Source: Terrimonas ferruginea DSM 30193
GTDB lineage: Bacteria; Bacteroidota; Bacteroidia; Chitinophagales; Chitinophagaceae
Direction: 5' to 3'
Length of the DNA: 64,000 bases
Assembly (NCBI RefSeq): GCF_000425585.1
Contig: NZ_KE384398.1
Location: forward strand, 462,416 to 526,415
Made by a program: the position numbers and the translations under genes. Below are positions 1-64,000 of the stretch, piece after piece. Under the pieces are notes generated by a model, which did not search any database, had not been told where the DNA came from, and saw only the letters and a list, made by a program, of their open reading frames with translations. Position 1 is the stretch's first letter. Each line of letters begins with the position of its first letter.

Positions 1-34
1 GTTTAGTTAGTTCGGAATACTAAATCAAAGCACG

Positions 35-69
35 TAAAGATAAAACGAAACAGGCAATTAAATCACCAA
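35..69 (-). promoter_or_regulatory. Probable promoter of a gene beyond the left edge
   Basis: On the minus strand this holds TATCTTTA (35-42), one base off the Bacteroidota -7 box TAnnTTTG, with TTGG 23 bases upstream (66-69). The surrounding bases 1-60 resemble the leader of the protease gene at 134-2668 (compare 2676-2760): both contain AGTTCGGAAT and GTAAAGATAAAA. It probably drives a minus-strand gene starting left of the window, perhaps a paralogue of that protease (inference). Confidence 0.4.
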
Positions 70-80
70 GTAGTGACTAC

Positions 81-117
81 AAAGAAAAATCCCTCGCAGA
101 GCGAAGGATTTTTCTTT
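81..117 (-). terminator. Intrinsic terminator of the metalloprotease gene
   Basis: A perfect 12-bp inverted repeat (81-92 with 106-117) is extended inward by TCGC/GCGA (94-97, 101-104). Read on the minus strand, the stem ends in an A/T-rich run. It lies 17 bases past the stop codon of the minus-strand protease gene. Confidence 0.75.
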
Positions 118-133
118 GTATATGAAGCTTTTA

Positions 134-2668
134 TCAGCGTGCAATAATCATCTTCACCGGATGAATTTTTCCATCTATCAATACCTGCAGGTAGTAAACG
201 CCATTAGCCATTACGCCTGAATCAATTGTTTTGATCGTTTGTCCGGCTGGCATATTTTCCGTTTGTGAAAGTTGACGAACCAGTTTTCCTGCATTGTCAT
301 ACACATTCACCTGCAATGAATAAGGACGGGCGGCAATTACCTCCAAACGCCCCTGTGCCTGTATGGGGTTCGGGAACAGGCGCACATACACCCCGCTGTT
401 GTCGAGTTGGAGCGTAGTAAAGGCATTTGTTTCCGATGCGACAAAAGTAGTGGTGGTTGTACAAAGCGGTACAATAGCGTATTCGTACTCGGTATTGGGT
501 GTAAGGCCATTGAGTTCATACGAAGACCCTTCCACATACACACGGCTCCATATTGTGGAGCCTTTCACACGGTAGCGCAGTGAATCGGTTGTAGCACCTT
601 CAGGATTAGTCCATTCAACCAATACACGTGAAGGGCTGTAAGGCGTCACTTTCATATCCGTTGCAGGCCCGCATCCGATAACGTTGACGGTGGCTGTGGC
701 AGTACCGCGACAACCATTGGCATCGGTACCGGTGATGGTATATACGGTTGATGTCAGCGGGCGTACATAACCAAACCGGCCACTGTAGCTTACGATGGCT
801 GGTTGTTCTTCCCAGTTGAAATTGAGCGCACCGTTTACTGTCAGCAAATGCTGATCAAATTTATTGATCGTTGCAGTGGTCGGCGTAACAGTAACGGTTG
901 GATTTGCAACCTGTGTTAATGTTACCGAACGTGTACCCGAACAGGAAGGAGACGTTACCTGTACGGTATAGATACCCGGGCCGGTTGATGTAAAAGAAGA
1001 AGCCGTTGCCCCAGGAACAGGATTGGTATTTTTAAACCATTGGTAAGTAAAGGTAGGGTCGCTGGTAGCGGAGAGTACCGGTGCGGCCGAACTTGCACAA
1101 TAGTTCACCGATCCTGATGGAGTAAGCGTGAAATCAAGTGAAGGGCCACTGTTGCCGATTACTACATCGTCCATCACCTGGCAACCAGCTGCATCACGCA
1201 CGGTTACATAATAGGTGCCGGGCGCAAGGTTGGTAGGATTCGCGCCAGTAACGCCGTTGCTCCAGGTAACCGTTACTGCACCTGTGGCGTTGGTGGCGGT
1301 CACAACGGCTCTGCCGTTGTCTGATCCGCAAGACGCGTTGGTGGTAGCAATGGAAATGGTCATGCGGCAGCTGCCAAAGCAGGTGCGTGCCGCCACGTAG
1401 TTACGGATAGCGTCACCGGGCAGCGGACCAAAACCATTGTTGAAGTTGATGCCAACGCTGATCAGGTGGCAATAACTCATGATAGTTCCTCTAACGGTTG
1501 AGCTTGGCAGCGGACCCGGCGTGCAGGATCCTTCCATGTATGCCGCGTTGGCTGTAGGACCGCACCAATCGATAGGCCCGCCGGGCCATCCACACCAGTG
1601 TGTGTGACGCGAGCCGAGGTTATGCCCTAATTCATGCGTTACTACTTCCACTGTCCACGAATAAGTAGGAACGTTTGCATAGGTATTATTGATAGCGCTC
1701 ACAGATGTACGACCGCTCTTACCCGCAGCACATGCATCGGTAGTGAGATAAGCAACACCTCCACCCAGCGAACGGGTAGATATATACGCCGCATAGTCAC
1801 CAACATAGTTGGTACTGTTCATACGGCTCGCGAACGCAGGCAGCACAGCACCGGTAGTGTTTAGTCCCGCCGCCGCTTCCGGATCCGGAGAGGTCCATAC
1901 CAGTACCTGCGATACCTGCACCTTTACATTTTCGTTGGCATACAGTTGTTCAATACCATTGAAAAAGCCAAGCAGGTAATTAATTACATTGGTTGTGTTA
2001 TTTCCTTTATCCTGGTAAAATCTGTAATCGCATTCTACATAGATTTCTACCGGTTCACCAACCGCATTGGGCGACGCCGGAGAAGCAACAACTTCCGTAT
2101 GTGAATCTGTTGAACCGCCAATTACATGTTCATCGCTGGTAAAGCAATTCAGGGGATTGGGAATAGCCAGGTCCGGCTCACGGTATAACATGTAGTTGTT
2201 GGTTGCATAACCATTCTGCTCGATGGCACCCAACACCAGGTTGCTTTGCGCATCGGCGAGAATACCAATTACCTGGTTCTCAAAAATAGAAATGGTTGCA
2301 AATGTTTTTCTGTCGCCGTTGATATAACCGCGGTAGAATACACCGCCGTTGTAAGATACCGGGCGGCGTGAGCCATCCGGCAATGCCTCCAATATGGAAA
2401 AATTATCGGTGGTTACTTTTGCTTTTTCCAACTGCACATCCATGTACTGTCCTTCAAACGGAACACGTAATGTCCAGGTGGCGGGAGCTTCTTTGAATAC
2501 GGTGGATAAGATGGCAGTATTCAAGGCAAGCGGTTGATAACGGCTCACGACCTTACTATATTCAGGCGCGAAGCGGGAAGTAGGATTAAACAGCTCAACA
2601 GTATTTTGAGCAAACGCGGTTGTCAACCCCAATACGGTCAATAACAGCGCTAAAGAAAATTTTCTCAT
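134..2668 (-). CDS. Secreted reprolysin-like zinc metalloprotease with T9SS sorting domain
   Basis: An 844-residue protein with a cleavable signal peptide (about 1-20, ending AFAQ) and a pro-region to about 200. The metzincin-type catalytic domain follows: the zinc site HELGHNLGSRH is at 345-355 and a Met-turn IMSYC at about 396-400. After it come a SprB-like repeat (about 437-505), an Ig/PKD-like domain (about 515-600), a fibronectin III domain (about 670-755) and a C-terminal type A sorting domain (about 762-844, beginning LFPNP). The family cleaves extracellular proteins; the tail predicts export through the type IX system and surface attachment or release. It is transcribed alone and has a terminator of its own. 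Substrate unknown. Confidence 0.9.
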   Translation of the reverse strand: MRKFSLALLLTVLGLTTAFAQNTVELFNPTSRFAPEYSKVVSRYQPLALNTAILSTVFKEAPATWTLRVPFEGQYMDVQLEKAKVTTDNFSILEALPDGSRRPVSYNGGVFYRGYINGDRKTFATISIFENQVIGILADAQSNLVLGAIEQNGYATNNYMLYREPDLAIPNPLNCFTSDEHVIGGSTDSHTEVVASPASPNAVGEPVEIYVECDYRFYQDKGNNTTNVINYLLGFFNGIEQLYANENVKVQVSQVLVWTSPDPEAAAGLNTTGAVLPAFASRMNSTNYVGDYAAYISTRSLGGGVAYLTTDACAAGKSGRTSVSAINNTYANVPTYSWTVEVVTHELGHNLGSRHTHWCGWPGGPIDWCGPTANAAYMEGSCTPGPLPSSTVRGTIMSYCHLISVGINFNNGFGPLPGDAIRNYVAARTCFGSCRMTISIATTNASCGSDNGRAVVTATNATGAVTVTWSNGVTGANPTNLAPGTYYVTVRDAAGCQVMDDVVIGNSGPSLDFTLTPSGSVNYCASSAAPVLSATSDPTFTYQWFKNTNPVPGATASSFTSTGPGIYTVQVTSPSCSGTRSVTLTQVANPTVTVTPTTATINKFDQHLLTVNGALNFNWEEQPAIVSYSGRFGYVRPLTSTVYTITGTDANGCRGTATATVNVIGCGPATDMKVTPYSPSRVLVEWTNPEGATTDSLRYRVKGSTIWSRVYVEGSSYELNGLTPNTEYEYAIVPLCTTTTTFVASETNAFTTLQLDNSGVYVRLFPNPIQAQGRLEVIAARPYSLQVNVYDNAGKLVRQLSQTENMPAGQTIKTIDSGVMANGVYYLQVLIDGKIHPVKMIIAR

Positions 2669-2728
2669 GAGGAGTAGCTTAGTAATTAGTTCGGAATGCG
2701 GCTTGTGCCGGATAACAATAAAGCGGGG

Positions 2729-2763
2729 TAAAGATAAAATGAAACAAACTAAAAGCTTTCAAA
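2729..2763 (-). promoter_or_regulatory. Probable promoter of the metalloprotease gene
   Basis: On the minus strand TTTG (2760-2763) is followed after 23 bases by TATCTTTA (2729-2736), a 7/8 match to TAnnTTTG. The leader to the ATG at 2668 would be about 55 bases. The spacing is slightly longer than the usual 19-21. The same box and spacing recur at 35-69. Confidence 0.45.
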
Positions 2764-2820
2764 AAATACGAGGGAAATCCCTTTGGTTATTCACGTGATT
2801 TTCTGGAACTTGTACCGGTT

Positions 2821-3915
2821 ATGCGACGTTTTCTCCGTTGGCTCCTGCTGAAGCCGGTTCGTTGGGCCACGGCACGTTTTGCCTCACGCCCCGACAAAGA
2901 ACGTATCTATCAGTCACTGAGCCGTCTGTATGCACGTATCCTGGCGCATCCTGGTAAAAAAGGTCCTGTGATTCCTTTTGGTGCCACCACCGGCCGCTTC
3001 ATTATTTTTTCCGATCAGCACAAAGGTGCGCGCAACGGCGCCGATGATTTTATGGCCGCGGAGGACAATTATCTCGCGGCACTGAGTTATTATAATAACC
3101 AGGGATATACGTTCATCAACCTTGGCGACAGCGAAGAACTATGGGAAAACACGCTTGCGCAGGTGCGCAAACACAACGAAAAAACATTCGAAGCAGAAAA
3201 AGCATTTTTGCAACGCAAAGCTTATGTAAAAATATTCGGCAACCACGATCTCTATTGGGGCAACGATCCGCTGGCCTCTCTTCAACTGAAAGAAATATTC
3301 GGCGAACCTGTTAAAATATACGAAGGAGTTATTCTGACGGTGGCAACGGGTAATAAAAACCTGCACATTTTCTGTACACACGGCCACCAGGGCGACAGAA
3401 GCAGCGATGGCAACTGGTTCAGCAAGTTTTTTGTAGCCCGCATCTGGGCACCGTTGCAAAGTTTTCTCCGCATAAACCCCAATACGCCGGCCTATGATCT
3501 GCATGAAAAAACATTACATAACGAAATCATGTATGAATGGTCGGCAGAACAGGAAAAAATATTGCTGATCACCGGCCATACTCATCAGCCTGTATTCGCC
3601 TCACTCACTCACCTGGAACGATTGTACAAAGAAATGCAACAGGCAAAAGCTGATGAAAACACACAACGCATAGAAGAATTAACGACTGAAATACGGCGGC
3701 GCGAACGTGAATACAAAACTGTTTCAGTTGATTATCTCACCATGAAACCAACCTATTTCAATAGCGGTTGTTGTTGTTTTCCCGACGGAGACATAACCGG
3801 CATTGAAATTGACAACGGATATATGCGTCTTGTAAAATGGAAAAAAGAACAACAGCAGCCTGCACGTACCATATTGGAAGAAATAAGTCTTGAAATACTT
3901 GGTACGCAGGTATAA
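2821..3915 (+). CDS. Calcineurin-like metallophosphoesterase
   Basis: A 364-residue protein with all five metallophosphoesterase blocks: SDQH (64-67), GDSEE (102-106), GNHD (140-143), THGHQGD (186-192) and GHTH (252-255). These residues hold two metal ions that hydrolyse phosphate mono- or diesters. A charged stretch at about 262-292 may be a coiled coil inserted before the last strands. There is no signal peptide, although the N-terminus is basic and partly hydrophobic, so it may act at the inner face of the membrane. The 2-hydroxyacid dehydrogenase gene follows after 12 bases, so the two are probably co-transcribed. The substrate cannot be told from sequence. Confidence 0.85.
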   Translation: MRRFLRWLLLKPVRWATARFASRPDKERIYQSLSRLYARILAHPGKKGPVIPFGATTGRFIIFSDQHKGARNGADDFMAAEDNYLAALSYYNNQGYTFINLGDSEELWENTLAQVRKHNEKTFEAEKAFLQRKAYVKIFGNHDLYWGNDPLASLQLKEIFGEPVKIYEGVILTVATGNKNLHIFCTHGHQGDRSSDGNWFSKFFVARIWAPLQSFLRINPNTPAYDLHEKTLHNEIMYEWSAEQEKILLITGHTHQPVFASLTHLERLYKEMQQAKADENTQRIEELTTEIRRREREYKTVSVDYLTMKPTYFNSGCCCFPDGDITGIEIDNGYMRLVKWKKEQQQPARTILEEISLEILGTQV

Positions 3916-3927
3916 AACAACATAGCC

Positions 3928-4905
3928 ATGAATGTATTTGTATCCCGGCTGATACCCGAAGCAGGTATCAGCAAAATGGAAGAGGCCGGCATTAAAGTAA
4001 CTGTATGGAAAGAAGATCGCCCGCTGACATCTGAAGAACTGATTCATCATGTTCAACAACATGATGCACTGCTGTGCATGAACCGGGAAAAAATCGACAA
4101 AGCATTTTTAAATGCTTGTCCGCATCTTAAAGTGATCGCGTTATACTCTGTGGGTTACGACAGCATGGACGTGGCGGAAGCAACACGCCTCGGCATTCCG
4201 ATGAGCAATACGCCCGATGTGTTAAGTGATGCTACTGCCGATATTGCCTTTACATTATTACTGGCAGTATCGCGTAAAGCATTTTTTCATCACCGCCGTA
4301 TTCTCAACGACGAATGGGATTTTTTTCGTCCCACAGCCAATCTCGGTATAGAATTGAAAAATAAAACGCTGGGCATATTCGGCCTCGGACGTATCGGGCT
4401 GGAAATGGCCAAACGTTGCCGCGGTGCCTACAACATGCAGGTGATCTATCATAATCGTAACCGCAATCAGGAAGCAGAAAAGGAAATCGATGCGCGTTAT
4501 GTAAGTTTTGATGAGCTGCTGGAACAAAGCGATGTGCTTTCGTTGCATACCGCGCTCACACCGGAAACAAAAGATCGCTTTACTCTGAATGAATTCAGGA
4601 AAATGCGGTCGAAAGCGATCTTCATCAATACGGCGCGCGGCGCCATTCACCGGGAAGAAGATCTGTTAAAAGCAATACTGGACGGAATCATCTGGGGTGC
4701 AGGACTTGACGTTACCAATCCTGAACCGATGTCGCCGGACAGTCCGCTGTTGCGTCTGCCGAGTGTATGTGTTACCCCCCATATCGGATCGGCTACCGAA
4801 GAAGCACGAACAGGCATGGCGCTGGTAGCGGCTGAAAATATAATCGCGGGACTACGGGGTGAACGGTTACCAAACGTGATCGACCCTTCTGTGTACGATA
4901 AATAA
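3928..4905 (+). CDS. D-isomer-specific 2-hydroxyacid dehydrogenase
   Basis: A 325-residue NAD(P)-dependent dehydrogenase of the glyoxylate/hydroxypyruvate reductase group. The Rossmann dinucleotide motif GLGRIG is at 152-157. The catalytic triad of the family is present: Arg237 in NTARG, Glu266 in NPEP and His285 in TPHIGSA. The family interconverts 2-keto acids and D-2-hydroxyacids in the cytosol. Its length is typical, and the start ATG at 3928 is 12 bases after the phosphoesterase stop. Glyoxylate, hydroxypyruvate or 2-ketogluconate are all possible substrates. Confidence 0.88.
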   Translation: MNVFVSRLIPEAGISKMEEAGIKVTVWKEDRPLTSEELIHHVQQHDALLCMNREKIDKAFLNACPHLKVIALYSVGYDSMDVAEATRLGIPMSNTPDVLSDATADIAFTLLLAVSRKAFFHHRRILNDEWDFFRPTANLGIELKNKTLGIFGLGRIGLEMAKRCRGAYNMQVIYHNRNRNQEAEKEIDARYVSFDELLEQSDVLSLHTALTPETKDRFTLNEFRKMRSKAIFINTARGAIHREEDLLKAILDGIIWGAGLDVTNPEPMSPDSPLLRLPSVCVTPHIGSATEEARTGMALVAAENIIAGLRGERLPNVIDPSVYDK

Positions 4906-4930
4906 AAAACCTCCCGGGTAAACGGGAGGT
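4902..4930 (-). terminator. Intrinsic terminator of the YceI gene
   Basis: ACCTCCCG (4909-4916) pairs with CGGGAGGT (4923-4930) around a 6-base loop. On the minus strand the stem is followed by a T run (complement of 4902-4909). It serves the minus-strand gene and lies between two convergent genes. Confidence 0.75.
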
Positions 4931-4961
4931 AGTGGATTCATTCGGTGACCCGGAAAAGGGA

Positions 4962-5489
4962 TTAGCTGGCAGACTTCACAAACTGAAGTTCAGCAGACAG
5001 CTTCACTTCTTCGCTTACCAGTACGCCGCCGGTTTCGAGGGATGCGTTCCAGGTGAGTCCAAAATCTTTACGGTTGATCTTACCGGTGAGTGAGAAACCT
5101 GCTTTCTCATTACCCCAGGGATCTTTAGCGGTACCACCGAAATCAACATCCAGTGTCACCGGCTTCGTTACATCGCGGATAGTGAGATCACCGGTGATCT
5201 TGCCGTCAGCCGCGTTGTAGTTAGAAGATTTGAAACTGATGCTGGGATATTTTTCCACTTCAAAGAAGTCGGCTCCTTTGAGGTGTCCGTCACGTTGTTC
5301 GTTGTTGGTAGTAATAGAGCTTACATCTGCCGTAAAAGATACAACGGCATCTGAAAAGCTGTCATCGCCCGCTTCCACCGTACCGCTGATAGCGGGAAAG
5401 CCACCGGTTACGTTGGTAACCATAAGGTGTTTTACTTTAAACTGCAGTTCGCTGTGGGTAGGATCGAGATTCCAGGTTGTCTTTGCCAT
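4962..5489 (-). CDS. YceI family lipocalin-like protein
   Basis: A 175-residue protein that opens with the family hallmark TTWNLDPTHSELQFKVKHL and ends in a beta strand rich in alternating hydrophobic residues. YceI proteins fold as an extended lipocalin barrel that binds long isoprenoid-like or amide lipids. Many members have a signal peptide; this one starts directly at MAKTTW and looks cytosolic. It is monocistronic with a strong promoter (5526-5557) and a terminator (4902-4930). Function in the cell is not established; some homologues respond to stress. Confidence 0.88.
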   Translation of the reverse strand: MAKTTWNLDPTHSELQFKVKHLMVTNVTGGFPAISGTVEAGDDSFSDAVVSFTADVSSITTNNEQRDGHLKGADFFEVEKYPSISFKSSNYNAADGKITGDLTIRDVTKPVTLDVDFGGTAKDPWGNEKAGFSLTGKINRKDFGLTWNASLETGGVLVSEEVKLSAELQFVKSAS

Positions 5490-5525
5490 GATTATGTTGT
5501 TTTGTTTTAATCAATTTTTACACTG

Positions 5526-5557
5526 CAAAAGTAGCATGCCCGGTATGGCTGGACCAA
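5526..5557 (-). promoter_or_regulatory. Promoter of the YceI gene
   Basis: On the minus strand TACTTTTG (5526-5533) matches the Bacteroidota -7 consensus TAnnTTTG perfectly. TTGG (5554-5557) lies 20 bases upstream, near the -33 consensus TTTG. The predicted leader is about 30 bases and A-rich before the ATG. Confidence 0.65.
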
Positions 5558-5605
5558 TGACCTAGGATAAGAAAAAGCGTTGACGTAGATCAACCTTTGT
5601 TACAT

Positions 5606-5630
5606 AAAAAAGCCCCCGTTCCGGGGGCTT
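5606..5630 (-). terminator. Intrinsic terminator of the M1 peptidase gene
   Basis: AAGCCCCCG (5610-5618) pairs with CGGGGGCTT (5622-5630) around a TTC loop. On the minus strand the stem runs into Ts (complement of 5606-5611). It begins 7 bases beyond the stop codon at 5637. Confidence 0.8.
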
Positions 5631-5636
5631 TGCTGA

Positions 5637-7586
5637 TTATTTCTTAATATACTTATTGTTGTCGCGGTTGAGGTCCGGTAATTTTTTATCCGGATCAACG
5701 GTTACTTCGGCAATCTCGCTGGTGGAAGGAACATGGAATGTCCATTCCGATCCACGCTGCCATATTTCCACAGGAAGGTCAAAGCGGTGTTCCTTACCAT
5801 TGGTCTCTTTTACAAGGACGCTGACCGGCATTGGCATTTTCTCGAGGTTTTCGATAGTCACGTCTGCTCCTTTAGCCGGCAGTTTATCTGTGTACTTCAC
5901 GCCTTTAGCGGCCACATCGAGTTTCCAGGCATTCAGTACCCATGAGCGCCAGAACCAGCTCAGGTCTTCGCCCGCCACATTTTCCATTGTATGGAAAAAG
6001 TCCCAGGGTGTAGGATGTTTATAAGCCCAGCGCTGAATATACTCACGGAAAGCTGCATCGAAACGCTTTGCACCAATCACCTGATCGCGGAGCAGATGCA
6101 GCATTTGCGAAGGTTTCATGTAAGCAGCAATACCCAGGTTATCTTGCTGAATAACATCCGGAATATTGTAAAGGCCGTCCATTTTATCGTTGAACGTATA
6201 CTTTACCATGAATGTAGAATTGGGGTCCTGGAAGAAACTTTGCTGTTTGAACTCTCCTTTATTGAATTCTTCCGTAGAGAAATCATTGATGAAAGTATTG
6301 AATCCTTCATCCATCCAGGCGTATTTGCGTTCGTTGCTGCCTACGATCATCGGGAACCAGGTGTGACCAAACTCATGATCGGTTACACCCCACAGACCCG
6401 CACCGCTTGAATTGTAGCTACAGAAAACGATACCCGGATATTCCATACCTCCTACGATACCTGCCACATTCACAGCCGCACCGTAAGGATATTCAAACCA
6501 TTTAGAGGAGTAATGTTCGATGGATGCCTTCACCATTTCAGTGCTGCGCTGCCAGCCGTCCTTCTTGATGCTTTCAACAGGGTAAGCGCTTACTGCCAGT
6601 GATTTTTTTCCGCTTGGCAAATTGATGCGTGCGGCATCCAGTACAAACGCACGGGAAGCAGCCCAGGCTACGTCGCGTGTATTCTGGATCTTGAACTTCC
6701 AGGTAACGGCGGGGCGGGCCAGCCATGTTTTTTTGTCACCGATCTCTTTATCACCGCGGATGACAACAGTTTTATCACTGTTCTGTGCATCCTTGTAACG
6801 CTTAAGCTGGTCGGAAGCAAAACAATCCTGTGGATTTTGCAGATCACCGGAACCTACGATGATGAGGTTGGAGGGAGCGGTAACACTGAATTCGATATCG
6901 CCATATTCGAGATAAAACTCACCTGCGCCGAGATAAGGCAACACGTTCCATCCCTGGATATCATCATATACGGCCATGCGGGGGAACCATTGGGCGATTT
7001 CGTATACCCAGCCATTTTTGGTATTCAACCGGCCCATACGGTCGGTACCGTACTCGGGTACTTCAAAAGAAAAGTCGATGCTGAGCTTGATCTTTCCTCC
7101 GGTTGATTTGAGTGCATCCTGCAACCACACCTGCATACGCGTGTCTGCCACATTGTACTCGGGTTTGTATTTTTTGCCGCCGGCTTCTACGGTAATGGCG
7201 CTGATTACATCGCCTTCAGTGAAAGAAGCATTGGCCCAGCGACCGCCTGTTTGTGTGGTGGTTGCCGAACCGCGGGAATCTTTGCGGTAGATATTCTGAT
7301 CGAGTTGGAGCCAGAGAAACTTGAGGTTATCGGGGCTGTTGTTGGTGTAGGTGATCTCCACATTGCCGGTAACGCCATGTCTGACCGTGTCCAGCGTACA
7401 GTTGATTTTATAATCGGCTCTGTTCTGCCAGTAGCGTGGGCCGGGTTCACCGCTGGCGCTACGGAAATCGTTGCCGGGATAAGGATAAAACTGCGGATTG
7501 AACGCTTCCCTGGCATTGTAAACAGACTGCGCCTGGCCGACACCTGCAAGCAACAGCAGCCATGCACTGAAAACAAGTTTCTTCAT
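5637..7586 (-). CDS. M1 family metallopeptidase (aminopeptidase-like)
   Basis: A 649-residue secreted zinc peptidase. The signal peptide is about 1-20 (MKKLVFSAWLLLL, then a cleavage site near GQAQ). The gluzincin signature is HEFGH at about 404-408 with the third zinc ligand Glu at about 427 in WMDEGF. The exopeptidase motif appears as GGMEYP (about 379-384) instead of the classical GxMEN. M1 enzymes remove N-terminal residues from peptides, here in the periplasm or at the surface. I start it at the second Met (7586), which follows an AT-rich leader; an in-frame ATG at 7604 would add six residues. Confidence 0.88.
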   Translation of the reverse strand: MKKLVFSAWLLLLAGVGQAQSVYNAREAFNPQFYPYPGNDFRSASGEPGPRYWQNRADYKINCTLDTVRHGVTGNVEITYTNNSPDNLKFLWLQLDQNIYRKDSRGSATTTQTGGRWANASFTEGDVISAITVEAGGKKYKPEYNVADTRMQVWLQDALKSTGGKIKLSIDFSFEVPEYGTDRMGRLNTKNGWVYEIAQWFPRMAVYDDIQGWNVLPYLGAGEFYLEYGDIEFSVTAPSNLIIVGSGDLQNPQDCFASDQLKRYKDAQNSDKTVVIRGDKEIGDKKTWLARPAVTWKFKIQNTRDVAWAASRAFVLDAARINLPSGKKSLAVSAYPVESIKKDGWQRSTEMVKASIEHYSSKWFEYPYGAAVNVAGIVGGMEYPGIVFCSYNSSGAGLWGVTDHEFGHTWFPMIVGSNERKYAWMDEGFNTFINDFSTEEFNKGEFKQQSFFQDPNSTFMVKYTFNDKMDGLYNIPDVIQQDNLGIAAYMKPSQMLHLLRDQVIGAKRFDAAFREYIQRWAYKHPTPWDFFHTMENVAGEDLSWFWRSWVLNAWKLDVAAKGVKYTDKLPAKGADVTIENLEKMPMPVSVLVKETNGKEHRFDLPVEIWQRGSEWTFHVPSTSEIAEVTVDPDKKLPDLNRDNNKYIKK

Positions 7587-7613
7587 ATTATTTATTTTAT
7601 ACAAACGGATGCC

Positions 7614-7653
7614 TAAGTTAAGTATTAAGTTGGAAGTATTGAGTTATAAGTAA
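7614..7653. repeat. TAAGTNN heptamer array
   Basis: From 7619 to 7653 there are five consecutive 7-bp words: TAAGTAT, TAAGTTG, GAAGTAT, TGAGTTA and TAAGTAA. The array lies about 30 bases upstream of the M1 peptidase start. It belongs to the TAAGTNN class also found at 10906, 47531 and 61399. Confidence 0.7.
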
Positions 7654-7711
7654 AACGGCCGTAGCTCTTTATTCACGATTAGCTATTTCACCATTCACGA
7701 GGCCCCTTCGG

Positions 7712-7744
7712 GAGGCCGAAGTATCGGGCCGATACTTCGGCCTC
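7712..7744. repeat. Perfect 33-nt palindrome, dispersed element
   Basis: GAGGCCGAAGTATCGG (7712-7727) and its complement (7729-7744) are separated by a single base. A shortened relative occurs at 31165-31184 upstream of the sulfatase gene. No T run follows on either strand, so a terminator role is not supported. Confidence 0.7.
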
Positions 7745-7762
7745 AGGGACCGCAGATTCATT

Positions 7763-7819
7763 ATTCACTTATTCACTATTCACCATTCACTATTCACTAT
7801 TCACCATTCACTATTCACC
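7763..7819. repeat. ATTCACN heptamer array
   Basis: One 8-base unit (7763-7770) is followed by seven unbroken 7-bp units ATTCACY from 7771 to 7819. The array ends 8 bases before the stop codon (7828) of the minus-strand nucleotidyltransferase gene. The same class occurs at 23042, 28871, 40266, 47586 and 53215. Confidence 0.8.
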
Positions 7820-7827
7820 ATTTTGAA

Positions 7828-8544
7828 TTACCGGAACATCTCCTCTGCCACCGTTACGCTCTCCGGCCGGCCGACATCAACCCATTTATCGCCCGTATGA
7901 TCAAACCCTGTCAGCGTATGATCTTTTGCCAGTTCCAGGTAAGCATCTACCAGCGAAAACTTTCCCTGCTGTGATACCAGATCAAAAAATTCATACCGGA
8001 AAATACTGATGCCGCTGTAAGCTTTGTTTACTTCTCCCTCACCCTCCCTTACCCGCCGTTCCTGGCCGGTGGAAACATTTCTCCACGCAGTAAGCCTGTC
8101 ATTCTTATCGAATACAAAGCAACGGCTCGTTGAGCGTCCTGTAACCGCCAGTGTGACAAGTGCGTTTTTTTGTTGATGAGCGGTCAGCATAGCGCGCACA
8201 TCGAGGCTGGTAAGAATATCCACATTAATGGTCAGGAAATCTTCTCCCTGCGTCAAAAGACCACGGGCTTTCACCAGTCCCCCTCCTGTTTCCAATACCT
8301 CGCCCGACTCATCGCTGATCGCGACGCGGCTACCCCAGCCATTATTCTTGTTGATAGCTTCCCGGATCTGACCGGGAAAGTGATGCACGTTAACGATTAC
8401 ATCTTCGATGCCCTGCTGTTGCAGATACCGGATATTTCGCTCCAGCAGTGACTGCCCGTTAACAAGGGCCAACGCCTTGGGATGTTTGTCGGTCCATGGT
8501 CGAAAACGCGTACCAAGTCCGGCGGAAAAAATCATTGCCTTCAT
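7828..8544 (-). CDS. murU: Sugar-1-phosphate nucleotidyltransferase, MurU-like
   Basis: A 238-residue protein with the nucleotidyltransferase motif GLGTRFRPWT (9-18) and the conserved Lys24 in HPKAL. The GT-A fold binds an NTP and a sugar 1-phosphate. Family resemblance includes MurNAc-1-phosphate uridylyltransferase (MurU) and mannose-1-phosphate guanylyltransferase. The choice of MurU rests mainly on context: the gene lies 14 bases downstream of an AmgK-like sugar kinase, as in the known cell-wall sugar salvage pair that makes UDP-MurNAc without new synthesis. Substrate specificity is inferred. The ATTCACN array ends just beyond its stop codon. Confidence 0.75.
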   Translation of the reverse strand: MKAMIFSAGLGTRFRPWTDKHPKALALVNGQSLLERNIRYLQQQGIEDVIVNVHHFPGQIREAINKNNGWGSRVAISDESGEVLETGGGLVKARGLLTQGEDFLTINVDILTSLDVRAMLTAHQQKNALVTLAVTGRSTSRCFVFDKNDRLTAWRNVSTGQERRVREGEGEVNKAYSGISIFRYEFFDLVSQQGKFSLVDAYLELAKDHTLTGFDHTGDKWVDVGRPESVTVAEEMFR

Positions 8545-8558
8545 ATCAATCGGATAAG

Positions 8559-10031
8559 TTATTTAGTAGTTGACGGCAATTCATTGATCCAGTTCTTTTC
8601 ATCCTGTACGCAATGTTGCAACTGCACTTTCACTTTGAATTTATTTTTCAGATGGCGGGCCAGCGCATCTGCGGCGTAGACGCTTCGATGCTGTCCACCC
8701 GTGCATCCAAAGCTTACCATCAGGCTTTCAAAATCACGTTTGATATATTCTTCAACGGTGATGTCTACGATGTCGAAAACACTATTCAGAAAATCGGCCA
8801 TTTTCGTTTGCTGCTCGAGGTAGTCCATTACTTCCTTGTCGCGGCCTGTTTTTGTTTTCATGCTGAAAATGCGACCGGGGTTAAGAATACCGCGGCAATC
8901 AAAAACAAAACCACCACCATTACCACTGTCATCGGCAGGCCAACCTTTACGATAAGAGAAACTACAGATTTTTACAACCAATGGAGTGTTCTCTGTGGCT
9001 TGAGTCGGCGTAAACTGCTGGATGACATCATCGGCCACGCAGATATCAAGCACTCTCCGGAATTCAGGAACAGTAATGCCAAGGCGTTGGTTATCGAAAA
9101 ACTCCTTCAGGTTCTTCAAAGCCAGTGGAATACTGGTCAGGAACTGTGCTTTGCGCTCAAACAAACCGCGGAAACCATAAGCACCCAATACCTGTAGCAG
9201 GCGGATCAACACATAACCATTGTATTGACTGCGGAACACATTGCGATCGAGCGGGTGGCCGGAAACCTGTTCGAAAGAGTCCATATAATCTTCCAGCAGC
9301 CGGCTTTTCCAATCGTCGGAAAGGTTGGCGCGTGCCTGCCATAACATCGAAGCCACATCATACTGCGGTGCACCTTTCATCCCACCCTGGTAGTCGATAA
9401 AATGAACCGAATCGTTCGACGCATCCACCATGATATTGCGGCTCTGAAAATCACGGAACATGAAAAACTTGTATTCCGTATGTGTCAGATAGGTGCTGAG
9501 TGCTTCGAAATCGTTGATGAGTTGCTGCTTGTCATAGGGGCGGCGCAACGCATCAAGAAAATAATATTTGAAATAAAGCAGGTCGGCCATGATGGCTTCC
9601 TTCCCGAATTCTTTATTCGTAAGGCAGCGTGCGTAGTCGAGCCGTTCATCGCCTTTGATCTGCAACTCAGCCAGTGCATGCAGGCTTTTTTTGAAAAGAT
9701 TGTATACTTCGTCATTGAAGCCGCCTTTCTCCAGGCGGTTCAGGAGGGAGACATCCCCGAGGTCCTCCTGCAAATAAAATTGTTTGTCATCGCTGAAAGC
9801 AAGGATTTGCGGTACCGCCAGTTTTCGCTCCTTAAAATGCTGGGTGAAATAATGGAAGGTTTCATTTTCACGTATGTTGGCGCCATAGGTGCCGATCACA
9901 GACGTACCGGCACCATGAAGCCGGAAATAACGGCGTTCACTGCCGGATTGGGGCAGTACATCCACGTCGAGTGGATCTTCGCCTTTCCAGGAACGGTACA
10001 AATCACGTATTGAAGCGATAATCTCTTGCAT
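8559..10031 (-). CDS. amgK: AmgK-like sugar kinase fused to a RapZ C-terminal domain
   Basis: A 490-residue fusion. Residues 1 to about 335 form an aminoglycoside phosphotransferase-type kinase with the catalytic loop FRDFQSRNIM (Asp194, Asn199) and the metal site IDYQGG (Asp213). Residues about 350-490 match the RapZ C-terminal domain, including VFDCRGILNPG (about 376-386) and GCTGGQHRS (442-450). AmgK phosphorylates MurNAc or GlcNAc at the anomeric position; the RapZ C-domain of enterobacteria senses glucosamine-6-phosphate. The fusion suggests kinase activity is tied to amino-sugar level (inference). The ATG at 10031 is chosen because a perfect -7 box stands 4 bases upstream; a longer reading to 10064 would run through that box. 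Confidence 0.82.
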   Translation of the reverse strand: MQEIIASIRDLYRSWKGEDPLDVDVLPQSGSERRYFRLHGAGTSVIGTYGANIRENETFHYFTQHFKERKLAVPQILAFSDDKQFYLQEDLGDVSLLNRLEKGGFNDEVYNLFKKSLHALAELQIKGDERLDYARCLTNKEFGKEAIMADLLYFKYYFLDALRRPYDKQQLINDFEALSTYLTHTEYKFFMFRDFQSRNIMVDASNDSVHFIDYQGGMKGAPQYDVASMLWQARANLSDDWKSRLLEDYMDSFEQVSGHPLDRNVFRSQYNGYVLIRLLQVLGAYGFRGLFERKAQFLTSIPLALKNLKEFFDNQRLGITVPEFRRVLDICVADDVIQQFTPTQATENTPLVVKICSFSYRKGWPADDSGNGGGFVFDCRGILNPGRIFSMKTKTGRDKEVMDYLEQQTKMADFLNSVFDIVDITVEEYIKRDFESLMVSFGCTGGQHRSVYAADALARHLKNKFKVKVQLQHCVQDEKNWINELPSTTK

Positions 10032-10035
10032 GAAG

Positions 10036-10043
10036 CAAAAATA
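10036..10043 (-). promoter_or_regulatory. -7 box placed for a leaderless amgK transcript
   Basis: On the minus strand TATTTTTG (8/8 match to TAnnTTTG) is followed by CTTC and then the amgK ATG. With normal spacing transcription would begin at or next to the start codon. No clear TTTG is seen at -33. Confidence 0.5.
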
Positions 10044-10150
10044 TGATTTGAAGGAGTGAAGCACCGCATTTGGAATGAAAGAATTTTCACAAAAAATGGG
10101 GCGCTTTTTCCCATTGGATGCGGGTCCCCGTGACCGAACTTTGTGCTTTT

Positions 10151-10825
10151 ATGAACCGGAATAGCAGTCTGCCTCCAAGATCGTATTCCCTGAGGGGTTT
10201 TGAAAGAAGGCTCAATGAAATGGTGAGGTGGTTGTTCTTTTACCGGATGATCTGGATAGCGGTTTTCATAATAAGTATGGCCGTATTAGTAGTTATTTCC
10301 TGGACCCATTGGTCTCCGGCTGACCGTTTGAAAAACGCCGCCTGGTTATTGACCTGCGGATCGGTGCTGATGTCAATATTTTATGCTGTACTGAATCATG
10401 AAGTCAATCATTTCAGGCGGAAAACTGATCAGTTGGCGGCGAAGAAGAAATTGGCATTTGATGTTGTATCGGAGTGGCATAAAGAAGGTATTGTTACTTA
10501 TCTCAGGATCACGCAAAAATTATATGAAAAACACAAGCATTTAATTGAAGAAAACCGGTCAACAGAATTTTCACAGCTTTTAGAGCAGGATGACAGTGCG
10601 AGGGCAGCATTCGTTTCTTTGTTTAATTATTTCGAATGCATTTCACTTGGAGTGGCTCAACAAATCCATGATGAAGAATTCATGCGCAAGTCTTTCCGAA
10701 ACGTATTTATTGCGTATTTAAACGCTTACGATTTTTACATCCAATATCGCCGGAAAAAGTTCAATAATGATCGCATCTGGAAAGAATTTACCGACCTTGC
10801 TGTAAAGTGGAAAAACACTCTTTAA
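10151..10825 (+). CDS. DUF4760-like membrane protein
   Basis: A protein of 224 residues with two membrane segments near the N-terminus (about 31-55 and 62-82) and a helical cytosolic domain. The region containing FVSLFNYFECISLGVAQQIHDEEFM resembles the DUF4760 core; the split is weak and the function of that family is unknown. I prefer the ATG at 10151. An in-frame ATG at 10118 would add 11 residues, but a weak promoter (TTGG 10114-10117, 18 bases, GAACTTTG 10136-10143) overlaps that extension. It is divergent from amgK with no obvious functional link. Confidence 0.6.
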   Translation: MNRNSSLPPRSYSLRGFERRLNEMVRWLFFYRMIWIAVFIISMAVLVVISWTHWSPADRLKNAAWLLTCGSVLMSIFYAVLNHEVNHFRRKTDQLAAKKKLAFDVVSEWHKEGIVTYLRITQKLYEKHKHLIEENRSTEFSQLLEQDDSARAAFVSLFNYFECISLGVAQQIHDEEFMRKSFRNVFIAYLNAYDFYIQYRRKKFNNDRIWKEFTDLAVKWKNTL

Positions 10826-11272
10826 GACTATTTTTTTAACCCCTAAAACTTTAAAAGATGAATCAGATTCTTAGAGAACTCAGCGGCTGGTAAGCGATGC
10901 CGTTATAAGTTTTAAGTAATAAGTAGTAAGTGGTAAGTATTCAGCCAGTAAAGATGCAGGATCCGGGGATCCCTCCTGCCATGGCTAGTGTATGCACCAA
11001 CCATGGCGAAGAGGCTTCGGGTTGATACGTTATCAATCACCCGTTGACAAGGCCGGCATAACTAAAGCCTGCATTTTTCGAGAACGTCCTGTGCCGCTTC
11101 CCCTCCGCACCTCACCGGCCTAATCAAGGCGAACCTTTGCGAGGCGCTTAAAACTTATAACGGCTGTTTTACTTACTACTTAAAACTTACGCCGTGAGCC
11201 CTATCCCTTCCACCTTAAACCTATTGCCTAAAACTTATCTGCCCATGTACTAACACTCATTAGCTTTTTACC
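10826..11272. repeat. Spacer with an inverted-repeat-bounded element and heptamer arrays
   Basis: No protein gene is evident. An 18-bp perfect inverted repeat, GCCGTTATAAGTTTTAAG, lies at 10899-10916 and in complement at 11147-11164, bounding 266 bp. Inside are a five-unit TAAGTNN array (10906-10940), GGATCC repeated twice (about 10960-10973) and a degenerate copy of the CCATGGTTCGTG hairpin (10979-11006). Further heptamers run in the opposite sense at 11147-11190, and CCTTANN-type words at about 11200-11240. The layout resembles a small non-autonomous element, but no transposase or target duplication is visible. A very short reading frame of 11 codons starts at 10858. Confidence 0.6.
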
Positions 11273-11280
11273 TAAATTTG
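11273..11280 (+). promoter_or_regulatory. -7 box upstream of icmF
   Basis: TAAATTTG is an 8/8 match to TAnnTTTG and sits 36 bases before the chosen ATG at 11317. It overlaps a TTG at 11278 that would otherwise open the frame, arguing against that start. No convincing -33 TTTG is seen. Confidence 0.5.
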
Positions 11281-11316
11281 CCTTCCCGCGGCCTGGCCGC
11301 GGATTATCCACAGATT

Positions 11317-14300
11317 ATGGCTTATCAACTCAATCACAAGATCCGGATCGTTACTGCGGCCGCGCTATTCGATGGCCACGATGCCGCCATCAATATCATG
11401 CGCCGCATCCTGCAAAGCAAAGGTGCCGAGATCATTCACCTCGGACACAACCGCAGCGTGCTCGAAATCGTAGAATGCGCTATTGAAGAAGATGTACAGG
11501 GCATCGCCATTACCAGCTACCAGGGCGGACATATCGAATTTTTCAAATACATGAAAGACCTGCTGGACCAGAACGGTTGCTCGCATATCCGCATCTTCGG
11601 CGGCGGCGGCGGTACCATCCTGCCACAGGAGATTGAAGAACTGCATCAATACGGCATCACCCGTATCTACAGCCCCGACGATGGCCGGCAGATGGGCCTC
11701 GAAGGGATGATCGAAGACGTAATCCGCCAATGCGATTTTGCACTCAACGGCACCGGCGATTATCCCAATCCCCTGCAATTGCAGGAGGTAAAAGATATCC
11801 GCCGCATCGCGCGCCAGATCACCAACGTGGAAAACGGGACCGGGTCCGCGCCGGAAAAAACGATTAAAACCACTCCCGTACTCGGTATCACCGGCACCGG
11901 CGGCGCAGGCAAAAGCAGCGTTACTGATGAACTCGTCCGCCGCTATCTGCATGCATTCACCGATAAAACCATCGCCGTTATTTCCGTAGACCCCTCGAAG
12001 AAAAAAACGGGCGGTGCCTTACTCGGCGACCGCATCCGCATGAATGCCATCTCGCATCCGAGAGCCTATATGCGCTCACTCGCCACCCGCGACGATAACA
12101 CCGCACTCAGCGGCGCCGTTCAGGAAGCCATCGATATCTGCCGCACCGCAGGCTACGACCTCGTCATTCTCGAAAGCGCCGGTGTCGGACAAAGCGACGC
12201 ATCCATCCTCGAACATTGCGACGTCAGCCTTTACGTAATGACACCCGAATACGGCGCAGCTTCCCAGCTTGAAAAAATCAATATGCTGGACTATGCCGAT
12301 ATCATCTGCATCAACAAATTTGACAAAGCCGGCGCCCTCGATGCCCTGCACGACGTACGCAAACAATACAAGCGCAATCATCAACTCTTCCATGCGGCCG
12401 ATGCCGACCTGCCGATCGTCGGTTCCATCGCCGCACAGTTCAACGACGCCGGCATCAACGAACTTTTCGAAAAGCTCATCCTTACACTCGTGAAAAAGAC
12501 CGGCGTACAATTCGGAGAGTTGACCATTCACCCGCATACGAAAGACACAACTACCCAATCGCAAATCATTCCTCCGCGTCGCGTACGCTACCTGTCTGAA
12601 ATCTCCGACAGCAACCGTGCTTACGATCAATGGGTAAACGATCAATGCCTGATCGCCAGCAAGCTTTACATGATCAACGGACTAAAGGACGAAAAAGCAC
12701 TGACCGGCTCCGCTGATCTGGAAGATATCCGCCGACACTACGATGAACAATTGCACCCCGATTGCCGCCGCCTGATCGCGCAATGGGAAAGCATCAAAGA
12801 AAAATACGCTGCCGATTATTTCGAATACCAGGTACGCGATAAAGTGATCCGCCAGGACCTGACCACACGCTCCCTCAGCGGCACACGCATCCGCAAAGTG
12901 GTACTGCCCACTTATAACGACTGGGGCGATCTGCTGCGCTGGCAGTTGCAGGAAAATGTGCCCGGCGAGTTCCCCTACACCGCCGGCGTATTCGAACTCA
13001 AACGCCAGGGCGAAGACCCGACACGGATGTTCGCAGGAGAAGGCGGACCCGAGCGGACCAATAAACGTTTCCATTATGTAAGCGTCGATCAACCCGCCAA
13101 ACGGCTCTCCACCGCATTCGACAGCGTTACCCTTTACGGCGAAGACCCGGCGCATCGCCCGGATATCTATGGCAAAATCGGTAACAGCGGTGTGAGCATC
13201 GCCACTGTGGACGACGCCAAAAAATTGTACAGCGGCTTCGATCTCTGCAGCCCCAATACTTCCGTTTCCATGACCATCAACGGCCCTGCCCCCATCGTGC
13301 TCGCATTCTTTATGAATGCCGCCATTGATCAGCGCTGTGAAAAATGGATCAGGGAAAACGACAAACAATCGCTTATCGAAGAAGCTTTGCAACGCAAATA
13401 CGGAAAAGACAATCGTCCCAAATACCTCAATCCCTCTTCTCCCGATGGCTTACCCGAAGGAAATGATGGACTGGGCCTCCAGTTGCTCGGATTAAGCGGC
13501 GAAGAGGTTTTACCTGAAGACATTTATACGCAACTGCGCAACGAAGCATTGATGCAGGTGCGCGGTACCGTACAGGCCGATATCCTGAAAGAAGACCAGG
13601 CGCAGAACACTTGTATTTTCTCCACGGAATTTGCCCTCAAGCTGATGGGTGACGTGCAGGAATATTTCATCCGGAAAAAAGTCCGCAATTTCTACAGCGT
13701 AAGTATCAGCGGTTATCATATTGCAGAAGCCGGTGCCAATCCGATCACGCAGTTAGCGCTGACACTTGCCAATGGGTTTACTTATGTAGAGTATTATCTC
13801 AGCCGCGGCATGAACATCGACGACTTTGCTCCCAACCTGTCGTTCTTCTTCAGCAACGGCATGGATCCTGAGTACAGCGTGATCGGGCGCGTTGCGCGCC
13901 GTATATGGGCTAAAGCCATGAAACAGAAATACAATGGCAACGACCGCTCACAGAAACTGAAATACCATATCCAGACTTCCGGCCGCAGCCTGCACGCACA
14001 GGAGATCGACTTCAACGATATCCGCACCACTTTGCAGGCACTCTATGCTATTTACGATAACTGTAATTCACTTCATACAAACGCTTACGACGAAGCAATT
14101 ACTACGCCCACGGAAGAAAGCGTGCGCCGGGCAATGGCCATCCAGTTGATCATCAACCGTGAATTAGGCGCTGCCAAAACGGAAAATTATATCCAGGGAA
14201 GCTTTGCCATCGAAGAACTTACCAACCTCGTTGAAGAAGCCGTACTTGCCGAATTCGACCGCATTACCGAACGCGGAGGCGTGTTGGGCGCCATGGAACG

Positions 14301-14661
14301 TATGTATCAGCGCAATAAAATCCAGGAGGAAAGCCTGCATTATGAAATGCTTAAGCATACCGGTGAATATCCGATCGTAGGCGTTAATACATTTCTTAAT
14401 AAAAAAGGAAGCCCGACCATCGTACCTGCCGAGGTGATCCGCAGTACCACGGAAGAGAAAGAACAACAGATCAATAACCTTCATGCGTTTCATCAACGAA
14501 ACGAAAAAAAATCAGCCGCCGCTTTACAGCAACTGAAAGACGTAGCCGTGAAGAACGGCAACCTCTTCGACGAACTGATGGAGACCGTAAAGTATTGTTC
14601 ACTTGGACAGATCACGCACGCACTTTATGAAGTAGGCGGTCAATACCGCAGAAATATGTAA
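11317..14661 (+). CDS. icmF: Fused isobutyryl-CoA mutase IcmF
   Basis: An 1114-residue single-chain mutase: cobalamin-binding domain (about 1-140, DGHDAA at 19-24, SYQGGH at 67-72), MeaB-type GTPase chaperone (about 185-400, Walker A GTGGAGKS at 193-200, ESAGVGQSD at 286-294, NKFD at 333-336), then the substrate-binding barrel. This order is diagnostic of IcmF, which interconverts isobutyryl-CoA and n-butyryl-CoA with adenosylcobalamin. The residues that distinguish it from methylmalonyl-CoA mutase agree: Phe559 (AGVF, Tyr in the methylmalonyl enzyme) and Gln763 (AQNT, Arg in that enzyme). It is monocistronic with a terminator at 14667. The role is likely branched-chain acid metabolism. Confidence 0.93.
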
Positions 14662-14666
14662 ATGAA

Positions 14667-14696
14667 GAAAGCGGCCGTAACAGCCGCTTTCTTTTT
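14667..14696 (+). terminator. Intrinsic terminator of icmF
   Basis: GAAAGCGGC (14667-14675) pairs with GCCGCTTTC (14683-14691) around a 7-base loop, followed by five Ts (14692-14696). The T run overlaps the stop codon of the convergent CsbD-like gene. Confidence 0.85.
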
Positions 14697-14901
14697 ACCC
14701 TGCTTTGTCTTCATTAGCAGAGATACTCTCCACATATTCCTTAACTGAATGGGGGTCCTTCCCCAACTTCTTCGCCAGCCTGTCGATAAGCTCCCGATCC
14801 TGGCCCGGCGTATAGTGGAGATCGTCGTCTGTAAGCTGGATATTATTCTCTTTCAACCGTTCTTTCACACGCTCCCAGCTATTTTCAAGTTTTAATTGCA
14901 T
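14695..14901 (-). CDS. CsbD-like small stress protein
   Basis: A 68-residue hydrophilic protein. The pattern SWERVKERLKENNIQLTDDDL followed by a second short helix (RLAKKLGKDPHSVKEYVESI) is that of the CsbD family, which is sigma-B controlled in Bacillus and common among general stress proteins; the biochemical role is unknown. It is encoded downstream of a PfpI-like stress protein with a terminator hairpin between them (14922-14943), so it probably has a separate promoter. Its 3' end overlaps the icmF terminator. Confidence 0.7.
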   Translation of the reverse strand: MQLKLENSWERVKERLKENNIQLTDDDLHYTPGQDRELIDRLAKKLGKDPHSVKEYVESISANEDKAG

Positions 14902-14920
14902 ACTATTCTTTTTTAAACAT

Positions 14921-14943
14921 AAAAACCACCGGCCGGTGGTTTT
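14921..14943 (-). terminator. Palindromic terminator of the PfpI-like gene
   Basis: A perfect 22-bp palindrome (14922-14943; half-site AAAACCACCGG) ends in Ts on the minus strand. It lies between the PfpI-like gene and the CsbD-like gene, both on the minus strand. Confidence 0.6.
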
Positions 14944-14983
14944 GGATTTATAGAGACAACAGCCTTATTGCACCGATCACCGA

Positions 14984-15562
14984 TCAATGCGAAGGAGTTG
15001 GAGTGTGCGCTACAGGCGAGTGTTTGCCCTCCCTGATCTCTTCCACCATTTTTTTATTGAATGCCGGAAGATCTTCCGGACTTCGACTGGTAACAAGACC
15101 ATTATCTGTAACAACTTCCATGTCTACCCAATGCGCCCCGGCATTTTCCAGATCGGTGCGGATAGATTTATACGAAGTCAGTTTTCGTCCTTCCAGTAAA
15201 CCTGTTTCAATCAGCAGTTGCGGGCCATGACAGATGGCGGCAACCGGTTTTCCTGCTTCAAGAAATTGTTGCGCGAATTCCACACACTGTTTGTTGGCGC
15301 GCATCTGATCGGGATTGATTACACCGCCAGGCACAACCAGGGCATCATAATCAGCAGGATCTGCTTTATCAAGATTTACATCTACGGGTAATTCGATGGA
15401 CCAATGATCGTGGTTCCAGGCTTTTACTTTTCCTTTCTGGGGGGAGACAATATCTACTCGTGCGCCTGCTTCCTCCAACGCCTTTTTAGGGCTGGTGAGT
15501 TCTACTTCTTCAAAACCATTTTCAGTAAGAATGGCTACTTTTTTTCCGGTAAGTGTTGCCAT
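14984..15562 (-). CDS. DJ-1/PfpI family protein (general stress protein 18-like)
   Basis: A 192-residue class I glutamine amidotransferase-like protein. The nucleophile elbow AICHGPQLL carries the conserved Cys, and an upstream Glu (NGFEEVE) occupies the usual acidic position. The family includes YhbO/PfpI proteins linked to oxidative and carbonyl stress and proposed as deglycases or proteases; activity cannot be told here. I start at MATLTGKKV because this matches family length. Longer readings begin at an ATG at 15607 or a TTG at 15637; the TTG lies inside the promoter. Predicted promoter at 15614-15645. Confidence 0.85.
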   Translation of the reverse strand: MATLTGKKVAILTENGFEEVELTSPKKALEEAGARVDIVSPQKGKVKAWNHDHWSIELPVDVNLDKADPADYDALVVPGGVINPDQMRANKQCVEFAQQFLEAGKPVAAICHGPQLLIETGLLEGRKLTSYKSIRTDLENAGAHWVDMEVVTDNGLVTSRSPEDLPAFNKKMVEEIREGKHSPVAHTPTPSH

Positions 15563-15613
15563 AGGTGATATGTTGAATAATGATGAATAATTGGTGTTAC
15601 TATTCATCTTATC

Positions 15614-15645
15614 CAAAAAGAATACCAGTACGGCCAATGTGCAAA
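15614..15645 (-). promoter_or_regulatory. Promoter of the PfpI-like gene
   Basis: On the minus strand TTTG (15642-15645) is followed after exactly 20 bases by TCTTTTTG (15614-15621), a 7/8 match to TAnnTTTG. It lies just past the pgl stop codon, so the stress gene is probably expressed apart from the pentose phosphate operon. Confidence 0.6.
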
Positions 15646-15652
15646 ACTCGGA

Positions 15653-16381
15653 TCAGTTGCCGGCAGCAGCTTCGTCCAGCATCCAGGTGATTTTTCCTTT
15701 TGTGGGAACTACTCCTTCTACCGGGTAGGGCGTATGTTTGGCGCGCCCGCGTATGGTGGCGATAACAGGTTGTTTCTCTTTGCCTGCCACCAGGAATATG
15801 GCTTCGCGGCTGCGGTTAATAAGCGGATAAGTAAAGCTGATACGGTGTGTTTGTTTTTCTTCCACCCAAACGGCACTTACCCATTTTTTCTTTTCATGGA
15901 GAATGGAAGTATGGGGAAAAAGTGACGCAGTATGTCCATCAGCGCCCATCCCCAGCAACATCCAGTCAAATGCCGGTGAGGAAGTGCCCAATAATTTACG
16001 CAGGCGTTCTTCGTATTTGGCGGCGCAGGCTTCGGGCTTGCCTTTGGTGGGAATGGCGAAAATATTTCCCTTCGGGATGGGTACATGGTCCAGCAACGCT
16101 TCGCGCGTCATGCGGAAATTACTGTCGGCATCGGTATGCGGCACAAAACGTTCATCACTCCAGCACAGAAACACTTTTTTCCAGGGAATGTTGCGGCTGA
16201 ACTCAGGCGTTGCAAGCAACTGATATAAACGGCGCGGCGTACTTCCGCCGGAAAGGCCAACGATAAAACGTCCGCGAGCGGCCACCGCTTCGGCGCAGGC
16301 CTTTACAAAAAAATGTGCAGCGGCGAGACTGAGTGATTCACTGTCTTTCCAGATAAATGTTTCTGCGGTAGTCGATGCCAT
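15653..16381 (-). CDS. pgl: 6-phosphogluconolactonase
   Basis: A 242-residue DevB/SOL-type lactonase. It hydrolyses 6-phosphogluconolactone to 6-phosphogluconate in the oxidative pentose phosphate pathway. Family motifs are GLSGGSTPRRLY (about 43-54), CWSDERFVP and LGMGADGHTASLFPH, which form the phosphate and lactone site. The gene is third in a minus-strand operon, 31 bases after zwf, so all three enzymes of the oxidative branch are made together. No signal peptide; cytosolic. Confidence 0.92.
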   Translation of the reverse strand: MASTTAETFIWKDSESLSLAAAHFFVKACAEAVAARGRFIVGLSGGSTPRRLYQLLATPEFSRNIPWKKVFLCWSDERFVPHTDADSNFRMTREALLDHVPIPKGNIFAIPTKGKPEACAAKYEERLRKLLGTSSPAFDWMLLGMGADGHTASLFPHTSILHEKKKWVSAVWVEEKQTHRISFTYPLINRSREAIFLVAGKEKQPVIATIRGRAKHTPYPVEGVVPTKGKITWMLDEAAAGN

Positions 16382-16412
16382 ATTGATAGTTCTTTCAGTT
16401 ATGTTAGTTAGT

Positions 16413-17957
16413 TCAGCCCGCTACCGCAGCTTTTGCTTTGCGTGGCTTGCGCGCCGGTTTTGCAGGCTGCAGCGGTTGCGGCAGGAAGGTCCAGTCGAAT
16501 CCTTGTTGCTGTATTAATTCATTTGCTTTCTCTGGTCCCCATGTACCGGCTTTGTAAGATAACAGGTCGTCGCTGGTTGATTTCCATGCGTCGAGGATCG
16601 GCATTACTTTGGCCCATGCGGCTTCCACCTGGTCGGCGCGCATAAACAACGTTGCATCTCCTTCCAGTACATCGAGCAGCAATGCTTCATACGCTTCGGG
16701 AACCGCTTCGGTATAAGATTCTTTGTAAGTAAAATCCATTTCCACCGGTTTGAGTTTCATTTCCACACCGGGTATTTTACTTTCAAACAACAAACTGATC
16801 TCCTGCTCCGGCTGGATGCTGATGATAAGCCTGTTGGGAACAGTTTCCTTCTGAAACAGTTTATGCGGCGATTCGCGGAATTGTATCACGATTACCGAAG
16901 ATTGCTTGGGCAAACATTTGCCGGTACGTAAAAAGAAGGGAACGCCCTGCCAGCGCTCGTTGTCGATATAAAGACGTGCGGCTACAAATGTTTCCGTAGT
17001 CGAATCCTTCGCTACTTTTTCTTCCTGGCGATATCCTTTCTGCGATACGCCATTAATCTTGCCTGCGGTGTATTGTCCGCGTACCACATTCTTAAATACA
17101 TCTTTCTTTTTGAAAGAGCGGATTTCCTGCACCACTTTCACGCGTGCATCGCGGATCGCTTCGGCCTCGTATTTCCCCGGACATTCCATGGCCACCACGC
17201 ACATGATCTGCATCAGGTGGTTTTGTATCATGTCGCGTAAGGCACCGCTTTGATCATAATAACCACCGCGGCCCGAAACGCTCACCTGCTCTGCCACACT
17301 GATCTGTATGTGATCGATGAAGCGGTTATTCCACAAAGGTTCAAATACATAATTGGCAAAACGGAAAGCCATCATGTTCTGCACCGTTTCTTTTCCCAGG
17401 TAATGGTCGATGCGGTAGATCTGGCTTTCTTTGAAATGTTTGGTCAGCAGTTTATTGAGTTCTTTGGCGGATGCGAGATCGTTGCCAAATGGCTTTTCCA
17501 CTACGATGCGGTCTTTCCCTTCCACCGATGCCAGTCCATGCGATGACAGGGCAATGGAGATCGGTTCGATAAAACGCGGCGCCACGGAGTAATAGAATAA
17601 ACGCGAAGCGCGCTCTTTCCATTTTTTATCGTTTGCTTCGAGTGTTTTACCGAGGCGCGTATAGGTATCTTCCTGCGTAAAGTCGCCCTGGAAGAAAAAG
17701 ACATGCTGGGAGAATTTTTTCCATTCTTCTTTGGTGGCCTTGCCGCTGCGGGAGAAAGTATTGATGCCTTCGAGCAGGTGTTTGCGGTATTCGTCTTCGT
17801 CGAGCGCCTGGTGGTGAATGCCATAGATGGCAAACTTCGAAGGCATGAAATCATTGATGTACAGATTGAAGAAGGCCGGGATCAGTTTGCGCCAGGCCAG
17901 GTCACCGTTGCCGCCAAAGATGACGATATTGGAAGCTTCGGGTTTTTTGTGGGTCAT
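16413..17957 (-). CDS. zwf: Glucose-6-phosphate 1-dehydrogenase
   Basis: A 514-residue enzyme that oxidises glucose-6-phosphate with NAD(P)+ to the lactone. The dinucleotide motif reads GGNGDLAWRKL instead of the more common GASGDLAKRKL. The active-site peptide RIDHYLGKE with its catalytic His is present, as is EKPFGND. A basic proline-rich tail (KPARKPRKAKA) extends beyond the usual C-terminus. The gene lies between gnd (46 bases upstream) and pgl (31 bases downstream). Confidence 0.95.
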   Translation of the reverse strand: MTHKKPEASNIVIFGGNGDLAWRKLIPAFFNLYINDFMPSKFAIYGIHHQALDEDEYRKHLLEGINTFSRSGKATKEEWKKFSQHVFFFQGDFTQEDTYTRLGKTLEANDKKWKERASRLFYYSVAPRFIEPISIALSSHGLASVEGKDRIVVEKPFGNDLASAKELNKLLTKHFKESQIYRIDHYLGKETVQNMMAFRFANYVFEPLWNNRFIDHIQISVAEQVSVSGRGGYYDQSGALRDMIQNHLMQIMCVVAMECPGKYEAEAIRDARVKVVQEIRSFKKKDVFKNVVRGQYTAGKINGVSQKGYRQEEKVAKDSTTETFVAARLYIDNERWQGVPFFLRTGKCLPKQSSVIVIQFRESPHKLFQKETVPNRLIISIQPEQEISLLFESKIPGVEMKLKPVEMDFTYKESYTEAVPEAYEALLLDVLEGDATLFMRADQVEAAWAKVMPILDAWKSTSDDLLSYKAGTWGPEKANELIQQQGFDWTFLPQPLQPAKPARKPRKAKAAVAG

Positions 17958-18003
17958 GATCTTTCGTTGATAATGTAGATTAATCAGGTGTTGGCAGGCA
18001 GGG

Positions 18004-19449
18004 TTATTCCTGCAGATCTTTATTGGGTGGCGTTACCGTCGGGGCTTTGTTTTCCCAGTCGGCATGGAACACACCTTCCTTATCGATCCGCTCATAGGTA
18101 TGTGCGCCGAAATAATCGCGCTGCGCCTGGATGAGGTTGGCAGGCAATCTTTCGCGGCAGTATGCATCGAAATAGCTTAATGTAGCGGCAAACGTAGCAG
18201 CCGGTAACCCCGATGCCATGGCCGTTTGCAGCAGCGATACCATGTCACCACGGTGTTTTTGCAATGATTCACTGAACACGGGTGAAAGAATGAGGTTGGA
18301 CAATGACGGATCCTGCGTATAGGCTTTTCGCAGATCGTTGAGCATGGCAGAACGGATGATGCATCCGCCTTTCCATACCCGTATTACTTCGGCAATATTG
18401 ATGTCGTAATTGAATTGTGCAGAGGCCACCGTCAGCAATTGCAATCCCTGGCCGTATGCCAGCAGGAAGCCCATGTACAGCGCATTACGCGCTGCCGCAA
18501 TGAGTTGCTCCGCATCGGGATGTGCTTCAGCCGTATGACCGGGATAAATGTTGGCCGCCTTCTTACGTTCTGTTTTCAGGGCAGATAAATACCGCATCGT
18601 TACTGCAGAGTCGATCGTCGGCAGCGGTACATTCAGCTCCAGCGCGCTTTGTGAGGTCCAGAGACCGGTGCCTTTTTGTTTGGCCTTGTCGAGGATCATG
18701 TCTACGAGATCGTTGCCGGTATCGTCATCTTTTTTCAGGAAGATGTCAGCAGTTATTTCCACGAGGAAGGATTGCAGTTCGGCTTTGTTCCATTCCGCAA
18801 AAACCTGCTGCATGCGTTCATTGGAAACGCCGGCGCCGTATTTCAGGATGCCGTACACTTCGCTGATCAGTTGCATCATGGCATATTCGATGCCGTTGTG
18901 AACCATTTTGGTGTAATGCCCCGCCGCTGCGTTGCCGATGTAGGCCACACAGGCGCCTTCGTCGCTTTTGGCAGCAATAGCTTCCAGGATGGAGCGCATC
19001 AGTTCATAGCTTTCTTTATTGCCGCCGGGCATCAGGCTGGGGCCGAAACGCGCGCCTTCTTCTCCTCCGCTCACTCCCATGCCGATAAAATGAAATCCCG
19101 AATCGCGCAGCGCCGCGTAGCGGCGTTCTGTATCTGTGTAATGAGAGTTGCCGCCGTCGATCAGGATGTCTCCTTTGGACAACAGCGGTGTTATTTCACC
19201 GATAACGGTGTCTACAATCTTGCCAGCAGGCACGAGCAACATGATGATGCGCGGGGTCTGTAAAGCTGCTACAAATTCTTCGGGGGTGGCAGCGGTCGTT
19301 ACCGGACGGTCGCCCGCAACTTCCTGCAATTTCTTACGTTGTTTTTCGTCGCGGTCGTATCCGCATACTTCAAATCCGTGGTCTGCAATGTTCATGACCA
19401 GGTTGCTTCCCATGGTCCCGAGTCCGATCATTCCAAAATGTGCCGGCAT
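18004..19449 (-). CDS. gnd: 6-phosphogluconate dehydrogenase, decarboxylating
   Basis: A 481-residue enzyme that converts 6-phosphogluconate to ribulose-5-phosphate and CO2 while reducing NADP+. Visible motifs are the Rossmann GLGTMGSNL (8-16), DGGNSHYTDTERR, the substrate-binding GVSGGEEGARFGPSLMPGG and KMVHNGIEYAMMQ with the catalytic Lys. It is the first gene of the gnd-zwf-pgl operon and has a perfect -7 box 52 bases upstream of the ATG. Confidence 0.96.
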   Translation of the reverse strand: MPAHFGMIGLGTMGSNLVMNIADHGFEVCGYDRDEKQRKKLQEVAGDRPVTTAATPEEFVAALQTPRIIMLLVPAGKIVDTVIGEITPLLSKGDILIDGGNSHYTDTERRYAALRDSGFHFIGMGVSGGEEGARFGPSLMPGGNKESYELMRSILEAIAAKSDEGACVAYIGNAAAGHYTKMVHNGIEYAMMQLISEVYGILKYGAGVSNERMQQVFAEWNKAELQSFLVEITADIFLKKDDDTGNDLVDMILDKAKQKGTGLWTSQSALELNVPLPTIDSAVTMRYLSALKTERKKAANIYPGHTAEAHPDAEQLIAAARNALYMGFLLAYGQGLQLLTVASAQFNYDINIAEVIRVWKGGCIIRSAMLNDLRKAYTQDPSLSNLILSPVFSESLQKHRGDMVSLLQTAMASGLPAATFAATLSYFDAYCRERLPANLIQAQRDYFGAHTYERIDKEGVFHADWENKAPTVTPPNKDLQE

Positions 19450-19501
19450 AACGTTTTTTTGTGGTTGGAGATCTGTCTGCTACTAGTTCCTGATTACGCA
19501 G

Positions 19502-19509
19502 CAAAAATA
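19502..19509 (-). promoter_or_regulatory. -7 box of the gnd-zwf-pgl operon
   Basis: On the minus strand TATTTTTG is an 8/8 match to TAnnTTTG, 52 bases before the gnd ATG. A -33 TTTG is not obvious. Confidence 0.5.
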
Positions 19510-19613
19510 AGGATTGCTTTTTTTGCCATCAGGTATTTAATTTTGGATGGAGTTATTGACTGAATCAATTCGATCACCTGTCGCTTCGCGGCCCTTAAAT
19601 TCTTTACTCTCCC

Positions 19614-20432
19614 ATGCGTTTGTCCTTCATTTACCTGGCTGCTGCCTGCATGGCAGCTTCATTAATTGCCTGCCGTACCACCGCCGGCCCGTATGCCGAA
19701 ACCAATACACGCTACCGCGAGCAGGCAGATTCCCTGGCAATGATTGTCAAACGTACACCAGCCGCTGATTCTTATTATAAAAACGGCCGTGACTGGGTAG
19801 GCACCACCAATTTCAACCTGCGCAAGCCCAATTATGTTATAATACACCATACGGCACAAAATAGTTGTGAGCAGACCCTTAAAACTTTTACGCTGCCCCG
19901 TACGCAGGTTAGTGCGCATTACGTAATCTGCAAAGACGGAACGGTATACCACATGCTCAATGATTACCTGCGTGCATGGCATGCGGGTGCCAGCCGCTGG
20001 GGCACCAACACAGATATCAATTCTGCCAGCATCGGCATTGAACTTGATAACAATGGCGCCGAGCCCTTTCCCGAAGCACAGATCAACAGCCTGATCAAAG
20101 TACTGTCACGTTTGAAATCGAGCTACACCATTCCAGCGGATCATTTCATCGGCCATTCGGATATTGCGCCGGGCCGCAAAGTGGACCCCAACAAAACATT
20201 TCCCTGGCAACAATTGGCGCAGCAGGGATATGGCGCCTGGTATGACACTACCAACGTGCAGGTGCCCGAATATTTCGATCCGATGCTCGCACTCCGCGTG
20301 ATCGGTTATGATACGAGAAAACCTGAATATGCATTCAGTTCGTTCCGCCTGCACTTTTTGCCCAATGACACTACCCGCAGTTTTACGGACACCGACAAAA
20401 AGATTCTCTGGAGCCTGATGAACCGCCAATAA
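19614..20432 (+). CDS. N-acetylmuramoyl-L-alanine amidase, lipoprotein
   Basis: A 272-residue amidase of the Amidase_2 (PGRP-like) family, which cuts the bond between MurNAc and the stem peptide. The N-terminus is a lipoprotein signal (lipobox LIAC, Cys20), so it is probably anchored to a membrane facing the periplasm. Zinc-site motifs are IIHHTA, the core SAHYVI, HAGASRWG, GIELDNNG and GHSDIAPGRKVDP. It is divergent from the pentose phosphate operon and followed after 93 bases by an envelope protein gene. It could serve peptidoglycan turnover that feeds the AmgK/MurU route at 7.8-10.0 kb (inference). Confidence 0.9.
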   Translation: MRLSFIYLAAACMAASLIACRTTAGPYAETNTRYREQADSLAMIVKRTPAADSYYKNGRDWVGTTNFNLRKPNYVIIHHTAQNSCEQTLKTFTLPRTQVSAHYVICKDGTVYHMLNDYLRAWHAGASRWGTNTDINSASIGIELDNNGAEPFPEAQINSLIKVLSRLKSSYTIPADHFIGHSDIAPGRKVDPNKTFPWQQLAQQGYGAWYDTTNVQVPEYFDPMLALRVIGYDTRKPEYAFSSFRLHFLPNDTTRSFTDTDKKILWSLMNRQ

Positions 20433-20525
20433 GCTGAACTGTTGTAAAACTGTTAAAGGGGGCACAGGTTCTTGCATTCTTAATGTAACTTCAGGGCTCG
20501 TTATATGATCAAAAATATACCCCTG

Positions 20526-22919
20526 ATGAAATATTTCCTTGCCGCCATTACTATCTGCCTGTTCGTTACAAGTACTTCCGCGCAAAACGTGGAATCGACT
20601 ATTGCGCTGTACGCAGATAAGTATCCGCAGGAAAAAACATATTTGCATTACGACAAATCGAGCTACGGCGCGGGGCAGACCGTGTGGTTCAAAGCCTATC
20701 TGATGAGCGGCATCATGCCGGCAGATGAAAGCAAAACATTTTATGTAGACTGGACCGATGACAAAGGAAAATTATTGGAACATGGCGTATACCCCGTTAT
20801 ACAGGCCAGTGCCAGCGGCCAGTTTGATATCCCGGCAAATTATAAAGGCGACTATATTCACGTAAAAGCTTACACCAAATGGATGCTTAATTTCGACACC
20901 GCATTCATTTACCAGAAAGACATACGTGTATTGCAACCGAAAGCGCCTGCTGCCGCCAATGCACCGAAGCCTGCGGTCATCCCAACCCTGCAGTTTTTCC
21001 CCGAAGGAGGCGACGCAGTAGCCGAACTTTCCAACAAAATTGCCTTTAAAGCCAATGACCAATGGGGGCGTCCGGTGAAAATAAAAGGCGTGGTGATTGA
21101 CAGCAAAGGACAGGTGATCGACAGCCTGCGTCCGCGTCACGACGGCATGGGCTTCTTCTACATTCTTCCGCAATCGAACGAAACCTATACGGCAAAATGG
21201 AAAGATGAAAAGGGAAAAGACTATACGACCCCGCTGCCGGTTGCCAAAAAAGAAGGTATCACGCTGCAGGTAGCTGCCGCCGGAGATAAACGTACGGTAG
21301 TCATCAATTCGAACCTGGCTGCACTCAAAACAAAACCGACCATTCATGTGCTTGGTACGATGAACCAGAACCAGGCATTCAAAGTAACACGCGATATATC
21401 TTCGGGTAATACAAGACTGATTATCCCGACGGCAGACCTGCCCACCGGCATTCTCACGATCACCGTATTCGACGATCAATGGAAACCACTCGCAGAACGC
21501 ATCACATTTGTCAATAACAACGAGGCCATCTTCAAACCAACGGTAAACGTCGATCATTGGGGATTGAGTCAGCGTGCGCGCAACAAAGTGGATATTATGC
21601 TGCCCGATACCATGTTCACCAACCTGTCGATTTCCGTTACAGATATCGGCATCGACAGCGACAGCAGCGACAATATCATTTCCCATTTATTGCTGGCCAG
21701 TGAGATCAAAGGACAGGTATACAAACCCGCCTATTATTTTTCATCCACCAGCGATACCATCAATCAGCACCTCGACCTGGTGATGCTTACACACGGATGG
21801 CGCCGTTTCAAATGGGATGAAGTAGTGGCCGGAAAAACACCCTCACTCATTTACCAGCGCGACACATCTTATCTCTCTATCGGCGGACGGGTATATGGCG
21901 TAAACCAGGCTTTGTTCAGAGACGCCGGCGAAATCATTTTGATGATCAAACCCATGGAAGGCCAGAAGGAAGGACAAAGTCTTTTATTACCAATCGGCAC
22001 GGACGGCACATTCGGTGATCCCAACGTATTGCTTTTTGACTCCGTAAGAATTTATTACCAACTGTCGCAGAAGAAAGGCTTCCGTGATGCTTCGGTGAAG
22101 TTTATGGAAAACCTGCTGCCGCCACTCCGCAATAACCAGGCGGCCAACGGACTGTATTCGCAGCAATGGGACACGGCCGGCATGGCACGCAACCGCCTAC
22201 TCGCCGATGAAGCTGCCAAACTGCTGGCCAATGCTGAGGGAAAAATGCTTGACAACGTCGTAATAAAAAGTAAAACCAAGACCAAAGTGGAACAGATGGA
22301 TGAAAAGTATACATCCGCCTTTTTTAAAGGTGATGGCATGCAATTCGACATCACCGAAGATCCTGCGGCCATGGGCGCCATGACCATTTTCAATTACCTG
22401 CAGGGCCGTGTGGCGGGATTACAGATAACCACCGGAGGACCGGGCGGTAATACTTCTCTCCAATGGCGCGGCGGTTCTCCGCAATTGTACCTCGATGAAA
22501 TGCCAACCGAGCCCGATCAGATACAATCGGTACCCGTAGCGGATATTGCTTATGTAAAAGTATTCCGTCCCCCGTTCATGGGTGGCTTCAACGGAGCCAA
22601 TGGCGCAATCGCCGTTTACACACGCCGCGGAGGTGATATCAAATCAACACCCGGCTCAGGACTGGCCAACGAAAAAGTAGTTGGCTACTCGCTGGTCAAA
22701 CAATTCTATTCGCCTAACTACGATTCCTATAAAAAAGAAAACGAGTCACGCGATCTGCGCACCACTTTATATTGGAATCCGCAATTGCGCGGCGGAGGCA
22801 AAGACCGCAAAGTGTCCGTCACCTTTCACAACAATGATATTTCCGAAGCATTCCGTGTAGTAATAGAAGGTATGACGGGCGATGGAAGACTGGCGCATGT
22901 GGAGTATGTGATGGAATAA
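20526..22919 (+). CDS. MG2-like envelope protein with C-terminal TonB plug domain
   Basis: A 797-residue protein with a signal peptide (about 1-20, ending TSAQ). The N-terminal part (about 25-130) resembles alpha-2-macroglobulin MG2 domains, with KTYLHYDKSSYGAGQ and WFKAYL. Further beta-rich domains follow, and near the C-terminus (about 610-720) there is a TonB-dependent receptor plug-like domain (LQGRVAGLQI, FMGGFNGANGAIAVYT). No 22-strand barrel follows the plug, which is typical of a Bacteroidota family whose role is unknown. An ATG at 20505 would add seven residues before the signal peptide. Probably periplasmic or outer-membrane associated. Confidence 0.75.
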   Translation: MKYFLAAITICLFVTSTSAQNVESTIALYADKYPQEKTYLHYDKSSYGAGQTVWFKAYLMSGIMPADESKTFYVDWTDDKGKLLEHGVYPVIQASASGQFDIPANYKGDYIHVKAYTKWMLNFDTAFIYQKDIRVLQPKAPAAANAPKPAVIPTLQFFPEGGDAVAELSNKIAFKANDQWGRPVKIKGVVIDSKGQVIDSLRPRHDGMGFFYILPQSNETYTAKWKDEKGKDYTTPLPVAKKEGITLQVAAAGDKRTVVINSNLAALKTKPTIHVLGTMNQNQAFKVTRDISSGNTRLIIPTADLPTGILTITVFDDQWKPLAERITFVNNNEAIFKPTVNVDHWGLSQRARNKVDIMLPDTMFTNLSISVTDIGIDSDSSDNIISHLLLASEIKGQVYKPAYYFSSTSDTINQHLDLVMLTHGWRRFKWDEVVAGKTPSLIYQRDTSYLSIGGRVYGVNQALFRDAGEIILMIKPMEGQKEGQSLLLPIGTDGTFGDPNVLLFDSVRIYYQLSQKKGFRDASVKFMENLLPPLRNNQAANGLYSQQWDTAGMARNRLLADEAAKLLANAEGKMLDNVVIKSKTKTKVEQMDEKYTSAFFKGDGMQFDITEDPAAMGAMTIFNYLQGRVAGLQITTGGPGGNTSLQWRGGSPQLYLDEMPTEPDQIQSVPVADIAYVKVFRPPFMGGFNGANGAIAVYTRRGGDIKSTPGSGLANEKVVGYSLVKQFYSPNYDSYKKENESRDLRTTLYWNPQLRGGGKDRKVSVTFHNNDISEAFRVVIEGMTGDGRLAHVEYVME

Positions 22920-22920
22920 A

Positions 22921-23083
22921 GCACCTTTGGTGCAATGTGAAAATGTGAAGATGTGGAAATGTGAAATCGTTTTAGCTACAGCGTCTCTGCTCCTTATGCG
23001 CCTTTGCGTGAAGCGGTGTTCTTTTTTACGCAAAGTTACCCATTGACCATTCACCATTGACCATTCACCATTGACCATTCACG
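22921..23083. repeat. Spacer made of short tandem repeats
   Basis: After the stop codon come a small hairpin GCACC-TTT-GGTGC (22921-22933), four 8-bp ATGTGAAN units (22935-22966), a dispersed 27-nt element (22984-23010; inverted relative at 31200-31226 with three differences), and six 7-bp units alternating ATTGACC/ATTCACC (23042-23083). No coding sequence is seen. Confidence 0.75.
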
Positions 23084-23131
23084 TTTTTGAATTCTTGCAT
23101 CTTTCTAATAACATCCTCCCCCGTATTGCAC

Positions 23132-23139
23132 TATTTTTG
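23132..23139 (+). promoter_or_regulatory. -7 box upstream of the GH63 gene
   Basis: TATTTTTG is an 8/8 match to TAnnTTTG. It is followed by CAAC and then an ATG (23144) that opens a nine-codon frame, not the GH63 gene. The GH63 start lies 45 bases beyond the box. Confidence 0.55.
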
Positions 23140-23143
23140 CAAC

Positions 23144-23173
23144 ATGCATAACCGGCGCTTGCCATTCAACTAA
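23144..23173 (+). other. Possible leader peptide ORF before the GH63 gene
   Basis: ATG at the predicted transcription start opens MHNRRLPFN and a TAA stop (23171-23173), 11 bases before the GH63 ATG at 23185. The position fits a leaderless upstream ORF, but a frame this short can occur by chance. Confidence 0.25.
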
Positions 23174-23184
23174 ACAAGCAGCAG

Positions 23185-25851
23185 ATGACAGCAGAACACC
23201 AGCGACTGGCCGTAAACGCCACCAAAGCAGTTCCTCTCGCACAATGGGGACCTTACCTGAGTGAAAGACAATGGGGCACCGTACGCGAAGATTACAGCAA
23301 TAATGGCGATGCCTGGCATTATTTCCCCTTTGAACACGCTCACTGCCGCTCCTATATCTGGGGCGAAGACGGACTAGCGGGCATTTCAGATTTCTTCGGT
23401 AACCTCTGTTTCGGTATCTCGTTGTGGAACGGACAAGATAATATTCTCAAAGAACGCCTGTTCGGCCTCGGTAACCCGCAAGGCAATCACGGGGAAGATG
23501 TAAAAGAGCTTTACTATTATCTCGATAATCTTCCCACGCACTATTACATGGAGTTCCTGTATAAGTACCCGCAACAGGCATTTCCCTACGAACAACTGCG
23601 CGAAGAAAATAAGAAGCGCTCCAAACAAGACCCGGAGTATGAAATACTCGACACCGGCGTATTCAACGACAACCGTTATTTCGATGTAAAAATCACCTAC
23701 GCCAAAGAAAGCGCACAGGATATGTTCATCCGCATCGACGTAACCAACCGTTATTCACAGGCAGCAGATCTTAGTTTGTTGCCCACACTTTGGTTTTACA
23801 ACCGCTGGGAACAAGGTGCTTTCCGCCAGAAACCCTGCATTTCTTATATTAATAAAAACAGCGTCAAGGCAGAACATGAACGCCTCGGTGATTACTATTT
23901 CTATTTTCAGAATCCTGATAAACTACTGTTTACGGAAAATGAAACAAACACGGAAAAAGTAACCGGTGCACCCAATAAATCCATTTTTGTAAAAGATGCG
24001 TTCAATGACGCCATCATTGAAGGCAAAAATGTAAATGAACTCACCGCCAGAAAAGCCGGCACCAAGGTATCACCCGTTTATCAGTTAAAAATAAATGCCG
24101 GTGCTACCAAAACAGTCTATTGCCGGCTCAGCAGCAAGCAGATCGACGCTCCTTTCGCCAGGGGCTTCAAAGATGTTTTTAAAGTACGCAAACAGGAAGC
24201 CGATGAATTTTATGCGGCCATCCTGCCCAAAGGCACGGACAGCGAAAAAGCCAATATCCAGCGCCAGGCACTGGCAGGTATTCTGTGGAGCAAACAATAT
24301 TATCATTTCGATGTGGAAGAATGGCTGACGCAAAGCGATGGCATCACACCTGTCAGCGCTTCCAAAATGAGCGGACGCAACAACGACTGGAAACACCTTA
24401 AGAACCAGGACATCATCATGATGCCCGACAAATGGGAATATCCCTGGTATGCGGCATGGGATCTCGGCTTTCAATGCATCTCGATGGCCGTGGTAGATCC
24501 AACTTTTGCCAAGCATCAACTGCAACTGATCATGCGGGAGTGGTACATGAAACCCGACGGTCAGCTGCCTGCTTACGAATGGAATTTCAGCGACGTAAAC
24601 CCACCCGTACAGGCCTGGGCCGCCATGCAGATCTACCACATTGAAAAAAAGCAAACCGGCAAAGGCGACATTCAATTCCTAAAAAAAGTTTTCCATAAAC
24701 TGCTCCTCAATTTCACCTGGTGGATCAACCGAAAGGACGTCAATGGCAACAACATCTTTGAGGGGGGATTTCTTGGCCTCGATAACATCGGTGTATTCAA
24801 CCGCAGTTTTCATTTCCCCGGCGAAATGCAGCTCGAGCAGGCCGACGGCACCAGTTGGATGGGCATCTATGCACTCGATATGATGGACATGGCCGTAGAA
24901 ATCGCGCTGGAAGACCGCTCTTTCGAAGACATGGCCACTAAATTCTTCGAGCATTTTGTGTTGATTGCGGAATCATTAAACGAACATGGCCTTTGGAATG
25001 AAGAAGACCGGTTCTTTTACGATGTATTGTGCGTAACCGGTGCCGATCCCGTGCCCTTACGCATTCAATCAGTAGTGGGCATCACGCCGCTCTATGCCGT
25101 TTCAACCATCAGTAAAAAAGCCATGGACCTGCTCACCGACTTCAAAAAACGAGTGACCTGGTTTGAAAATTACCGTAAGAAGAACGCTCTTTTCTGGCCC
25201 AACGAAGAACGCAGCCAGGACGGTGAAATATTATTATCCCTGGTGCCGAAAGACCGGTTAATCGATATGCTGCAGCGCCTGCTGAACGAAGAAGAATTTT
25301 TATCCGAAGGCGGTATCCGCGCATTATCTAAATACCACGATCAGCATCCTTATTCCGTTACGGTGGATGGCAATATCTACAGTATCCGGTACGATCCGGG
25401 CGATTCCACCTCCGATATGTTTGGCGGCAACTCTAACTGGCGCGGCCCCGTATGGATGCCGATCAACTTCCTCATCATCCAGTCGATCCGCCGCTACGGC
25501 GAGTTCTACGGCGATTCATTGAAAGTAGAATACCCCACCGGATCGGGCCAGCACTTGAATCTTGAACAAGTGGCCAATGAACTTTCACTCCGCGTAGTGA
25601 ACCTGTTTGAAAAAAATGAAGAAGGTGCGCGTACCCTTTACGGCGATTATAGCTGGTTTTATAAACAACCGGGTAACGAAGAACTGGTGATGTTCTACGA
25701 ATATTTTCACGGAGATTCGGGAAGAGGACTGGGTGCTTCACATCAGACAGGATGGACGGCACTGGTAGCCGAATTGATCAGCGAGATCGGTGAAAGAAAA
25801 GAAACGATCAGCGATCGTTCAACAGCAGTCCCTGATAAGATCCTGGAGTAA
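23185..25851 (+). CDS. GH63-family glucosidase
   Basis: An 888-residue protein related to bacterial GH63 glucosidases. The N-terminal part (LSERQWGTVREDYS, DAWHYFPFEHAHCRSYIWGEDG) and the C-terminal alpha/alpha toroid (YAAWDLGF near 423-428, LPAYEWNFSD near 466, WRGPVWMPINF near 752) are characteristic. GH63 enzymes are inverting alpha-glucosidases acting on glucosyl-oligosaccharides or small glucosides. No signal peptide is seen, so it is likely cytosolic. The last 44 bases overlap the end of the convergent AraC gene. Natural substrate unknown. Confidence 0.85.
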   Translation: MTAEHQRLAVNATKAVPLAQWGPYLSERQWGTVREDYSNNGDAWHYFPFEHAHCRSYIWGEDGLAGISDFFGNLCFGISLWNGQDNILKERLFGLGNPQGNHGEDVKELYYYLDNLPTHYYMEFLYKYPQQAFPYEQLREENKKRSKQDPEYEILDTGVFNDNRYFDVKITYAKESAQDMFIRIDVTNRYSQAADLSLLPTLWFYNRWEQGAFRQKPCISYINKNSVKAEHERLGDYYFYFQNPDKLLFTENETNTEKVTGAPNKSIFVKDAFNDAIIEGKNVNELTARKAGTKVSPVYQLKINAGATKTVYCRLSSKQIDAPFARGFKDVFKVRKQEADEFYAAILPKGTDSEKANIQRQALAGILWSKQYYHFDVEEWLTQSDGITPVSASKMSGRNNDWKHLKNQDIIMMPDKWEYPWYAAWDLGFQCISMAVVDPTFAKHQLQLIMREWYMKPDGQLPAYEWNFSDVNPPVQAWAAMQIYHIEKKQTGKGDIQFLKKVFHKLLLNFTWWINRKDVNGNNIFEGGFLGLDNIGVFNRSFHFPGEMQLEQADGTSWMGIYALDMMDMAVEIALEDRSFEDMATKFFEHFVLIAESLNEHGLWNEEDRFFYDVLCVTGADPVPLRIQSVVGITPLYAVSTISKKAMDLLTDFKKRVTWFENYRKKNALFWPNEERSQDGEILLSLVPKDRLIDMLQRLLNEEEFLSEGGIRALSKYHDQHPYSVTVDGNIYSIRYDPGDSTSDMFGGNSNWRGPVWMPINFLIIQSIRRYGEFYGDSLKVEYPTGSGQHLNLEQVANELSLRVVNLFEKNEEGARTLYGDYSWFYKQPGNEELVMFYEYFHGDSGRGLGASHQTGWTALVAELISEIGERKETISDRSTAVPDKILE

Positions 25852-26737
25852 CGCCTTCCGCTTTGCGGAACAGTCTTACAAAATAATTCACATCGCTAAA
25901 ACCGCATTGCTGGCTCACGCTGGTGATGCTGTTTTTTTTATCGGCCAGCAACTGCTTGGCCAGCCTGATCCTTTCGCGGTTGATATATTCCAATGGCGTT
26001 AAGCCGAATTGTTCGCGGAACCATTTGAAAAACATATTACGGCTGAGATAAGCCTGCCTGCAAAGTATATCGATGCTGAATTTTTCGGTAAGATGCTCGT
26101 GTATATAATGCAGTACGTAATGTAACCGGCTGCTGTTGTTGCTCTCCTGGCTTTCGGCTACTACCTGGTACAGATGCTGGCTCTGCACCAACCGGATCAG
26201 TAGCTCTTTCATGTTAAGATCAGCAAAAATATTCTTGGCCTTATCGCCACTGCTGCATACACGGATCAGCTTATTGATGATCTCCGTTACTTCATCATCA
26301 TTCTCAAAATGATATTGATTGAAACGGAGTTGCCAGTTGTGTTGCTCATCACCCGCATTGTAATAGTTATCGAGATAGTGCAGCGTATCGTCGATGTAGC
26401 GCGGGTCTACTGCCAGCGCGATGCATTGTGTGGGGTTCTCTACCTGCGCTTCAGGAAAATCGATCACCATGGTTTCATTGGCCGGCACAATCACCGTTTC
26501 GCCCGGCATATACTCGAAAGCCGGCTTATCATAAAGGTGCATTATTTTTTTGCCGCGCACCATGCTGGTGATTACGAAGTCGGTGAAGGTGAGCGGCACA
26601 CGGTATGCCTGCTGATAGCTTTCAAAAATATTCAGTTCACAATTGGTGAGATTGAATACACGCCTGTTTTCTACCAGCGTATTGAGACGCCCGGGCGCAG
26701 TGAGGTCAATCTTGTTCAGCATTTTTCCGGCAGGCAT
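25808..26737 (-). CDS. AraC-family transcriptional regulator
   Basis: A 309-residue regulator with an N-terminal sensor region (about 1-190) and a C-terminal double helix-turn-helix (about 205-305). The second helix pair carries the family signature QQCGFSDVNYFVRLFRKAEGVTPGSYQ. It is divergent from an aldehyde dehydrogenase gene 168 bases away and probably controls it; AraC, aldehyde dehydrogenase and DUF779 genes often sit together in Bacteroidota. Inducer unknown. Its 3' end overlaps the GH63 gene by 44 bases. Confidence 0.88.
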   Translation of the reverse strand: MPAGKMLNKIDLTAPGRLNTLVENRRVFNLTNCELNIFESYQQAYRVPLTFTDFVITSMVRGKKIMHLYDKPAFEYMPGETVIVPANETMVIDFPEAQVENPTQCIALAVDPRYIDDTLHYLDNYYNAGDEQHNWQLRFNQYHFENDDEVTEIINKLIRVCSSGDKAKNIFADLNMKELLIRLVQSQHLYQVVAESQESNNSSRLHYVLHYIHEHLTEKFSIDILCRQAYLSRNMFFKWFREQFGLTPLEYINRERIRLAKQLLADKKNSITSVSQQCGFSDVNYFVRLFRKAEGVTPGSYQGLLLNDR

Positions 26738-26781
26738 AGCGGCTCAAATTTTTGGCAATGACACTTCCCTGAAGTTACGGC

Positions 26782-26818
26782 ATTATCCGGGCAGGGATAA
26801 TACAAAGGGTACAATTGT
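26782..26818. promoter_or_regulatory. Candidate operator between araC-type gene and aldehyde dehydrogenase
   Basis: Two symmetrical sequences lie in the 168-bp divergent spacer: ATTATCC/GGATAAT with a 6-base loop (26782-26801) and the palindrome ACAATTGT (26811-26818). They could bind the adjacent regulator. AraC proteins more often bind direct repeats, so the assignment is weak. Confidence 0.3.
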
Positions 26819-26905
26819 GCTATAACTAAGTACAAAAATACCGTGTGTTCGTTCGTAAGTTTTGAAAATTAGCTGAATTAAATAACGATTTAAAACAGCT
26901 TGACC

Positions 26906-28438
26906 ATGAGTACTAACACAGCCACAGCTCCGCAACCGGCTATTGCTTCCCGTCCCAAATTCAAGGACCGGTACGATCATTATATTGGAGGAGAATGGGT
27001 TGCCCCTTCGTCGGGCGAGTATTTTGATAATATTTCCCCCATTGATGGAAAGGTATTTACGCGGGCGGCCCGCGGCAATGCCCGGGATGTGGAGAAAGCC
27101 ATAGAAGCCGCACACAAGGCCTTTGCTACCTGGGGAAAATCCGCTGCCGCTTACCGCAGCAACCTGTTGCTGAAAATCGCGCAGGTGATTGAAGACAACC
27201 TCGAACACCTCGCTATTGTAGAAACAATCGATAATGGTAAAGCCATCCGGGAAACAAGAGCCGCCGATCTCCCGCTTGTTGTTGATCATTTCCGCTACTT
27301 CGCGGGTGTGATCAGAAGTGAAGAAGGCACCTTAAGCGAACACGATGAAACCACCGTCAGCATCAACCTCCATGAACCCATCGGCGTTGTGGGCCAGATC
27401 ATTCCCTGGAATTTTCCGCTGCTGATGGCCGCCTGGAAAATTGCACCGGCCCTCGCCGCCGGTTGTTGCGTGGTGGTGAAACCCGCAGAGCAAACCCCGA
27501 CCAGCATCATGGTGCTGATGGAACTTGTGGGAGATATTTTACCGAAGGGTGTACTCAACATCGTAACAGGTTTCGGCCCGGAAGCCGGCAAGCCACTGGC
27601 CACTTCTCCGCGTATCAACAAAGTAGCCTTTACCGGCGAAACCACTACCGGCCGGCTGATCATGCAATACGCCTCCGAAAACCTGATTCCGGTAACCATG
27701 GAACTTGGCGGTAAAAGCCCCAACATCTTTTTTGAGTCTGTGGCAGATGCCGATGACGATTTCTTTGATAAAGCCGTGGAAGGTGCCGTAATGTTTGCCC
27801 TGAACCAGGGTGAGGTCTGCACTTGTCCTTCGCGCATGCTTGTGCATGAAAACATCTTCGACCGTTTCATGGAACGCGTGATCCAACGTACCAATGCTAT
27901 CAAACTCGGCAACCCGCTCGACGGCACCGTGATGATGGGTGCGCAGGCCAGCGAAGACCAGTATAATAAGATTCTCAGCTATCTCGATATCGGCCGCCAG
28001 GAAGGTGCCCAGGTACTTGCCGGTGGTGAAGCATTTCATCAGAACAGCGGACTTGAGCACGGTTATTATATTCGTCCCACCATTTTCAAAGGCCACAATA
28101 AAATGCGCGTATTCCAGGAAGAAATCTTCGGCCCTGTAGCGTCGGTCACTACTTTCAAAACCACGGAAGAGGCGATTGAAATAGCCAACGATACGCTCTA
28201 CGGTCTCGGTGCCGGTGTATGGACCCGCGATGCACACGAGTTGTACCAGGTGCCGCGCGCCATTCAGGCCGGACGGGTTTGGGTGAATTGTTATCATGCC
28301 TACCCCGCTCACGCACCGTTTGGCGGTTACAAAAAATCAGGCTTTGGCCGGGAAACGCACAAGATGATGTTGAATCATTACCGGCAAACGAAAAATATGC
28401 TGGTTTCCTATGGAAAACAGAAACTCGGTTTTTTTTAA
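26906..28438 (+). CDS. Aldehyde dehydrogenase (AldB/ExaC type)
   Basis: A 510-residue NAD+-dependent dehydrogenase that oxidises aldehydes to acids. The catalytic Cys lies in [11 protein letters not shown] (about 302-312) and the general base Glu in MELGGKSP (about 265-272). The GEVCTCPSR form is typical of acetaldehyde and short-chain aldehyde enzymes of the ExaC/AldB group. The ATG at 26906 is used; the frame could be opened two codons earlier by TTG at 26900. A strong terminator follows, and then a DUF779 gene often paired with this enzyme. Confidence 0.92.
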
Positions 28439-28456
28439 ATGGCACAGGGCAAGTGC

Positions 28457-28488
28457 ACAGTGGCGCCGAAGCGCCACTGTTTTTTTTT
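28457..28488 (+). terminator. Strong intrinsic terminator between aldehyde dehydrogenase and DUF779
   Basis: ACAGTGGCGC (28457-28466) pairs perfectly with GCGCCACTGT (28471-28480) around a CGAA tetraloop. A run of Ts follows to 28488. Only 15 bases then remain to the DUF779 start codon. Confidence 0.9.
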
Positions 28489-28503
28489 AATAAAAAATAA
28501 ACC

Positions 28504-28881
28504 ATGCCGATCCCTCGTGTTACCGCTACTCCCGCCGCATTGGAATTGATCGCCCGTTTGCAGGAACTGCACGGACCGCTGATGTTTCATCAAAGCGGAG
28601 GCTGTTGTGATGGCAGCCAGCCGATGTGTTTTGCCAACGGTGAATTCCGCACCGGCGGAAGCGATGTACTGCTCGGCCATATCGCCAGCACTCCTTTTTA
28701 TATGGGCCGCGATCAATTTGAATACTGGAAACACACACAACTGATCCTCGACGTCACGCCAGGCAGAGGCAGCAGCTTTTCATTGGAAATTCCATTAGGC
28801 GTTCGATTTTTGATACGATCCCGGGTGTTTACGGAGGAGGAATTGGGGAATTTGGAGAGCGGCGTGGCCGGTGAATCGTGA
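28504..28881 (+). CDS. DUF779 family protein
   Basis: A 125-residue protein matching DUF779. The motif HQSGGCCDGSQPMC supplies three closely spaced cysteines that could bind metal or form disulphides. Family members are almost always beside acetaldehyde-type aldehyde dehydrogenases, as here, suggesting a helper or metal-linked role; none is proven. A strong terminator separates it from the dehydrogenase gene. The last heptamer of an ATTCACN array (complement GTGAATC) contributes its TGA stop. Confidence 0.85.
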   Translation: MPIPRVTATPAALELIARLQELHGPLMFHQSGGCCDGSQPMCFANGEFRTGGSDVLLGHIASTPFYMGRDQFEYWKHTQLILDVTPGRGSSFSLEIPLGVRFLIRSRVFTEEELGNLESGVAGES

Positions 28882-29009
28882 ATCGTCAATCGTGAATGGA
28901 AACAGCCATATCCATGGTTCGTGTCAACTTACCAGGGCTGTCACACACCTTATGCCTTAACCCTACGCCTTACGCCTTAAACCTTAAGCCTTAGCCCGAA
29001 GTGTCGGGC
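28871..29009. repeat. Heptamer arrays and half hairpin element
   Basis: Four 7-bp units GTGAATC/GTCAATC/GTGAATG run from 28871 to 28898 and overlap the DUF779 stop codon. A half copy of the hairpin element (CCATGGTTCGTGT) is at 28912-28924. CCTTANN words follow at about 28948-28995, then GCCCGA/TCGGGC with a 4-base loop (28994-29009). Confidence 0.65.
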
Positions 29010-29062
29010 CTTATTCCCTCACAACTCAACTTTGGCACAACTATTTCAATAGTTATTCCCTA

Positions 29063-29070
29063 AAACTTTG
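29063..29070 (+). promoter_or_regulatory. -7-like box 4 bases before a lipoprotein start
   Basis: AAACTTTG (7/8 to TAnnTTTG) is followed by CCCC and the ATG at 29075, the same spacing as at amgK and gldA. It suggests a leaderless transcript. Confidence 0.35.
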
Positions 29071-29074
29071 CCCC

Positions 29075-29575
29075 ATGCGTTTAATCATGCTATCTATCGC
29101 CTTTGCCGGTATCGCCGGTATGAGTGCCTGTAACAATGCGGAACAGAAAGAAACGGTGAAAGACTCCGTTGCAGTCGATAATACATTGCCGCCGCCACCA
29201 TCTACACCAGAAGAGAGAGCCGCCGCACTGGCCGGATGCTACAGCGTTATCCACGGCCGTGACACTTCATCGCTGCAACTGGACGTACGCGGTACCGCTG
29301 TCACAGGTCCGTTGAGCTATATGTTGTATGAAAAAGATAAAAATACCGGTACTATTCAGGCCGAGATAAAAGATGACCTGCTGACCGGTTGGTATTTTTT
29401 CAAATCCGAAGGCATTATGTCTGTAAGACAGGTAATCTGGAAAATACATGGTGCAGACCTCTGGCCCGGAATGGGGGAAATGAAATCGAATAAAGACACC
29501 TTGTCTTTTGTAAATCCCAACAACCTGCAGTTCGACACCACGCATCCGTTCAAGAAAGTGCCATGCATGCTTTAA
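29075..29575 (+). CDS. Small lipoprotein of unknown function
   Basis: A 166-residue protein with a lipoprotein signal peptide (lipobox MSAC near residue 19) and a low-complexity acidic/proline linker (about 35-50). The rest is a beta-rich domain (LAGCYSVIHGRDTSSLQLDV, TGPLSYMLYEKDKNTG) that resembles many Bacteroidota lipoproteins of unknown role. I do not recognise a specific family. Its stop overlaps that of the convergent sulfatase gene within TTAA. Confidence 0.65.
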   Translation: MRLIMLSIAFAGIAGMSACNNAEQKETVKDSVAVDNTLPPPPSTPEERAAALAGCYSVIHGRDTSSLQLDVRGTAVTGPLSYMLYEKDKNTGTIQAEIKDDLLTGWYFFKSEGIMSVRQVIWKIHGADLWPGMGEMKSNKDTLSFVNPNNLQFDTTHPFKKVPCML

Positions 29576-31140
29576 GGCAGCTCGCCGGCCGGATCGCGGT
29601 CGTCATATTGACGGCGCAGTTTTTTCATTTCTTCTTTCAACTCTTTTAATAAAGCCTGGTGGGACTTATCCCCTGCCAGGTTTTTTTGTTCATTGGGATC
29701 CTTCTCGAGGTCATAGAGTTCCCATTCTTTCGCCGTATAAAAATAGATCAGTTTGTACTTGCTGCTGCGGATAGCCACATGCGGCAGCACCGTATGATCT
29801 TTTACAAACTCATAGTAATGATAATAGAGGTAAGGACGTGAGAGGTCTCCTCTTTTTCCTTCCAGGATCGGCAAGAGGCTCAGACCCTGAACAGAGGATG
29901 GCGCTTTAGCTCCGGCTATGCCAAGAATAGTTGGCGCGAAATCGATGTTTTGTACCAACGCATTCGTAACCGTGCCGGGTTTGATATGGCCGGGCCATTT
30001 CACCAGCAAGGGCGTACCCATCGATATATCGTAAGCAAACCGTTTATCAAACCATCCATTTTCTCCCAGATAAAATCCCTGATCGCTGGTATACACAACG
30101 GCGGTATTGGCTGACAGGCCATTTTTATCCAGGTAATCTAATACCCTTCCCACACTTTCATCGATCGACGCCACGCAGGCGAGGTAATCCTGCATATACC
30201 ATTGGTATTTATAACGGAGCAATTCTTTTCCCGCCGGCTTTTTATCGCGCAGCACCTTTCCTCGTTCGGCAAAAATGGCTTCATAACGTGCACGCTGATC
30301 CGCGGGTATGCGCCGCATAATGGCTTTGTAATAATTGATCTCTTCCAGACCGGGCGCCAGTTCCGGAATTTCTTTCAGATAAACCGGATCAATTTTCAGA
30401 TCGCTGCAAAGCTGCATGTCTTCCAAAATGCGCATGGTCTGCGTGCGCCATGCCGTTCCTTTTCCTGTAGAATCTACATAAAGTGTTGATGGCTCTGGAA
30501 AAGTCTGACGGCTGAATTGTTCGAGGTATTTCAGTGCCGGAAAGAAATAACGATGCGGTGCTTTGTGATGAAAAAATAAGGCGAACGGTTTTTGTTTATC
30601 GCGGCTGTCGAGCCACTGCAGGGCATCGTCCGTCAACACATCCGTGGCATATCCTTTCTCCGTAATCGTATCACCTTTCATGGTAATCATGCGCGTATCA
30701 AAGTATTGACCCATGCCCGGCAGAATGCGCCAGTAATCAAAGCCTGCAGGTAATGAATGCAAATGCCATTTTCCTATCAATGCCGTTTGATAACCTGCTT
30801 GTCGCAGCCATACCGGCAATGTCTGCAGGGAGGAATCAAACCTGGAACGGTTGTCGCGTACGCCATTTTTATGGGAATGTTGCCCGGTCAGCAATGTCGC
30901 GCGCGCAGGTGCGCAGATCGAATTGCCGACAAAAGCTTTATTGAAACGCATCCCTTCTTTGGCAATGCGATCGATGTTGGGCGTCTGGATCAGTTTGTTG
31001 TTATAAGCGCTGATGGCATCATGATCATGATCGTCGCTCATGATGTAAATGATATTGGGCGACTGGGCTCCTGCTTCATACAAGCGGAAAAGCAGGGCAA
31101 ATAACAGGATTATGCGCATATAATGGCCGGTTTTGATCAT
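29572..31140 (-). CDS. Secreted sulfatase
   Basis: A 522-residue sulfatase. The formylglycine site is CAPAR (76-80), followed by the conserved TLLTGQ, and the metal ligands MSDDHD (34-39) lie near the N-terminus. The Cys must be matured to formylglycine by a modifying enzyme not seen in this window. A signal peptide (MRIILLFALLFRLYEAGAQ, about 8-26) predicts export. It resembles N-sulfoglucosamine sulfohydrolase and choline sulfatase relatives that release sulfate from glycans; the substrate is unclear. The upstream reading to 31242 crosses a repeat palindrome and is rejected. Confidence 0.85.
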   Translation of the reverse strand: MIKTGHYMRIILLFALLFRLYEAGAQSPNIIYIMSDDHDHDAISAYNNKLIQTPNIDRIAKEGMRFNKAFVGNSICAPARATLLTGQHSHKNGVRDNRSRFDSSLQTLPVWLRQAGYQTALIGKWHLHSLPAGFDYWRILPGMGQYFDTRMITMKGDTITEKGYATDVLTDDALQWLDSRDKQKPFALFFHHKAPHRYFFPALKYLEQFSRQTFPEPSTLYVDSTGKGTAWRTQTMRILEDMQLCSDLKIDPVYLKEIPELAPGLEEINYYKAIMRRIPADQRARYEAIFAERGKVLRDKKPAGKELLRYKYQWYMQDYLACVASIDESVGRVLDYLDKNGLSANTAVVYTSDQGFYLGENGWFDKRFAYDISMGTPLLVKWPGHIKPGTVTNALVQNIDFAPTILGIAGAKAPSSVQGLSLLPILEGKRGDLSRPYLYYHYYEFVKDHTVLPHVAIRSSKYKLIYFYTAKEWELYDLEKDPNEQKNLAGDKSHQALLKELKEEMKKLRRQYDDRDPAGELP

Positions 31141-31270
31141 GATAGTGAATGGTGAATGATGGCTGAGGCCGATACTTCGGCCTCCCGAAGCCAGCTTTCT
31201 CACGCAAAGATGCATAAGGAGCAAAGAAGCAAAGCTTATCACTTAAAACTTATTACTTTCAACGGCTGTT
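31141..31270. repeat. Repeat cluster between sulfatase and DUF421 gene
   Basis: Contains a GAGGCCGA-TACT-TCGGCCTC hairpin (31165-31184), related to the palindrome at 7712-7744, and a 27-nt dispersed element (31200-31226; partner at 22984-23010). Four 7-bp words of the TAAGT class in complement (31235-31262) follow, and the edge motif AACGGCTGTT (31261-31270). Confidence 0.65.
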
Positions 31271-31347
31271 TATTGCCTTCCACCTTCAATTTTTAAAGTT
31301 ACGGGCAAAAAGGGAATGTAATTTGATACCCTGTTCTCTAAAAAACT

Positions 31348-32067
31348 ATGTTTTCTTTATTGCAAGCCGGCTCCCACCAGATCTTCGATTGGCCGAAACT
31401 GCTGTTTGGCGAGCAGGATAGCTGGTTTGTGTTGGAAATTCTGTTCCGCACGGTGATCATGTACATCGTGATCCTCGTCGGATTACGGCTCGTGGGCAAG
31501 CGCGGCGTCCGCCAGCTTTCAGTATTCGAACTGGTGGTGATCATTGGCCTGGGCTCGGCGGCTGGCGATCCCATGTTTTACCAGGAAGTAGGATTGGTCA
31601 GTGCCTTATTTGTTTTCCTGACCATTATTATGGCTTATCGCGCTACCACCTGGCTCACGGCCAAATCAAAAAAATTTGAAGAACTGATCGAAGGCAAAAC
31701 AATCTGCCTGATCGAAGACGGGAAATTCTGTCATAAAAGTTTTGACAAGGAAGACCTGGCCCAGGACGAGTTCTTTGCCGAACTGCGCAACCGCGGCGTA
31801 TCGCAGGTAGGACAAGTAGAACGAGGCTATCTCGAAACTTCCGGTGAGATCAGCTTATTCTTCTACCCCGACGACCAGGTTAAATCCGGCCTGCCGATAT
31901 TGCCGCATGAATTCAGGCAATTAGTGACCACCATCTCCGAAAAAGCAAACTATGCCTGCCGGAATTGTGGCAGTACCTTTACACTCGACCCTTCGCCTGT
32001 TCATGTATGCACAGAATGCGGGCATGATAAATGGGTAAAAAGTTCTGATAGAAAAAGAGTCAGTTAA
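31348..32067 (+). CDS. DUF421/YetF-like membrane protein with C-terminal zinc ribbon
   Basis: A 239-residue protein. The N-terminal half has three hydrophobic segments (about 31-47, 58-75, 80-100) with LVGKRGVRQLSVFELVVIIGLGSAAGDPM, the signature of DUF421/YetF. A cytosolic domain follows (about 105-195). The C-terminus adds CxxC...CxxC (CRNCG near 208 and CTECG near 226), a zinc-ribbon pattern that I do not associate with the typical family. DUF421 proteins are linked to spores or envelope stress in Firmicutes; function here is unknown. The next gene follows after 9 bases. Confidence 0.75.
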   Translation: MFSLLQAGSHQIFDWPKLLFGEQDSWFVLEILFRTVIMYIVILVGLRLVGKRGVRQLSVFELVVIIGLGSAAGDPMFYQEVGLVSALFVFLTIIMAYRATTWLTAKSKKFEELIEGKTICLIEDGKFCHKSFDKEDLAQDEFFAELRNRGVSQVGQVERGYLETSGEISLFFYPDDQVKSGLPILPHEFRQLVTTISEKANYACRNCGSTFTLDPSPVHVCTECGHDKWVKSSDRKRVS

Positions 32068-32076
32068 ACTACCATT

Positions 32077-32976
32077 ATGGAATTTGGACGCGTCAACGAA
32101 AACGAATTGAAGAAGATCGACTTCTCTCTTCCTCCCGATCCGGCAATGAACAAGTTCGTGCTCAAAGGCAAACCATTGAAACATCCGCATATCTATGTAG
32201 GTTGCGCCAAATGGGGACGGCAGGAATGGGTAGGAAAAATATATCCCGCGAAAACAAAAGAAAAAGACTTTCTCGAACACTACGTGAAGCATTACAACTC
32301 CATCGAACTGAATGCCACGCATTATAAAATATACGGTGAAACCGGCATCGCCAAATGGGCTGAAAAGGCGAAAGGCCGTGACTTTCTCTTTTGCCCTAAA
32401 ATGTACCAGGGCGTTACACACCGCGGCGCGTTGAATGGAAAAGATTTTATCAGCAATGAATTTTTCCGCGGCATCATGGCTTTCGGTAAACACCTTGGCC
32501 CCATCTTCATACAGGTAAGCGATACATTCAGTCCGAAAAGAAAAGCTGAATTGTTCTCCTATCTTGAAAGCCTGCCCAAAGACCTGAGTTTTTTCCTGGA
32601 AGTACGCCACCCGGATTGGTTTACGAAGGAAAGCGAAGAGTTGTTTGGCTTTTTACACAAACAAAAGATCGGCGCCGTGATCACCGACACGGCCGGCCGC
32701 CGCGATTGCGCTCATATGCACCTGACCATCCCCAAAACCTTTATCCGTTTTGTGGGCAACAGCCTGCATCCATCGGACTATCCGCGCATCGATGCATGGG
32801 TAAAGCGTATAAAAAAATGGCTGGACAATGGCATGAAGGAGGTTTACTTTTTCATGCACATGCACGATGAAGCCACCTCTCCCGAACTGACCGTTTATTT
32901 AGCGGAAAAATTAGAGAAGGTTGGAATTACCATTCCGCAACCGCAGTTTGTTGCCGGGCAGCAGAGCCTTTTTTAA
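32077..32976 (+). CDS. DUF72 (YecE) family protein
   Basis: A 299-residue protein of the DUF72/YecE family, a TIM-barrel family without an assigned activity. The characteristic pieces are YVGCAKWGRQEWVGKIYP, YNSIELNATHYKIYG, the FLEVRHPDW stretch and VGNSLHPSDY. It is co-directional with the DUF421 gene 9 bases upstream, which suggests an operon. A TYAAAAN heptamer array begins on the base right after its stop codon. Confidence 0.85.
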   Translation: MEFGRVNENELKKIDFSLPPDPAMNKFVLKGKPLKHPHIYVGCAKWGRQEWVGKIYPAKTKEKDFLEHYVKHYNSIELNATHYKIYGETGIAKWAEKAKGRDFLFCPKMYQGVTHRGALNGKDFISNEFFRGIMAFGKHLGPIFIQVSDTFSPKRKAELFSYLESLPKDLSFFLEVRHPDWFTKESEELFGFLHKQKIGAVITDTAGRRDCAHMHLTIPKTFIRFVGNSLHPSDYPRIDAWVKRIKKWLDNGMKEVYFFMHMHDEATSPELTVYLAEKLEKVGITIPQPQFVAGQQSLF

Positions 32977-33256
32977 TTCAAAAGTTAAAAGTCAAAATTC
33001 AAAAGGGGAATGCGAATGACTGAGCAGGACCACCAGTGAGTAAGCTTTCCATGGTTCGTGTATACACGAACCATGGGGGTGGTAAGTTCAAAACTACCAC
33101 CTACTACTTATTATTTAAAACTTACAACGGCGAGCCCTTTTTAATTCAAAAGTCAAAATTAAAAATTAAAAAATGGTTCGTGTATACACGAACCATGGGA
33201 GGGGAAGTTCAAAACTATTACTTACTACTTATTACTTAAAACTTACAACGGCTGTT
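32977..33256. repeat. Repeat cluster: two hairpins and heptamer arrays in a convergent spacer
   Basis: A four-unit TYAAAAN array runs from 32977 to 33004. A perfect 28-nt palindrome with half CCATGGTTCGTGTA is at 33049-33076, and a second of 24 nt at 33173-33196. Both hairpins are followed by a nearly identical stretch ending in AACTTACAACGGC, so the spacer holds a direct duplication (about 33049-33131 and 33173-33252). On the minus strand the second hairpin is followed by a T-rich run and can act as terminator of the hydroxylase-kbl operon. The 3' edge overlaps the stop codon at 33243. Confidence 0.8.
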
Positions 33257-33956
33257 CCAACTCCCTACCTAACTCCTCCGCCAACTGTTTTGCCGCAGGC
33301 GTATCCTGCCGCAACAACTCCTCGATCATACGGCGGGTAGTTTCTTCATCGCGTTTCTCCACTCTTTGCTTGCCGAACTGCATGCTCTCCCGGAAGGCGG
33401 GTTCATCGAGCAACTGTTTGATCTGATCATTCACCAGGCAATCGATCACGAGGTGAACGCGGTCAACCGGACTTTCATTTTTCACACTATGAGGAAGCGT
33501 GAGATTGAGATAATAACAACCGCCTTCGTTCATCGGAATGCGCGTGTCTTCCAGGAAAAAATGAACATCCTCATGTGTTTGCACCGGCACATGTAAACGC
33601 AGCTCTCCTTCTTCCACACAAAGTGAATGATCCGAATGTTCTTTGATCACCGCGCCGGTACTCAGCTTCATGAGCCGTACGCTTGTTTTCTCACAGGGAA
33701 AAAAATCAATTACCGACTGCATATAGGGGCACTGCTTCAGCAAAACAGTATCCTGGTAAGTATTTCCTGTTACGTTATTGCCGACCGCAAATCCGCTGGT
33801 CACCGATCCGCCGATGGACCGTAACGGCAGCAGACTCCAGTCACCTTCGTAGTGGCTTTTATTATAATGCCCCTGCCATTCCGCAGTAAGGAGGTTCAGT
33901 TCCTGTTTAAGTTTTGCAGCATCAAATGTTACCGGCCAGCGGAAATAGCGGATCAT
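33243..33956 (-). CDS. Aspartyl/asparaginyl beta-hydroxylase-like dioxygenase
   Basis: A 237-residue Fe(II)/2-oxoglutarate oxygenase-like protein. The predicted iron ligands are His107 and Asp109 (HSD in KEHSDHS) and His156 (LPHSVKN), with Arg166 (VDRVHLVID) to bind 2-oxoglutarate. Such enzymes hydroxylate Asp/Asn side chains or free amino acids. It is the second gene after kbl, 6 bases downstream, which may point to an amino-acid substrate (inference). The stop codon lies within the repeat edge motif. Confidence 0.8.
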   Translation of the reverse strand: MIRYFRWPVTFDAAKLKQELNLLTAEWQGHYNKSHYEGDWSLLPLRSIGGSVTSGFAVGNNVTGNTYQDTVLLKQCPYMQSVIDFFPCEKTSVRLMKLSTGAVIKEHSDHSLCVEEGELRLHVPVQTHEDVHFFLEDTRIPMNEGGCYYLNLTLPHSVKNESPVDRVHLVIDCLVNDQIKQLLDEPAFRESMQFGKQRVEKRDEETTRRMIEELLRQDTPAAKQLAEELGRELEQPL

Positions 33957-33962
33957 ATCGTA

Positions 33963-35153
33963 TTAGTTTTTCAGTACGCCGAGTTGCTTGCCGATTTTGA
34001 TGAAGGCATCGATCGCTTTATCAAGATGTGCCTGTTCGTGTGCGGCACTCAATTGTACGCGGATACGTGCCTGGCCTTTCGGCACCACGGGAAAGAAGAA
34101 TCCAATCACATAAATCCCTTCCTCCAGCAGTTTGGCAGCGAAATCAGCGGCCAGTACTGCATCGTATAACATGATCGGTACGATCGGGTGGTCGCCTGGT
34201 TTGATATCGAAACCGGCAGCAGTCATCTTATCGCGGAAATAACGGGTATTGTTTTCGAGTTTATCTCGGAGTTCGGTGGTTTCGGTAAGCATGTCCAGCA
34301 CGGCAATAGAGGCACCGGCAATAGAGGGCGCCAATGTATTGCTGAAAAGATAAGGGCGTGATTTCTGGCGCAGTATGTCGATCACTTCTTTGCGGCCGGA
34401 TGTAAAACCTCCGGATGCACCGCCCAGGGCCTTGCCCAATGTGCCGGTAATGATATCGATTTTGCCCATCACACCGCGGTATTCGTGTGTACCGCGACCG
34501 GTTTTGCCGAGGAAGCCGGATGAATGGCATTCATCGATCATGATAGCGGCGTCGTATTTTTCTGCAAGCGCTACGATTTTATCCAGTTGCGCGATGGTGC
34601 CGTCCATGCTGAAGGAACCGTCGGTAACGATAATGCGGCTGCGGGCGCCGGCAGCTTCTTTGAGTTTTTCCTCCAGGTCGGCCATATTGTTATGCTCGTA
34701 GCGGAAACGCTGTGCTTTGCAGAGGCGGACGCCATCGATGATTGAAGCGTGGTTAAGCGCGTCGGAAATGATCGCATCCTGTTCGTTGAAGAGCGGCTCG
34801 AACACGCCACCATTGGCATCGAAGGCGGCCGCATAAAGAATAGTGTCTTCCGTACCGAGGAACGCGGAGATCTTCTGCTCCAGTTCTTTGTGGATATCCT
34901 GCGTACCGCAGATGAAGCGTACGCTGCTCATGCCGTAGCCGTGAGTTCTGATGGCTTCGTGCGCGGCTTCAATCACTTTGGGGTGAGAGGAAAGCCCCAG
35001 GTAATTATTGGCGCAGAAATTCAGTACAACTTTATCATTTACAAGGATCTCGGCGCCCTGTGGCCCCTGGATCACGCGTTCTTTTTTATACAACCCTGAC
35101 TGACGGACATCTTCCACTTCCTCCGCGATGCGGCGGACAAACTTTTCGTTCAT
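33963..35153 (-). CDS. kbl: Glycine C-acetyltransferase (2-amino-3-ketobutyrate CoA ligase)
   Basis: A 396-residue PLP enzyme of the alpha-oxoamine synthase family. It splits 2-amino-3-ketobutyrate with CoA into glycine and acetyl-CoA, the second step of threonine breakdown. The Schiff-base Lys is Lys241 in GTLGKALGGASGG. Asp207 and His210 (DECHSSG) hold the cofactor, and FCANNYLGLSSHP marks the N-terminus. Threonine dehydrogenase (tdh) is not in the window. It is the first gene of a two-gene operon with a perfect -7 box. Confidence 0.93.
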   Translation of the reverse strand: MNEKFVRRIAEEVEDVRQSGLYKKERVIQGPQGAEILVNDKVVLNFCANNYLGLSSHPKVIEAAHEAIRTHGYGMSSVRFICGTQDIHKELEQKISAFLGTEDTILYAAAFDANGGVFEPLFNEQDAIISDALNHASIIDGVRLCKAQRFRYEHNNMADLEEKLKEAAGARSRIIVTDGSFSMDGTIAQLDKIVALAEKYDAAIMIDECHSSGFLGKTGRGTHEYRGVMGKIDIITGTLGKALGGASGGFTSGRKEVIDILRQKSRPYLFSNTLAPSIAGASIAVLDMLTETTELRDKLENNTRYFRDKMTAAGFDIKPGDHPIVPIMLYDAVLAADFAAKLLEEGIYVIGFFFPVVPKGQARIRVQLSAAHEQAHLDKAIDAFIKIGKQLGVLKN

Positions 35154-35175
35154 ATATGGCTTTGCTTTTAGGCCA

Positions 35176-35183
35176 CAAATATA
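35176..35183 (-). promoter_or_regulatory. -7 box of kbl
   Basis: On the minus strand TATATTTG is an 8/8 match to TAnnTTTG, 22 bases before the kbl ATG. A -33 TTTG is not evident. Confidence 0.55.
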
Positions 35184-35240
35184 TCATTTTGCGTCCAGCG
35201 CTTAGTTTTTGTCGCCAGTTTTGAGCATTTCACCCGCTTT

Positions 35241-35294
35241 AAACGATCGTTAACCGAAATTAACCTGGGCCTTTTCTTTAAAAGTTTAATTTTG
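35241..35294 (+). promoter_or_regulatory. Promoter region of the small exported protein gene
   Basis: TAATTTTG (35287-35294) is an 8/8 match to the -7 consensus. The 13-base AAACGATCGTTAA, containing the palindrome AACGATCGTT, lies 33 bases upstream (35241-35253). The same 13 bases recur at 38370-38382 upstream of the L,D-transpeptidase gene. Transcription would leave a leader of about 45 bases. Confidence 0.5.
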
Positions 35295-35345
35295 TTGTAA
35301 CAAACGGATGCCGGCAGGCGTCTAACTCTCAAAACCACACCAATT

Positions 35346-35549
35346 ATGAAAAAGAATGTGATTTTCCGGTTGACAATGCTTGCGCTGGCCCTGGTGGCGG
35401 TTTTCTGTCTGCTGCATTTTTCTGACGGCCCGGATGTGGCGGCTGCCACTGAAAGTCTGCAACCCGATCCGAATGCAGCGGCTCGCCCGATCGAGAAGGG
35501 AATCTGGCAGGCGATTTCCAATCCGATCTATTCGGCGCTTGGCTTTTAA
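35346..35549 (+). CDS. Small exported or membrane-anchored protein of unknown function
   Basis: A 67-residue protein with a hydrophobic segment (about 5-25) and a short polar tail rich in Asp, Pro and Ala that ends in SNPIYSALGF. It could be a single-pass membrane peptide or be cleaved near VAAA. I recognise no family. The gene has its own promoter and terminator (35583-35604) and is therefore a single-gene unit, divergent from kbl and upstream of an ECF sigma factor. Confidence 0.6.
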   Translation: MKKNVIFRLTMLALALVAVFCLLHFSDGPDVAAATESLQPDPNAAARPIEKGIWQAISNPIYSALGF

Positions 35550-35582
35550 TATATTCGACAAGAGACTATTAACCAATAGATT

Positions 35583-35604
35583 ACCCGGCTTGCGCCGGGT
35601 TTTT
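35583..35604 (+). terminator. Intrinsic terminator of the small exported protein gene
   Basis: ACCCGGC (35583-35589) pairs with GCCGGGT (35594-35600) around a TTGC loop and is followed by Ts to 35604. Confidence 0.8.
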
Positions 35605-35729
35605 CATGTCCGGACGGGAAAAAACCCATGATTTTCAGAAGAAAAAAGCGGATTAACTGTAACAATGTGGCGCTGTAAACGTACTACCTTTAAACCCGGC
35701 AACGAGGTTGCCACACACCGGCTGAATTT

Positions 35730-36215
35730 ATGACAGAAAGGGAATACAATGAATGCGTAACAACTTACTCGGATAACGTGTACCGTTTCATCCTGAAGAA
35801 TCTTCGCCATGAAGAGGACGCAAGGGATGTGGTACAAACGGCTTTTGAGAAAATGTGGCGCAACAGAGCGGAAGTAGAAGCGGCTAAAAGCAAATCTTAT
35901 TTGTTTACAGTAGCTTATCACCAGATGATCGACCATATCCGTAAAGTAAAGCGGATCAAACTGCAGGACGAATTCAGTGAAGGAGCGAAAGTGCAGGACC
36001 GCCCGGCCAGCAACCTGAAAAAGGTACTGGAAGAGGCGCTGGCCCGTTTGAGCGAAACGCAGCGTTCACTGGTTTTACTGAAGGATTACGAAGGGTACAG
36101 TTATGATGAAATAGGCAAAATAATGGGCCTGAGCGAAAGCCAGGTGAAAGTTTACCTCCATCGCGCCCGGGTTCAGTTAAAAGAATACCTGGTGAAGATT
36201 GAAAATGTGATTTAA
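35730..36215 (+). CDS. ECF-type RNA polymerase sigma factor
   Basis: A 161-residue sigma-70 family factor with only regions 2 and 4. Region 2 (about 10-75) includes RHEEDARDVVQTAFEKMW and KSKSYLFTVAYHQMIDHIR; region 4 (about 105-155) includes YSYDEIGKIMGLSESQVKVYLHRARVQLKEYL, the helix-turn-helix for the -35 element. It redirects polymerase to an alternative regulon. The next gene, 60 bases on, encodes a single-pass membrane protein that looks like its anti-sigma factor. Upstream, TACCTTTA (about 35685-35692) is a weak -7-like sequence. Confidence 0.9.
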   Translation: MTEREYNECVTTYSDNVYRFILKNLRHEEDARDVVQTAFEKMWRNRAEVEAAKSKSYLFTVAYHQMIDHIRKVKRIKLQDEFSEGAKVQDRPASNLKKVLEEALARLSETQRSLVLLKDYEGYSYDEIGKIMGLSESQVKVYLHRARVQLKEYLVKIENVI

Positions 36216-36275
36216 GAAAAAAAAAGGTATGCAAAACAAACCGGTAAGGCATCTGCCGGAAACAAGCAAGCAACT

Positions 36276-37382
36276 ATGAGCATCAACAGAGACAATTACG
36301 AAGAATATTTTATCCTCTACACGGATAATGAACTGTCGCCGGCAGAACGCATGGCGGTGGAGCAATTCGTGCAGGAGAATCCTGATCTGCAGGCTGAACT
36401 TCAGCTTTTCCTGCAGACAAAACTTCCTGAGGAGGAAGTGGTCTTTGCCGATAAAGCTTCTCTCCTGAAAGCACCTGAAACGCCCGTATGGGAAGAATGG
36501 ATGCTGCTCGAAATGGACGGCGAACTGGATACCAACGGCCGCCTGCAACTCGAAGAGATCATGAAAAGCAATCCTGTTGCGCGTCGCGACTGGGAAACGC
36601 TTCAGCAAACCCGCCTTCAGGCCGATACATCCATTGTATTTCCGGACAAGGCTTCTCTTTACAGAAAAGAACATTCCACACGTGTGGTATTCATGCGCCG
36701 TGTCCGCATCGCCGCTGCAGCCGTACTGCTGCTCGCGATCGGTGCCACCACGGTACAATACATGCGTTCGTCCGACGAAACAACGGGCAACAGCAATGCC
36801 AATACGCTGGCAAATGGCGGCCAGGTTCAAACCGGCGGCCAACGCAGCAACACCAACGGACCGGTGCTGATCAAGGAATCAAACGACAGCAACGATCAGG
36901 CAGCACCTTCAGAACTGAAAGCGGTTCCGAGTCAGCAACAGCCGGTACAATATGCATCAGGCATTCAGCAGCAACGCCAGGTGACCAACCCGGTACAACA
37001 ACCAACACCCGGTGTTGACAACAACAATGCTGCACAACAGCAGGATCTGGTCAATAACCAAACAAATGCCTTGCCCCGTCCGGCTATCAAACTTGATGAT
37101 GTAACGCCTATCATTCGTGGCAACGAAAGCATTGCCGGCAATGACAACAAAAAGCTGGAAAAAAACATCAGCCCTGTAACATTTGCATCTAATCAACCGT
37201 CACAAATAAGTAACCCCGCTGATGAAGCATTGATAGCAGACGCAAGTGAGAATGGTGGCAAAAAGAATAAGTTCCGCGGATTTTTCCGGAAAGTCACCCG
37301 GAACTTTGAAAAGAAAACCAACATCGACGTAACAGATGGTCAGGACCAGTTACTGATTGCAGGTTTTGCTATCAAGATGTAA
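36276..37382 (+). CDS. Anti-sigma-factor-like membrane protein with duplicated N-terminal domain
   Basis: A 368-residue protein. The cytosolic N-terminus contains two related blocks, about 8-65 (YEEYFILYTDNELS ... FADKASLLK) and about 72-130 (WEEWMLLEMDGELD ... FPDKASLYR). One membrane segment follows (about 143-162), then a long Gln/Asn-rich, low-complexity periplasmic tail. This topology and the neighbouring sigma factor suggest an anti-sigma factor, although no zinc motif is present. The outer-membrane barrel gene starts 35 bases downstream. Assignment is by context. Confidence 0.6.
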   Translation: MSINRDNYEEYFILYTDNELSPAERMAVEQFVQENPDLQAELQLFLQTKLPEEEVVFADKASLLKAPETPVWEEWMLLEMDGELDTNGRLQLEEIMKSNPVARRDWETLQQTRLQADTSIVFPDKASLYRKEHSTRVVFMRRVRIAAAAVLLLAIGATTVQYMRSSDETTGNSNANTLANGGQVQTGGQRSNTNGPVLIKESNDSNDQAAPSELKAVPSQQQPVQYASGIQQQRQVTNPVQQPTPGVDNNNAAQQQDLVNNQTNALPRPAIKLDDVTPIIRGNESIAGNDNKKLEKNISPVTFASNQPSQISNPADEALIADASENGGKKNKFRGFFRKVTRNFEKKTNIDVTDGQDQLLIAGFAIKM

Positions 37383-37417
37383 TACTATTATTTTTACCCC
37401 TTTAAAAAGAAGTTTCG

Positions 37418-38275
37418 ATGAAAAGAATAATTGCTATGTGCATAGCATTATGCACAGTGATGACTGGTTTTGCCCAGGTAGATTCAACTGGTACACAAAA
37501 CGAAGGTGATACGATCAGAGTTGGTGGAATGGTGATCATCCGTTCCGGAAACAAGGACAACAAACAACGTAGCTTTCACTACAAGACACGTAAAACCTAC
37601 AAGCCTTCCAATATCAGTACCAACTGGGGCATTATCGACCTTGGTATCGCCAACTACGTTGATAACACCAACTACGGAAGCGCAGAAGCACAAGCTTATG
37701 CTCCCGGCAGCAACGAAAACTATTTCGATCTGAAAAACGGCAAGTCGATCAACGTTAATATCTGGATCGTAACACAGAAAGTGAACCTGATCAAGCATTA
37801 TGTGAACCTGAAATATGGTGTAGGACTGGAACTCAACAACTACCGTTATAAAGCACCTATCCGCTATGATGACAAGCCCGATGCTAACCTGACGAATCCT
37901 CCGATCGTAACACTGGATCCTGAAGTAGCCCTTGGCAACCGTCACTACAGCAAAAACAAACTGGCTGCGGATTACCTGACTGTTCCCCTGATGCTGAACT
38001 TCAATTTCACTCCTAACCGTCAGCGTGCATTTGGCTTGAGCGCCGGTGTAAGCGCAGGCTTCCTGTACAGCGCACGCAACAAGACTGTTACATCTGATGA
38101 AGGAAAGCGTAAAGCAAAAGACGATTTCGACCTGGAACGCTGGAAACTGTCTTATGTAGGTGAATTATCACTCGGATTCCTGAAACTCTACGGCTCTTAT
38201 GCATTCAAGAGCATGTACAAAAGAGGGCTGGACATCACCCCTTACACCGTAGGATTCCGGATCAGCAACTGGTAA
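37418..38275 (+). CDS. Outer-membrane beta-barrel protein
   Basis: A 285-residue protein with a signal peptide (about 1-19, MKRIIAMCIALCTVMTGFA). From about 70 to the C-terminus it shows the alternating pattern of membrane strands and ends in aromatic residues (GFRISNW), as expected for an outer-membrane barrel of about eight to ten strands. It belongs to no named family that I can identify. It is the last gene of the sigma/anti-sigma cluster and may be its target or a sensor partner (inference). A terminator follows. Confidence 0.7.
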   Translation: MKRIIAMCIALCTVMTGFAQVDSTGTQNEGDTIRVGGMVIIRSGNKDNKQRSFHYKTRKTYKPSNISTNWGIIDLGIANYVDNTNYGSAEAQAYAPGSNENYFDLKNGKSINVNIWIVTQKVNLIKHYVNLKYGVGLELNNYRYKAPIRYDDKPDANLTNPPIVTLDPEVALGNRHYSKNKLAADYLTVPLMLNFNFTPNRQRAFGLSAGVSAGFLYSARNKTVTSDEGKRKAKDDFDLERWKLSYVGELSLGFLKLYGSYAFKSMYKRGLDITPYTVGFRISNW

Positions 38276-38304
38276 ACTACGTAGCTGCTCAACTTATTAT
38301 CCAC

Positions 38305-38334
38305 ATCCCGCCGGTTTACCCTGGCGGGATTTTT
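38305..38334 (+). terminator. Intrinsic terminator of the sigma/anti-sigma/barrel cluster
   Basis: ATCCCGCC (38305-38312) pairs with GGCGGGAT (38323-38330) around a 10-base loop; a T run extends to 38334. Confidence 0.75.
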
Positions 38335-38369
38335 CATTTGCATCATTTTTGCTGATTGGCCGTCTTGTA

Positions 38370-38382
38370 AAACGATCGTTAA
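38370..38382. promoter_or_regulatory. Palindromic motif shared with 35241-35253
   Basis: AAACGATCGTTAA lies 61 bases before the L,D-transpeptidase ATG. The identical 13 bases precede the small exported protein gene. The palindrome AACGATCGTT at the centre could be a repressor or activator site. Confidence 0.3.
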
Positions 38383-38443
38383 AATATATCCACATCAAAA
38401 ATAAAACCGACTGCTCACCCGTTTTCTATCCTATTACGCAGCT

Positions 38444-39013
38444 ATGAAAAATTTTGCCCTCGTTTCTTCCCTATTGCTGGGCACGGTCAGCCTGATTGCC
38501 GACCGCCCTGCATCAGAACCGGTCCGCCTCGAGCGATCCGTTAAGCGCACAGACCACCTTGCCGGGCCTGTAGGCTCCGTGTCTATCGTTATCGATAAGT
38601 CAGATTATGAGCTTACTGTGTATGATGAAAAAGGATGGTATGCTACTTATCCGGTAGTATTCGGCAACAACAGCCTGGAAGATAAAAAGATGGAAGGCGA
38701 TAAAAACACGCCTGAAGGCAAGTTCAAAATAGTCAGCAAGCGTGTACATGAGAAATGGTGCCGTTTCCTGGCGCTCGATTATCCGACACAGGAAAGCTAT
38801 GAGAAATTCAAACAGCGCAAGGAAAGAGGGCAGATTCCCGCCAATGCACGTATCGGCGGCAGCATCGGCATTCACGGCGTATGGCCGCACGAAGATTTTG
38901 TAATCGACCGGTTCAAAAACTGGACGCTCGGTTGTATTTCAATGAAAAATTCAGAAGTGACGGAACTTTATGGCTATACCGGTCCGGGTACCACAGTTAC
39001 CATCCGCAAATAA
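38444..39013 (+). CDS. L,D-transpeptidase (YkuD domain)
   Basis: A 189-residue protein with a signal-like N-terminus (about 1-20). The YkuD catalytic motif is present: HG (IHGVW, His144) and, 20 residues later, LGCIS with catalytic Cys164. Such enzymes form 3-3 cross-links in peptidoglycan or attach proteins to it. The core domain starts near VSIVIDKSDYELTVYD. Its stop codon directly abuts that of the convergent hydrolase gene. Confidence 0.88.
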   Translation: MKNFALVSSLLLGTVSLIADRPASEPVRLERSVKRTDHLAGPVGSVSIVIDKSDYELTVYDEKGWYATYPVVFGNNSLEDKKMEGDKNTPEGKFKIVSKRVHEKWCRFLALDYPTQESYEKFKQRKERGQIPANARIGGSIGIHGVWPHEDFVIDRFKNWTLGCISMKNSEVTELYGYTGPGTTVTIRK

Positions 39014-39994
39014 TCACTGATTCAGGAAGTCATTGATCGTTCGGTGCCACAGCGCCGGATCTTCACGCAGGAAAGAAGTATGCCCCAGGTTTTCATACAC
39101 CATCCATTTCTTACGTGATGAACCAATTTTTTCATACACAGCCCTTACTTCCTTTTCCGTAACCAGTGCATCCAGCGAACCCCATTGCAGTAGCACCGGG
39201 CATTTGATGGCCGCAGTATAGTTCTCCGTAGCATAGCCAAAAGCATTGAAACCTCTCTCAACACTCATCCAACCGGTGACCAGCCAGGCAAAAGGTTGCT
39301 CGGGAAACCCGACGGCCCGCGCACGCCCTTTGAGATGATCTTGTAAACGATTGAAGGGCGCATCGGCAATAATCACCTTAGGCTGCATATCCGGATAATC
39401 ATGCATCGCCTTGAGCACGGTACTGGCACCCATCGAAATTCCCCAGAAAGAAATATTGTTCAACTGCTGTGCGCGCGCATATTCATATAACAAATGCACT
39501 TCTTCCGTTTCGCGGGCACCGTAGGTGGTAACAGCCCCTCCGCTTTCTCCATGTGCACGAAAATCGATCAGCAGCACCTGATAGCCCATGTTGTAAAACG
39601 CGATGGCTTCGGCCAGACACCGCTGGCGGCTGCCGGCCAGTCCATGAAACAGCAGCATGGTGCCTTTGGCAGAATCCTGCTTCAACCACCATCCTTCAAT
39701 CGGAATGCCCGAAGAGGTGTGCAAGGTGAAAGATTGATGCCTGACAACAGGCGTATCAGCAGGATTAAAAGCAACTTTATAAGAAGCAGGACCGGTGAAT
39801 AAATGCCAGGTTTTGGCAAAAAAATGAGAAGGTGCCTTATCGTCGGCAGGCCTTGCGCTTGCTTCCCGGAAACAAGTAAACCGGTAAGCATAAATGGCCG
39901 CACAAACATTGATCAGGATAAACTGTACCAACAGTACCCATCCTATCCAGCGGACCAGTGCAGGAATTTTACGTGGCTTTTTTTCTGGTTTCAT
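39014..39994 (-). CDS. Membrane-anchored alpha/beta hydrolase
   Basis: A 326-residue protein with an N-terminal membrane helix (about 13-37) and an alpha/beta hydrolase domain. The nucleophile elbow is GISMGAS (Ser187), the oxyanion loop is LLFHGLAGS (114-122), and the acid and His lie in GSLDALV and LGHTSF. Family members act on esters, lipids or peptides; the substrate here is unknown. The ATG at 39994 is chosen because a perfect -7 box lies 27 bases upstream; longer readings cross the promoter. Confidence 0.8.
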   Translation of the reverse strand: MKPEKKPRKIPALVRWIGWVLLVQFILINVCAAIYAYRFTCFREASARPADDKAPSHFFAKTWHLFTGPASYKVAFNPADTPVVRHQSFTLHTSSGIPIEGWWLKQDSAKGTMLLFHGLAGSRQRCLAEAIAFYNMGYQVLLIDFRAHGESGGAVTTYGARETEEVHLLYEYARAQQLNNISFWGISMGASTVLKAMHDYPDMQPKVIIADAPFNRLQDHLKGRARAVGFPEQPFAWLVTGWMSVERGFNAFGYATENYTAAIKCPVLLQWGSLDALVTEKEVRAVYEKIGSSRKKWMVYENLGHTSFLREDPALWHRTINDFLNQ

Positions 39995-39999
39995 AAGAT

Positions 40000-40029
40000 A
40001 CTGGTAGCGTACCAGTGACGGCAAATGTA
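40000..40029 (-). promoter_or_regulatory. Promoter and palindrome upstream of the alpha/beta hydrolase
   Basis: On the minus strand TACATTTG (40022-40029) is an 8/8 -7 box. The interrupted palindrome ACTGGTA-GCG-TACCAGT (40000-40016) overlaps the predicted transcription start, the usual place for a repressor operator. Confidence 0.5.
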
Positions 40030-40109
40030 GTGTTTTAAGTGGAACGGCGAAAGGTATAAGGTTTAAGGCGGAGGGAGAACGACAGGTGGTAAGTAATAAG
40101 TTTCCCCCC

Positions 40110-40314
40110 TTGGTTCGTGTCTCCACGAACCAACAAGAGCGGAGTGCCGCGTATTACAAAACCCGGTTCCGGTGCGTGAAAACACGCACCGGGGTGAAAA
40201 GAATGTTCATGCCCTTAGGAATCACCACCCCTTGGCTTTGCGCATACACCAACGTTGGCTGTTTTATTGACGATTCACGATTGACGATTCACGATTGACG
40301 ATTCACTATTCACC
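40110..40314. repeat. Two covarying hairpins and an ATTSACN array
   Basis: TTGGTTCGTG-TCTC-CACGAACCAA is at 40110-40133. CCGGTGCGTG-AAAA-CACGCACCGG, with compensating changes in the stem, is at 40169-40192. Seven unbroken 7-bp units ATTGACG/ATTCACN run from 40266 to 40314 and supply the stop codon (40306) of the C1 peptidase. Confidence 0.8.
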
Positions 40315-41361
40315 GATTGCCTCCTTCGCCACAATTACCGCCACCGTTTTCACATTGAAATACTCCTCCCGCATATACATATACCCATCAGCCGGATTGC
40401 CGGTGCCCCAGGAATTTTTCACATAATACCAGGTTTTACCCTTGTTGTCTGTCGTGATGCCCACGATATGCATCAGGTGATCGATGGTGGTCTCTCCGCT
40501 TTTAAATGTCCTCTGTCTGGTTTGCTGCAGGTTGGCCGGTGTTTGCCAGAGATAGGCAAGGCCATCCTGGAAACGGAATGTTGGTTCGGTTACATCACCA
40601 TCCCATCCGACGGTAAATCCCTTCTTTAAAGCAGTCTGTGTAATTTTTATCAGGTCTTCGACAGGCACATTATAATAACTATCGCCGGTCCAGTTGTATT
40701 TGTCTTCCAATACAAAGTTTGTATAAAAGGGATGATGCGTGTAGGAAGTGATCTCTATATAATCATCCGGTTTAATGGCCAGGGAAGCTGCATAACTTTG
40801 CGGCGTGTATATTTTGCCCTTATAAGAAAAAGTAGAAGGCACCTCACCAAGATATCGATCGAGCCATTGATCGATGGTCTTTATATCCTCCTCTGCTGGT
40901 TTTGTTTTTCCGTCTGCAAGCATGGTTTGTACAAACCGGCTCATCAATGTATCCAGCTCTGCGTGATCATGCGATTTTCTGTTGTCCGTCAATCCGGAAT
41001 ATGCTTCGTCCGGCACCATCCCGTAGTTGCGGAGCACATACAGCACATCATGAAACTGACCTCCCGGCGTAAAATAAACCTGGCCTTTTGTTTCAAGATA
41101 CCGGTATACTTTTCTTATATAAGAATAGCGCGCAGTAAACATTTCGCTTAAATCTTCTGCTGCCTGTCCTTTGCGAAGCAGCTCTGCTTCGAGCAATGAG
41201 TTGCTGGCAAAGCTCCAGCAGGTGCCCGACATTGACTGATCGCGTACGGGTGTACAGGCCGGCGTGGCCGGTGGCTTCAGCCCGAGCTTTGCAATGTCCG
41301 GTTGCTGGGCATTGGCACATAAGCCCAATACAAGACACAGGAAAATAAAAAAACGGTTCAT
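40306..41361 (-). CDS. C1 family cysteine peptidase (PepC/bleomycin hydrolase-like)
   Basis: A 351-residue papain-fold peptidase. A signal peptide (about 1-19, ending NAQ) predicts export. Catalytic residues are Gln42 and Cys48 (DQSMSGTCWSFAS), a His near 299 in HLMHIVG and an Asn near 316 in KNSWG. The arrangement resembles aminopeptidase C and bleomycin hydrolase. The start MNRFFIF is preferred; reading from 41409 would add a basic stretch before the signal peptide. The stop codon lies in a heptamer array. It is downstream of acs (60 bases), possibly in the same transcript. Confidence 0.82.
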   Translation of the reverse strand: MNRFFIFLCLVLGLCANAQQPDIAKLGLKPPATPACTPVRDQSMSGTCWSFASNSLLEAELLRKGQAAEDLSEMFTARYSYIRKVYRYLETKGQVYFTPGGQFHDVLYVLRNYGMVPDEAYSGLTDNRKSHDHAELDTLMSRFVQTMLADGKTKPAEEDIKTIDQWLDRYLGEVPSTFSYKGKIYTPQSYAASLAIKPDDYIEITSYTHHPFYTNFVLEDKYNWTGDSYYNVPVEDLIKITQTALKKGFTVGWDGDVTEPTFRFQDGLAYLWQTPANLQQTRQRTFKSGETTIDHLMHIVGITTDNKGKTWYYVKNSWGTGNPADGYMYMREEYFNVKTVAVIVAKEAIGE

Positions 41362-41421
41362 GCGATGTTTTCGCAAATAAACCGTTTTAATATAGTTACC
41401 TCCTACCATCTGGCGGGTATT

Positions 41422-43353
41422 TTATAGTCGTCCGTTCCTGATCTCCTCCACCACTGCCGGATCCAGCAGGGTAGACGTATCTCCCAGGCTGCCGGTTTCT
41501 CCTTCGGCAATCTTACGCAAAATGCGACGCATAATTTTTCCGCTTCTCGTTTTAGGTAATCCGCTTACAAACTGCACTTTATCCGGTTTGGCAATAGGAC
41601 CGATAATGCGCGATACCGTTGCGAGTATGTCTTTCTTCGCCAGGTCGTCCACATCTGGTTTACCGCTGTAGATTACATAGGCATATATACCCTGCCCTTT
41701 GATATCATGCGGATAGCCCACCACCGCGCTTTCCACCACACCTGCGTGCATGTTGATCGCATTTTCTACTTCGGCCGTACCAATGCGGTGCCCGCTTACA
41801 TTCAATACATCATCCACGCGGCCGGTGATGCGATAGAATCCCTGTTCATCGCGTAATGCACCATCGCCGGTGAAATACAAATTTTCATAAGTAGCAAAAT
41901 AGTTGGTGCGGCAACGTTCATGATCGCCGTAGGTAGTGCGGAGTATGCCGGGCCAGGGTGCTTTGAGGCAAAGGTTTCCTTTGTAATAACCGTCTTCATC
42001 TTTCTCCGTAACCTCCTGCCCTTTTTCATCCACCAATACTGGTTGAACACCCGGCAAGGGCAAAGTAGCCCATGATGGTTTGGCCGGCGTAACGCCCGCC
42101 AGGTTGGAAATCAATACACCGCCGGTTTCCGTTTGCCACCAGGTATCCACAACCGGGCAGTTCTTTTTTCCGATGTGTTCATCGTACCAATGCCAGGCTT
42201 CTTCATTGATCGGCTCGCCTACCGTGCCGAGCACCTGCAGGGACGACAGGTCTTTTCCCTGAAGCGGTTCTTCACCAAAGCCCATCAGGCTGCGGATAGC
42301 TGTCGGTGCCGTATACAAAATGTTCACTTTGTATTTCTGTACAATGTCCCAGAATCTTCCGGCGTCGGGCCAGGTGGGTATGCCTTCAAACATCAGCGAA
42401 GTAGCGCCTGCACTGAGTGGTCCATATATAATATAACTATGTCCGGTGATCCAACCGATATCGGCAGTACAGAAATGTACCTGCCCCGGTTGATATTGAA
42501 ATACGTTTACGAATGTGTAGTTGGTCCACACCATATAACCGGCGCAGGTATGCACCACACCTTTTGGTTTGCCGGTGCTGCCCGATGTATATAAAACGAA
42601 CAACGGATCTTCCGCATCCATTTCTTCCGCCTTGCCAAATTCTTCAACCGGCAAGGTGTCGGTTACTTTGGTCATTTCATCTTCCCACCATACATCGCGG
42701 CCCTTCAACATACTAACGGGTGTACGTGTTCTGGTATAAACGATCACACGCTTCACTACTTTATTTCCGATCAGTGCATCGTCGATCACCGATTTCAGCG
42801 GAATGTCTTTTCCGCCGCGGTAGGCGCCGTCGCAGGTAACGATAAATTCCGCTTTTGCGTCGTCCAGTCTGTCGGCAATGCTTTGTGCAGAAAAGCCACC
42901 GAAGATCACACTGTGTATGGCACCGATACGCGCGCAGGCAAGTACGGCATACGCGAGTTCGGGAATCATTCCCATATAAATACACACGCGGTCTCCTTTC
43001 TTTACACCGTTGTTCTTCAACACCTGTGCAAACTGGCAAACCCGCTTGTGGAGCCGCTCGTAGGTCACGATCCGTGTTTTTTCCTCCGGATTATTTGACT
43101 CCCAGATGATGGCTGGCTTATCACTGAGCGTGGCAAGATGACGGTCGAGACAGTTCTCCGTGATGTTCAGTTTGCCGCCTGCAAACCATTCAATTTTGGG
43201 TTGGGTAAAATTCCAATCGAGGACCTTGTCCCACTTTTTTCTCCAGGTAAAATGTTCTGCAATATCACCCCAGAATTTTCCGGGATCGTTTACGCTCTGC
43301 TTATATGCCTCCTGGTATTGTTCGAAAGATTTTATCTGGTAGGGATATGACAT
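41422..43353 (-). CDS. acs: Acetate-CoA ligase (acetyl-CoA synthetase)
   Basis: A 643-residue AMP-forming enzyme that activates acetate to acetyl-CoA. The P-loop YTSGSTGKPKG is near 263, followed by DIGWITGHSYIIYGPL, the WWQTETGG motif, YFTGDGA and GRVDDVLNVSGHRIGTAEVE. The regulatory Lys of the C-terminus is in TRSGKIMRR near 610; in other bacteria it is controlled by acetylation. Length is standard. It is divergent from an MFS carrier 87 bases away, which may bring in the acid it activates (inference). Confidence 0.95.
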   Translation of the reverse strand: MSYPYQIKSFEQYQEAYKQSVNDPGKFWGDIAEHFTWRKKWDKVLDWNFTQPKIEWFAGGKLNITENCLDRHLATLSDKPAIIWESNNPEEKTRIVTYERLHKRVCQFAQVLKNNGVKKGDRVCIYMGMIPELAYAVLACARIGAIHSVIFGGFSAQSIADRLDDAKAEFIVTCDGAYRGGKDIPLKSVIDDALIGNKVVKRVIVYTRTRTPVSMLKGRDVWWEDEMTKVTDTLPVEEFGKAEEMDAEDPLFVLYTSGSTGKPKGVVHTCAGYMVWTNYTFVNVFQYQPGQVHFCTADIGWITGHSYIIYGPLSAGATSLMFEGIPTWPDAGRFWDIVQKYKVNILYTAPTAIRSLMGFGEEPLQGKDLSSLQVLGTVGEPINEEAWHWYDEHIGKKNCPVVDTWWQTETGGVLISNLAGVTPAKPSWATLPLPGVQPVLVDEKGQEVTEKDEDGYYKGNLCLKAPWPGILRTTYGDHERCRTNYFATYENLYFTGDGALRDEQGFYRITGRVDDVLNVSGHRIGTAEVENAINMHAGVVESAVVGYPHDIKGQGIYAYVIYSGKPDVDDLAKKDILATVSRIIGPIAKPDKVQFVSGLPKTRSGKIMRRILRKIAEGETGSLGDTSTLLDPAVVEEIRNGRL

Positions 43354-43440
43354 ACGACAATCTGATTTTTTTTGAGGCTTAAATGTACGAAGACAAATTT
43401 TTTTGAACGGTGATAAAAATCAATTACGTATTTTAAGCGA

Positions 43441-44961
43441 ATGAAAAACGATACTGCTTCTTCCATTTGCAAAGTGATTGGCGCTTCGTCGGTGGGCACC
43501 ATGATCGAATGGTACGACTTCTACATCTTTGGTATGCTGGCCAAAACCATCAGCGTACAATTTTTCCCGGAAGGAAATACAACGGCAGCGCTCCTGAGTA
43601 CACTGGCCATCTTCGCCGCAGGTTTTATTGTTCGTCCGTTTGGCGCATTGGTATTCGGACGTCTCGGTGATCTTATCGGACGCAAGTATACGTTCCTCCT
43701 TACGCTCGTATTGATGGGCGGTTCTACTTTTCTTATAGGTCTTGTACCGGGTTATAAAAGTATCGGTATTGCCGCGCCGTTGCTGGTATTGCTGCTGCGA
43801 TTGCTGCAGGGACTGGCACTCGGTGGTGAGTATGGCGGGGCCGCAACCTATGTGGCGGAACATGCGCCCACCCATCGCCGCGGCTTTTTTACCAGTTGGA
43901 TACAAACCACCGCCACACTCGGTTTGTTCGTGGCGCTGGGCGTGATCATGCTGGTGAAAATGAATATGCCCGATGAGCAGTTCAATACAGAATGGGGCGG
44001 GTGGCGTTATCCTTTCTGGTTCTCCATCCTGCTGGTAGTAGTATCTATCTATATCCGTATGAAAATGCATGAGTCGCCGTTGTTTGCCAAACTCAAATCG
44101 GAAGGCAAAACATCCGCGAATCCTTTGCGTGAAAGTTTCCGCAACAAAGCCAATTTCAAAATGGTACTGCTCGCATTGTTTGGTGCGGTGATGGGCCAGG
44201 GTGTTGTGTGGTATACGGGACAATTCTACGCGCAGAGTTTTCTCGAAACAAAATGTACGCTCGAATTTGAGCAAAGCCGCACCGTAATGTTGTGGGCCAT
44301 AGCCTTTGCCACACCTTTCTTCCTGTTCTTCGGATGGCTCAGCGACAAGATCGGACGTAAATGGATCATGATGCTGGGTATGTTATTAGGCATTCTTACC
44401 TATCGCCCGATCTTTGGTTACTTCCTGGAAACCACACAAGCGATCACCAAAAATGCGGAGGCAAAGATCAGCGGCATCACTGAAGAATATACTGAAACCT
44501 CAACGGGCGAACGCATCCGCACACATACAACCGTTTATTCGTTAGCGGATGGCAGCGGCTTCCGCGAAGTGCAGCGTGATACACTGGATACGGGCGGCGC
44601 GGTAAAAGCTGCAGGCCCGGTAATCGTAGCGGAAAAACATTTATCTTCTTCGCAGTACTGGAAATTTGCGGGGCTTGTATTCCTGCTCATATTATATGTA
44701 ACGATGGTGTATGGTCCGATCGCGGCATTTCTCGTTGAAATCTTTCCCACCAAAATCAGGTATACGTCGATGTCGCTGCCTTATCACATCGGCAACGGCG
44801 TATTTGGCGGCCTGGTGCCCTTTATCGGATTGTTGCTGACCACAAGTTTTCCCGGCGATCCGCTGGTAGGACTATGGTATCCGATCGGGGTGGCAGCCCT
44901 CTGCCTGGTGATTGGCGTCATTTACCTGAACAACCGTATCGATAAAAACGTAGAAGATTAA
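43441..44961 (+). CDS. MFS transporter, metabolite:H+ symporter type
   Basis: A 506-residue 12-helix carrier with the family motifs WYDFYIFG near the N-terminus, RPFGALVFGRLGDLIGRKYTF, RLLQGLALGGEYGG and GWLSDKIGRKW. These place it in the MHS group (proline/betaine, citrate, shikimate and monocarboxylate symporters). A hydrophilic insert of about 70 residues (about 340-405, SGITEEYTETST) lies between helices 8 and 9. Divergent from acs, so acetate or another monocarboxylate is a reasonable guess. A small membrane protein gene follows after 20 bases. Confidence 0.88.
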   Translation: MKNDTASSICKVIGASSVGTMIEWYDFYIFGMLAKTISVQFFPEGNTTAALLSTLAIFAAGFIVRPFGALVFGRLGDLIGRKYTFLLTLVLMGGSTFLIGLVPGYKSIGIAAPLLVLLLRLLQGLALGGEYGGAATYVAEHAPTHRRGFFTSWIQTTATLGLFVALGVIMLVKMNMPDEQFNTEWGGWRYPFWFSILLVVVSIYIRMKMHESPLFAKLKSEGKTSANPLRESFRNKANFKMVLLALFGAVMGQGVVWYTGQFYAQSFLETKCTLEFEQSRTVMLWAIAFATPFFLFFGWLSDKIGRKWIMMLGMLLGILTYRPIFGYFLETTQAITKNAEAKISGITEEYTETSTGERIRTHTTVYSLADGSGFREVQRDTLDTGGAVKAAGPVIVAEKHLSSSQYWKFAGLVFLLILYVTMVYGPIAAFLVEIFPTKIRYTSMSLPYHIGNGVFGGLVPFIGLLLTTSFPGDPLVGLWYPIGVAALCLVIGVIYLNNRIDKNVED

Positions 44962-44981
44962 CCTGTAAACAACTGACTAAC

Positions 44982-45227
44982 ATGAATGCATTGAAAAAAG
45001 CGCTGGGTGTGCTGTGGCTGATTGCCGGACCGGCGGTGATATTTTTCCTGGTACAGGGCGCTGTTGAACATATCGATCCCAAAGGCACGAAAGACATTAA
45101 CAGCCCGGTGGTATGGATCATCATTATTGCCATATTTACGCCCATTGCGCTGGGGCTGATGATCTTCGGATGGTATGCGCTGCGCGGTGAATACGACCAT
45201 CTGCCGGAAAGCTCATCAGAAATTTAG
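44982..45227 (+). CDS. Small two-helix membrane protein
   Basis: An 81-residue protein with two hydrophobic helices (about 8-26 and 43-66) and a short polar tail (EYDHLPESSSEI). It is encoded 20 bases after the MFS gene, so it is probably co-transcribed and may be an accessory subunit. I think it belongs to a small uncharacterised family found beside MFS carriers in Bacteroidota (DUF6814-like), but I am not certain. Confidence 0.55.
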   Translation: MNALKKALGVLWLIAGPAVIFFLVQGAVEHIDPKGTKDINSPVVWIIIIAIFTPIALGLMIFGWYALRGEYDHLPESSSEI

Positions 45228-45324
45228 TTAAAATTTATAGCGGCACTTGTAAATGTGTTGTTTATGTAATTTTTTTGTAAACCAAACGGCCTATTGGTTG
45301 TTATAAGTTATCTTTACACGGTAT

Positions 45325-45717
45325 ATGCAAACGCACACCTCACCATACACGCTGATCAATAAGGCTTCCAGCATTCTGATGCTGCTGGCACTTATCTGGC
45401 TGACGGTGAGCATTCCGTTTGTATACCGGGCCCAGCAGGAAGCCGGCGCATCCAAATCAATGGTGTCCCTGTCTGGCGGCGAAAGCAACGATGATGCGCC
45501 CGCATCTTCTACTTCCGACAATAATCCTTTCGCCAACACTACCGAGGAAAAACCCTGCGGCGGTGTCAATACATTGACCGAGGAATACCTGCATGCCTTC
45601 CATCAGGATTTCACCCGTCATTTTTCTGAAGTAAATGTTCCCGCCATTCATGCGCATGAAGCTACTTATGAAGCTTTTCATGGTGAACTGTTGTGTCCTC
45701 CTCCCAATCAGGCATAA
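45325..45717 (+). CDS. Single-pass membrane protein of unknown function
   Basis: A 130-residue protein with one N-terminal membrane helix (about 13-35), a Ser/Asp-rich linker and a C-terminal part with several His residues (AFHQDFTRHF, AIHAHEATYEAFHGELLC) and two Cys. The His-rich tail could bind metal, but no family is recognised. TATCTTTA (45309-45316), a 7/8 -7 box, ends 8 bases before the ATG. It precedes the SulP gene by 159 bases. Confidence 0.55.
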   Translation: MQTHTSPYTLINKASSILMLLALIWLTVSIPFVYRAQQEAGASKSMVSLSGGESNDDAPASSTSDNNPFANTTEEKPCGGVNTLTEEYLHAFHQDFTRHFSEVNVPAIHAHEATYEAFHGELLCPPPNQA

Positions 45718-45876
45718 GCTACTGCTGCGCAATCGCGTCAGCTGATCTGATCTGATTTCTTTACTGTTTCCTTACATTTTTTACTACGAACCCGGCTTGT
45801 ACTGACATGACCCGAATGGATCATGCGGCTGGCTGATAAGACAGGTTTTATTCATCACTCGTAAATAGCAACGTTT

Positions 45877-47526
45877 ATGGCTGCACCTCGTGCAAATTAT
45901 TTCAAAAGTTTATCCAGCGATATTCCCTCGTCCATTGTGGTATTCCTGGTAGCCCTTCCCTTGTGTCTGGGTGTGGCACTGGCCTCGAATGCCAGTCCCT
46001 TCAGCGGGCTTATTGCAGGTATCGTGGGAGGTATCGTAGTGGGTTTCGCCAGTAAGTCGCACCTCAGTGTGAGTGGCCCTGCTGCTGGTCTTACCGTTAT
46101 CGTAGCCGCTGCTATCGCAACATTGCAATCGTTCGAAGCATTTCTGCTGGCGGTGGTGCTGGCGGGTGTGTTACAGATCATTCTTGGTTTTCTGAAAGCC
46201 GGTGTTATCGGTGATTATGTACCCAATGGTGTGATCAAAGGCATGCTGGCCGCGATCGGTCTTATCCTGATCCTCAACCAGGTTCCTCACCTGCTCGGTG
46301 ATGATTCCCATTTCGAAACAGACGAAGGCGTGATCCCGGAGAAGGGAAATATCTTTTCCAACTTCATCAATGCTTTCGCACACATTACTCCCGTGGCATT
46401 CCTGATCGGCGGGGTGTGTCTGGCGTTTCATTTTGTGTGGGAAAAAATAGTGGCCAAACAAAAAGGGTTTATCAAAGCTGTACCGGCGCCGCTGCTGGTG
46501 GTATTGATAGCTGTAGGCATCAACTATTATTTCCAGAGTTCACAGCCGGCAAGTGCACTCGTTGGTGATCACCTGGTAAAAATTCCTATCGCCAATTCAC
46601 CAAATGAGTTTCTCTCGTTCTTCAATACACCGGACTGGAGCCGGATTTTCGATTACAATGTATTGACGATCGCGGTAACGCTTGCACTGGTGGCAAGCCT
46701 GGAAAGCCTGTTGAGTATCGAGGCGGTAGACGATCTGGATCCGTATCAGCGTGTAACACCAACCAACCGCGAATTGAAAGCGCAGGGACTTGGCAACCTC
46801 GTATCAGGCCTGATCGGTGGTTTGCCGGTTACCAGTGTGATCGTACGTTCATCGGCCAACGTTAATTCCGGTGCCAAAACAAAAATGTCGGCCATCCTGC
46901 ATGGCGTGTTGTTGCTGGTGAGTGTGGCGTTTCTGCCATTCGTGCTCAACATGATTCCGAAAGCGGCACTGGCGGCGGTATTGATCTTCACCGGTTATAA
47001 ACTGGCAAAACCTTCGCTGTTCAAGTCCTTTTATAAAAAGGGATGGGATCAGTTCCTGCCGTTTGTAATAACGATTATAGCGATCCTGGCAACCGATCTG
47101 CTGAAAGGTGTGATCATTGGTATCGGTGTAGGTTTATTCTTCTCGTTCCGCAGCAATTTCCGTTCGGCTGTATTTGTGGTAAATGACAACAACAAATACC
47201 TGTTCCGTTTGCGTAAAGACGTGTCGTTCCTGAACAAAGCGATCATCAAACGTAAGCTGGAAGAAGTGCCTGAAGGATCATCGGTGATCATTGATGCATC
47301 ACGTGCCGACTTTATCGACCGTGATGTAATTGAAACCATCGAAGATTTCATGATTGCAGCACCGCTGAAGGACATCCATGTCGAGCTAAAAAAAAGCAAT
47401 CTCCGGGATCAGGGATTCAATGAAAAAATAGTTGATCACAAAAACGGAACAAGCGGCGGACCTGTACGCAATCACGATAAATCGGTATCGGTGAAAGCGG
47501 ATGTTCCGGCCCCGTCGAAGAATTAG
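45877..47526 (+). CDS. SulP family anion transporter with STAS domain
   Basis: A 549-residue transporter with about 10-14 membrane helices (about 17-420) and a C-terminal STAS domain (about 430-520; DASRADFIDRDVIETIEDF). Characteristic motifs are VALPLCLGVALASNASPF, SGPAAGLTVIV and ESLLSIEAVDDLDPYQR near helix 8. SulP proteins carry sulfate, bicarbonate or dicarboxylates. The next gene is a beta-carbonic anhydrase, so bicarbonate is the best guess (inference). A repeat-rich 165-bp spacer separates the two. Confidence 0.88.
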   Translation: MAAPRANYFKSLSSDIPSSIVVFLVALPLCLGVALASNASPFSGLIAGIVGGIVVGFASKSHLSVSGPAAGLTVIVAAAIATLQSFEAFLLAVVLAGVLQIILGFLKAGVIGDYVPNGVIKGMLAAIGLILILNQVPHLLGDDSHFETDEGVIPEKGNIFSNFINAFAHITPVAFLIGGVCLAFHFVWEKIVAKQKGFIKAVPAPLLVVLIAVGINYYFQSSQPASALVGDHLVKIPIANSPNEFLSFFNTPDWSRIFDYNVLTIAVTLALVASLESLLSIEAVDDLDPYQRVTPTNRELKAQGLGNLVSGLIGGLPVTSVIVRSSANVNSGAKTKMSAILHGVLLLVSVAFLPFVLNMIPKAALAAVLIFTGYKLAKPSLFKSFYKKGWDQFLPFVITIIAILATDLLKGVIIGIGVGLFFSFRSNFRSAVFVVNDNNKYLFRLRKDVSFLNKAIIKRKLEEVPEGSSVIIDASRADFIDRDVIETIEDFMIAAPLKDIHVELKKSNLRDQGFNEKIVDHKNGTSGGPVRNHDKSVSVKADVPAPSKN

Positions 47527-47691
47527 GTTATAAGTTTTAAGTAATAAGTTATAGGTATTAAGTAATGATGCAATCAGGAAAGTCCATTGACGATTGACTC
47601 CCGAAATTTCGGGATCACCATTCACGATTCACCATTCACTATTGACTATTGACGATTCACTATTGACAACTCACAAAAAAAAGCGCGTTAT
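47527..47691. repeat. Spacer with TAAGTNN and ATTSACN arrays and a palindrome
   Basis: Five TAAGTNN heptamers run from 47531 to 47565, then two ATTGACN units (47586-47599). The palindrome TCCCGAAATTTCGGGA follows (47599-47614), and after it seven more ATTSACN units (47620-47668). The arrays on both sides of the palindrome share the ATTSACN word. The spacer begins at the SulP stop and ends at the carbonic anhydrase start. Confidence 0.75.
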
Positions 47692-48327
47692 ATGAACTCT
47701 TACGAAAAATTGTTACTGAACAACAAAGCATGGGCAAACGAAAAAGTAGAAGACGATCCCGATTTTTTTAAGCGGCTCTCCCAAACGCAGACACCCGAGT
47801 TTCTGTGGATCGGTTGCAGCGACAGCCGTGTACCCGCCAATGAAGTAACCGGCACACAGCCCGGCGAAATCTTCGTTCACCGCAACATCGCCAACCTGGT
47901 GGTGAACACAGACGTTAACCTGCTGAGCGTTCTTTCTTATGCAGTAGGACACCTGAAAGTAAAACATATCATCGTTTGCGGTCACTATGGTTGCGGCGGT
48001 GTGCGTGCTTCCATGACCAAAACAGACTTCCGTCCTGTATTGAATATGTGGCTGCGCAACATTAAAGATGTATACCGTCTGCACCGCGAAGAACTGGATG
48101 CCATCGAAAACATCGATCAGCGTGCCGACCGCCTCACGGAGCTCAACGTAAAAGAGCAGGTGATCAACCTTGCCAAGACCTCTATCATTCAGCGTACATG
48201 GGCCAGCGAGCAACGCCCCCATATTCATGGCTGGGTATACGGTCTGAAAGATGGCGTCATCAACCCCGTTTTTGATATAGCCCCCGGAGCCTCTATCGAT
48301 GCTCTGTATGAATATGAAAACCTCTAA
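47692..48327 (+). CDS. can: Beta-class carbonic anhydrase
   Basis: A 211-residue enzyme that interconverts CO2 and bicarbonate. The zinc ligands Cys42, His98 and Cys101 (CSDSR and HYGCGG) and Asp44 are at the same numbers as in the E. coli enzyme. It probably works with the SulP transporter upstream to supply bicarbonate to carboxylases. A strong terminator follows. It has no signal peptide. Confidence 0.94.
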   Translation: MNSYEKLLLNNKAWANEKVEDDPDFFKRLSQTQTPEFLWIGCSDSRVPANEVTGTQPGEIFVHRNIANLVVNTDVNLLSVLSYAVGHLKVKHIIVCGHYGCGGVRASMTKTDFRPVLNMWLRNIKDVYRLHREELDAIENIDQRADRLTELNVKEQVINLAKTSIIQRTWASEQRPHIHGWVYGLKDGVINPVFDIAPGASIDALYEYENL

Positions 48328-48359
48328 AAGTTGACCAGCAGTTTGTGTGTTTCAACTGT

Positions 48360-48390
48360 GCCGGTGGATCTCTATCTACCGGCTTTTTTT
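48360..48390 (+). terminator. Intrinsic terminator of the carbonic anhydrase gene
   Basis: GCCGGTGGAT (48360-48369) pairs with ATCTACCGGC (48374-48383), with one G-T wobble and a CTCT loop. Seven Ts follow (48384-48390). Confidence 0.85.
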
Positions 48391-48405
48391 ATTTCGTAAA
48401 TAGCG

Positions 48406-48413
48406 TAGGTTTG
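48406..48413 (+). promoter_or_regulatory. -7 box placed for a leaderless gldA transcript
   Basis: TAGGTTTG is an 8/8 match to TAnnTTTG, followed by CAGT and the gldA ATG at 48418. The T-rich run of the previous terminator lies where a -33 element would fall. Confidence 0.55.
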
Positions 48414-48417
48414 CAGT

Positions 48418-49371
48418 ATGTCCATTGAAATAAACAACCTGGTCAAGGATTATGAAGGGCAGAAAGCGGTCAACAACATTTCGTTCCGCGTAGCCAAAGG
48501 TGAAATTGTCGGTTTCCTGGGCCCCAACGGAGCCGGTAAATCCACAACCATGAAGATCCTGACAGGATACATACCGCCCACCGGCGGTCAGGCATTCGTC
48601 TGTGGTATCGACGTCACCACCAACCCGCTGGACGCCAAAAAGAAAATCGGTTACCTCCCCGAATCCAACGCCCTCTACTACGACATGTATGTAAGGGAAT
48701 ACCTGTCTTTCATTGCTGATACGCATCAGTTACCCGAAAGGGCAAAGGCTGTAGAGCGCGCCATCGACGTTGTGGGACTTAACCGCGAAGCACATAAAAA
48801 GATCGGTCAGCTTTCCAAAGGATACAAGCAACGAGTGGGCCTTGCTGCCGCACTCATCCATGACCCCGAGGTACTGATACTGGACGAGCCGACGAGCGGC
48901 CTCGATCCCAACCAGATCATAGAAATACGCGAAGTAATCCGCAGACAGGGACAGGACAAAACAGTCCTCTTCTCCTCCCACATCCTGCAGGAAGTGGAAG
49001 CCATCTGCGACCGCGTGATCATCATCAACCTGGGTACACTGGTAGCCGACGACGCACTCAGCAACCTGCAGCAAAAGCGCGGCGGACAACAAGCCGTGGT
49101 TGTAAAATTCGATACAGCCGTCAACAAACAATTGTTAGAAAATATCGCGGCGGTTACGTCCATAGAAGTACAAACCGGTGCGCAGTATAAATTACTGACA
49201 GCAGATGCAGATAATGTGCGCAAACAAATCCTGAAGGTTGCATTGGAACATAATCTCAACATCGTTTCTTTGCAAAGCGAAGAACATCGCCTGGAAGACA
49301 TATTCCGTTCACTCACGGCAGCGCAACCCGCTGCGCCAACGGAACAACCTTCCGTGAACGAACAACAATAA
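48418..49371 (+). CDS. gldA: Gliding-motility ABC transporter ATP-binding protein GldA
   Basis: A 317-residue ABC ATPase. Walker A is GPNGAGKST (35-43), the signature LSKGYKQRVGL is near 136 and Walker B LILDEPTSGLD near 155. The form LTGYIPPTGG and the C-terminal extension match GldA, the ATPase of the GldA/F/G transporter required for gliding in some Bacteroidota. GldF and GldG are not in the window. It starts a likely operon with eno (14 bases later). Confidence 0.8.
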   Translation: MSIEINNLVKDYEGQKAVNNISFRVAKGEIVGFLGPNGAGKSTTMKILTGYIPPTGGQAFVCGIDVTTNPLDAKKKIGYLPESNALYYDMYVREYLSFIADTHQLPERAKAVERAIDVVGLNREAHKKIGQLSKGYKQRVGLAAALIHDPEVLILDEPTSGLDPNQIIEIREVIRRQGQDKTVLFSSHILQEVEAICDRVIIINLGTLVADDALSNLQQKRGGQQAVVVKFDTAVNKQLLENIAAVTSIEVQTGAQYKLLTADADNVRKQILKVALEHNLNIVSLQSEEHRLEDIFRSLTAAQPAAPTEQPSVNEQQ

Positions 49372-49376
49372 ATTAA

Positions 49377-50675
<1,299 letters not shown>

Positions 50676-50684
50676 CTTATATAA

Positions 50685-50720
50685 AGGCGGCAGTCTTTAA
50701 ACCACTGCCGCCTCTTTTTT
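50685..50720 (+). terminator. Intrinsic terminator of eno
   Basis: AGGCGGCAGT (50685-50694) pairs perfectly with ACTGCCGCCT (50704-50713) around a 9-base loop. Six Ts follow (50715-50720). The next start codon is only 11 bases on. Confidence 0.88.
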
Positions 50721-50731
50721 AAACACCTGGT

Positions 50732-51040
50732 ATGCGTCTGTTTCGTCATATTCCGGCCTGGCTCAGAAATAAATATTTTCTGGCTATTGCCGTTTTTGCC
50801 GTGATCATGCTGTTCCTGGATAAGAACGACTTCTTTACCCAACTGGAACGCCGCAAAGAATTGCATGCCCTGGAAAAAAGCCGCGATTATTTTCAGGAAG
50901 AAATCCGGCAGTTGAACCTCCAACGTTCTGATAATAAACCTTATACCTTAGAGAAGCTCAGCCGGGAAAAATACCTGATGAAGCGCGACAACGAAGATCT
51001 TTTCGTCATCGAAGAGAGCAACGGAGAAAAAAGTAACTAA
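50732..51040 (+). CDS. Septum formation initiator family protein (FtsB/DivIC-like)
   Basis: A 102-residue protein with one membrane helix (about 15-29) and a following coiled coil (about 35-65; LERRKELHALEKSRDYFQEEI), the shape of FtsB/DivIC. The C-terminal YTLEKLSREKYLMKRDNEDLFVI block is typical of Bacteroidota members. It probably acts in the FtsB/L/Q divisome complex. It must be read past, or independently of, the eno terminator. Confidence 0.85.
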   Translation: MRLFRHIPAWLRNKYFLAIAVFAVIMLFLDKNDFFTQLERRKELHALEKSRDYFQEEIRQLNLQRSDNKPYTLEKLSREKYLMKRDNEDLFVIEESNGEKSN

Positions 51041-51126
51041 ATAGCAACACGCACAATAAGGACTGCGCTTTGTCGTTTTAAACCCGGACGAATCACTATT
51101 TCAAAAGGATTTTAACTGGTTTGCCA

Positions 51127-51363
51127 ATGGACAATTTTACTCCTGAGGATCTTTTACTGTATCTCTACAAAGAAGTTTCCCCCCGTCAGCAGGAACAGAT
51201 CGAGCAGGCACTCGAGCGAGACTGGACACTGAATGAAAAGATGAACGTGCTGAAATCTGCCCGCGAACGTCTTTCCAGGATCCACGAATCGCCACGCACC
51301 GAGGTTGTTCTGAATATTCTTCGCTACGCGAATAAGCAAATTTCTGCTGTCAGTACACACTGA
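51127..51363 (+). CDS. Small helical protein, anti-sigma-like
   Basis: A 78-residue cytosolic protein predicted to be helical. The start MDNFTPEDLLLYLYKEVSPRQQEQIEQAL resembles the N-terminus of Bacteroidota anti-sigma-like proteins (compare the duplicated blocks in 36276-37382), but it has no membrane segment. Function unknown. ATG at 51127 is used; a TTG at 51121 would add two residues. It lies between the FtsB/DivIC and nth genes. Confidence 0.55.
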   Translation: MDNFTPEDLLLYLYKEVSPRQQEQIEQALERDWTLNEKMNVLKSARERLSRIHESPRTEVVLNILRYANKQISAVSTH

Positions 51364-51367
51364 CTAA

Positions 51368-51447
51368 TTCAAAAATAAAAAGTCAAAAGTCAAAAAAGGT
51401 TGCGCGATTTTTCATGCACTTTTGAATTTTGAATTTTTACTTTTGAA
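51368..51447. repeat. Paired inverted TYAAAAN arrays
   Basis: Four 7-bp units (TTCAAAA, ATAAAAA, GTCAAAA, GTCAAAA) run from 51368 to 51395. A complementary array (TTTTGAA, TTTTGAA, TTTTTAC, TTTTGAA) runs from 51420 to 51447. By eye 25 of 28 positions can pair across a 24-base spacer. The array starts 4 bases after one stop codon and ends 5 bases before the nth ATG. Confidence 0.8.
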
Positions 51448-51452
51448 TTCTT

Positions 51453-52097
51453 ATGACCCGCAAAGAACGCTATGATTTTGTACTGGATTATTTCCAGGAA
51501 CATGCTCCCGATGCCGAAACAGAACTGGTTTACGACAATCCCTACCAATTGCTCGTGGCAGTCATCCTCTCAGCCCAGTGCACGGACAAACGGGTAAACA
51601 TGACCACGCCCGCTATTTTTCAGCAATACCCTGATATCGACGCACTCAGTCATGCCACGTTCGACGAGTTATTTCCCCTGATCCGCAGCATTTCATATCC
51701 CAACAACAAAACCAAACACCTTATCGGCATGGCCAATATGGTGAAGGATGACTTTGCAGGTGAAATCCCGATGACGGTGGAAGAGCTGATCAAACTACCG
51801 GGCGTGGGCCGTAAAACCGCCAACGTGATCACTTCGGTGATCGACCAGCAGCCCAATATGGCCGTAGACACCCACGTGTTCCGCGTAAGCAAACGCATTG
51901 GCCTGGTAACCCAGAAGGCCACCACCCCGCTGGCCGTTGAAAAAGAACTGATCCGGCATATTCCCAGCGAACTTATCCACAAAGCACATCATTGGCTGAT
52001 CCTTCATGGCCGCTATATCTGCGTGGCCCGCGCCCCTAAATGCCCCGAATGCGGCCTGCAACAGGCCTGCCTCTTTTTCCAGAAATCCTACAATTAA
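51453..52097 (+). CDS. nth: Endonuclease III
   Basis: A 214-residue base-excision repair glycosylase/lyase that removes oxidised pyrimidines. The helix-hairpin-helix LPGVGRKTANVI carries the catalytic Lys, and the Asp is in VDTHVFRV. The [4Fe-4S] cluster motif C-x6-C-x2-C-x5-C is intact (CVARAPKCPECGLQQAC). Length is normal. The start ATG lies directly after the inverted repeat arrays. Confidence 0.95.
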   Translation: MTRKERYDFVLDYFQEHAPDAETELVYDNPYQLLVAVILSAQCTDKRVNMTTPAIFQQYPDIDALSHATFDELFPLIRSISYPNNKTKHLIGMANMVKDDFAGEIPMTVEELIKLPGVGRKTANVITSVIDQQPNMAVDTHVFRVSKRIGLVTQKATTPLAVEKELIRHIPSELIHKAHHWLILHGRYICVARAPKCPECGLQQACLFFQKSYN

Positions 52098-52209
52098 TTT
52101 TCCGTAAAGCCGTTTGTTTATTACATTTAAAACTGATCTTCGCAACCTTCCAATCTCCCCTGAAAACCGCCCCGATCCGCACTCCTCCTTTATTGTAGAA
52201 GTCTAAACT

Positions 52210-53139
52210 ATGCTGATGTTGAAACGCGCTTTTTTACCCGTTATGATCTTCTGCGCCCTGTTGTCAACCAGGAGTGCACATGCCCAATACTATTTCCTGA
52301 ATGACCGCTACTACGGCCAGGACTTTACGTTCGAGCTTGGCGGCTCCGTAGGCGCCATGAATGCTTTTACCGACCTCGGTGGTAACAAAGGCATTGGTAA
52401 AAACTTCGTCAAAGATTTCAATCTCAAAAATACACGCCCGAGTTTTGGCCTCTATGCCCTGGCTACTTACAGGGAAGCCATTGGCGTACGGCTCGAAGGC
52501 ACTTTCGGATCGGTGCAGGCCTATGACAGCATTCTGAAAAAAGATGGCAAAAGCACTTTTGGCCGATACGAACGCAATCTCAGTTTCAGAAGCCGCATCA
52601 CCGACGTGCAACTTTCATTCGAAATACATCCGTTATTCTTCAAAATGTATTCAGAAGACGAAGCACCTTTTTTCTCCCCTTATCTTGTTGCAGGCGTTGG
52701 TTATTTCGCTTTCAACCCGCAGGCCCAGCTCAACGGCAAATGGTATGACCTTCAGCCGTTGCGCACCGAGGGACAGGGCTTTGCGCAATACCCCGACCGC
52801 AAGCCTTATAAACTCAGCCAGATCAATATCCCGGTGGGCGTCGGTCTCCGTTATGAACTGACACCCTCTATTTATACACGCCTGGAAGTGGTACACCGCT
52901 TTCTTTTCACCGACTACCTGGATGACGTAAGCACTACGTATATTGACCCGAATGCTTTTTACCTGAACCTGCCTCCCAATCTTGCTTCCATCGCAGAGCA
53001 GATGCATAACCGCAATCTTCCCGGATCCGGCTACCAAACCGGCGGCCCCGGCGATCAGCGCGGAGATTCCAAAGACAAAGATTCTTATTTCACCATTCAG
53101 TTGAAGTTTGGTTTTGTATTGCGCAACGAACCGCGGTAA
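52210..53139 (+). CDS. DUF6089/PorG-like outer-membrane barrel protein
   Basis: A 309-residue protein with a signal peptide (about 1-25, ending SAHAQ). The opening FELGGSVGAMNAFTDLGGNKG resembles DUF6089 proteins, which include the type IX secretion protein PorG. The rest is beta-barrel-like with membrane strands up to KFGFVLRNEPR. The match is partial, so PorG function is only possible; the T9SS-sorted protease at 134-2668 shows the system should exist in this genome. Confidence 0.65.
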   Translation: MLMLKRAFLPVMIFCALLSTRSAHAQYYFLNDRYYGQDFTFELGGSVGAMNAFTDLGGNKGIGKNFVKDFNLKNTRPSFGLYALATYREAIGVRLEGTFGSVQAYDSILKKDGKSTFGRYERNLSFRSRITDVQLSFEIHPLFFKMYSEDEAPFFSPYLVAGVGYFAFNPQAQLNGKWYDLQPLRTEGQGFAQYPDRKPYKLSQINIPVGVGLRYELTPSIYTRLEVVHRFLFTDYLDDVSTTYIDPNAFYLNLPPNLASIAEQMHNRNLPGSGYQTGGPGDQRGDSKDKDSYFTIQLKFGFVLRNEPR

Positions 53140-53186
53140 GGTAGTAAGTAGGAAGTAAACAGCCGGTTATTGCCAGCGCCAACGAT

Positions 53187-53278
53187 CTTGGTTCGTGTAT
53201 ACACGAACCAAGGCATTCACGATTGACAATTCACGATTGACGATTGACGATTCACCCATTCACCATTCACCATTCACG
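53187..53278. repeat. Hairpin element and ATTSACN array
   Basis: A perfect 26-nt palindrome (half CTTGGTTCGTGTA, 53187-53212) is followed by eight 7-bp ATTSACN units from 53215 to 53278 with one extra C. The last unit ends one base before the stop codon of the minus-strand barrel gene (53279). Confidence 0.8.
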
Positions 53279-54529
53279 TCAATCGTACTTCCTCCCCCTG
53301 CTCTGCAAAAAATCCCTGTACGAAAAACTAAAATTGAGCTGAAAATAATTTTCCTTGATAAGGTTAGCCTGCTGCGTGCCGCGCACACCACCTTCCAGCG
53401 AAACGGAATACAACAAACCTTTGCTTAATATACCTCCCATACCCGCCGTAAAACCATACTCCCTGATCGGTTGATTGCGGATCTGCAGATAAGACTGATT
53501 ATAGAAACCTCCAAGTTGAAAGAAACGGTGCTCTATCTCCTGGTTCCATACATTTTTTTTCCGGGAAAATTCCACGCCGCCTGATAAGCGGCTGCTGCTG
53601 ACCATTTGCCATCCCTGTTTCTTTATCTGCAACGAAGACCAGTCATCATAGGTATAATCCACCAAGTAGGTCGTTTTGCGATTGTGCGTTAACGATATAC
53701 CGGCTGCATAACTTTTCGGCAAACGGAAATTTCCCTGCTCCAGCGTTTTTGCATCCACCAGTGTCGTTGTTCCCTCTGTTACTGTCAATGTCCGTTCCGA
53801 CGGCAAGTTCACTCCGGGAGTATAACGCCCGCCAAGATTGAGTGCCCATTTTTTTCCCAAAGCCGTATAGTATTGCGCACCGGCCTGGAAGCGCGGACGC
53901 CCGAAATATTCCTGCACTTGTGTGCTGACCGACGAGCCCAGCCCCGCATCACTCACGATCTCCGTTTTATTGAACCCGCCGGCTACAATAGCCGATCGTA
54001 AGCCAACCGAAAAATGTTTCCCCAACGACACTGCATTGGTCCAGTAATATTCATTCAGACCACCGTCACCTTCATAACGCGTCTGGTAAGTTGTGTTGTC
54101 GCCTATTATTCCTTTTTCTCCGGTAAATGTATAGTTCACATTACTGAATTGGCTGAAACCGGCACTCGTAGCCCAGAAACCATTTACTTTAACAGCCAGT
54201 GAAAGACGTTTGATCCAGAAATCTTTGTTCTTGCTGTTATCGATACTGACCGGCGTGCCGGAATAGGTAACCGTACGCGCGGCCATAGCCGCATCTATTG
54301 TATAAAAACTGCGTGTAAGTCCTGTTATGGCCGCGGGATTGTTATCAACGAGATAAATAGATGATCGCGTGGCAATTCCCGTACCTGCAAGACCCGCTGT
54401 ACGATTATAACTGCGATGATCGATATCACCGATGCCGTAGATGGAATAGGGACTGTTCATGTTCTGCGCACGCACAATTGCAGTAGCAAAAAAGAACAGG
54501 CATAGTAATAGCGTAACACGTTGCTGCAT
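53279..54529 (-). CDS. Outer-membrane beta-barrel protein (OmpP1/FadL-like)
   Basis: A 416-residue protein with a signal peptide (about 1-21, ending VRAQ) and a beta-barrel pattern over its whole length. The N-terminal NSPYSIYGIGDI and GLAGTGIATR near residues 45-52 resemble the OmpP1/FadL-type barrels of Bacteroidota that carry hydrophobic substrates. It is second in a two-gene operon after the DUF4270 lipoprotein (17-base spacing). Confidence 0.7.
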   Translation of the reverse strand: MQQRVTLLLCLFFFATAIVRAQNMNSPYSIYGIGDIDHRSYNRTAGLAGTGIATRSSIYLVDNNPAAITGLTRSFYTIDAAMAARTVTYSGTPVSIDNSKNKDFWIKRLSLAVKVNGFWATSAGFSQFSNVNYTFTGEKGIIGDNTTYQTRYEGDGGLNEYYWTNAVSLGKHFSVGLRSAIVAGGFNKTEIVSDAGLGSSVSTQVQEYFGRPRFQAGAQYYTALGKKWALNLGGRYTPGVNLPSERTLTVTEGTTTLVDAKTLEQGNFRLPKSYAAGISLTHNRKTTYLVDYTYDDWSSLQIKKQGWQMVSSSRLSGGVEFSRKKNVWNQEIEHRFFQLGGFYNQSYLQIRNQPIREYGFTAGMGGILSKGLLYSVSLEGGVRGTQQANLIKENYFQLNFSFSYRDFLQSRGRKYD

Positions 54530-54546
54530 AAAGAGAGATTTACAGA

Positions 54547-55896
54547 TCAGTTAGTGGATGTATTGACAGTGATCAGCGTGAGGCGCAACCGGCATCGCTG
54601 TGCGTCCGGCAGTGAACCGCCGGCCCCCACGATCAACCGCGAGATATTCAGCGGTGCCGATGCATTGTGCATCAACATGAAACCATTATCCTGGCTTCCC
54701 CCCGAGCTAAGCAACGCACTGATATAAGCCGTTACGTTAAACCGGTAGTAATTATTTTCCCCGTATACAAGGTCGAGCATGGGATCGGCATAAAGGATGT
54801 CCGAACCAATAGAATCCAGTACCGAACCCGACGATAAATTGGAAGCATCGGTTTGCGTCATGTACAATTGATTGGGCAGGGATGATATACCCTGCACAAA
54901 TGATTGCGGATAAGGGCGGACAATCAATTCTGCTTTTGCCAGCCTTACATAACTCTTTCCGGCAAGCAGGTTTTTCAAATAAGGAAATGTCATTTTTATA
55001 GTTAACCCGGTACCCGCCTGCTCAAATACGCGCCCGCCGGTAAGCGACGCCGCAATCTCCGTTAAATTATTTCCCGTACTCAGCAATCCCGTACCCGAAC
55101 GGTCCGCTATGAGCTGATTGAAAGTATACGTGTTGTTGAGCACGCCAAAGTCTACATAAGCGGGCGATGGATACGGCACCGTGGTATGATAATGCACGCG
55201 CAGGCTGAGGGTGCTTTGTACTGCATTCAATCCAACTACAAAAGATTCGTCAGCCGCACTTACATCCAATGCAAGACCGTACAGATAACCCAGGAAGTTT
55301 TCCTGCGAGCTCAACTCCGTGGCATGATCGCGCAGTTTGGTAAAGAGTTCCTGCCCCTTTGCATCCTGTAAACGCACGACCACCGAATCCATCTGCACCG
55401 GATTGATGCGGACCGTACTGCTACCCAGCGAAACGGCTTTCACCGGCACGTCACTCGTATTGTATAGTTTATTGTTATAGCTCAATGTCATCGGCCGCGA
55501 CAACTCATCAGCACGAATAGTGATGGAGCGCGTTGAATCTCCATAGTAATAATCATTGGGACGCAACACCAGGGTGAGTGAATCAAAGATGGCCGAAGAA
55601 GGAATCTCCGGCAGAGAAGCGGGAACGGCCAATTGAAAAAATGGCCTTGCCTTAATCAGACCAAGATAGGCATCGCGGTAACGACCCAGCAGGAAGTAAC
55701 TGGTGCCACTTGTTGAAAACGAATCGGTCATCACCGTCGACAACTGTACCGTTGTGCTATCGATATATTCAATGGAAGTATAAGGGTTATCCGGTGTGGT
55801 ACCGAACTCTATATCCTTGCGGGTGCAGGAGAGCAGCCAGAGGGAAAGACCGAGTATCATGCAGGGAATAAAAGCTTGCAGACGCATGGGAACCAT
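54547..55896 (-). CDS. DUF4270 family lipoprotein
   Basis: A 449-residue lipoprotein (lipobox LLSC, Cys24) of the DUF4270 family. The sequence after the lipid anchor (RKDIEFGTTPDN, STVQLSTVMTDSFST) and the beta-rich repeats match that family, whose function is unknown but which is widespread in Bacteroidota. It is the first gene of the minus-strand arm of a divergent envelope cluster. A start at 55887 (second Met) is also possible. Confidence 0.82.
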   Translation of the reverse strand: MVPMRLQAFIPCMILGLSLWLLSCTRKDIEFGTTPDNPYTSIEYIDSTTVQLSTVMTDSFSTSGTSYFLLGRYRDAYLGLIKARPFFQLAVPASLPEIPSSAIFDSLTLVLRPNDYYYGDSTRSITIRADELSRPMTLSYNNKLYNTSDVPVKAVSLGSSTVRINPVQMDSVVVRLQDAKGQELFTKLRDHATELSSQENFLGYLYGLALDVSAADESFVVGLNAVQSTLSLRVHYHTTVPYPSPAYVDFGVLNNTYTFNQLIADRSGTGLLSTGNNLTEIAASLTGGRVFEQAGTGLTIKMTFPYLKNLLAGKSYVRLAKAELIVRPYPQSFVQGISSLPNQLYMTQTDASNLSSGSVLDSIGSDILYADPMLDLVYGENNYYRFNVTAYISALLSSGGSQDNGFMLMHNASAPLNISRLIVGAGGSLPDAQRCRLRLTLITVNTSTN

Positions 55897-56228
55897 AGTT
55901 TATCGTTTGTTAAAATGCCCGCGCAATATATCCCGCCCGCCTGCCGGTAATTTGTTATACTCTATTAATGCCACGGATAAATCGGCGAAAGACGCTTCAC
56001 CACCGATAAGCGCCTGCAACCTTTTTGAAAGCGCTTTTTTTCAGCATTGTCCTGCTGATAGAGTCTTCCGTCAGTTCTATCTATTCATTAAGGCAATTCA
56101 TCTATTTTAAGAGAATCTTCCGCCTCACCGCCAATACTTTTATCCGCTTGAAGTCCGTGATGCCTGCCGGCTCCGGCTATTAATTATCCACGAAAGGACG
56201 GTCGGCCCGCTCCTTACAAAACCAGAGA
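55897..56228. other. Divergent spacer, 332 bp
   Basis: This separates the DUF4270 and Kelch genes. TACTTTTA (56135-56142) is a 7/8 -7 box for the plus arm. No convincing minus-strand box and no repeat array are found, which is unusual for this window. No ORF or RNA was recognised. Confidence 0.5.
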
Positions 56229-57275
56229 ATGATGAAAAAAGTACACGCTTATCTTATCGGTTCTTTACTGATCACCGGTTCGGTAGTATTGTCGCAGGGT
56301 TGTACGCGCGACACCAGTTCGGACGATGACCTGATTGGCAACTGGAAAAAAGGAGATGACTTTGAAAGAGATGCCCGCAGTGAAGCCATTTCTTTTACCA
56401 TCGGCGATTACGCTTATGCAGGTACAGGCGCAGGCTCCAGCAACTCCGAACGTTTCAAAGACATCATGGAGTACAACCTGGCCAGACGTTATTGGACACA
56501 GAAAGCCGATCTTCCCGGTGCGGCAAGAAGTTCTGCCGTGGCTTTCTCCATCGGCAACAAAGGCTATGTAGGTACAGGCTACAGCGGATCTGCACGTCTC
56601 ACTGATTTCTGGGAATACGACCAGGCGGCCAATCAATGGACACAGAAAACTGCTTTTGCCGGCACCGCACGGTATGATGCAGTGGCATTTGTATTGAATG
56701 GAAAAGCCTACGTTGGCTGCGGTAACGACGGTAATTATCTCAAGGACCTGTGGCAGTTCGATCCCTCCGGCAACGGCGGCCAGGGTTCGTGGGAACAGAA
56801 AGCAAGTGTGGGCGGTTCCAAACGCTCGGCAGCCATGGCTTTCGTTGTCAACAATACGGCTTATATCTGCGGAGGCAACAACAACGGCGAAACGCAGACC
56901 GACCTCTGGGCCTACAACGAAACAGAAAACCAGTGGACCAAGAAAAATGATATCTACAACGCTACCGACGACTCCTTCGATGACGATTACGGCACCATCG
57001 CCCGTCAGAATGGTGTTACATTCGTGATCGATAACTTTGTGTACCTGGCAACGGGTGAAAGCGGCACAGGCGCTATCAATTCCACCACCTGGCGCTACGA
57101 TCCTTCGAGTGACCGCTGGGCGGAGAAAACCGCATTTGAAGGCACCGGCCGCACAGGCGCCATTGCCTTCACCCTGCAGAACCGCGGCTTTGTGGGCACG
57201 GGCCGCAGCGGCAGCCTGCTGATGGATAATATTTTTGAATTCCTGCCCAACGATGAACAGGTAGACAATGACTAA
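56229..57275 (+). CDS. Kelch-repeat propeller lipoprotein
   Basis: A 348-residue lipoprotein (lipobox LSQGC, Cys25). From about 50 to 340 there are six Kelch-like repeats with the pattern R-x4-FxIgxxxYxGtG ... DxWxYDxxxxxWxxK; examples are AVAFSIGNKGYVGTGYSG and AVAFVLNGKAYVGCGNDG. They should fold as a six-bladed propeller that may bind glycan or protein at the cell surface. It overlaps the DUF4907 gene by 8 bases and heads a four-gene operon with a sensor kinase and regulator. Confidence 0.85.
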   Translation: MMKKVHAYLIGSLLITGSVVLSQGCTRDTSSDDDLIGNWKKGDDFERDARSEAISFTIGDYAYAGTGAGSSNSERFKDIMEYNLARRYWTQKADLPGAARSSAVAFSIGNKGYVGTGYSGSARLTDFWEYDQAANQWTQKTAFAGTARYDAVAFVLNGKAYVGCGNDGNYLKDLWQFDPSGNGGQGSWEQKASVGGSKRSAAMAFVVNNTAYICGGNNNGETQTDLWAYNETENQWTKKNDIYNATDDSFDDDYGTIARQNGVTFVIDNFVYLATGESGTGAINSTTWRYDPSSDRWAEKTAFEGTGRTGAIAFTLQNRGFVGTGRSGSLLMDNIFEFLPNDEQVDND

Positions 57276-57600
57276 GCCCGGCGTAAAAACGATACTGCTG
57301 ATCAGTGTGCTGATTGCGGGATGCATGTGGTGGTTATTGCCGCGCAAAAAAGTGCAACCAGTATTTACTTCCTCGGTGTTTGCAACGGATAAGGGCTGGG
57401 GTTATGATATACGGATAAATGACAGTCTGCTGATCCACCAGGATGTGATTCCCGCACTGCCTGTGAACGCCGGCTTTGCCAATAAAGAACAGGCGGAAGC
57501 GGCCGCCTCACGCGTAGTAAGCAAACTCCGCAAAAAAGAATACCCGACTTTATCGGCGGATGAAGTAAGACAACTAATAACAGCATCCCGACATGAATGA
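57268..57600 (+). CDS. DUF4907 family lipoprotein
   Basis: A 110-residue small lipoprotein or anchored protein (Cys19 in LIAGC). The DUF4907 core is visible: GWGYDIRINDSLLIHQDVIPALPVNAGF. Function unknown. It overlaps the Kelch gene at its start and the histidine kinase gene at its end (8 bases each), so expression is translationally coupled. Confidence 0.8.
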   Translation: MTKPGVKTILLISVLIAGCMWWLLPRKKVQPVFTSSVFATDKGWGYDIRINDSLLIHQDVIPALPVNAGFANKEQAEAAASRVVSKLRKKEYPTLSADEVRQLITASRHE

Positions 57601-58810
57601 GCAACTTCCCATCAACCGCTTTTTGCTCGTGCTCTTTGGCTTCCAGAGAGCGCGCAGCATCGGGCAATTGGTTTTCATCTTACTCGTGCATGCGGTTGCC
57701 TGGGCGTTGTTTCTCTGGCTGCCATTGCTATTTTATCCTGTGCGCTTCGACGGAGAACCGGTATGGCGAAGGGAACTCATTACCAAGATTCTTCCGATCG
57801 CTTTCTTTTACCTGAACTATTATTATTTCCTTCCGCGCTTTTTTGAAAGAAGAAAGATTACGGTCTATCTGTTATTGGTACTGCTGTCGGTAATAATAAT
57901 CAGTGTGGCTGATATGTTCATCCGTTCGAAGCTCAGTGGTCTTTATCCGGTAAGCGGTACCAGAATGCTGTCGATAAAATCAAAGCCGTTACAGGAGCCG
58001 GCACCTGTGTTCCGCATCAGGATCGACCGGGGGGATAGCCTGTTCACCAGCGTCACGCCTGCGCGGCCATTCGATGAACACATGGTGTTGGGCATTCCAC
58101 AATCCTTTGTTTTCTTTTCGGTAAGCCGGACTGCTTCTACCTGCATCTTTCTTTTGTTATTGGGTGGAATGATACGCCTCGCTTATTCATTCCTCAGAAA
58201 TCAAAATGAAAAAAAGAGCCTGGAGAACGCACACCTGAATGCAGAAGTAAACTTCCTGAAATCGCAGATCAATCCGCATTTTCTTTTTAATACGCTGAAC
58301 AGCATTTATTCGCAGGCACATGCCCGTTCGGAAGACACCGAATCATCGATCCTTAAACTGTCGGAACTGCTGCGCTATGCCTTGTATGATTCGGCAGAAG
58401 ACCAGGTTGACCTTGACCGCGATATACGCTACATCAACAACTACATTGAGTTGCAGCGTTTACGGTTGTCGAGCAAGATACAGCTTGACTACTCGGTGAC
58501 CGGCGATATGACCGGTAAAAAGATCGCGCCTATGTTGCTGATTAGTTTTATCGAGAACGCTTTCAAACACGGCATCAGCTATACCCATGCATCCGCCATC
58601 GATATACAAATACACATTTTTGAAGAAACATTAACGCTTACCGTTGTGAACCCGGTGATCGAAAAAGATAGTTTTGCTCCCGGCGGGCTCGGCCTCCGGA
58701 ATGTGAAACGCAGGCTGGAACTGGTTTATCCCGAACGATATGAATTGATGACAGAGCGTGAGAACGACCAGCATATTGTTCACCTAAAACTGAAACTATA
58801 CCATGCTTAA
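57593..58810 (+). CDS. LytS-type sensor histidine kinase
   Basis: A 405-residue membrane kinase with about four hydrophobic segments in the first 195 residues and a periplasmic stretch between them (about 120-160). The His_kinase domain holds the phospho-acceptor His in INPHFLFNTLNS (near 227). The ATP-binding domain includes ENAFKHG and GLGLRNVKRRLELVYP. It pairs with the LytTR regulator encoded next, overlapping by 8 bases. The preceding genes suggest it senses the state of the Kelch/DUF4907 surface proteins (inference). Confidence 0.9.
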   Translation: MNEQLPINRFLLVLFGFQRARSIGQLVFILLVHAVAWALFLWLPLLFYPVRFDGEPVWRRELITKILPIAFFYLNYYYFLPRFFERRKITVYLLLVLLSVIIISVADMFIRSKLSGLYPVSGTRMLSIKSKPLQEPAPVFRIRIDRGDSLFTSVTPARPFDEHMVLGIPQSFVFFSVSRTASTCIFLLLLGGMIRLAYSFLRNQNEKKSLENAHLNAEVNFLKSQINPHFLFNTLNSIYSQAHARSEDTESSILKLSELLRYALYDSAEDQVDLDRDIRYINNYIELQRLRLSSKIQLDYSVTGDMTGKKIAPMLLISFIENAFKHGISYTHASAIDIQIHIFEETLTLTVVNPVIEKDSFAPGGLGLRNVKRRLELVYPERYELMTERENDQHIVHLKLKLYHA

Positions 58811-59507
58811 CTGTGTGATCATCGATGATGAGCCGCTTGCCCTTCAACTGATGGAGGACTACGTGCAGAAAACACCTTACCTGCGTCTGGCAGGCAAATT
58901 TGAAGAGCCGTTGCAGGCGCTCAACCTGCTTGAATCAGCTCAGATCGATCTTCTTTTTCTCGATATAAAAATGCCGGACATTACCGGCATTGACTTTTAT
59001 CGTTCACTTTCGCACAAACCGGAAGTGATCTTCACCACCGCCTACAGCGAATATGCCATCAACGGATTTGAGCTGAAAGCACTCGACTATCTGCTGAAAC
59101 CTATTTCATTTGAAAAATTTATCACAGCCTGTAACCGTGTACGCGACCTGATGGAGAATAAGAACCGTCCCGTAATGGCAGAAAAGGATTTCTTCTTTAT
59201 CAATGTAGCACACAAGATGCATAAGATATTCTTCGACGACATTCTTTATCTCGAAGGATACAAAGACTATACGAAAGTGCATTTGACGAGTGCGTCCAAC
59301 CCATTGCTGATCCTGCACAACCTGAAATACTTTGAGGATATGCTGGACAAACATGCTTTCGTCCGCATTCATCGTTCCTATATCGTATCGATGAGAAAAG
59401 TAACGGTTGCTTCGCGCAAAGCGGTGACCATACAGCAGCAGGAATTACCTGTCAGCGATAACTATCGTGATACATTTTTTGCACTGATCGAACAGCACGC
59501 GCGATAA
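58803..59507 (+). CDS. LytTR-family response regulator
   Basis: A 234-residue regulator. The receiver domain (about 1-120) has the acidic pair DD (8-9) and phospho-acceptor Asp54 in LDIKMPD; a LytTR DNA-binding domain follows (about 135-234). LytTR proteins bind direct repeats upstream of target promoters. It is encoded by the last gene of the operon and likely controls the cluster or envelope genes. Confidence 0.92.
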   Translation: MLNCVIIDDEPLALQLMEDYVQKTPYLRLAGKFEEPLQALNLLESAQIDLLFLDIKMPDITGIDFYRSLSHKPEVIFTTAYSEYAINGFELKALDYLLKPISFEKFITACNRVRDLMENKNRPVMAEKDFFFINVAHKMHKIFFDDILYLEGYKDYTKVHLTSASNPLLILHNLKYFEDMLDKHAFVRIHRSYIVSMRKVTVASRKAVTIQQQELPVSDNYRDTFFALIEQHAR

Positions 59508-59527
59508 CCTCTACAAACTCCGGCTGA

Positions 59528-61372
59528 TCAGCAATATTTCCTGATCTCTTCCACCAGTTCCGTCTTGGTCATCGGCAGTCCCATGATTTTGTTGTAAGAC
59601 TTCGCGTCGACCAGGTATACATCGCGCAGTATCTTGATGAGCTGACCGTTGTTAAGTTCGGGAACAAGGATCGTTTCAAACTGTGACAAAATCTGTCCGA
59701 GGTTACGGGGGAAAGGACGCAGGTAACGCAGGTGTGCGTGACTAACGGAAAGGCCGTCTTCCTGCAATTCGTTCACGGCTGATTTGATGGCACCGTACGT
59801 AGATCCCCAACCGAGCACCAATACTTTACCTTTTTCTTCTCCGCTGTCCAGTTTCTGTTCGGGGATATGGTCGGCGATCTTGTTTATTTTTTCTTCGCGG
59901 ATCTTCACCATCAACTGATGGTTCTCCGGATCGTAGCTCACGTTGCCGGTGATATTCTGTTTTTCGATGCCACCGATGCGGTGTTCGAGTCCGGGTGTGC
60001 CGGGCACAGCCCATGGACGCACCAGTTTTTCGTCGCGCAGGTATGGCTGGAATTTCTCTTCACCGTGTCCGAGATCTGTTTTGAATTTCACATGAATCGG
60101 GGAAAGATCTGCCGACTGCGGAAACTTCCAGGGCTCTGCACCATTGGCAATGTAGCCATCACTCAGGAAAATCACGGGTGTCATGTGTTGTACGGAAATG
60201 CGTACGGCTTCGTATACAGCTTCGAAACAATCGGCCGGAGTAGACGCGGACAGTACAGGCATGGGGCATTCACCGTTGCGGCCGTAATAAGCCTGCAGCA
60301 GATCCGACTGTTCTGTTTTGGTAGGCAACCCGGTGGAAGGGCCGCCCCGTTGTACGTCAATGATCAGCAACGGAATTTCCAGCATCACGGCAAGGCCCAT
60401 TGCTTCTGCTTTCAAAGCCATACCGGGACCGGAGGTGGTCGTAACGCCCAAAGAGCCGCCATATGACGCGCCGATAGCGGAAGAGATCGCGGCGATCTCA
60501 TCTTCAGCCTGGAAAGTACGGACGCCGAAATTTTTATGACGGCTCAGTTCGTGCAGGATATCCGATGCCGGTGTGATCGGATAAGTGCCGAGGAACATAG
60601 GCAGCCCGCTTTTCTGCGAAGCAGCAATTAGGCCGTAGGCCAATGCCTGGTTGCCCATGATGGAGCGGTAAGAGCCGGCTTCGATGCGGGCTTTTTCTAC
60701 TTTATAGGTAGTGGTAAAAGTTTCGGTGGTATCGCCATAGTTGTAACCTGCGTGCAGTGCTTTCAGGTTGCTGGCGAGAATATCTTCTTTGCGGCCGAAT
60801 TTTTCGGTAAGGAAAGCTTCCGTGTTCTTCATATCGCGCCCGTACATAAAATAAAGGAAGCCGAGGACGAACATGTTTTTGGCGCGGTCTTTCTCCTTCA
60901 TGCCCAATGTGAATTCCTTCAGCGCTTCACGGGTCATTTTGGTGACATCCATTTTGATGACGTCGTAGCTGTCGAGGCTGCCGTTTTCAAGAGGGTTATC
61001 GCCTTCGGCGTAATTAGCCAGCCGGAGGTTTTTGCTATCGAAACCATCGGTGTTGATGATCACTTTGCCACCTTTCTTCAATACGCCGAGGTTGACCTTG
61101 AGGGCGGCGGCATTCATGGCTACGAGTACGTCGCATTCGTCACCGGGTGTGTGAATGCTGTTGCTGCTGAAGCGCAACTGGAATCCGCTCACGCCGGGAA
61201 GTGTTCCCTGCGGGGCGCGGATCTCGGCCGGGAAGTCCGGGAAAGTGCTGAGGTCGGCACCCAGCAATGCTGTGTTGTTGGTAAACTGTGTACCGGTCAG
61301 TTGCATACCATCGCCGCTGTCTCCGGCAAACTTTATCACTACGTCCTGAAGGACTTCCTCTTTACGAATCAT
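59528..61372 (-). CDS. korA: 2-oxoacid:ferredoxin oxidoreductase alpha subunit (KorA-like)
   Basis: A 614-residue protein in which the gamma domain (about 1-190) is fused to the alpha domains. Motifs include GDSGDGMQLTG near the N-terminus and AEDEIAAISSAIGASYGG. With the beta subunit it would oxidise 2-oxoglutarate (or another 2-oxoacid) to the acyl-CoA and reduce ferredoxin. No beta-subunit gene lies beside it: the downstream neighbour is convergent. TACCTTTG, 17 bases before the ATG, is its promoter box. Confidence 0.85.
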   Translation of the reverse strand: MIRKEEVLQDVVIKFAGDSGDGMQLTGTQFTNNTALLGADLSTFPDFPAEIRAPQGTLPGVSGFQLRFSSNSIHTPGDECDVLVAMNAAALKVNLGVLKKGGKVIINTDGFDSKNLRLANYAEGDNPLENGSLDSYDVIKMDVTKMTREALKEFTLGMKEKDRAKNMFVLGFLYFMYGRDMKNTEAFLTEKFGRKEDILASNLKALHAGYNYGDTTETFTTTYKVEKARIEAGSYRSIMGNQALAYGLIAASQKSGLPMFLGTYPITPASDILHELSRHKNFGVRTFQAEDEIAAISSAIGASYGGSLGVTTTSGPGMALKAEAMGLAVMLEIPLLIIDVQRGGPSTGLPTKTEQSDLLQAYYGRNGECPMPVLSASTPADCFEAVYEAVRISVQHMTPVIFLSDGYIANGAEPWKFPQSADLSPIHVKFKTDLGHGEEKFQPYLRDEKLVRPWAVPGTPGLEHRIGGIEKQNITGNVSYDPENHQLMVKIREEKINKIADHIPEQKLDSGEEKGKVLVLGWGSTYGAIKSAVNELQEDGLSVSHAHLRYLRPFPRNLGQILSQFETILVPELNNGQLIKILRDVYLVDAKSYNKIMGLPMTKTELVEEIRKYC

Positions 61373-61389
61373 CTGGAAAAATTGTCGGG

Positions 61390-61433
61390 CAAAGGTACTA
61401 AGTATTAAGTTATAGGTTATAAGTTTTAAGTTA
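61390..61433 (-). promoter_or_regulatory. -7 box of korA bordered by TAAGTNN array
   Basis: On the minus strand TACCTTTG (61390-61397) matches TAnnTTTG perfectly. A five-unit TAAGTNN heptamer array (61399-61433) lies directly upstream, where the -33 element should be. Confidence 0.5.
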
Positions 61434-61459
61434 TCCGATAACCTGATCCCCTCAACATT

Positions 61460-61493
61460 ATCAAATCTTCAAATCATCAAATTTTCAAATTAG
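61460..61493. repeat. TCAAATNN octamer array
   Basis: Four 8-bp units (TCAAATCT, TCAAATCA, TCAAATTT, TCAAATTA) follow one another in the korA/deacetylase spacer. It is an 8-bp relative of the 7-bp arrays seen elsewhere. Confidence 0.65.
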
Positions 61494-61577
61494 CATTTTG
61501 CAAATCTTTAACCAGCGGGATTTGCAAAGCGGCATTGGTGCACACTAATTTCACTTAAAATTTATTCCCCCAACTTT

Positions 61578-62468
61578 ATGGACCAGCACACCAATTCCGA
61601 CCAGCCTCCGTCAGAGGCCTCCCTGCTTCCTCATGCCCGTTTCACCCTTGTTTTGCTCTTAACCGTTGGTTTCTTCGCCTGTAACGACCGGCAGGAATTC
61701 AAACCACTGAAGTCCGCCGGCATCACCCCCGCCGATTCAATGGCAAAACCTGTGGCTGCCGCCCCCGCCAAGCCGGCAAAAAAGAAAAAAAAGATCTACC
61801 TCACTTTTGATGACGGCCCCAACCTGGGTACTCCCAATGTGCTGCACATCATACGCGAAGAGCAGATCCCTGTTACCTTTTTTGTTATTGGTGAACACAC
61901 CGCTGCCAGCCGCCTGCAACAAGCTACCTGGGACAGCCTGCGCAACCTGCCGCTGGCCGAACTCTGCAACCACAGCTATTCCCATGCATGGCGCAACCGC
62001 TACAACAAATTTTACGCTTCCCCCGATTCGGTGGTAAAGGATTTCGACCAGACCAGGGAAATGCTGCAACTGGACAACCACATTGCCCGCACACCCGGCC
62101 GCAACGCCTGGCGCATCGACAGCCTCAAATTCACGGACAATGCCAAAAGCCGGACGGCCGTCGATTCGCTGCAACAGGCTGGTTACACCGTAGTGGGCTG
62201 GGATCTCGAATGGCATTTTAACCCCAAAACGCTTAACGTAACGGCTGATGCAGATCAGCTTGTACGTCAGATCGATACGTTGTTTGCCCGCAACCGCACC
62301 AAACGTCCGGATAACCTCGTGATCCTGGCCCATGACCAGGCCTACCGCGGTACACCCGATACGATCGAACTGCGCAAACTCATCCGTAAGATCAAGCAGA
62401 ACGACAACTACGAATTTGCGGTAGTGAGCAGCTATCCCGGCATACCGCAAAAGCCGGCCCCACGTTAA
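61578..62468 (+). CDS. Polysaccharide deacetylase, lipoprotein
   Basis: A 296-residue NodB-type deacetylase. TFDDGP (76-81) and the zinc-binding HSYSH (132-136) are present, followed by RTPG (171-174) and GWDLEWH. A lipobox-like GFFAC (Cys35) after a long polar n-region suggests a membrane anchor; a low-complexity Pro/Lys linker follows. Such enzymes remove acetyl groups from peptidoglycan or extracellular glycans. The stop codon is followed by AAGTCAAAA-type sequence. Confidence 0.82.
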   Translation: MDQHTNSDQPPSEASLLPHARFTLVLLLTVGFFACNDRQEFKPLKSAGITPADSMAKPVAAAPAKPAKKKKKIYLTFDDGPNLGTPNVLHIIREEQIPVTFFVIGEHTAASRLQQATWDSLRNLPLAELCNHSYSHAWRNRYNKFYASPDSVVKDFDQTREMLQLDNHIARTPGRNAWRIDSLKFTDNAKSRTAVDSLQQAGYTVVGWDLEWHFNPKTLNVTADADQLVRQIDTLFARNRTKRPDNLVILAHDQAYRGTPDTIELRKLIRKIKQNDNYEFAVVSSYPGIPQKPAPR

Positions 62469-62500
62469 AAGTCAAAATAGTTACCGCTGATCAAATTCTC

Positions 62501-62532
62501 TTTGAGAATGATTGTTTGTTCGCTTAAATTTA
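62501..62532 (+). promoter_or_regulatory. Promoter of a compact small transcription unit
   Basis: TTTG (62501-62504) is followed after exactly 20 bases by TAAATTTA (62525-62532), a 7/8 -7 box. The predicted start is near 62538, 53 bases before a 24-codon ORF. The TTTG sits in the loop-stem of a small inverted repeat (ATTCTC/GAGAAT, 62495-62509). Confidence 0.6.
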
Positions 62533-62590
62533 CGAGCGCCATTATACCTGCACCTGGTAATCTTTAACAGCAAACAACACACTCAAACGT

Positions 62591-62665
62591 ATGGGAAGAT
62601 CAGCTTCGCAGCCTGTTCAATATGCCCCCGTGAAAGAAGAAATCAATTCTCTTAAGAGATGCTGA
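62591..62665 (+). CDS. 24-codon small ORF of unknown function
   Basis: ATG to TGA encodes 24 residues, MGRSASQPVQYAPVKEEINS followed by LKRC. It is basic and polar with a lone C-terminal Cys and no membrane segment. It sits inside a unit with its own promoter (62501-62532) and terminator (62674-62698), giving a transcript of roughly 160 bases. The transcript could equally be a non-coding RNA; the ORF is supported only by its position. Confidence 0.4.
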   Translation: MGRSASQPVQYAPVKEEINSLKRC

Positions 62666-62673
62666 TATTGGTG

Positions 62674-62698
62674 TGCCCCGGAATTTCCGGGGCATTTT
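62674..62698 (+). terminator. Intrinsic terminator of the small transcription unit
   Basis: TGCCCCGG (62674-62681) pairs with CCGGGGCA (62687-62694) around a 5-base loop and is followed by four Ts (62695-62698). It begins 9 bases after the small ORF stop. Confidence 0.75.
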
Positions 62699-62787
62699 AA
62701 TGATAAATGGTTGCTATATAAGGTTCATATTGTTTTACTTTGCTACCCACCCGAAGGGGTTACTTCGGTCCAAAACACTCTATCAAC

Positions 62788-64000
62788 ATGAAAAGACGTT
62801 ATCTACTGCTCTCCGGTTTGGCCCTGCTGACTGCTTCCGCAGTACAGGCACAGGCAAAACTGGTGGAGAAAGTCACCAAACAAGGAACGGAATTGGTGAT
62901 TCCGTATGAGAAGTACGTACTGCCCAACGGGCTGACGCTGATCGTTCATGAAGACCACAGCGATCCTGTGGTACACGTTGACGTTACTTACCACGTGGGT
63001 TCTGCCCGCGAAGAAATCGGGAAATCCGGTTTCGCCCACTTCTTCGAACACATGATGTTCCAGGGAAGTGACAACGTGGCGGACGAGCAACACTTCAAGA
63101 TCATCACTGAAGCCGGCGGTACGCTCAATGGTACTACCAACACCGACCGCACCAACTATTTCGAAACTGTTCCCAGCAACCAGTTGGAGAAAATGCTGTG
63201 GCTCGAAGCTGACCGTATGGGCTTCCTGCTCGACGCCGTTACGCAGCAAAAATTCGAAGTACAGCGCGCTACCGTTAAAAACGAACGTGGTCAGCGTGTT
63301 GACAACGTGCCTTATGGCCTCGTAGGCGAAGTGATCGCTCAGAATCTTTATCCTTACGGACACCCCTACTCCTGGCTGACGATCGGTTATGTTGAGGACC
63401 TGGATCGTGTTAACGTAAACGACCTCAAAAACTTCTTCCTTCGCTGGTACGGCCCCAACAATGCCGTAGTTACGGTTGGTGGTGACGTTAAACCTGCCGA
63501 TGTAGTGAAGCTGGTAGAAAAATATTTCGGCTCCATTCCTGCCGGTCCGAAAGTACAGAACATGGCAAAGGTTGTTCCTACACTGGACAAACACCGCTTT
63601 GCTTCTTACACCGACAACTATGCGCGTCTGCCATTGTTGATCAGAACTTACCCTACTGTTCCCGCGTATGATCCTGATCAGGCTGCTTTGGCTTGCCTGG
63701 CCCAGGTGATTGGTCAGGGCAACAACTCCGTATTGTATCAGGAAATGGTAAAAAAACAGGTGGCATTGCAGGCAAGCTGCTTCAGCGGTCTGTCTGAACT
63801 GTCTGGTAGTTTCACTTTCCAGATCGTGCCTTTCCCCGGCAAACCATTGTCTAACATGTATTTCCTGCTTGACCAGGCACTGGCCGAGTTTGAAAAAAGA
63901 GGCGTGACAGACGATGATATCGCCAAATTCAAAGGCGGTTACGAATCTCAACTCATCAATGGCCTTCAGGCCGTTTCAGGCAAGGTATCGCAACTGGCTG
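62788..64000 (+). CDS. M16 family zinc peptidase, partial at window end
   Basis: The frame is open to the right edge (at least 404 codons). A signal peptide (about 1-22, ending AQAQ) is followed by the M16 inverted zinc motif HxxEH as HFFEH (84-88), and the third-ligand Glu is in the KNERGQ region. M16 enzymes (pitrilysin and processing peptidase relatives) cut peptides inside a closed chamber. Here the enzyme should be periplasmic or exported. TTACTTTG (62735-62742) is a weak -7 box; a short hairpin, CCGAAG/CTTCGG, lies in the leader. Confidence 0.88.
   Translation, partial: MKRRYLLLSGLALLTASAVQAQAKLVEKVTKQGTELVIPYEKYVLPNGLTLIVHEDHSDPVVHVDVTYHVGSAREEIGKSGFAHFFEHMMFQGSDNVADEQHFKIITEAGGTLNGTTNTDRTNYFETVPSNQLEKMLWLEADRMGFLLDAVTQQKFEVQRATVKNERGQRVDNVPYGLVGEVIAQNLYPYGHPYSWLTIGYVEDLDRVNVNDLKNFFLRWYGPNNAVVTVGGDVKPADVVKLVEKYFGSIPAGPKVQNMAKVVPTLDKHRFASYTDNYARLPLLIRTYPTVPAYDPDQAALACLAQVIGQGNNSVLYQEMVKKQVALQASCFSGLSELSGSFTFQIVPFPGKPLSNMYFLLDQALAEFEKRGVTDDDIAKFKGGYESQLINGLQAVSGKVSQLA

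Follow-up and report, generated by a model that had tools for sequence, protein, structure and literature searches.

A BamG2/BamH2-type gene pair linked to a Kelch lipoprotein, a DUF4907 protein and a LytS/LytTR pair in Terrimonas ferruginea: a candidate alternative BAM canopy

BamG and BamH, reported as universal in Bacteroidota, are canopy subunits of the BAM complex of this phylum, published in October 2025. BamG is a FadL-like barrel which sits on BamA and is threaded at its lateral opening by its own N-terminal tail; its deletion was unattainable in either published species, and the canonical members of the FadL family, to which it belongs, carry hydrophobic molecules. In the published species, the main BamG and BamH genes are far apart in locus numbering. 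The main BAM dome has been proposed to aid the assembly of lipoprotein-barrel complexes. The paralogues BamG2 and BamH2 received their names in 2025, with no role, partners or condition of expression assigned to them, and were either unexpressed in rich medium or undetected. In B. thetaiotaomicron, BamH2 is shorter than BamH and lies in a putative operon with BamG2 (Bt1785-Bt1786); BamH2 of F. johnsoniae is without the hairpin that binds BamM. A bamH bamH2 double mutant of B. thetaiotaomicron displayed a stress phenotype similar to that of the bamH mutant, and its authors argue against a rescuing BamG2H2 complex; in F. johnsoniae, the subunit homologues are deletable. Both observations speak against a second canopy. 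Iron depletion was considered as an inducing condition and dropped, as the values given there for BT1785-86 are 3.6-fold and P 0.437 (PMC10434189).

The cluster described here lies in a stretch of 64,000 nucleotides from T. ferruginea DSM 30193, referred to as the window. Its six genes were all confirmed at the positions given by a first-pass annotation:

53279-54529, minus strand: barrel BamG2 (NCBIfam NF053685), FadL-like and of the BamG family by its profile match, with the N-terminal tail motif MNSPYSIYGIGD
54547-55896, minus strand: BamH2, the DUF4270 lipoprotein, classed as a short BamH paralogue (Pfam DUF4270, 8.5e-29)
55897-56228, no strand: divergent spacer of 332 bp, common to both arms
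56080-56105, plus strand: TCTAT-N16-TCTAT direct repeat in a 21-bp register, a weak candidate LytTR operator
56135-56142, plus strand: TACTTTTA, a possible promoter of the Kelch arm, with one mismatch to the -7 element TAnnTTTG
56229-57275, plus strand: Kelch lipoprotein, probably surface-exposed, with six repeats counted by eye (Pfam Kelch families; Kelch_4, 6.9e-21)
57268-57600, plus strand: DUF4907 protein (Pfam, 5.5e-19), with an N-terminal hydrophobic helix and a small domain of a beta-sheet and two helices
57593-58810, plus strand: LytS-type membrane histidine kinase (Pfam PF06580 His_kinase, 5.3e-25), with PHFLFN, ENAFKH and GLGLRN motifs and hydrophobic segments
58803-59507, plus strand: LytTR response regulator (Pfam Response_reg, 2.2e-20; LytTR, 3.7e-17)

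The 8-base overlaps, described earlier as present throughout the plus arm, are found at all three of its junctions. The minus arm is without overlap, 17 bases separating its barrel and DUF4270 genes. An Rfam scan of positions 52000-60000 gave no match.

The barrel, previously taken as anonymous, matched the NCBIfam BamG model NF053685 with E 7.1e-92 and 308.5 bits, above the curated equivalog cut-off of 250, and phmmer matched it to BamG chains in the PDB (9hiv_F, 9.4e-32; 9hjm_F, 1.3e-20; 9n2d_B, 1.2e-17). Its tail, NSPYSIYGIGD, lines up with chains 9hiv_F and 9hjm_F, and the motif SP[YF][ST]xxGxG was found in 42 of the 46 BamG proteins compared, that of the window among them. The DUF4270 protein scored 101.4 bits against its family (cut-off 27). 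As a single sequence it found no BamH chain in the PDB; a profile built from 13 module relatives matched chains 9hjm_G (8.3e-20) and 9n2d_C 'Bam H' (4.7e-9). Against the NCBIfam BamH_fj equivalog it reached 22.9 bits, below the curated cut-off of 420, and it is therefore classed as a BamH2-type paralogue and not as BamH_fj. Its lipid-anchor cysteine is invariant in the alignment and is followed by two acidic residues (CTRKDIE); at least two acidic residues among the six after the cysteine were seen in BamH2 of 14 of the 20 scorable cases among the 25 module loci.

Two BamG and two DUF4270 genes were found in the genome, the other two on different contigs (the second BamG copy, at G000:C17, is unlinked to the window), and because of this additional unlinked BamG and BamH the window pair is named BamG2/BamH2. 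Module BamG proteins fall on one side of a tree branch (support 84/47), and module BamH proteins form a single clade, distinct from the main copies that these genomes also have (support 100/98). Judged by sequence, the barrel and the DUF4270 lipoprotein are a BamG2/BamH2 pair, paralogues of the canopy subunits of the Bacteroidota BAM complex. The earlier statement that DUF4270, DUF4907 and this Kelch protein have no known role is out of date, DUF4270 being BamH and the barrel BamG.

The AlphaFold model of the Kelch lipoprotein had a pLDDT of 88.4 and a pTM of 0.85; residues 1-32 fall below a pLDDT of 50, and the remainder is propeller alone. Its best Foldseek match was 5yy8 (5.5e-23), with Kelch domains among the best 50 matches. 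No BAM propeller was present among the best 60 of 105 PDB matches or among the best 50 fold matches, and the model does not have the BamI-type architecture of an Ig-like N-terminal domain plus a six-bladed propeller. The DUF4907 protein was modelled with a pLDDT of 90.0; Foldseek gave no fold match in the PDB with E <= 0.001, and phmmer none at E <= 10. A search of the genome's contigs for DUF4907 yielded three loci. Of the three proteins that had been called lipid-anchored, DUF4270 and Kelch keep this description, both having an invariant cysteine in alignments (Cys25 of Kelch, across 16 sequences), whereas the DUF4907 protein has a hydrophobic N-terminal helix, with a lipobox, by a simple pattern, in 11 of 24 module relatives. 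Acidic residues follow the cysteine in 15 of the 20 Kelch relatives with a scorable lipobox, the Kelch protein of the window not being scorable. Surface-type acidic residues of this kind, on many Kelch and BamH2 relatives, speak for a second canopy.

The module arrangement recurs in genomes of several families, far beyond chance neighbourhood. In a sample of 247 genomes of the phylum, all 15 second DUF4270 copies adjoin Kelch and 14 of them also DUF4907; the arms were seen linked under five or more family labels (f1, f5, f10, f11, f89). The linkage is kept in a locus where the module is rearranged to a single direction (L071), and in two others BamH alone stays (L112, L121). The idea of the two arms as one unit thus holds when viewed from BamH2, but not from the DUF4907 side: among DUF4907 loci of a class-wide sample, Kelch is in the locus in 56 of 86 genomes and BamH in 17. 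Nine of the 25 module loci come from one genus (g15); in eight of these the module directly adjoins bamA-skp-skp-murI, and in the ninth the fetched sequence stops just short of bamA, a placement that speaks for a second canopy. A family-wide survey gave DUF4270 matches in 260 of 294 genomes and two copies in at least 57, main and module copies being counted alike (G559 has one copy there and two elsewhere).

In three of 20 module genomes (G007, G528, G238) the module BamG and BamH were the sole ones found, and the tail motif is altered in two of the three (G007, G238); G535 and G460 hold one module-clade BamH and one unlinked BamG. As the DUF4270 model misses divergent BamH (no match in 165 of the 247 genomes sampled across the phylum, nor in 34 of the 294 from the family), a finding of only the module BamH may be a detection failure; the BamG half is firmer. 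Since BamG is undeletable in the published species, and both subunits are reported as universal, the module pair would have to suffice in these module-only genomes; apparently, it is able to serve as sole canopy in some genomes.

The kinase and regulator have the make-up of a LytS/LytTR pair: a single operon encodes a PF06580 kinase and a regulator with receiver and LytTR domains. The pair matched no system whose function is known; the best model for the regulator was BtsR, with 117 bits, far below the cut-off of 246. Both genes directly follow DUF4907/Kelch in 14 of the 25 module loci only. The best match of the window kinase is the module kinase in all four tested genomes of this order, and lies outside the module in all six tested module genomes of other gene order. 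The window regulator groups with the G528 module regulator (SH-aLRT 99) in a tree whose rows are regulators that chance to lie in the fetched loci, and which therefore says nothing on orthology. What had been called a dedicated two-component system travels with the unit in a subset of loci, but is not universal. The broader description of a regulated surface complex fares likewise: the two arms are conserved together and their products, judged by sequence, are mostly outer-membrane or surface proteins, but the regulators accompany only a subset.

The 21-bp direct repeat in the spacer is a weak candidate for the LytTR operator. TCTAYN16TCTAY has this single match in the 64 kb, against an expectation of 0.18, and 18 of 100 shuffles contain one or more; genome-wide it is at chance level, the sequence and its reversed control giving 39 matches each. 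Of the 13 spacers from loci where kinase and regulator follow Kelch/DUF4907, 10 contain a CTAY pair at 20-23 bp (the mean over shuffles was 1.18, and none of 1000 reached 10). The ten are the window spacer and nine of one genus, and these statistics are optimistic, the pattern having been picked after viewing the spacers. All nine g15 spacers have the pair at 21 bp. For the window spacer alone, 99 of 1000 shuffles match the pair count; spacers of other gene order contain a pair in two of three cases (26 of 1000 shuffles as high), and a looser operator pattern occurs 8 times in the window against 2.9 expected, several times in simple repeats. Spacers L056, L057 and L075 have no pair at 20-23 bp, nor, among six further spacers, have L076, L077, L006 and L007, and L098 has pairs only within a simple repeat. 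The pair is also absent from L124 of G528, the closest of the relatives that share this kinase and regulator; this, and the presence of BamH near DUF4907 in only 17 of 86 genomes class-wide, speak against a tight unit. The Bacteroidota -7 element has the consensus TAnnTTTG. TACTTTTA is identical in all three near relatives aligned; exact TAnnTTTG elements occur in other spacers, and none in that of the window.

We favor, with some confidence, the explanation that the cluster encodes an alternative BAM canopy, equipped with a Kelch surface propeller and a membrane-anchored DUF4907 protein of its own, and regulated in the lineage to which the window belongs. This explanation starts from homology, paralogy, a separate clade, gene linkage and genomes that yielded no other copy; from these we infer binding to BamA, Kelch and DUF4907 as subunits, regulation, a client set and an inducing signal. 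BamG2 would send its N-terminal tail through its own barrel wall to BamA, BamH2 would dock on BamG2 as an arch-shaped surface lipoprotein, and the two would stand in for the main BamG/BamH, or take turns with them, on a common BamA core. The Kelch lipoprotein would be the dedicated surface propeller of the second canopy, placed like BamI in Bacteroides, and DUF4907 an accessory anchored in the membrane, probably periplasmic. In the window's lineage, LytS/LytTR from the same operon would switch the cluster, so that the alternative canopy appears only under some envelope condition; such a conditional system fits the lack of expression or detection of the published paralogues. A bolder version, which we offer tentatively, is a switchable BAM: an ancient alternative canopy, put on the BamA core by LytS/LytTR under a particular envelope condition, would assemble different surface complexes, and would have displaced the standard canopy in some lineages.

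Another scenario, rather unlikely in our judgment, is that BamG2/BamH2 form a canopy of which Kelch and DUF4907 are no subunits, Kelch being a surface client and the cluster coupling client to assembler. Kelch-DUF4907 loci are common without BamGH, as the class-wide counts indicate, which suggests an existence independent of BamGH; signals of surface lipoproteins are present on Kelch relatives, and aiding lipoprotein-barrel assembly is what the main dome has been proposed to do. However, none of the 15 second BamH copies in the phylum sample has parted from Kelch, which also persists in genomes that yielded no BamGH but the module pair, where this pair must serve many clients. The first-pass annotation had suggested a surface complex of propeller and barrel for the binding and the import or sensing of an external polymer; in a wider form of this reading, the ligand would be a hydrophobic molecule. 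Propellers are frequent ligand binders and canonical FadL proteins are transporters, but no specific support was found for this function: the barrel exceeds the BamG equivalog cut-off, keeps the tail motif which in BamG threads the lateral opening, and is paired with BamH, and no enzyme or transporter gene recurs in all of the 13 module loci listed, the others having been covered by profile only. The cluster probably does not serve to bind or import a polymer, and we regard this reading as improbable. That functionally unrelated arms are held together by a common promoter region is very improbable: the share of genus g15 among the loci and the non-universal kinase pair would suit such inertia, but the linkage spans at least five family labels and outlasts both the rearrangement to one direction and the two BamH-only cases.

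If the alternative-canopy explanation is true, the outer-membrane building machine exists in versions that can be exchanged for one another, and regulation of its outer cover becomes conceivable. The linkage offers candidate partners (Kelch, DUF4907) and a candidate switch (LytS/LytTR) for BamG2/BamH2, and the genomes with the module pair as the only BamG/BamH found are natural test organisms.

Like F. johnsoniae and B. thetaiotaomicron, the window's genome has a second BamG/BamH pair besides the main copies, and the window and published pairs very probably belong to the same family, the BamG and BamH trees having left out the Bt1785/Bt1786 and F. johnsoniae BamG2/BamH2 sequences. The words Kelch and two-component are absent from the text of either paper, which gives no function for the pair; what the present analysis adds is that the pair is linked to Kelch, DUF4907 and a two-component pair, and that some genomes yielded the module pair only. 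The LytS/LytTR genes are arranged as in other such systems, a PF06580 kinase with PHFLFN and a receiver-LytTR regulator in one operon. With the main BAM complex (BamADGH, with BamI-K in Bacteroides and Porphyromonas) the window pair shares homologous BamG and BamH, and in both cases a surface propeller lipoprotein accompanies BamH: BamI, with its N-terminal Ig-like domain, in the main complex, and in the window cluster the Kelch protein, whose model consists of the propeller without such a domain.

The cluster consists of two arms diverging from a spacer of 332 bp. The plus arm carries Kelch, DUF4907, kinase and regulator genes with three overlaps of 8 bases, and the minus arm a DUF4270 gene and, 17 bases beyond it, a barrel gene. 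The gene list of the first-pass annotation was correct, with all genes confirmed at the locus and matches to DUF4270, Kelch, DUF4907, His_kinase and Response_reg/LytTR obtained from Pfam. The positions in the window are as follows:

53279-54529, minus strand, barrel protein (BamG2)
54547-55896, minus strand, DUF4270 protein (BamH2)
55897-56228, divergent spacer
56229-57275, plus strand, Kelch protein
57268-57600, plus strand, DUF4907 protein
57593-58810, plus strand, LytS-type kinase
58803-59507, plus strand, LytTR regulator

A gene on the plus strand at 52210-53139 faces BamG2 convergently from the downstream side and encodes a PorG-like outer-membrane protein, which scored 95.9 bits on the NCBIfam model T9SS_PorG (cut-off 130). 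At 53215-53277, and also near 7778, 23049, 40273 and 47627, there are short direct repeats typified by ATTCACGATTGAC or ATTCACCATTCAC.

Homology, clade and linkage identify the cluster as a second BAM canopy module. The barrel had no Pfam match at E <= 0.1; it exceeded the cut-off of the NCBIfam equivalog BamG (308.5 bits; cut-off 250) and matched the BamG chains of solved BAM complexes (9hiv_F, 9.4e-32; 9hjm_F, 1.3e-20; 9n2d_B, 1.2e-17). As a single query, the window DUF4270 protein found no BamH in the PDB; a profile built from 13 of its module relatives retrieved 9hjm_G (8.3e-20) and 9n2d_C, named Bam H (4.7e-9). In the accessible text of two October 2025 papers (PMC12611786, PMC12578637), BamG and BamH are described as subunits of the Bacteroidota BAM complex, BamG being a FadL-like, BamA-bound barrel and BamH a surface lipoprotein that docks on it; both model species carry a further pair, BamG2/BamH2, which is deletable and was not expressed or not detected in the conditions used. 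The window genome likewise has two DUF4270 genes (contig C5 and the window), two BamG genes (contig C17 and the window) and one DUF4907 gene. The C5 and C17 genes sit on separate contigs and the window BamG and BamH genes adjoin; identity to the other copy is 26.5% for the window BamG and 29.1% for BamH.

In a 247-genome phylum sample, DUF4907 was found in 18 genomes and DUF4270 in 82 (70 above cut-off), and by position 16 of the 18 DUF4907 genes had a DUF4270 gene no more than about 4 kb away (genomes G041 and G122 were the exceptions). Two separate DUF4270 genes were present in 15 genomes, a count leaving out G054 and G163, whose two matches are pieces of one frame. The second copy adjoined Kelch in all 15, and DUF4907 as well in 14 (G107 was without it). 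In a class-wide sample, 86 of 396 genomes had DUF4907. One locus was fetched from each of 74 new genomes, some on short contigs, leaving aside the additional DUF4907 locations of G272 and G299. In these loci and those of 12 earlier genomes, annotated with profiles built from module proteins that could miss divergent relatives below threshold, Kelch was found in 56/86 and BamH in 17/86; 30/86 were without Kelch, one of them with BamH. Kelch-DUF4907 is thus the wider pair, to which BamG2H2 is tied in a subset of families.

Several other arrangements were seen. Loci L069, L081-L083, L086, L089, L090, L106, L116-L119, L127-L129 and L136 have three to five Kelch genes in a row alongside a single DUF4907 gene, and BamGH was not detected in them. 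At L143:8797-11653 a BamH-like gene lies ~1 kb from DUF4907, and neither Kelch nor BamG was detected in that locus. L112 and L121 have a split form, in which Kelch, DUF4907 and BamH are codirectional and the only BamG detected in the genome is elsewhere. A DUF6268 gene (Pfam) stands between spacer and Kelch at L058:7989-8828 and L075:10672-11541, and relatives (phmmer) occupy the same place in seven more loci of one genus, g15. Between kinase and regulator, L058:11291-11998, L064:8090-8800 and L065:11247-11957 encode a lipoprotein which, by eye only, resembles intradiol dioxygenase.

In trees of 46 BamG and 49 BamH proteins, the 25 module BamH formed one side of a branch (support 100/98), as did the 23 module BamG (84/47). 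Because the rows span family labels f1, f5, f10, f11 and f89 and two named contigs (L006, L007), the module/main split of BamH looks ancient; the BamG split is weak. The BamG tail motif SP[YF][ST]xxGxG was present in 42/46 BamG and altered in the module-only genomes G007 and G238 and in L006 and G041.

Each of 26 genomes searched with both models had at least one BamG and at least one BamH. The module was carried by 20, of which 15 had both pairs; in three (G007, G528 and G238; completeness 99-100%) only the module pair was found, and in G535 and G460 a single unlinked BamG was accompanied by a single module-clade BamH, the latter next to Kelch-DUF4907. G528 (locus L124) groups with the window in both trees and has an identical gene order, including kinase and regulator. 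That assembly gaps removed both main genes is unlikely, since the two are unlinked in relatives. The DUF4270 model overlooks divergent BamH (no match in 165/247 genomes of one survey and 34/294 of another), which makes the BamG half of this argument the firmer. In the accessible text of the two papers, BamG and BamH are reported as universal in Bacteroidota and BamG as not deletable in either species (PMC12611786, PMC12578637). The module-only genomes are the strongest evidence for the module pair working on BamA, its predicted action. The module directly adjoins bamA-skp-skp-murI in eight g15 loci, and in a ninth (L062) bamA starts just beyond the fetched end.

Kinase and regulator follow DUF4907 or Kelch codirectionally in 14/25 module loci; the pair is close by in another arrangement in four (L067, L071, L076, L077), LytTR stands alone in one (L007), and neither is adjacent in six (L066, L068, L098, L112, L121, L006). 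The best match of the window kinase was the module kinase in 4/4 tested genomes of the first gene order (G528, 1.5e-107; G134; G107; G206) and lay outside the module in 6/6 other module genomes tested. Repeats at a register of 21-22 bp are typical of LytTR operators. CTAY boxes at a 21-bp register occur in 9/9 g15 spacers, flanked by two TAnnTTTG elements in 8/9. The window contains TCTAT-N16-TCTAT at 56080-56105; the closest relative that shares the regulator lacks this pair, and across the genome the pattern is no commoner than expected by chance. Control of the cluster by the LytS/LytTR pair is therefore suggested mainly by operon structure and the travelling kinase.

According to the accessible text of the same papers, the B. 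thetaiotaomicron bamH bamH2 double mutant had a stress phenotype similar to that of the bamH mutant, and the F. johnsoniae second-pair genes were deletable (PMC12611786, PMC12578637). These negatives speak against the second pair acting constantly or as a backup under the conditions tried, and are compatible with a conditional role. A switchable BAM is a possible mechanism. An open-access full-text search found no paper on DUF4907 and, for DUF4270, a sole match concerning iron; the words Kelch and two-component are absent from the accessible text of both BAM papers (PMC12611786, PMC12578637). The module linkage was not found in print by this search; some of it may be depicted in Extended Data Fig. 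3a of the Nature paper (bam gene organisation).

The Kelch protein was modelled with confidence as a propeller (pLDDT 88.4, pTM 0.85) with six repeats counted by eye, and the best 50 matches listed in a fold search were Kelch domains. The DUF4907 model (pLDDT 90.0) combines a helix with a small domain, and neither a fold search nor a sequence search of the PDB found a solved relative of the protein. Lipoboxes were scored by a simple pattern in 25 Kelch, 25 BamH2 and 24 DUF4907 proteins; two or more of the six residues following the cysteine were acidic in 15/20, 14/20 and 1/11 scorable relatives, respectively. The window Kelch, which has the cysteine and no standard lipobox, was left out of this scoring. 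Kelch is probably at the cell surface and DUF4907 periplasmic. BamI is described, in the accessible text, as a surface propeller in contact with BamH (PMC12611786, PMC12578637); Kelch would resemble it in position and fold type, a parallel of that kind rather than one of demonstrated descent.
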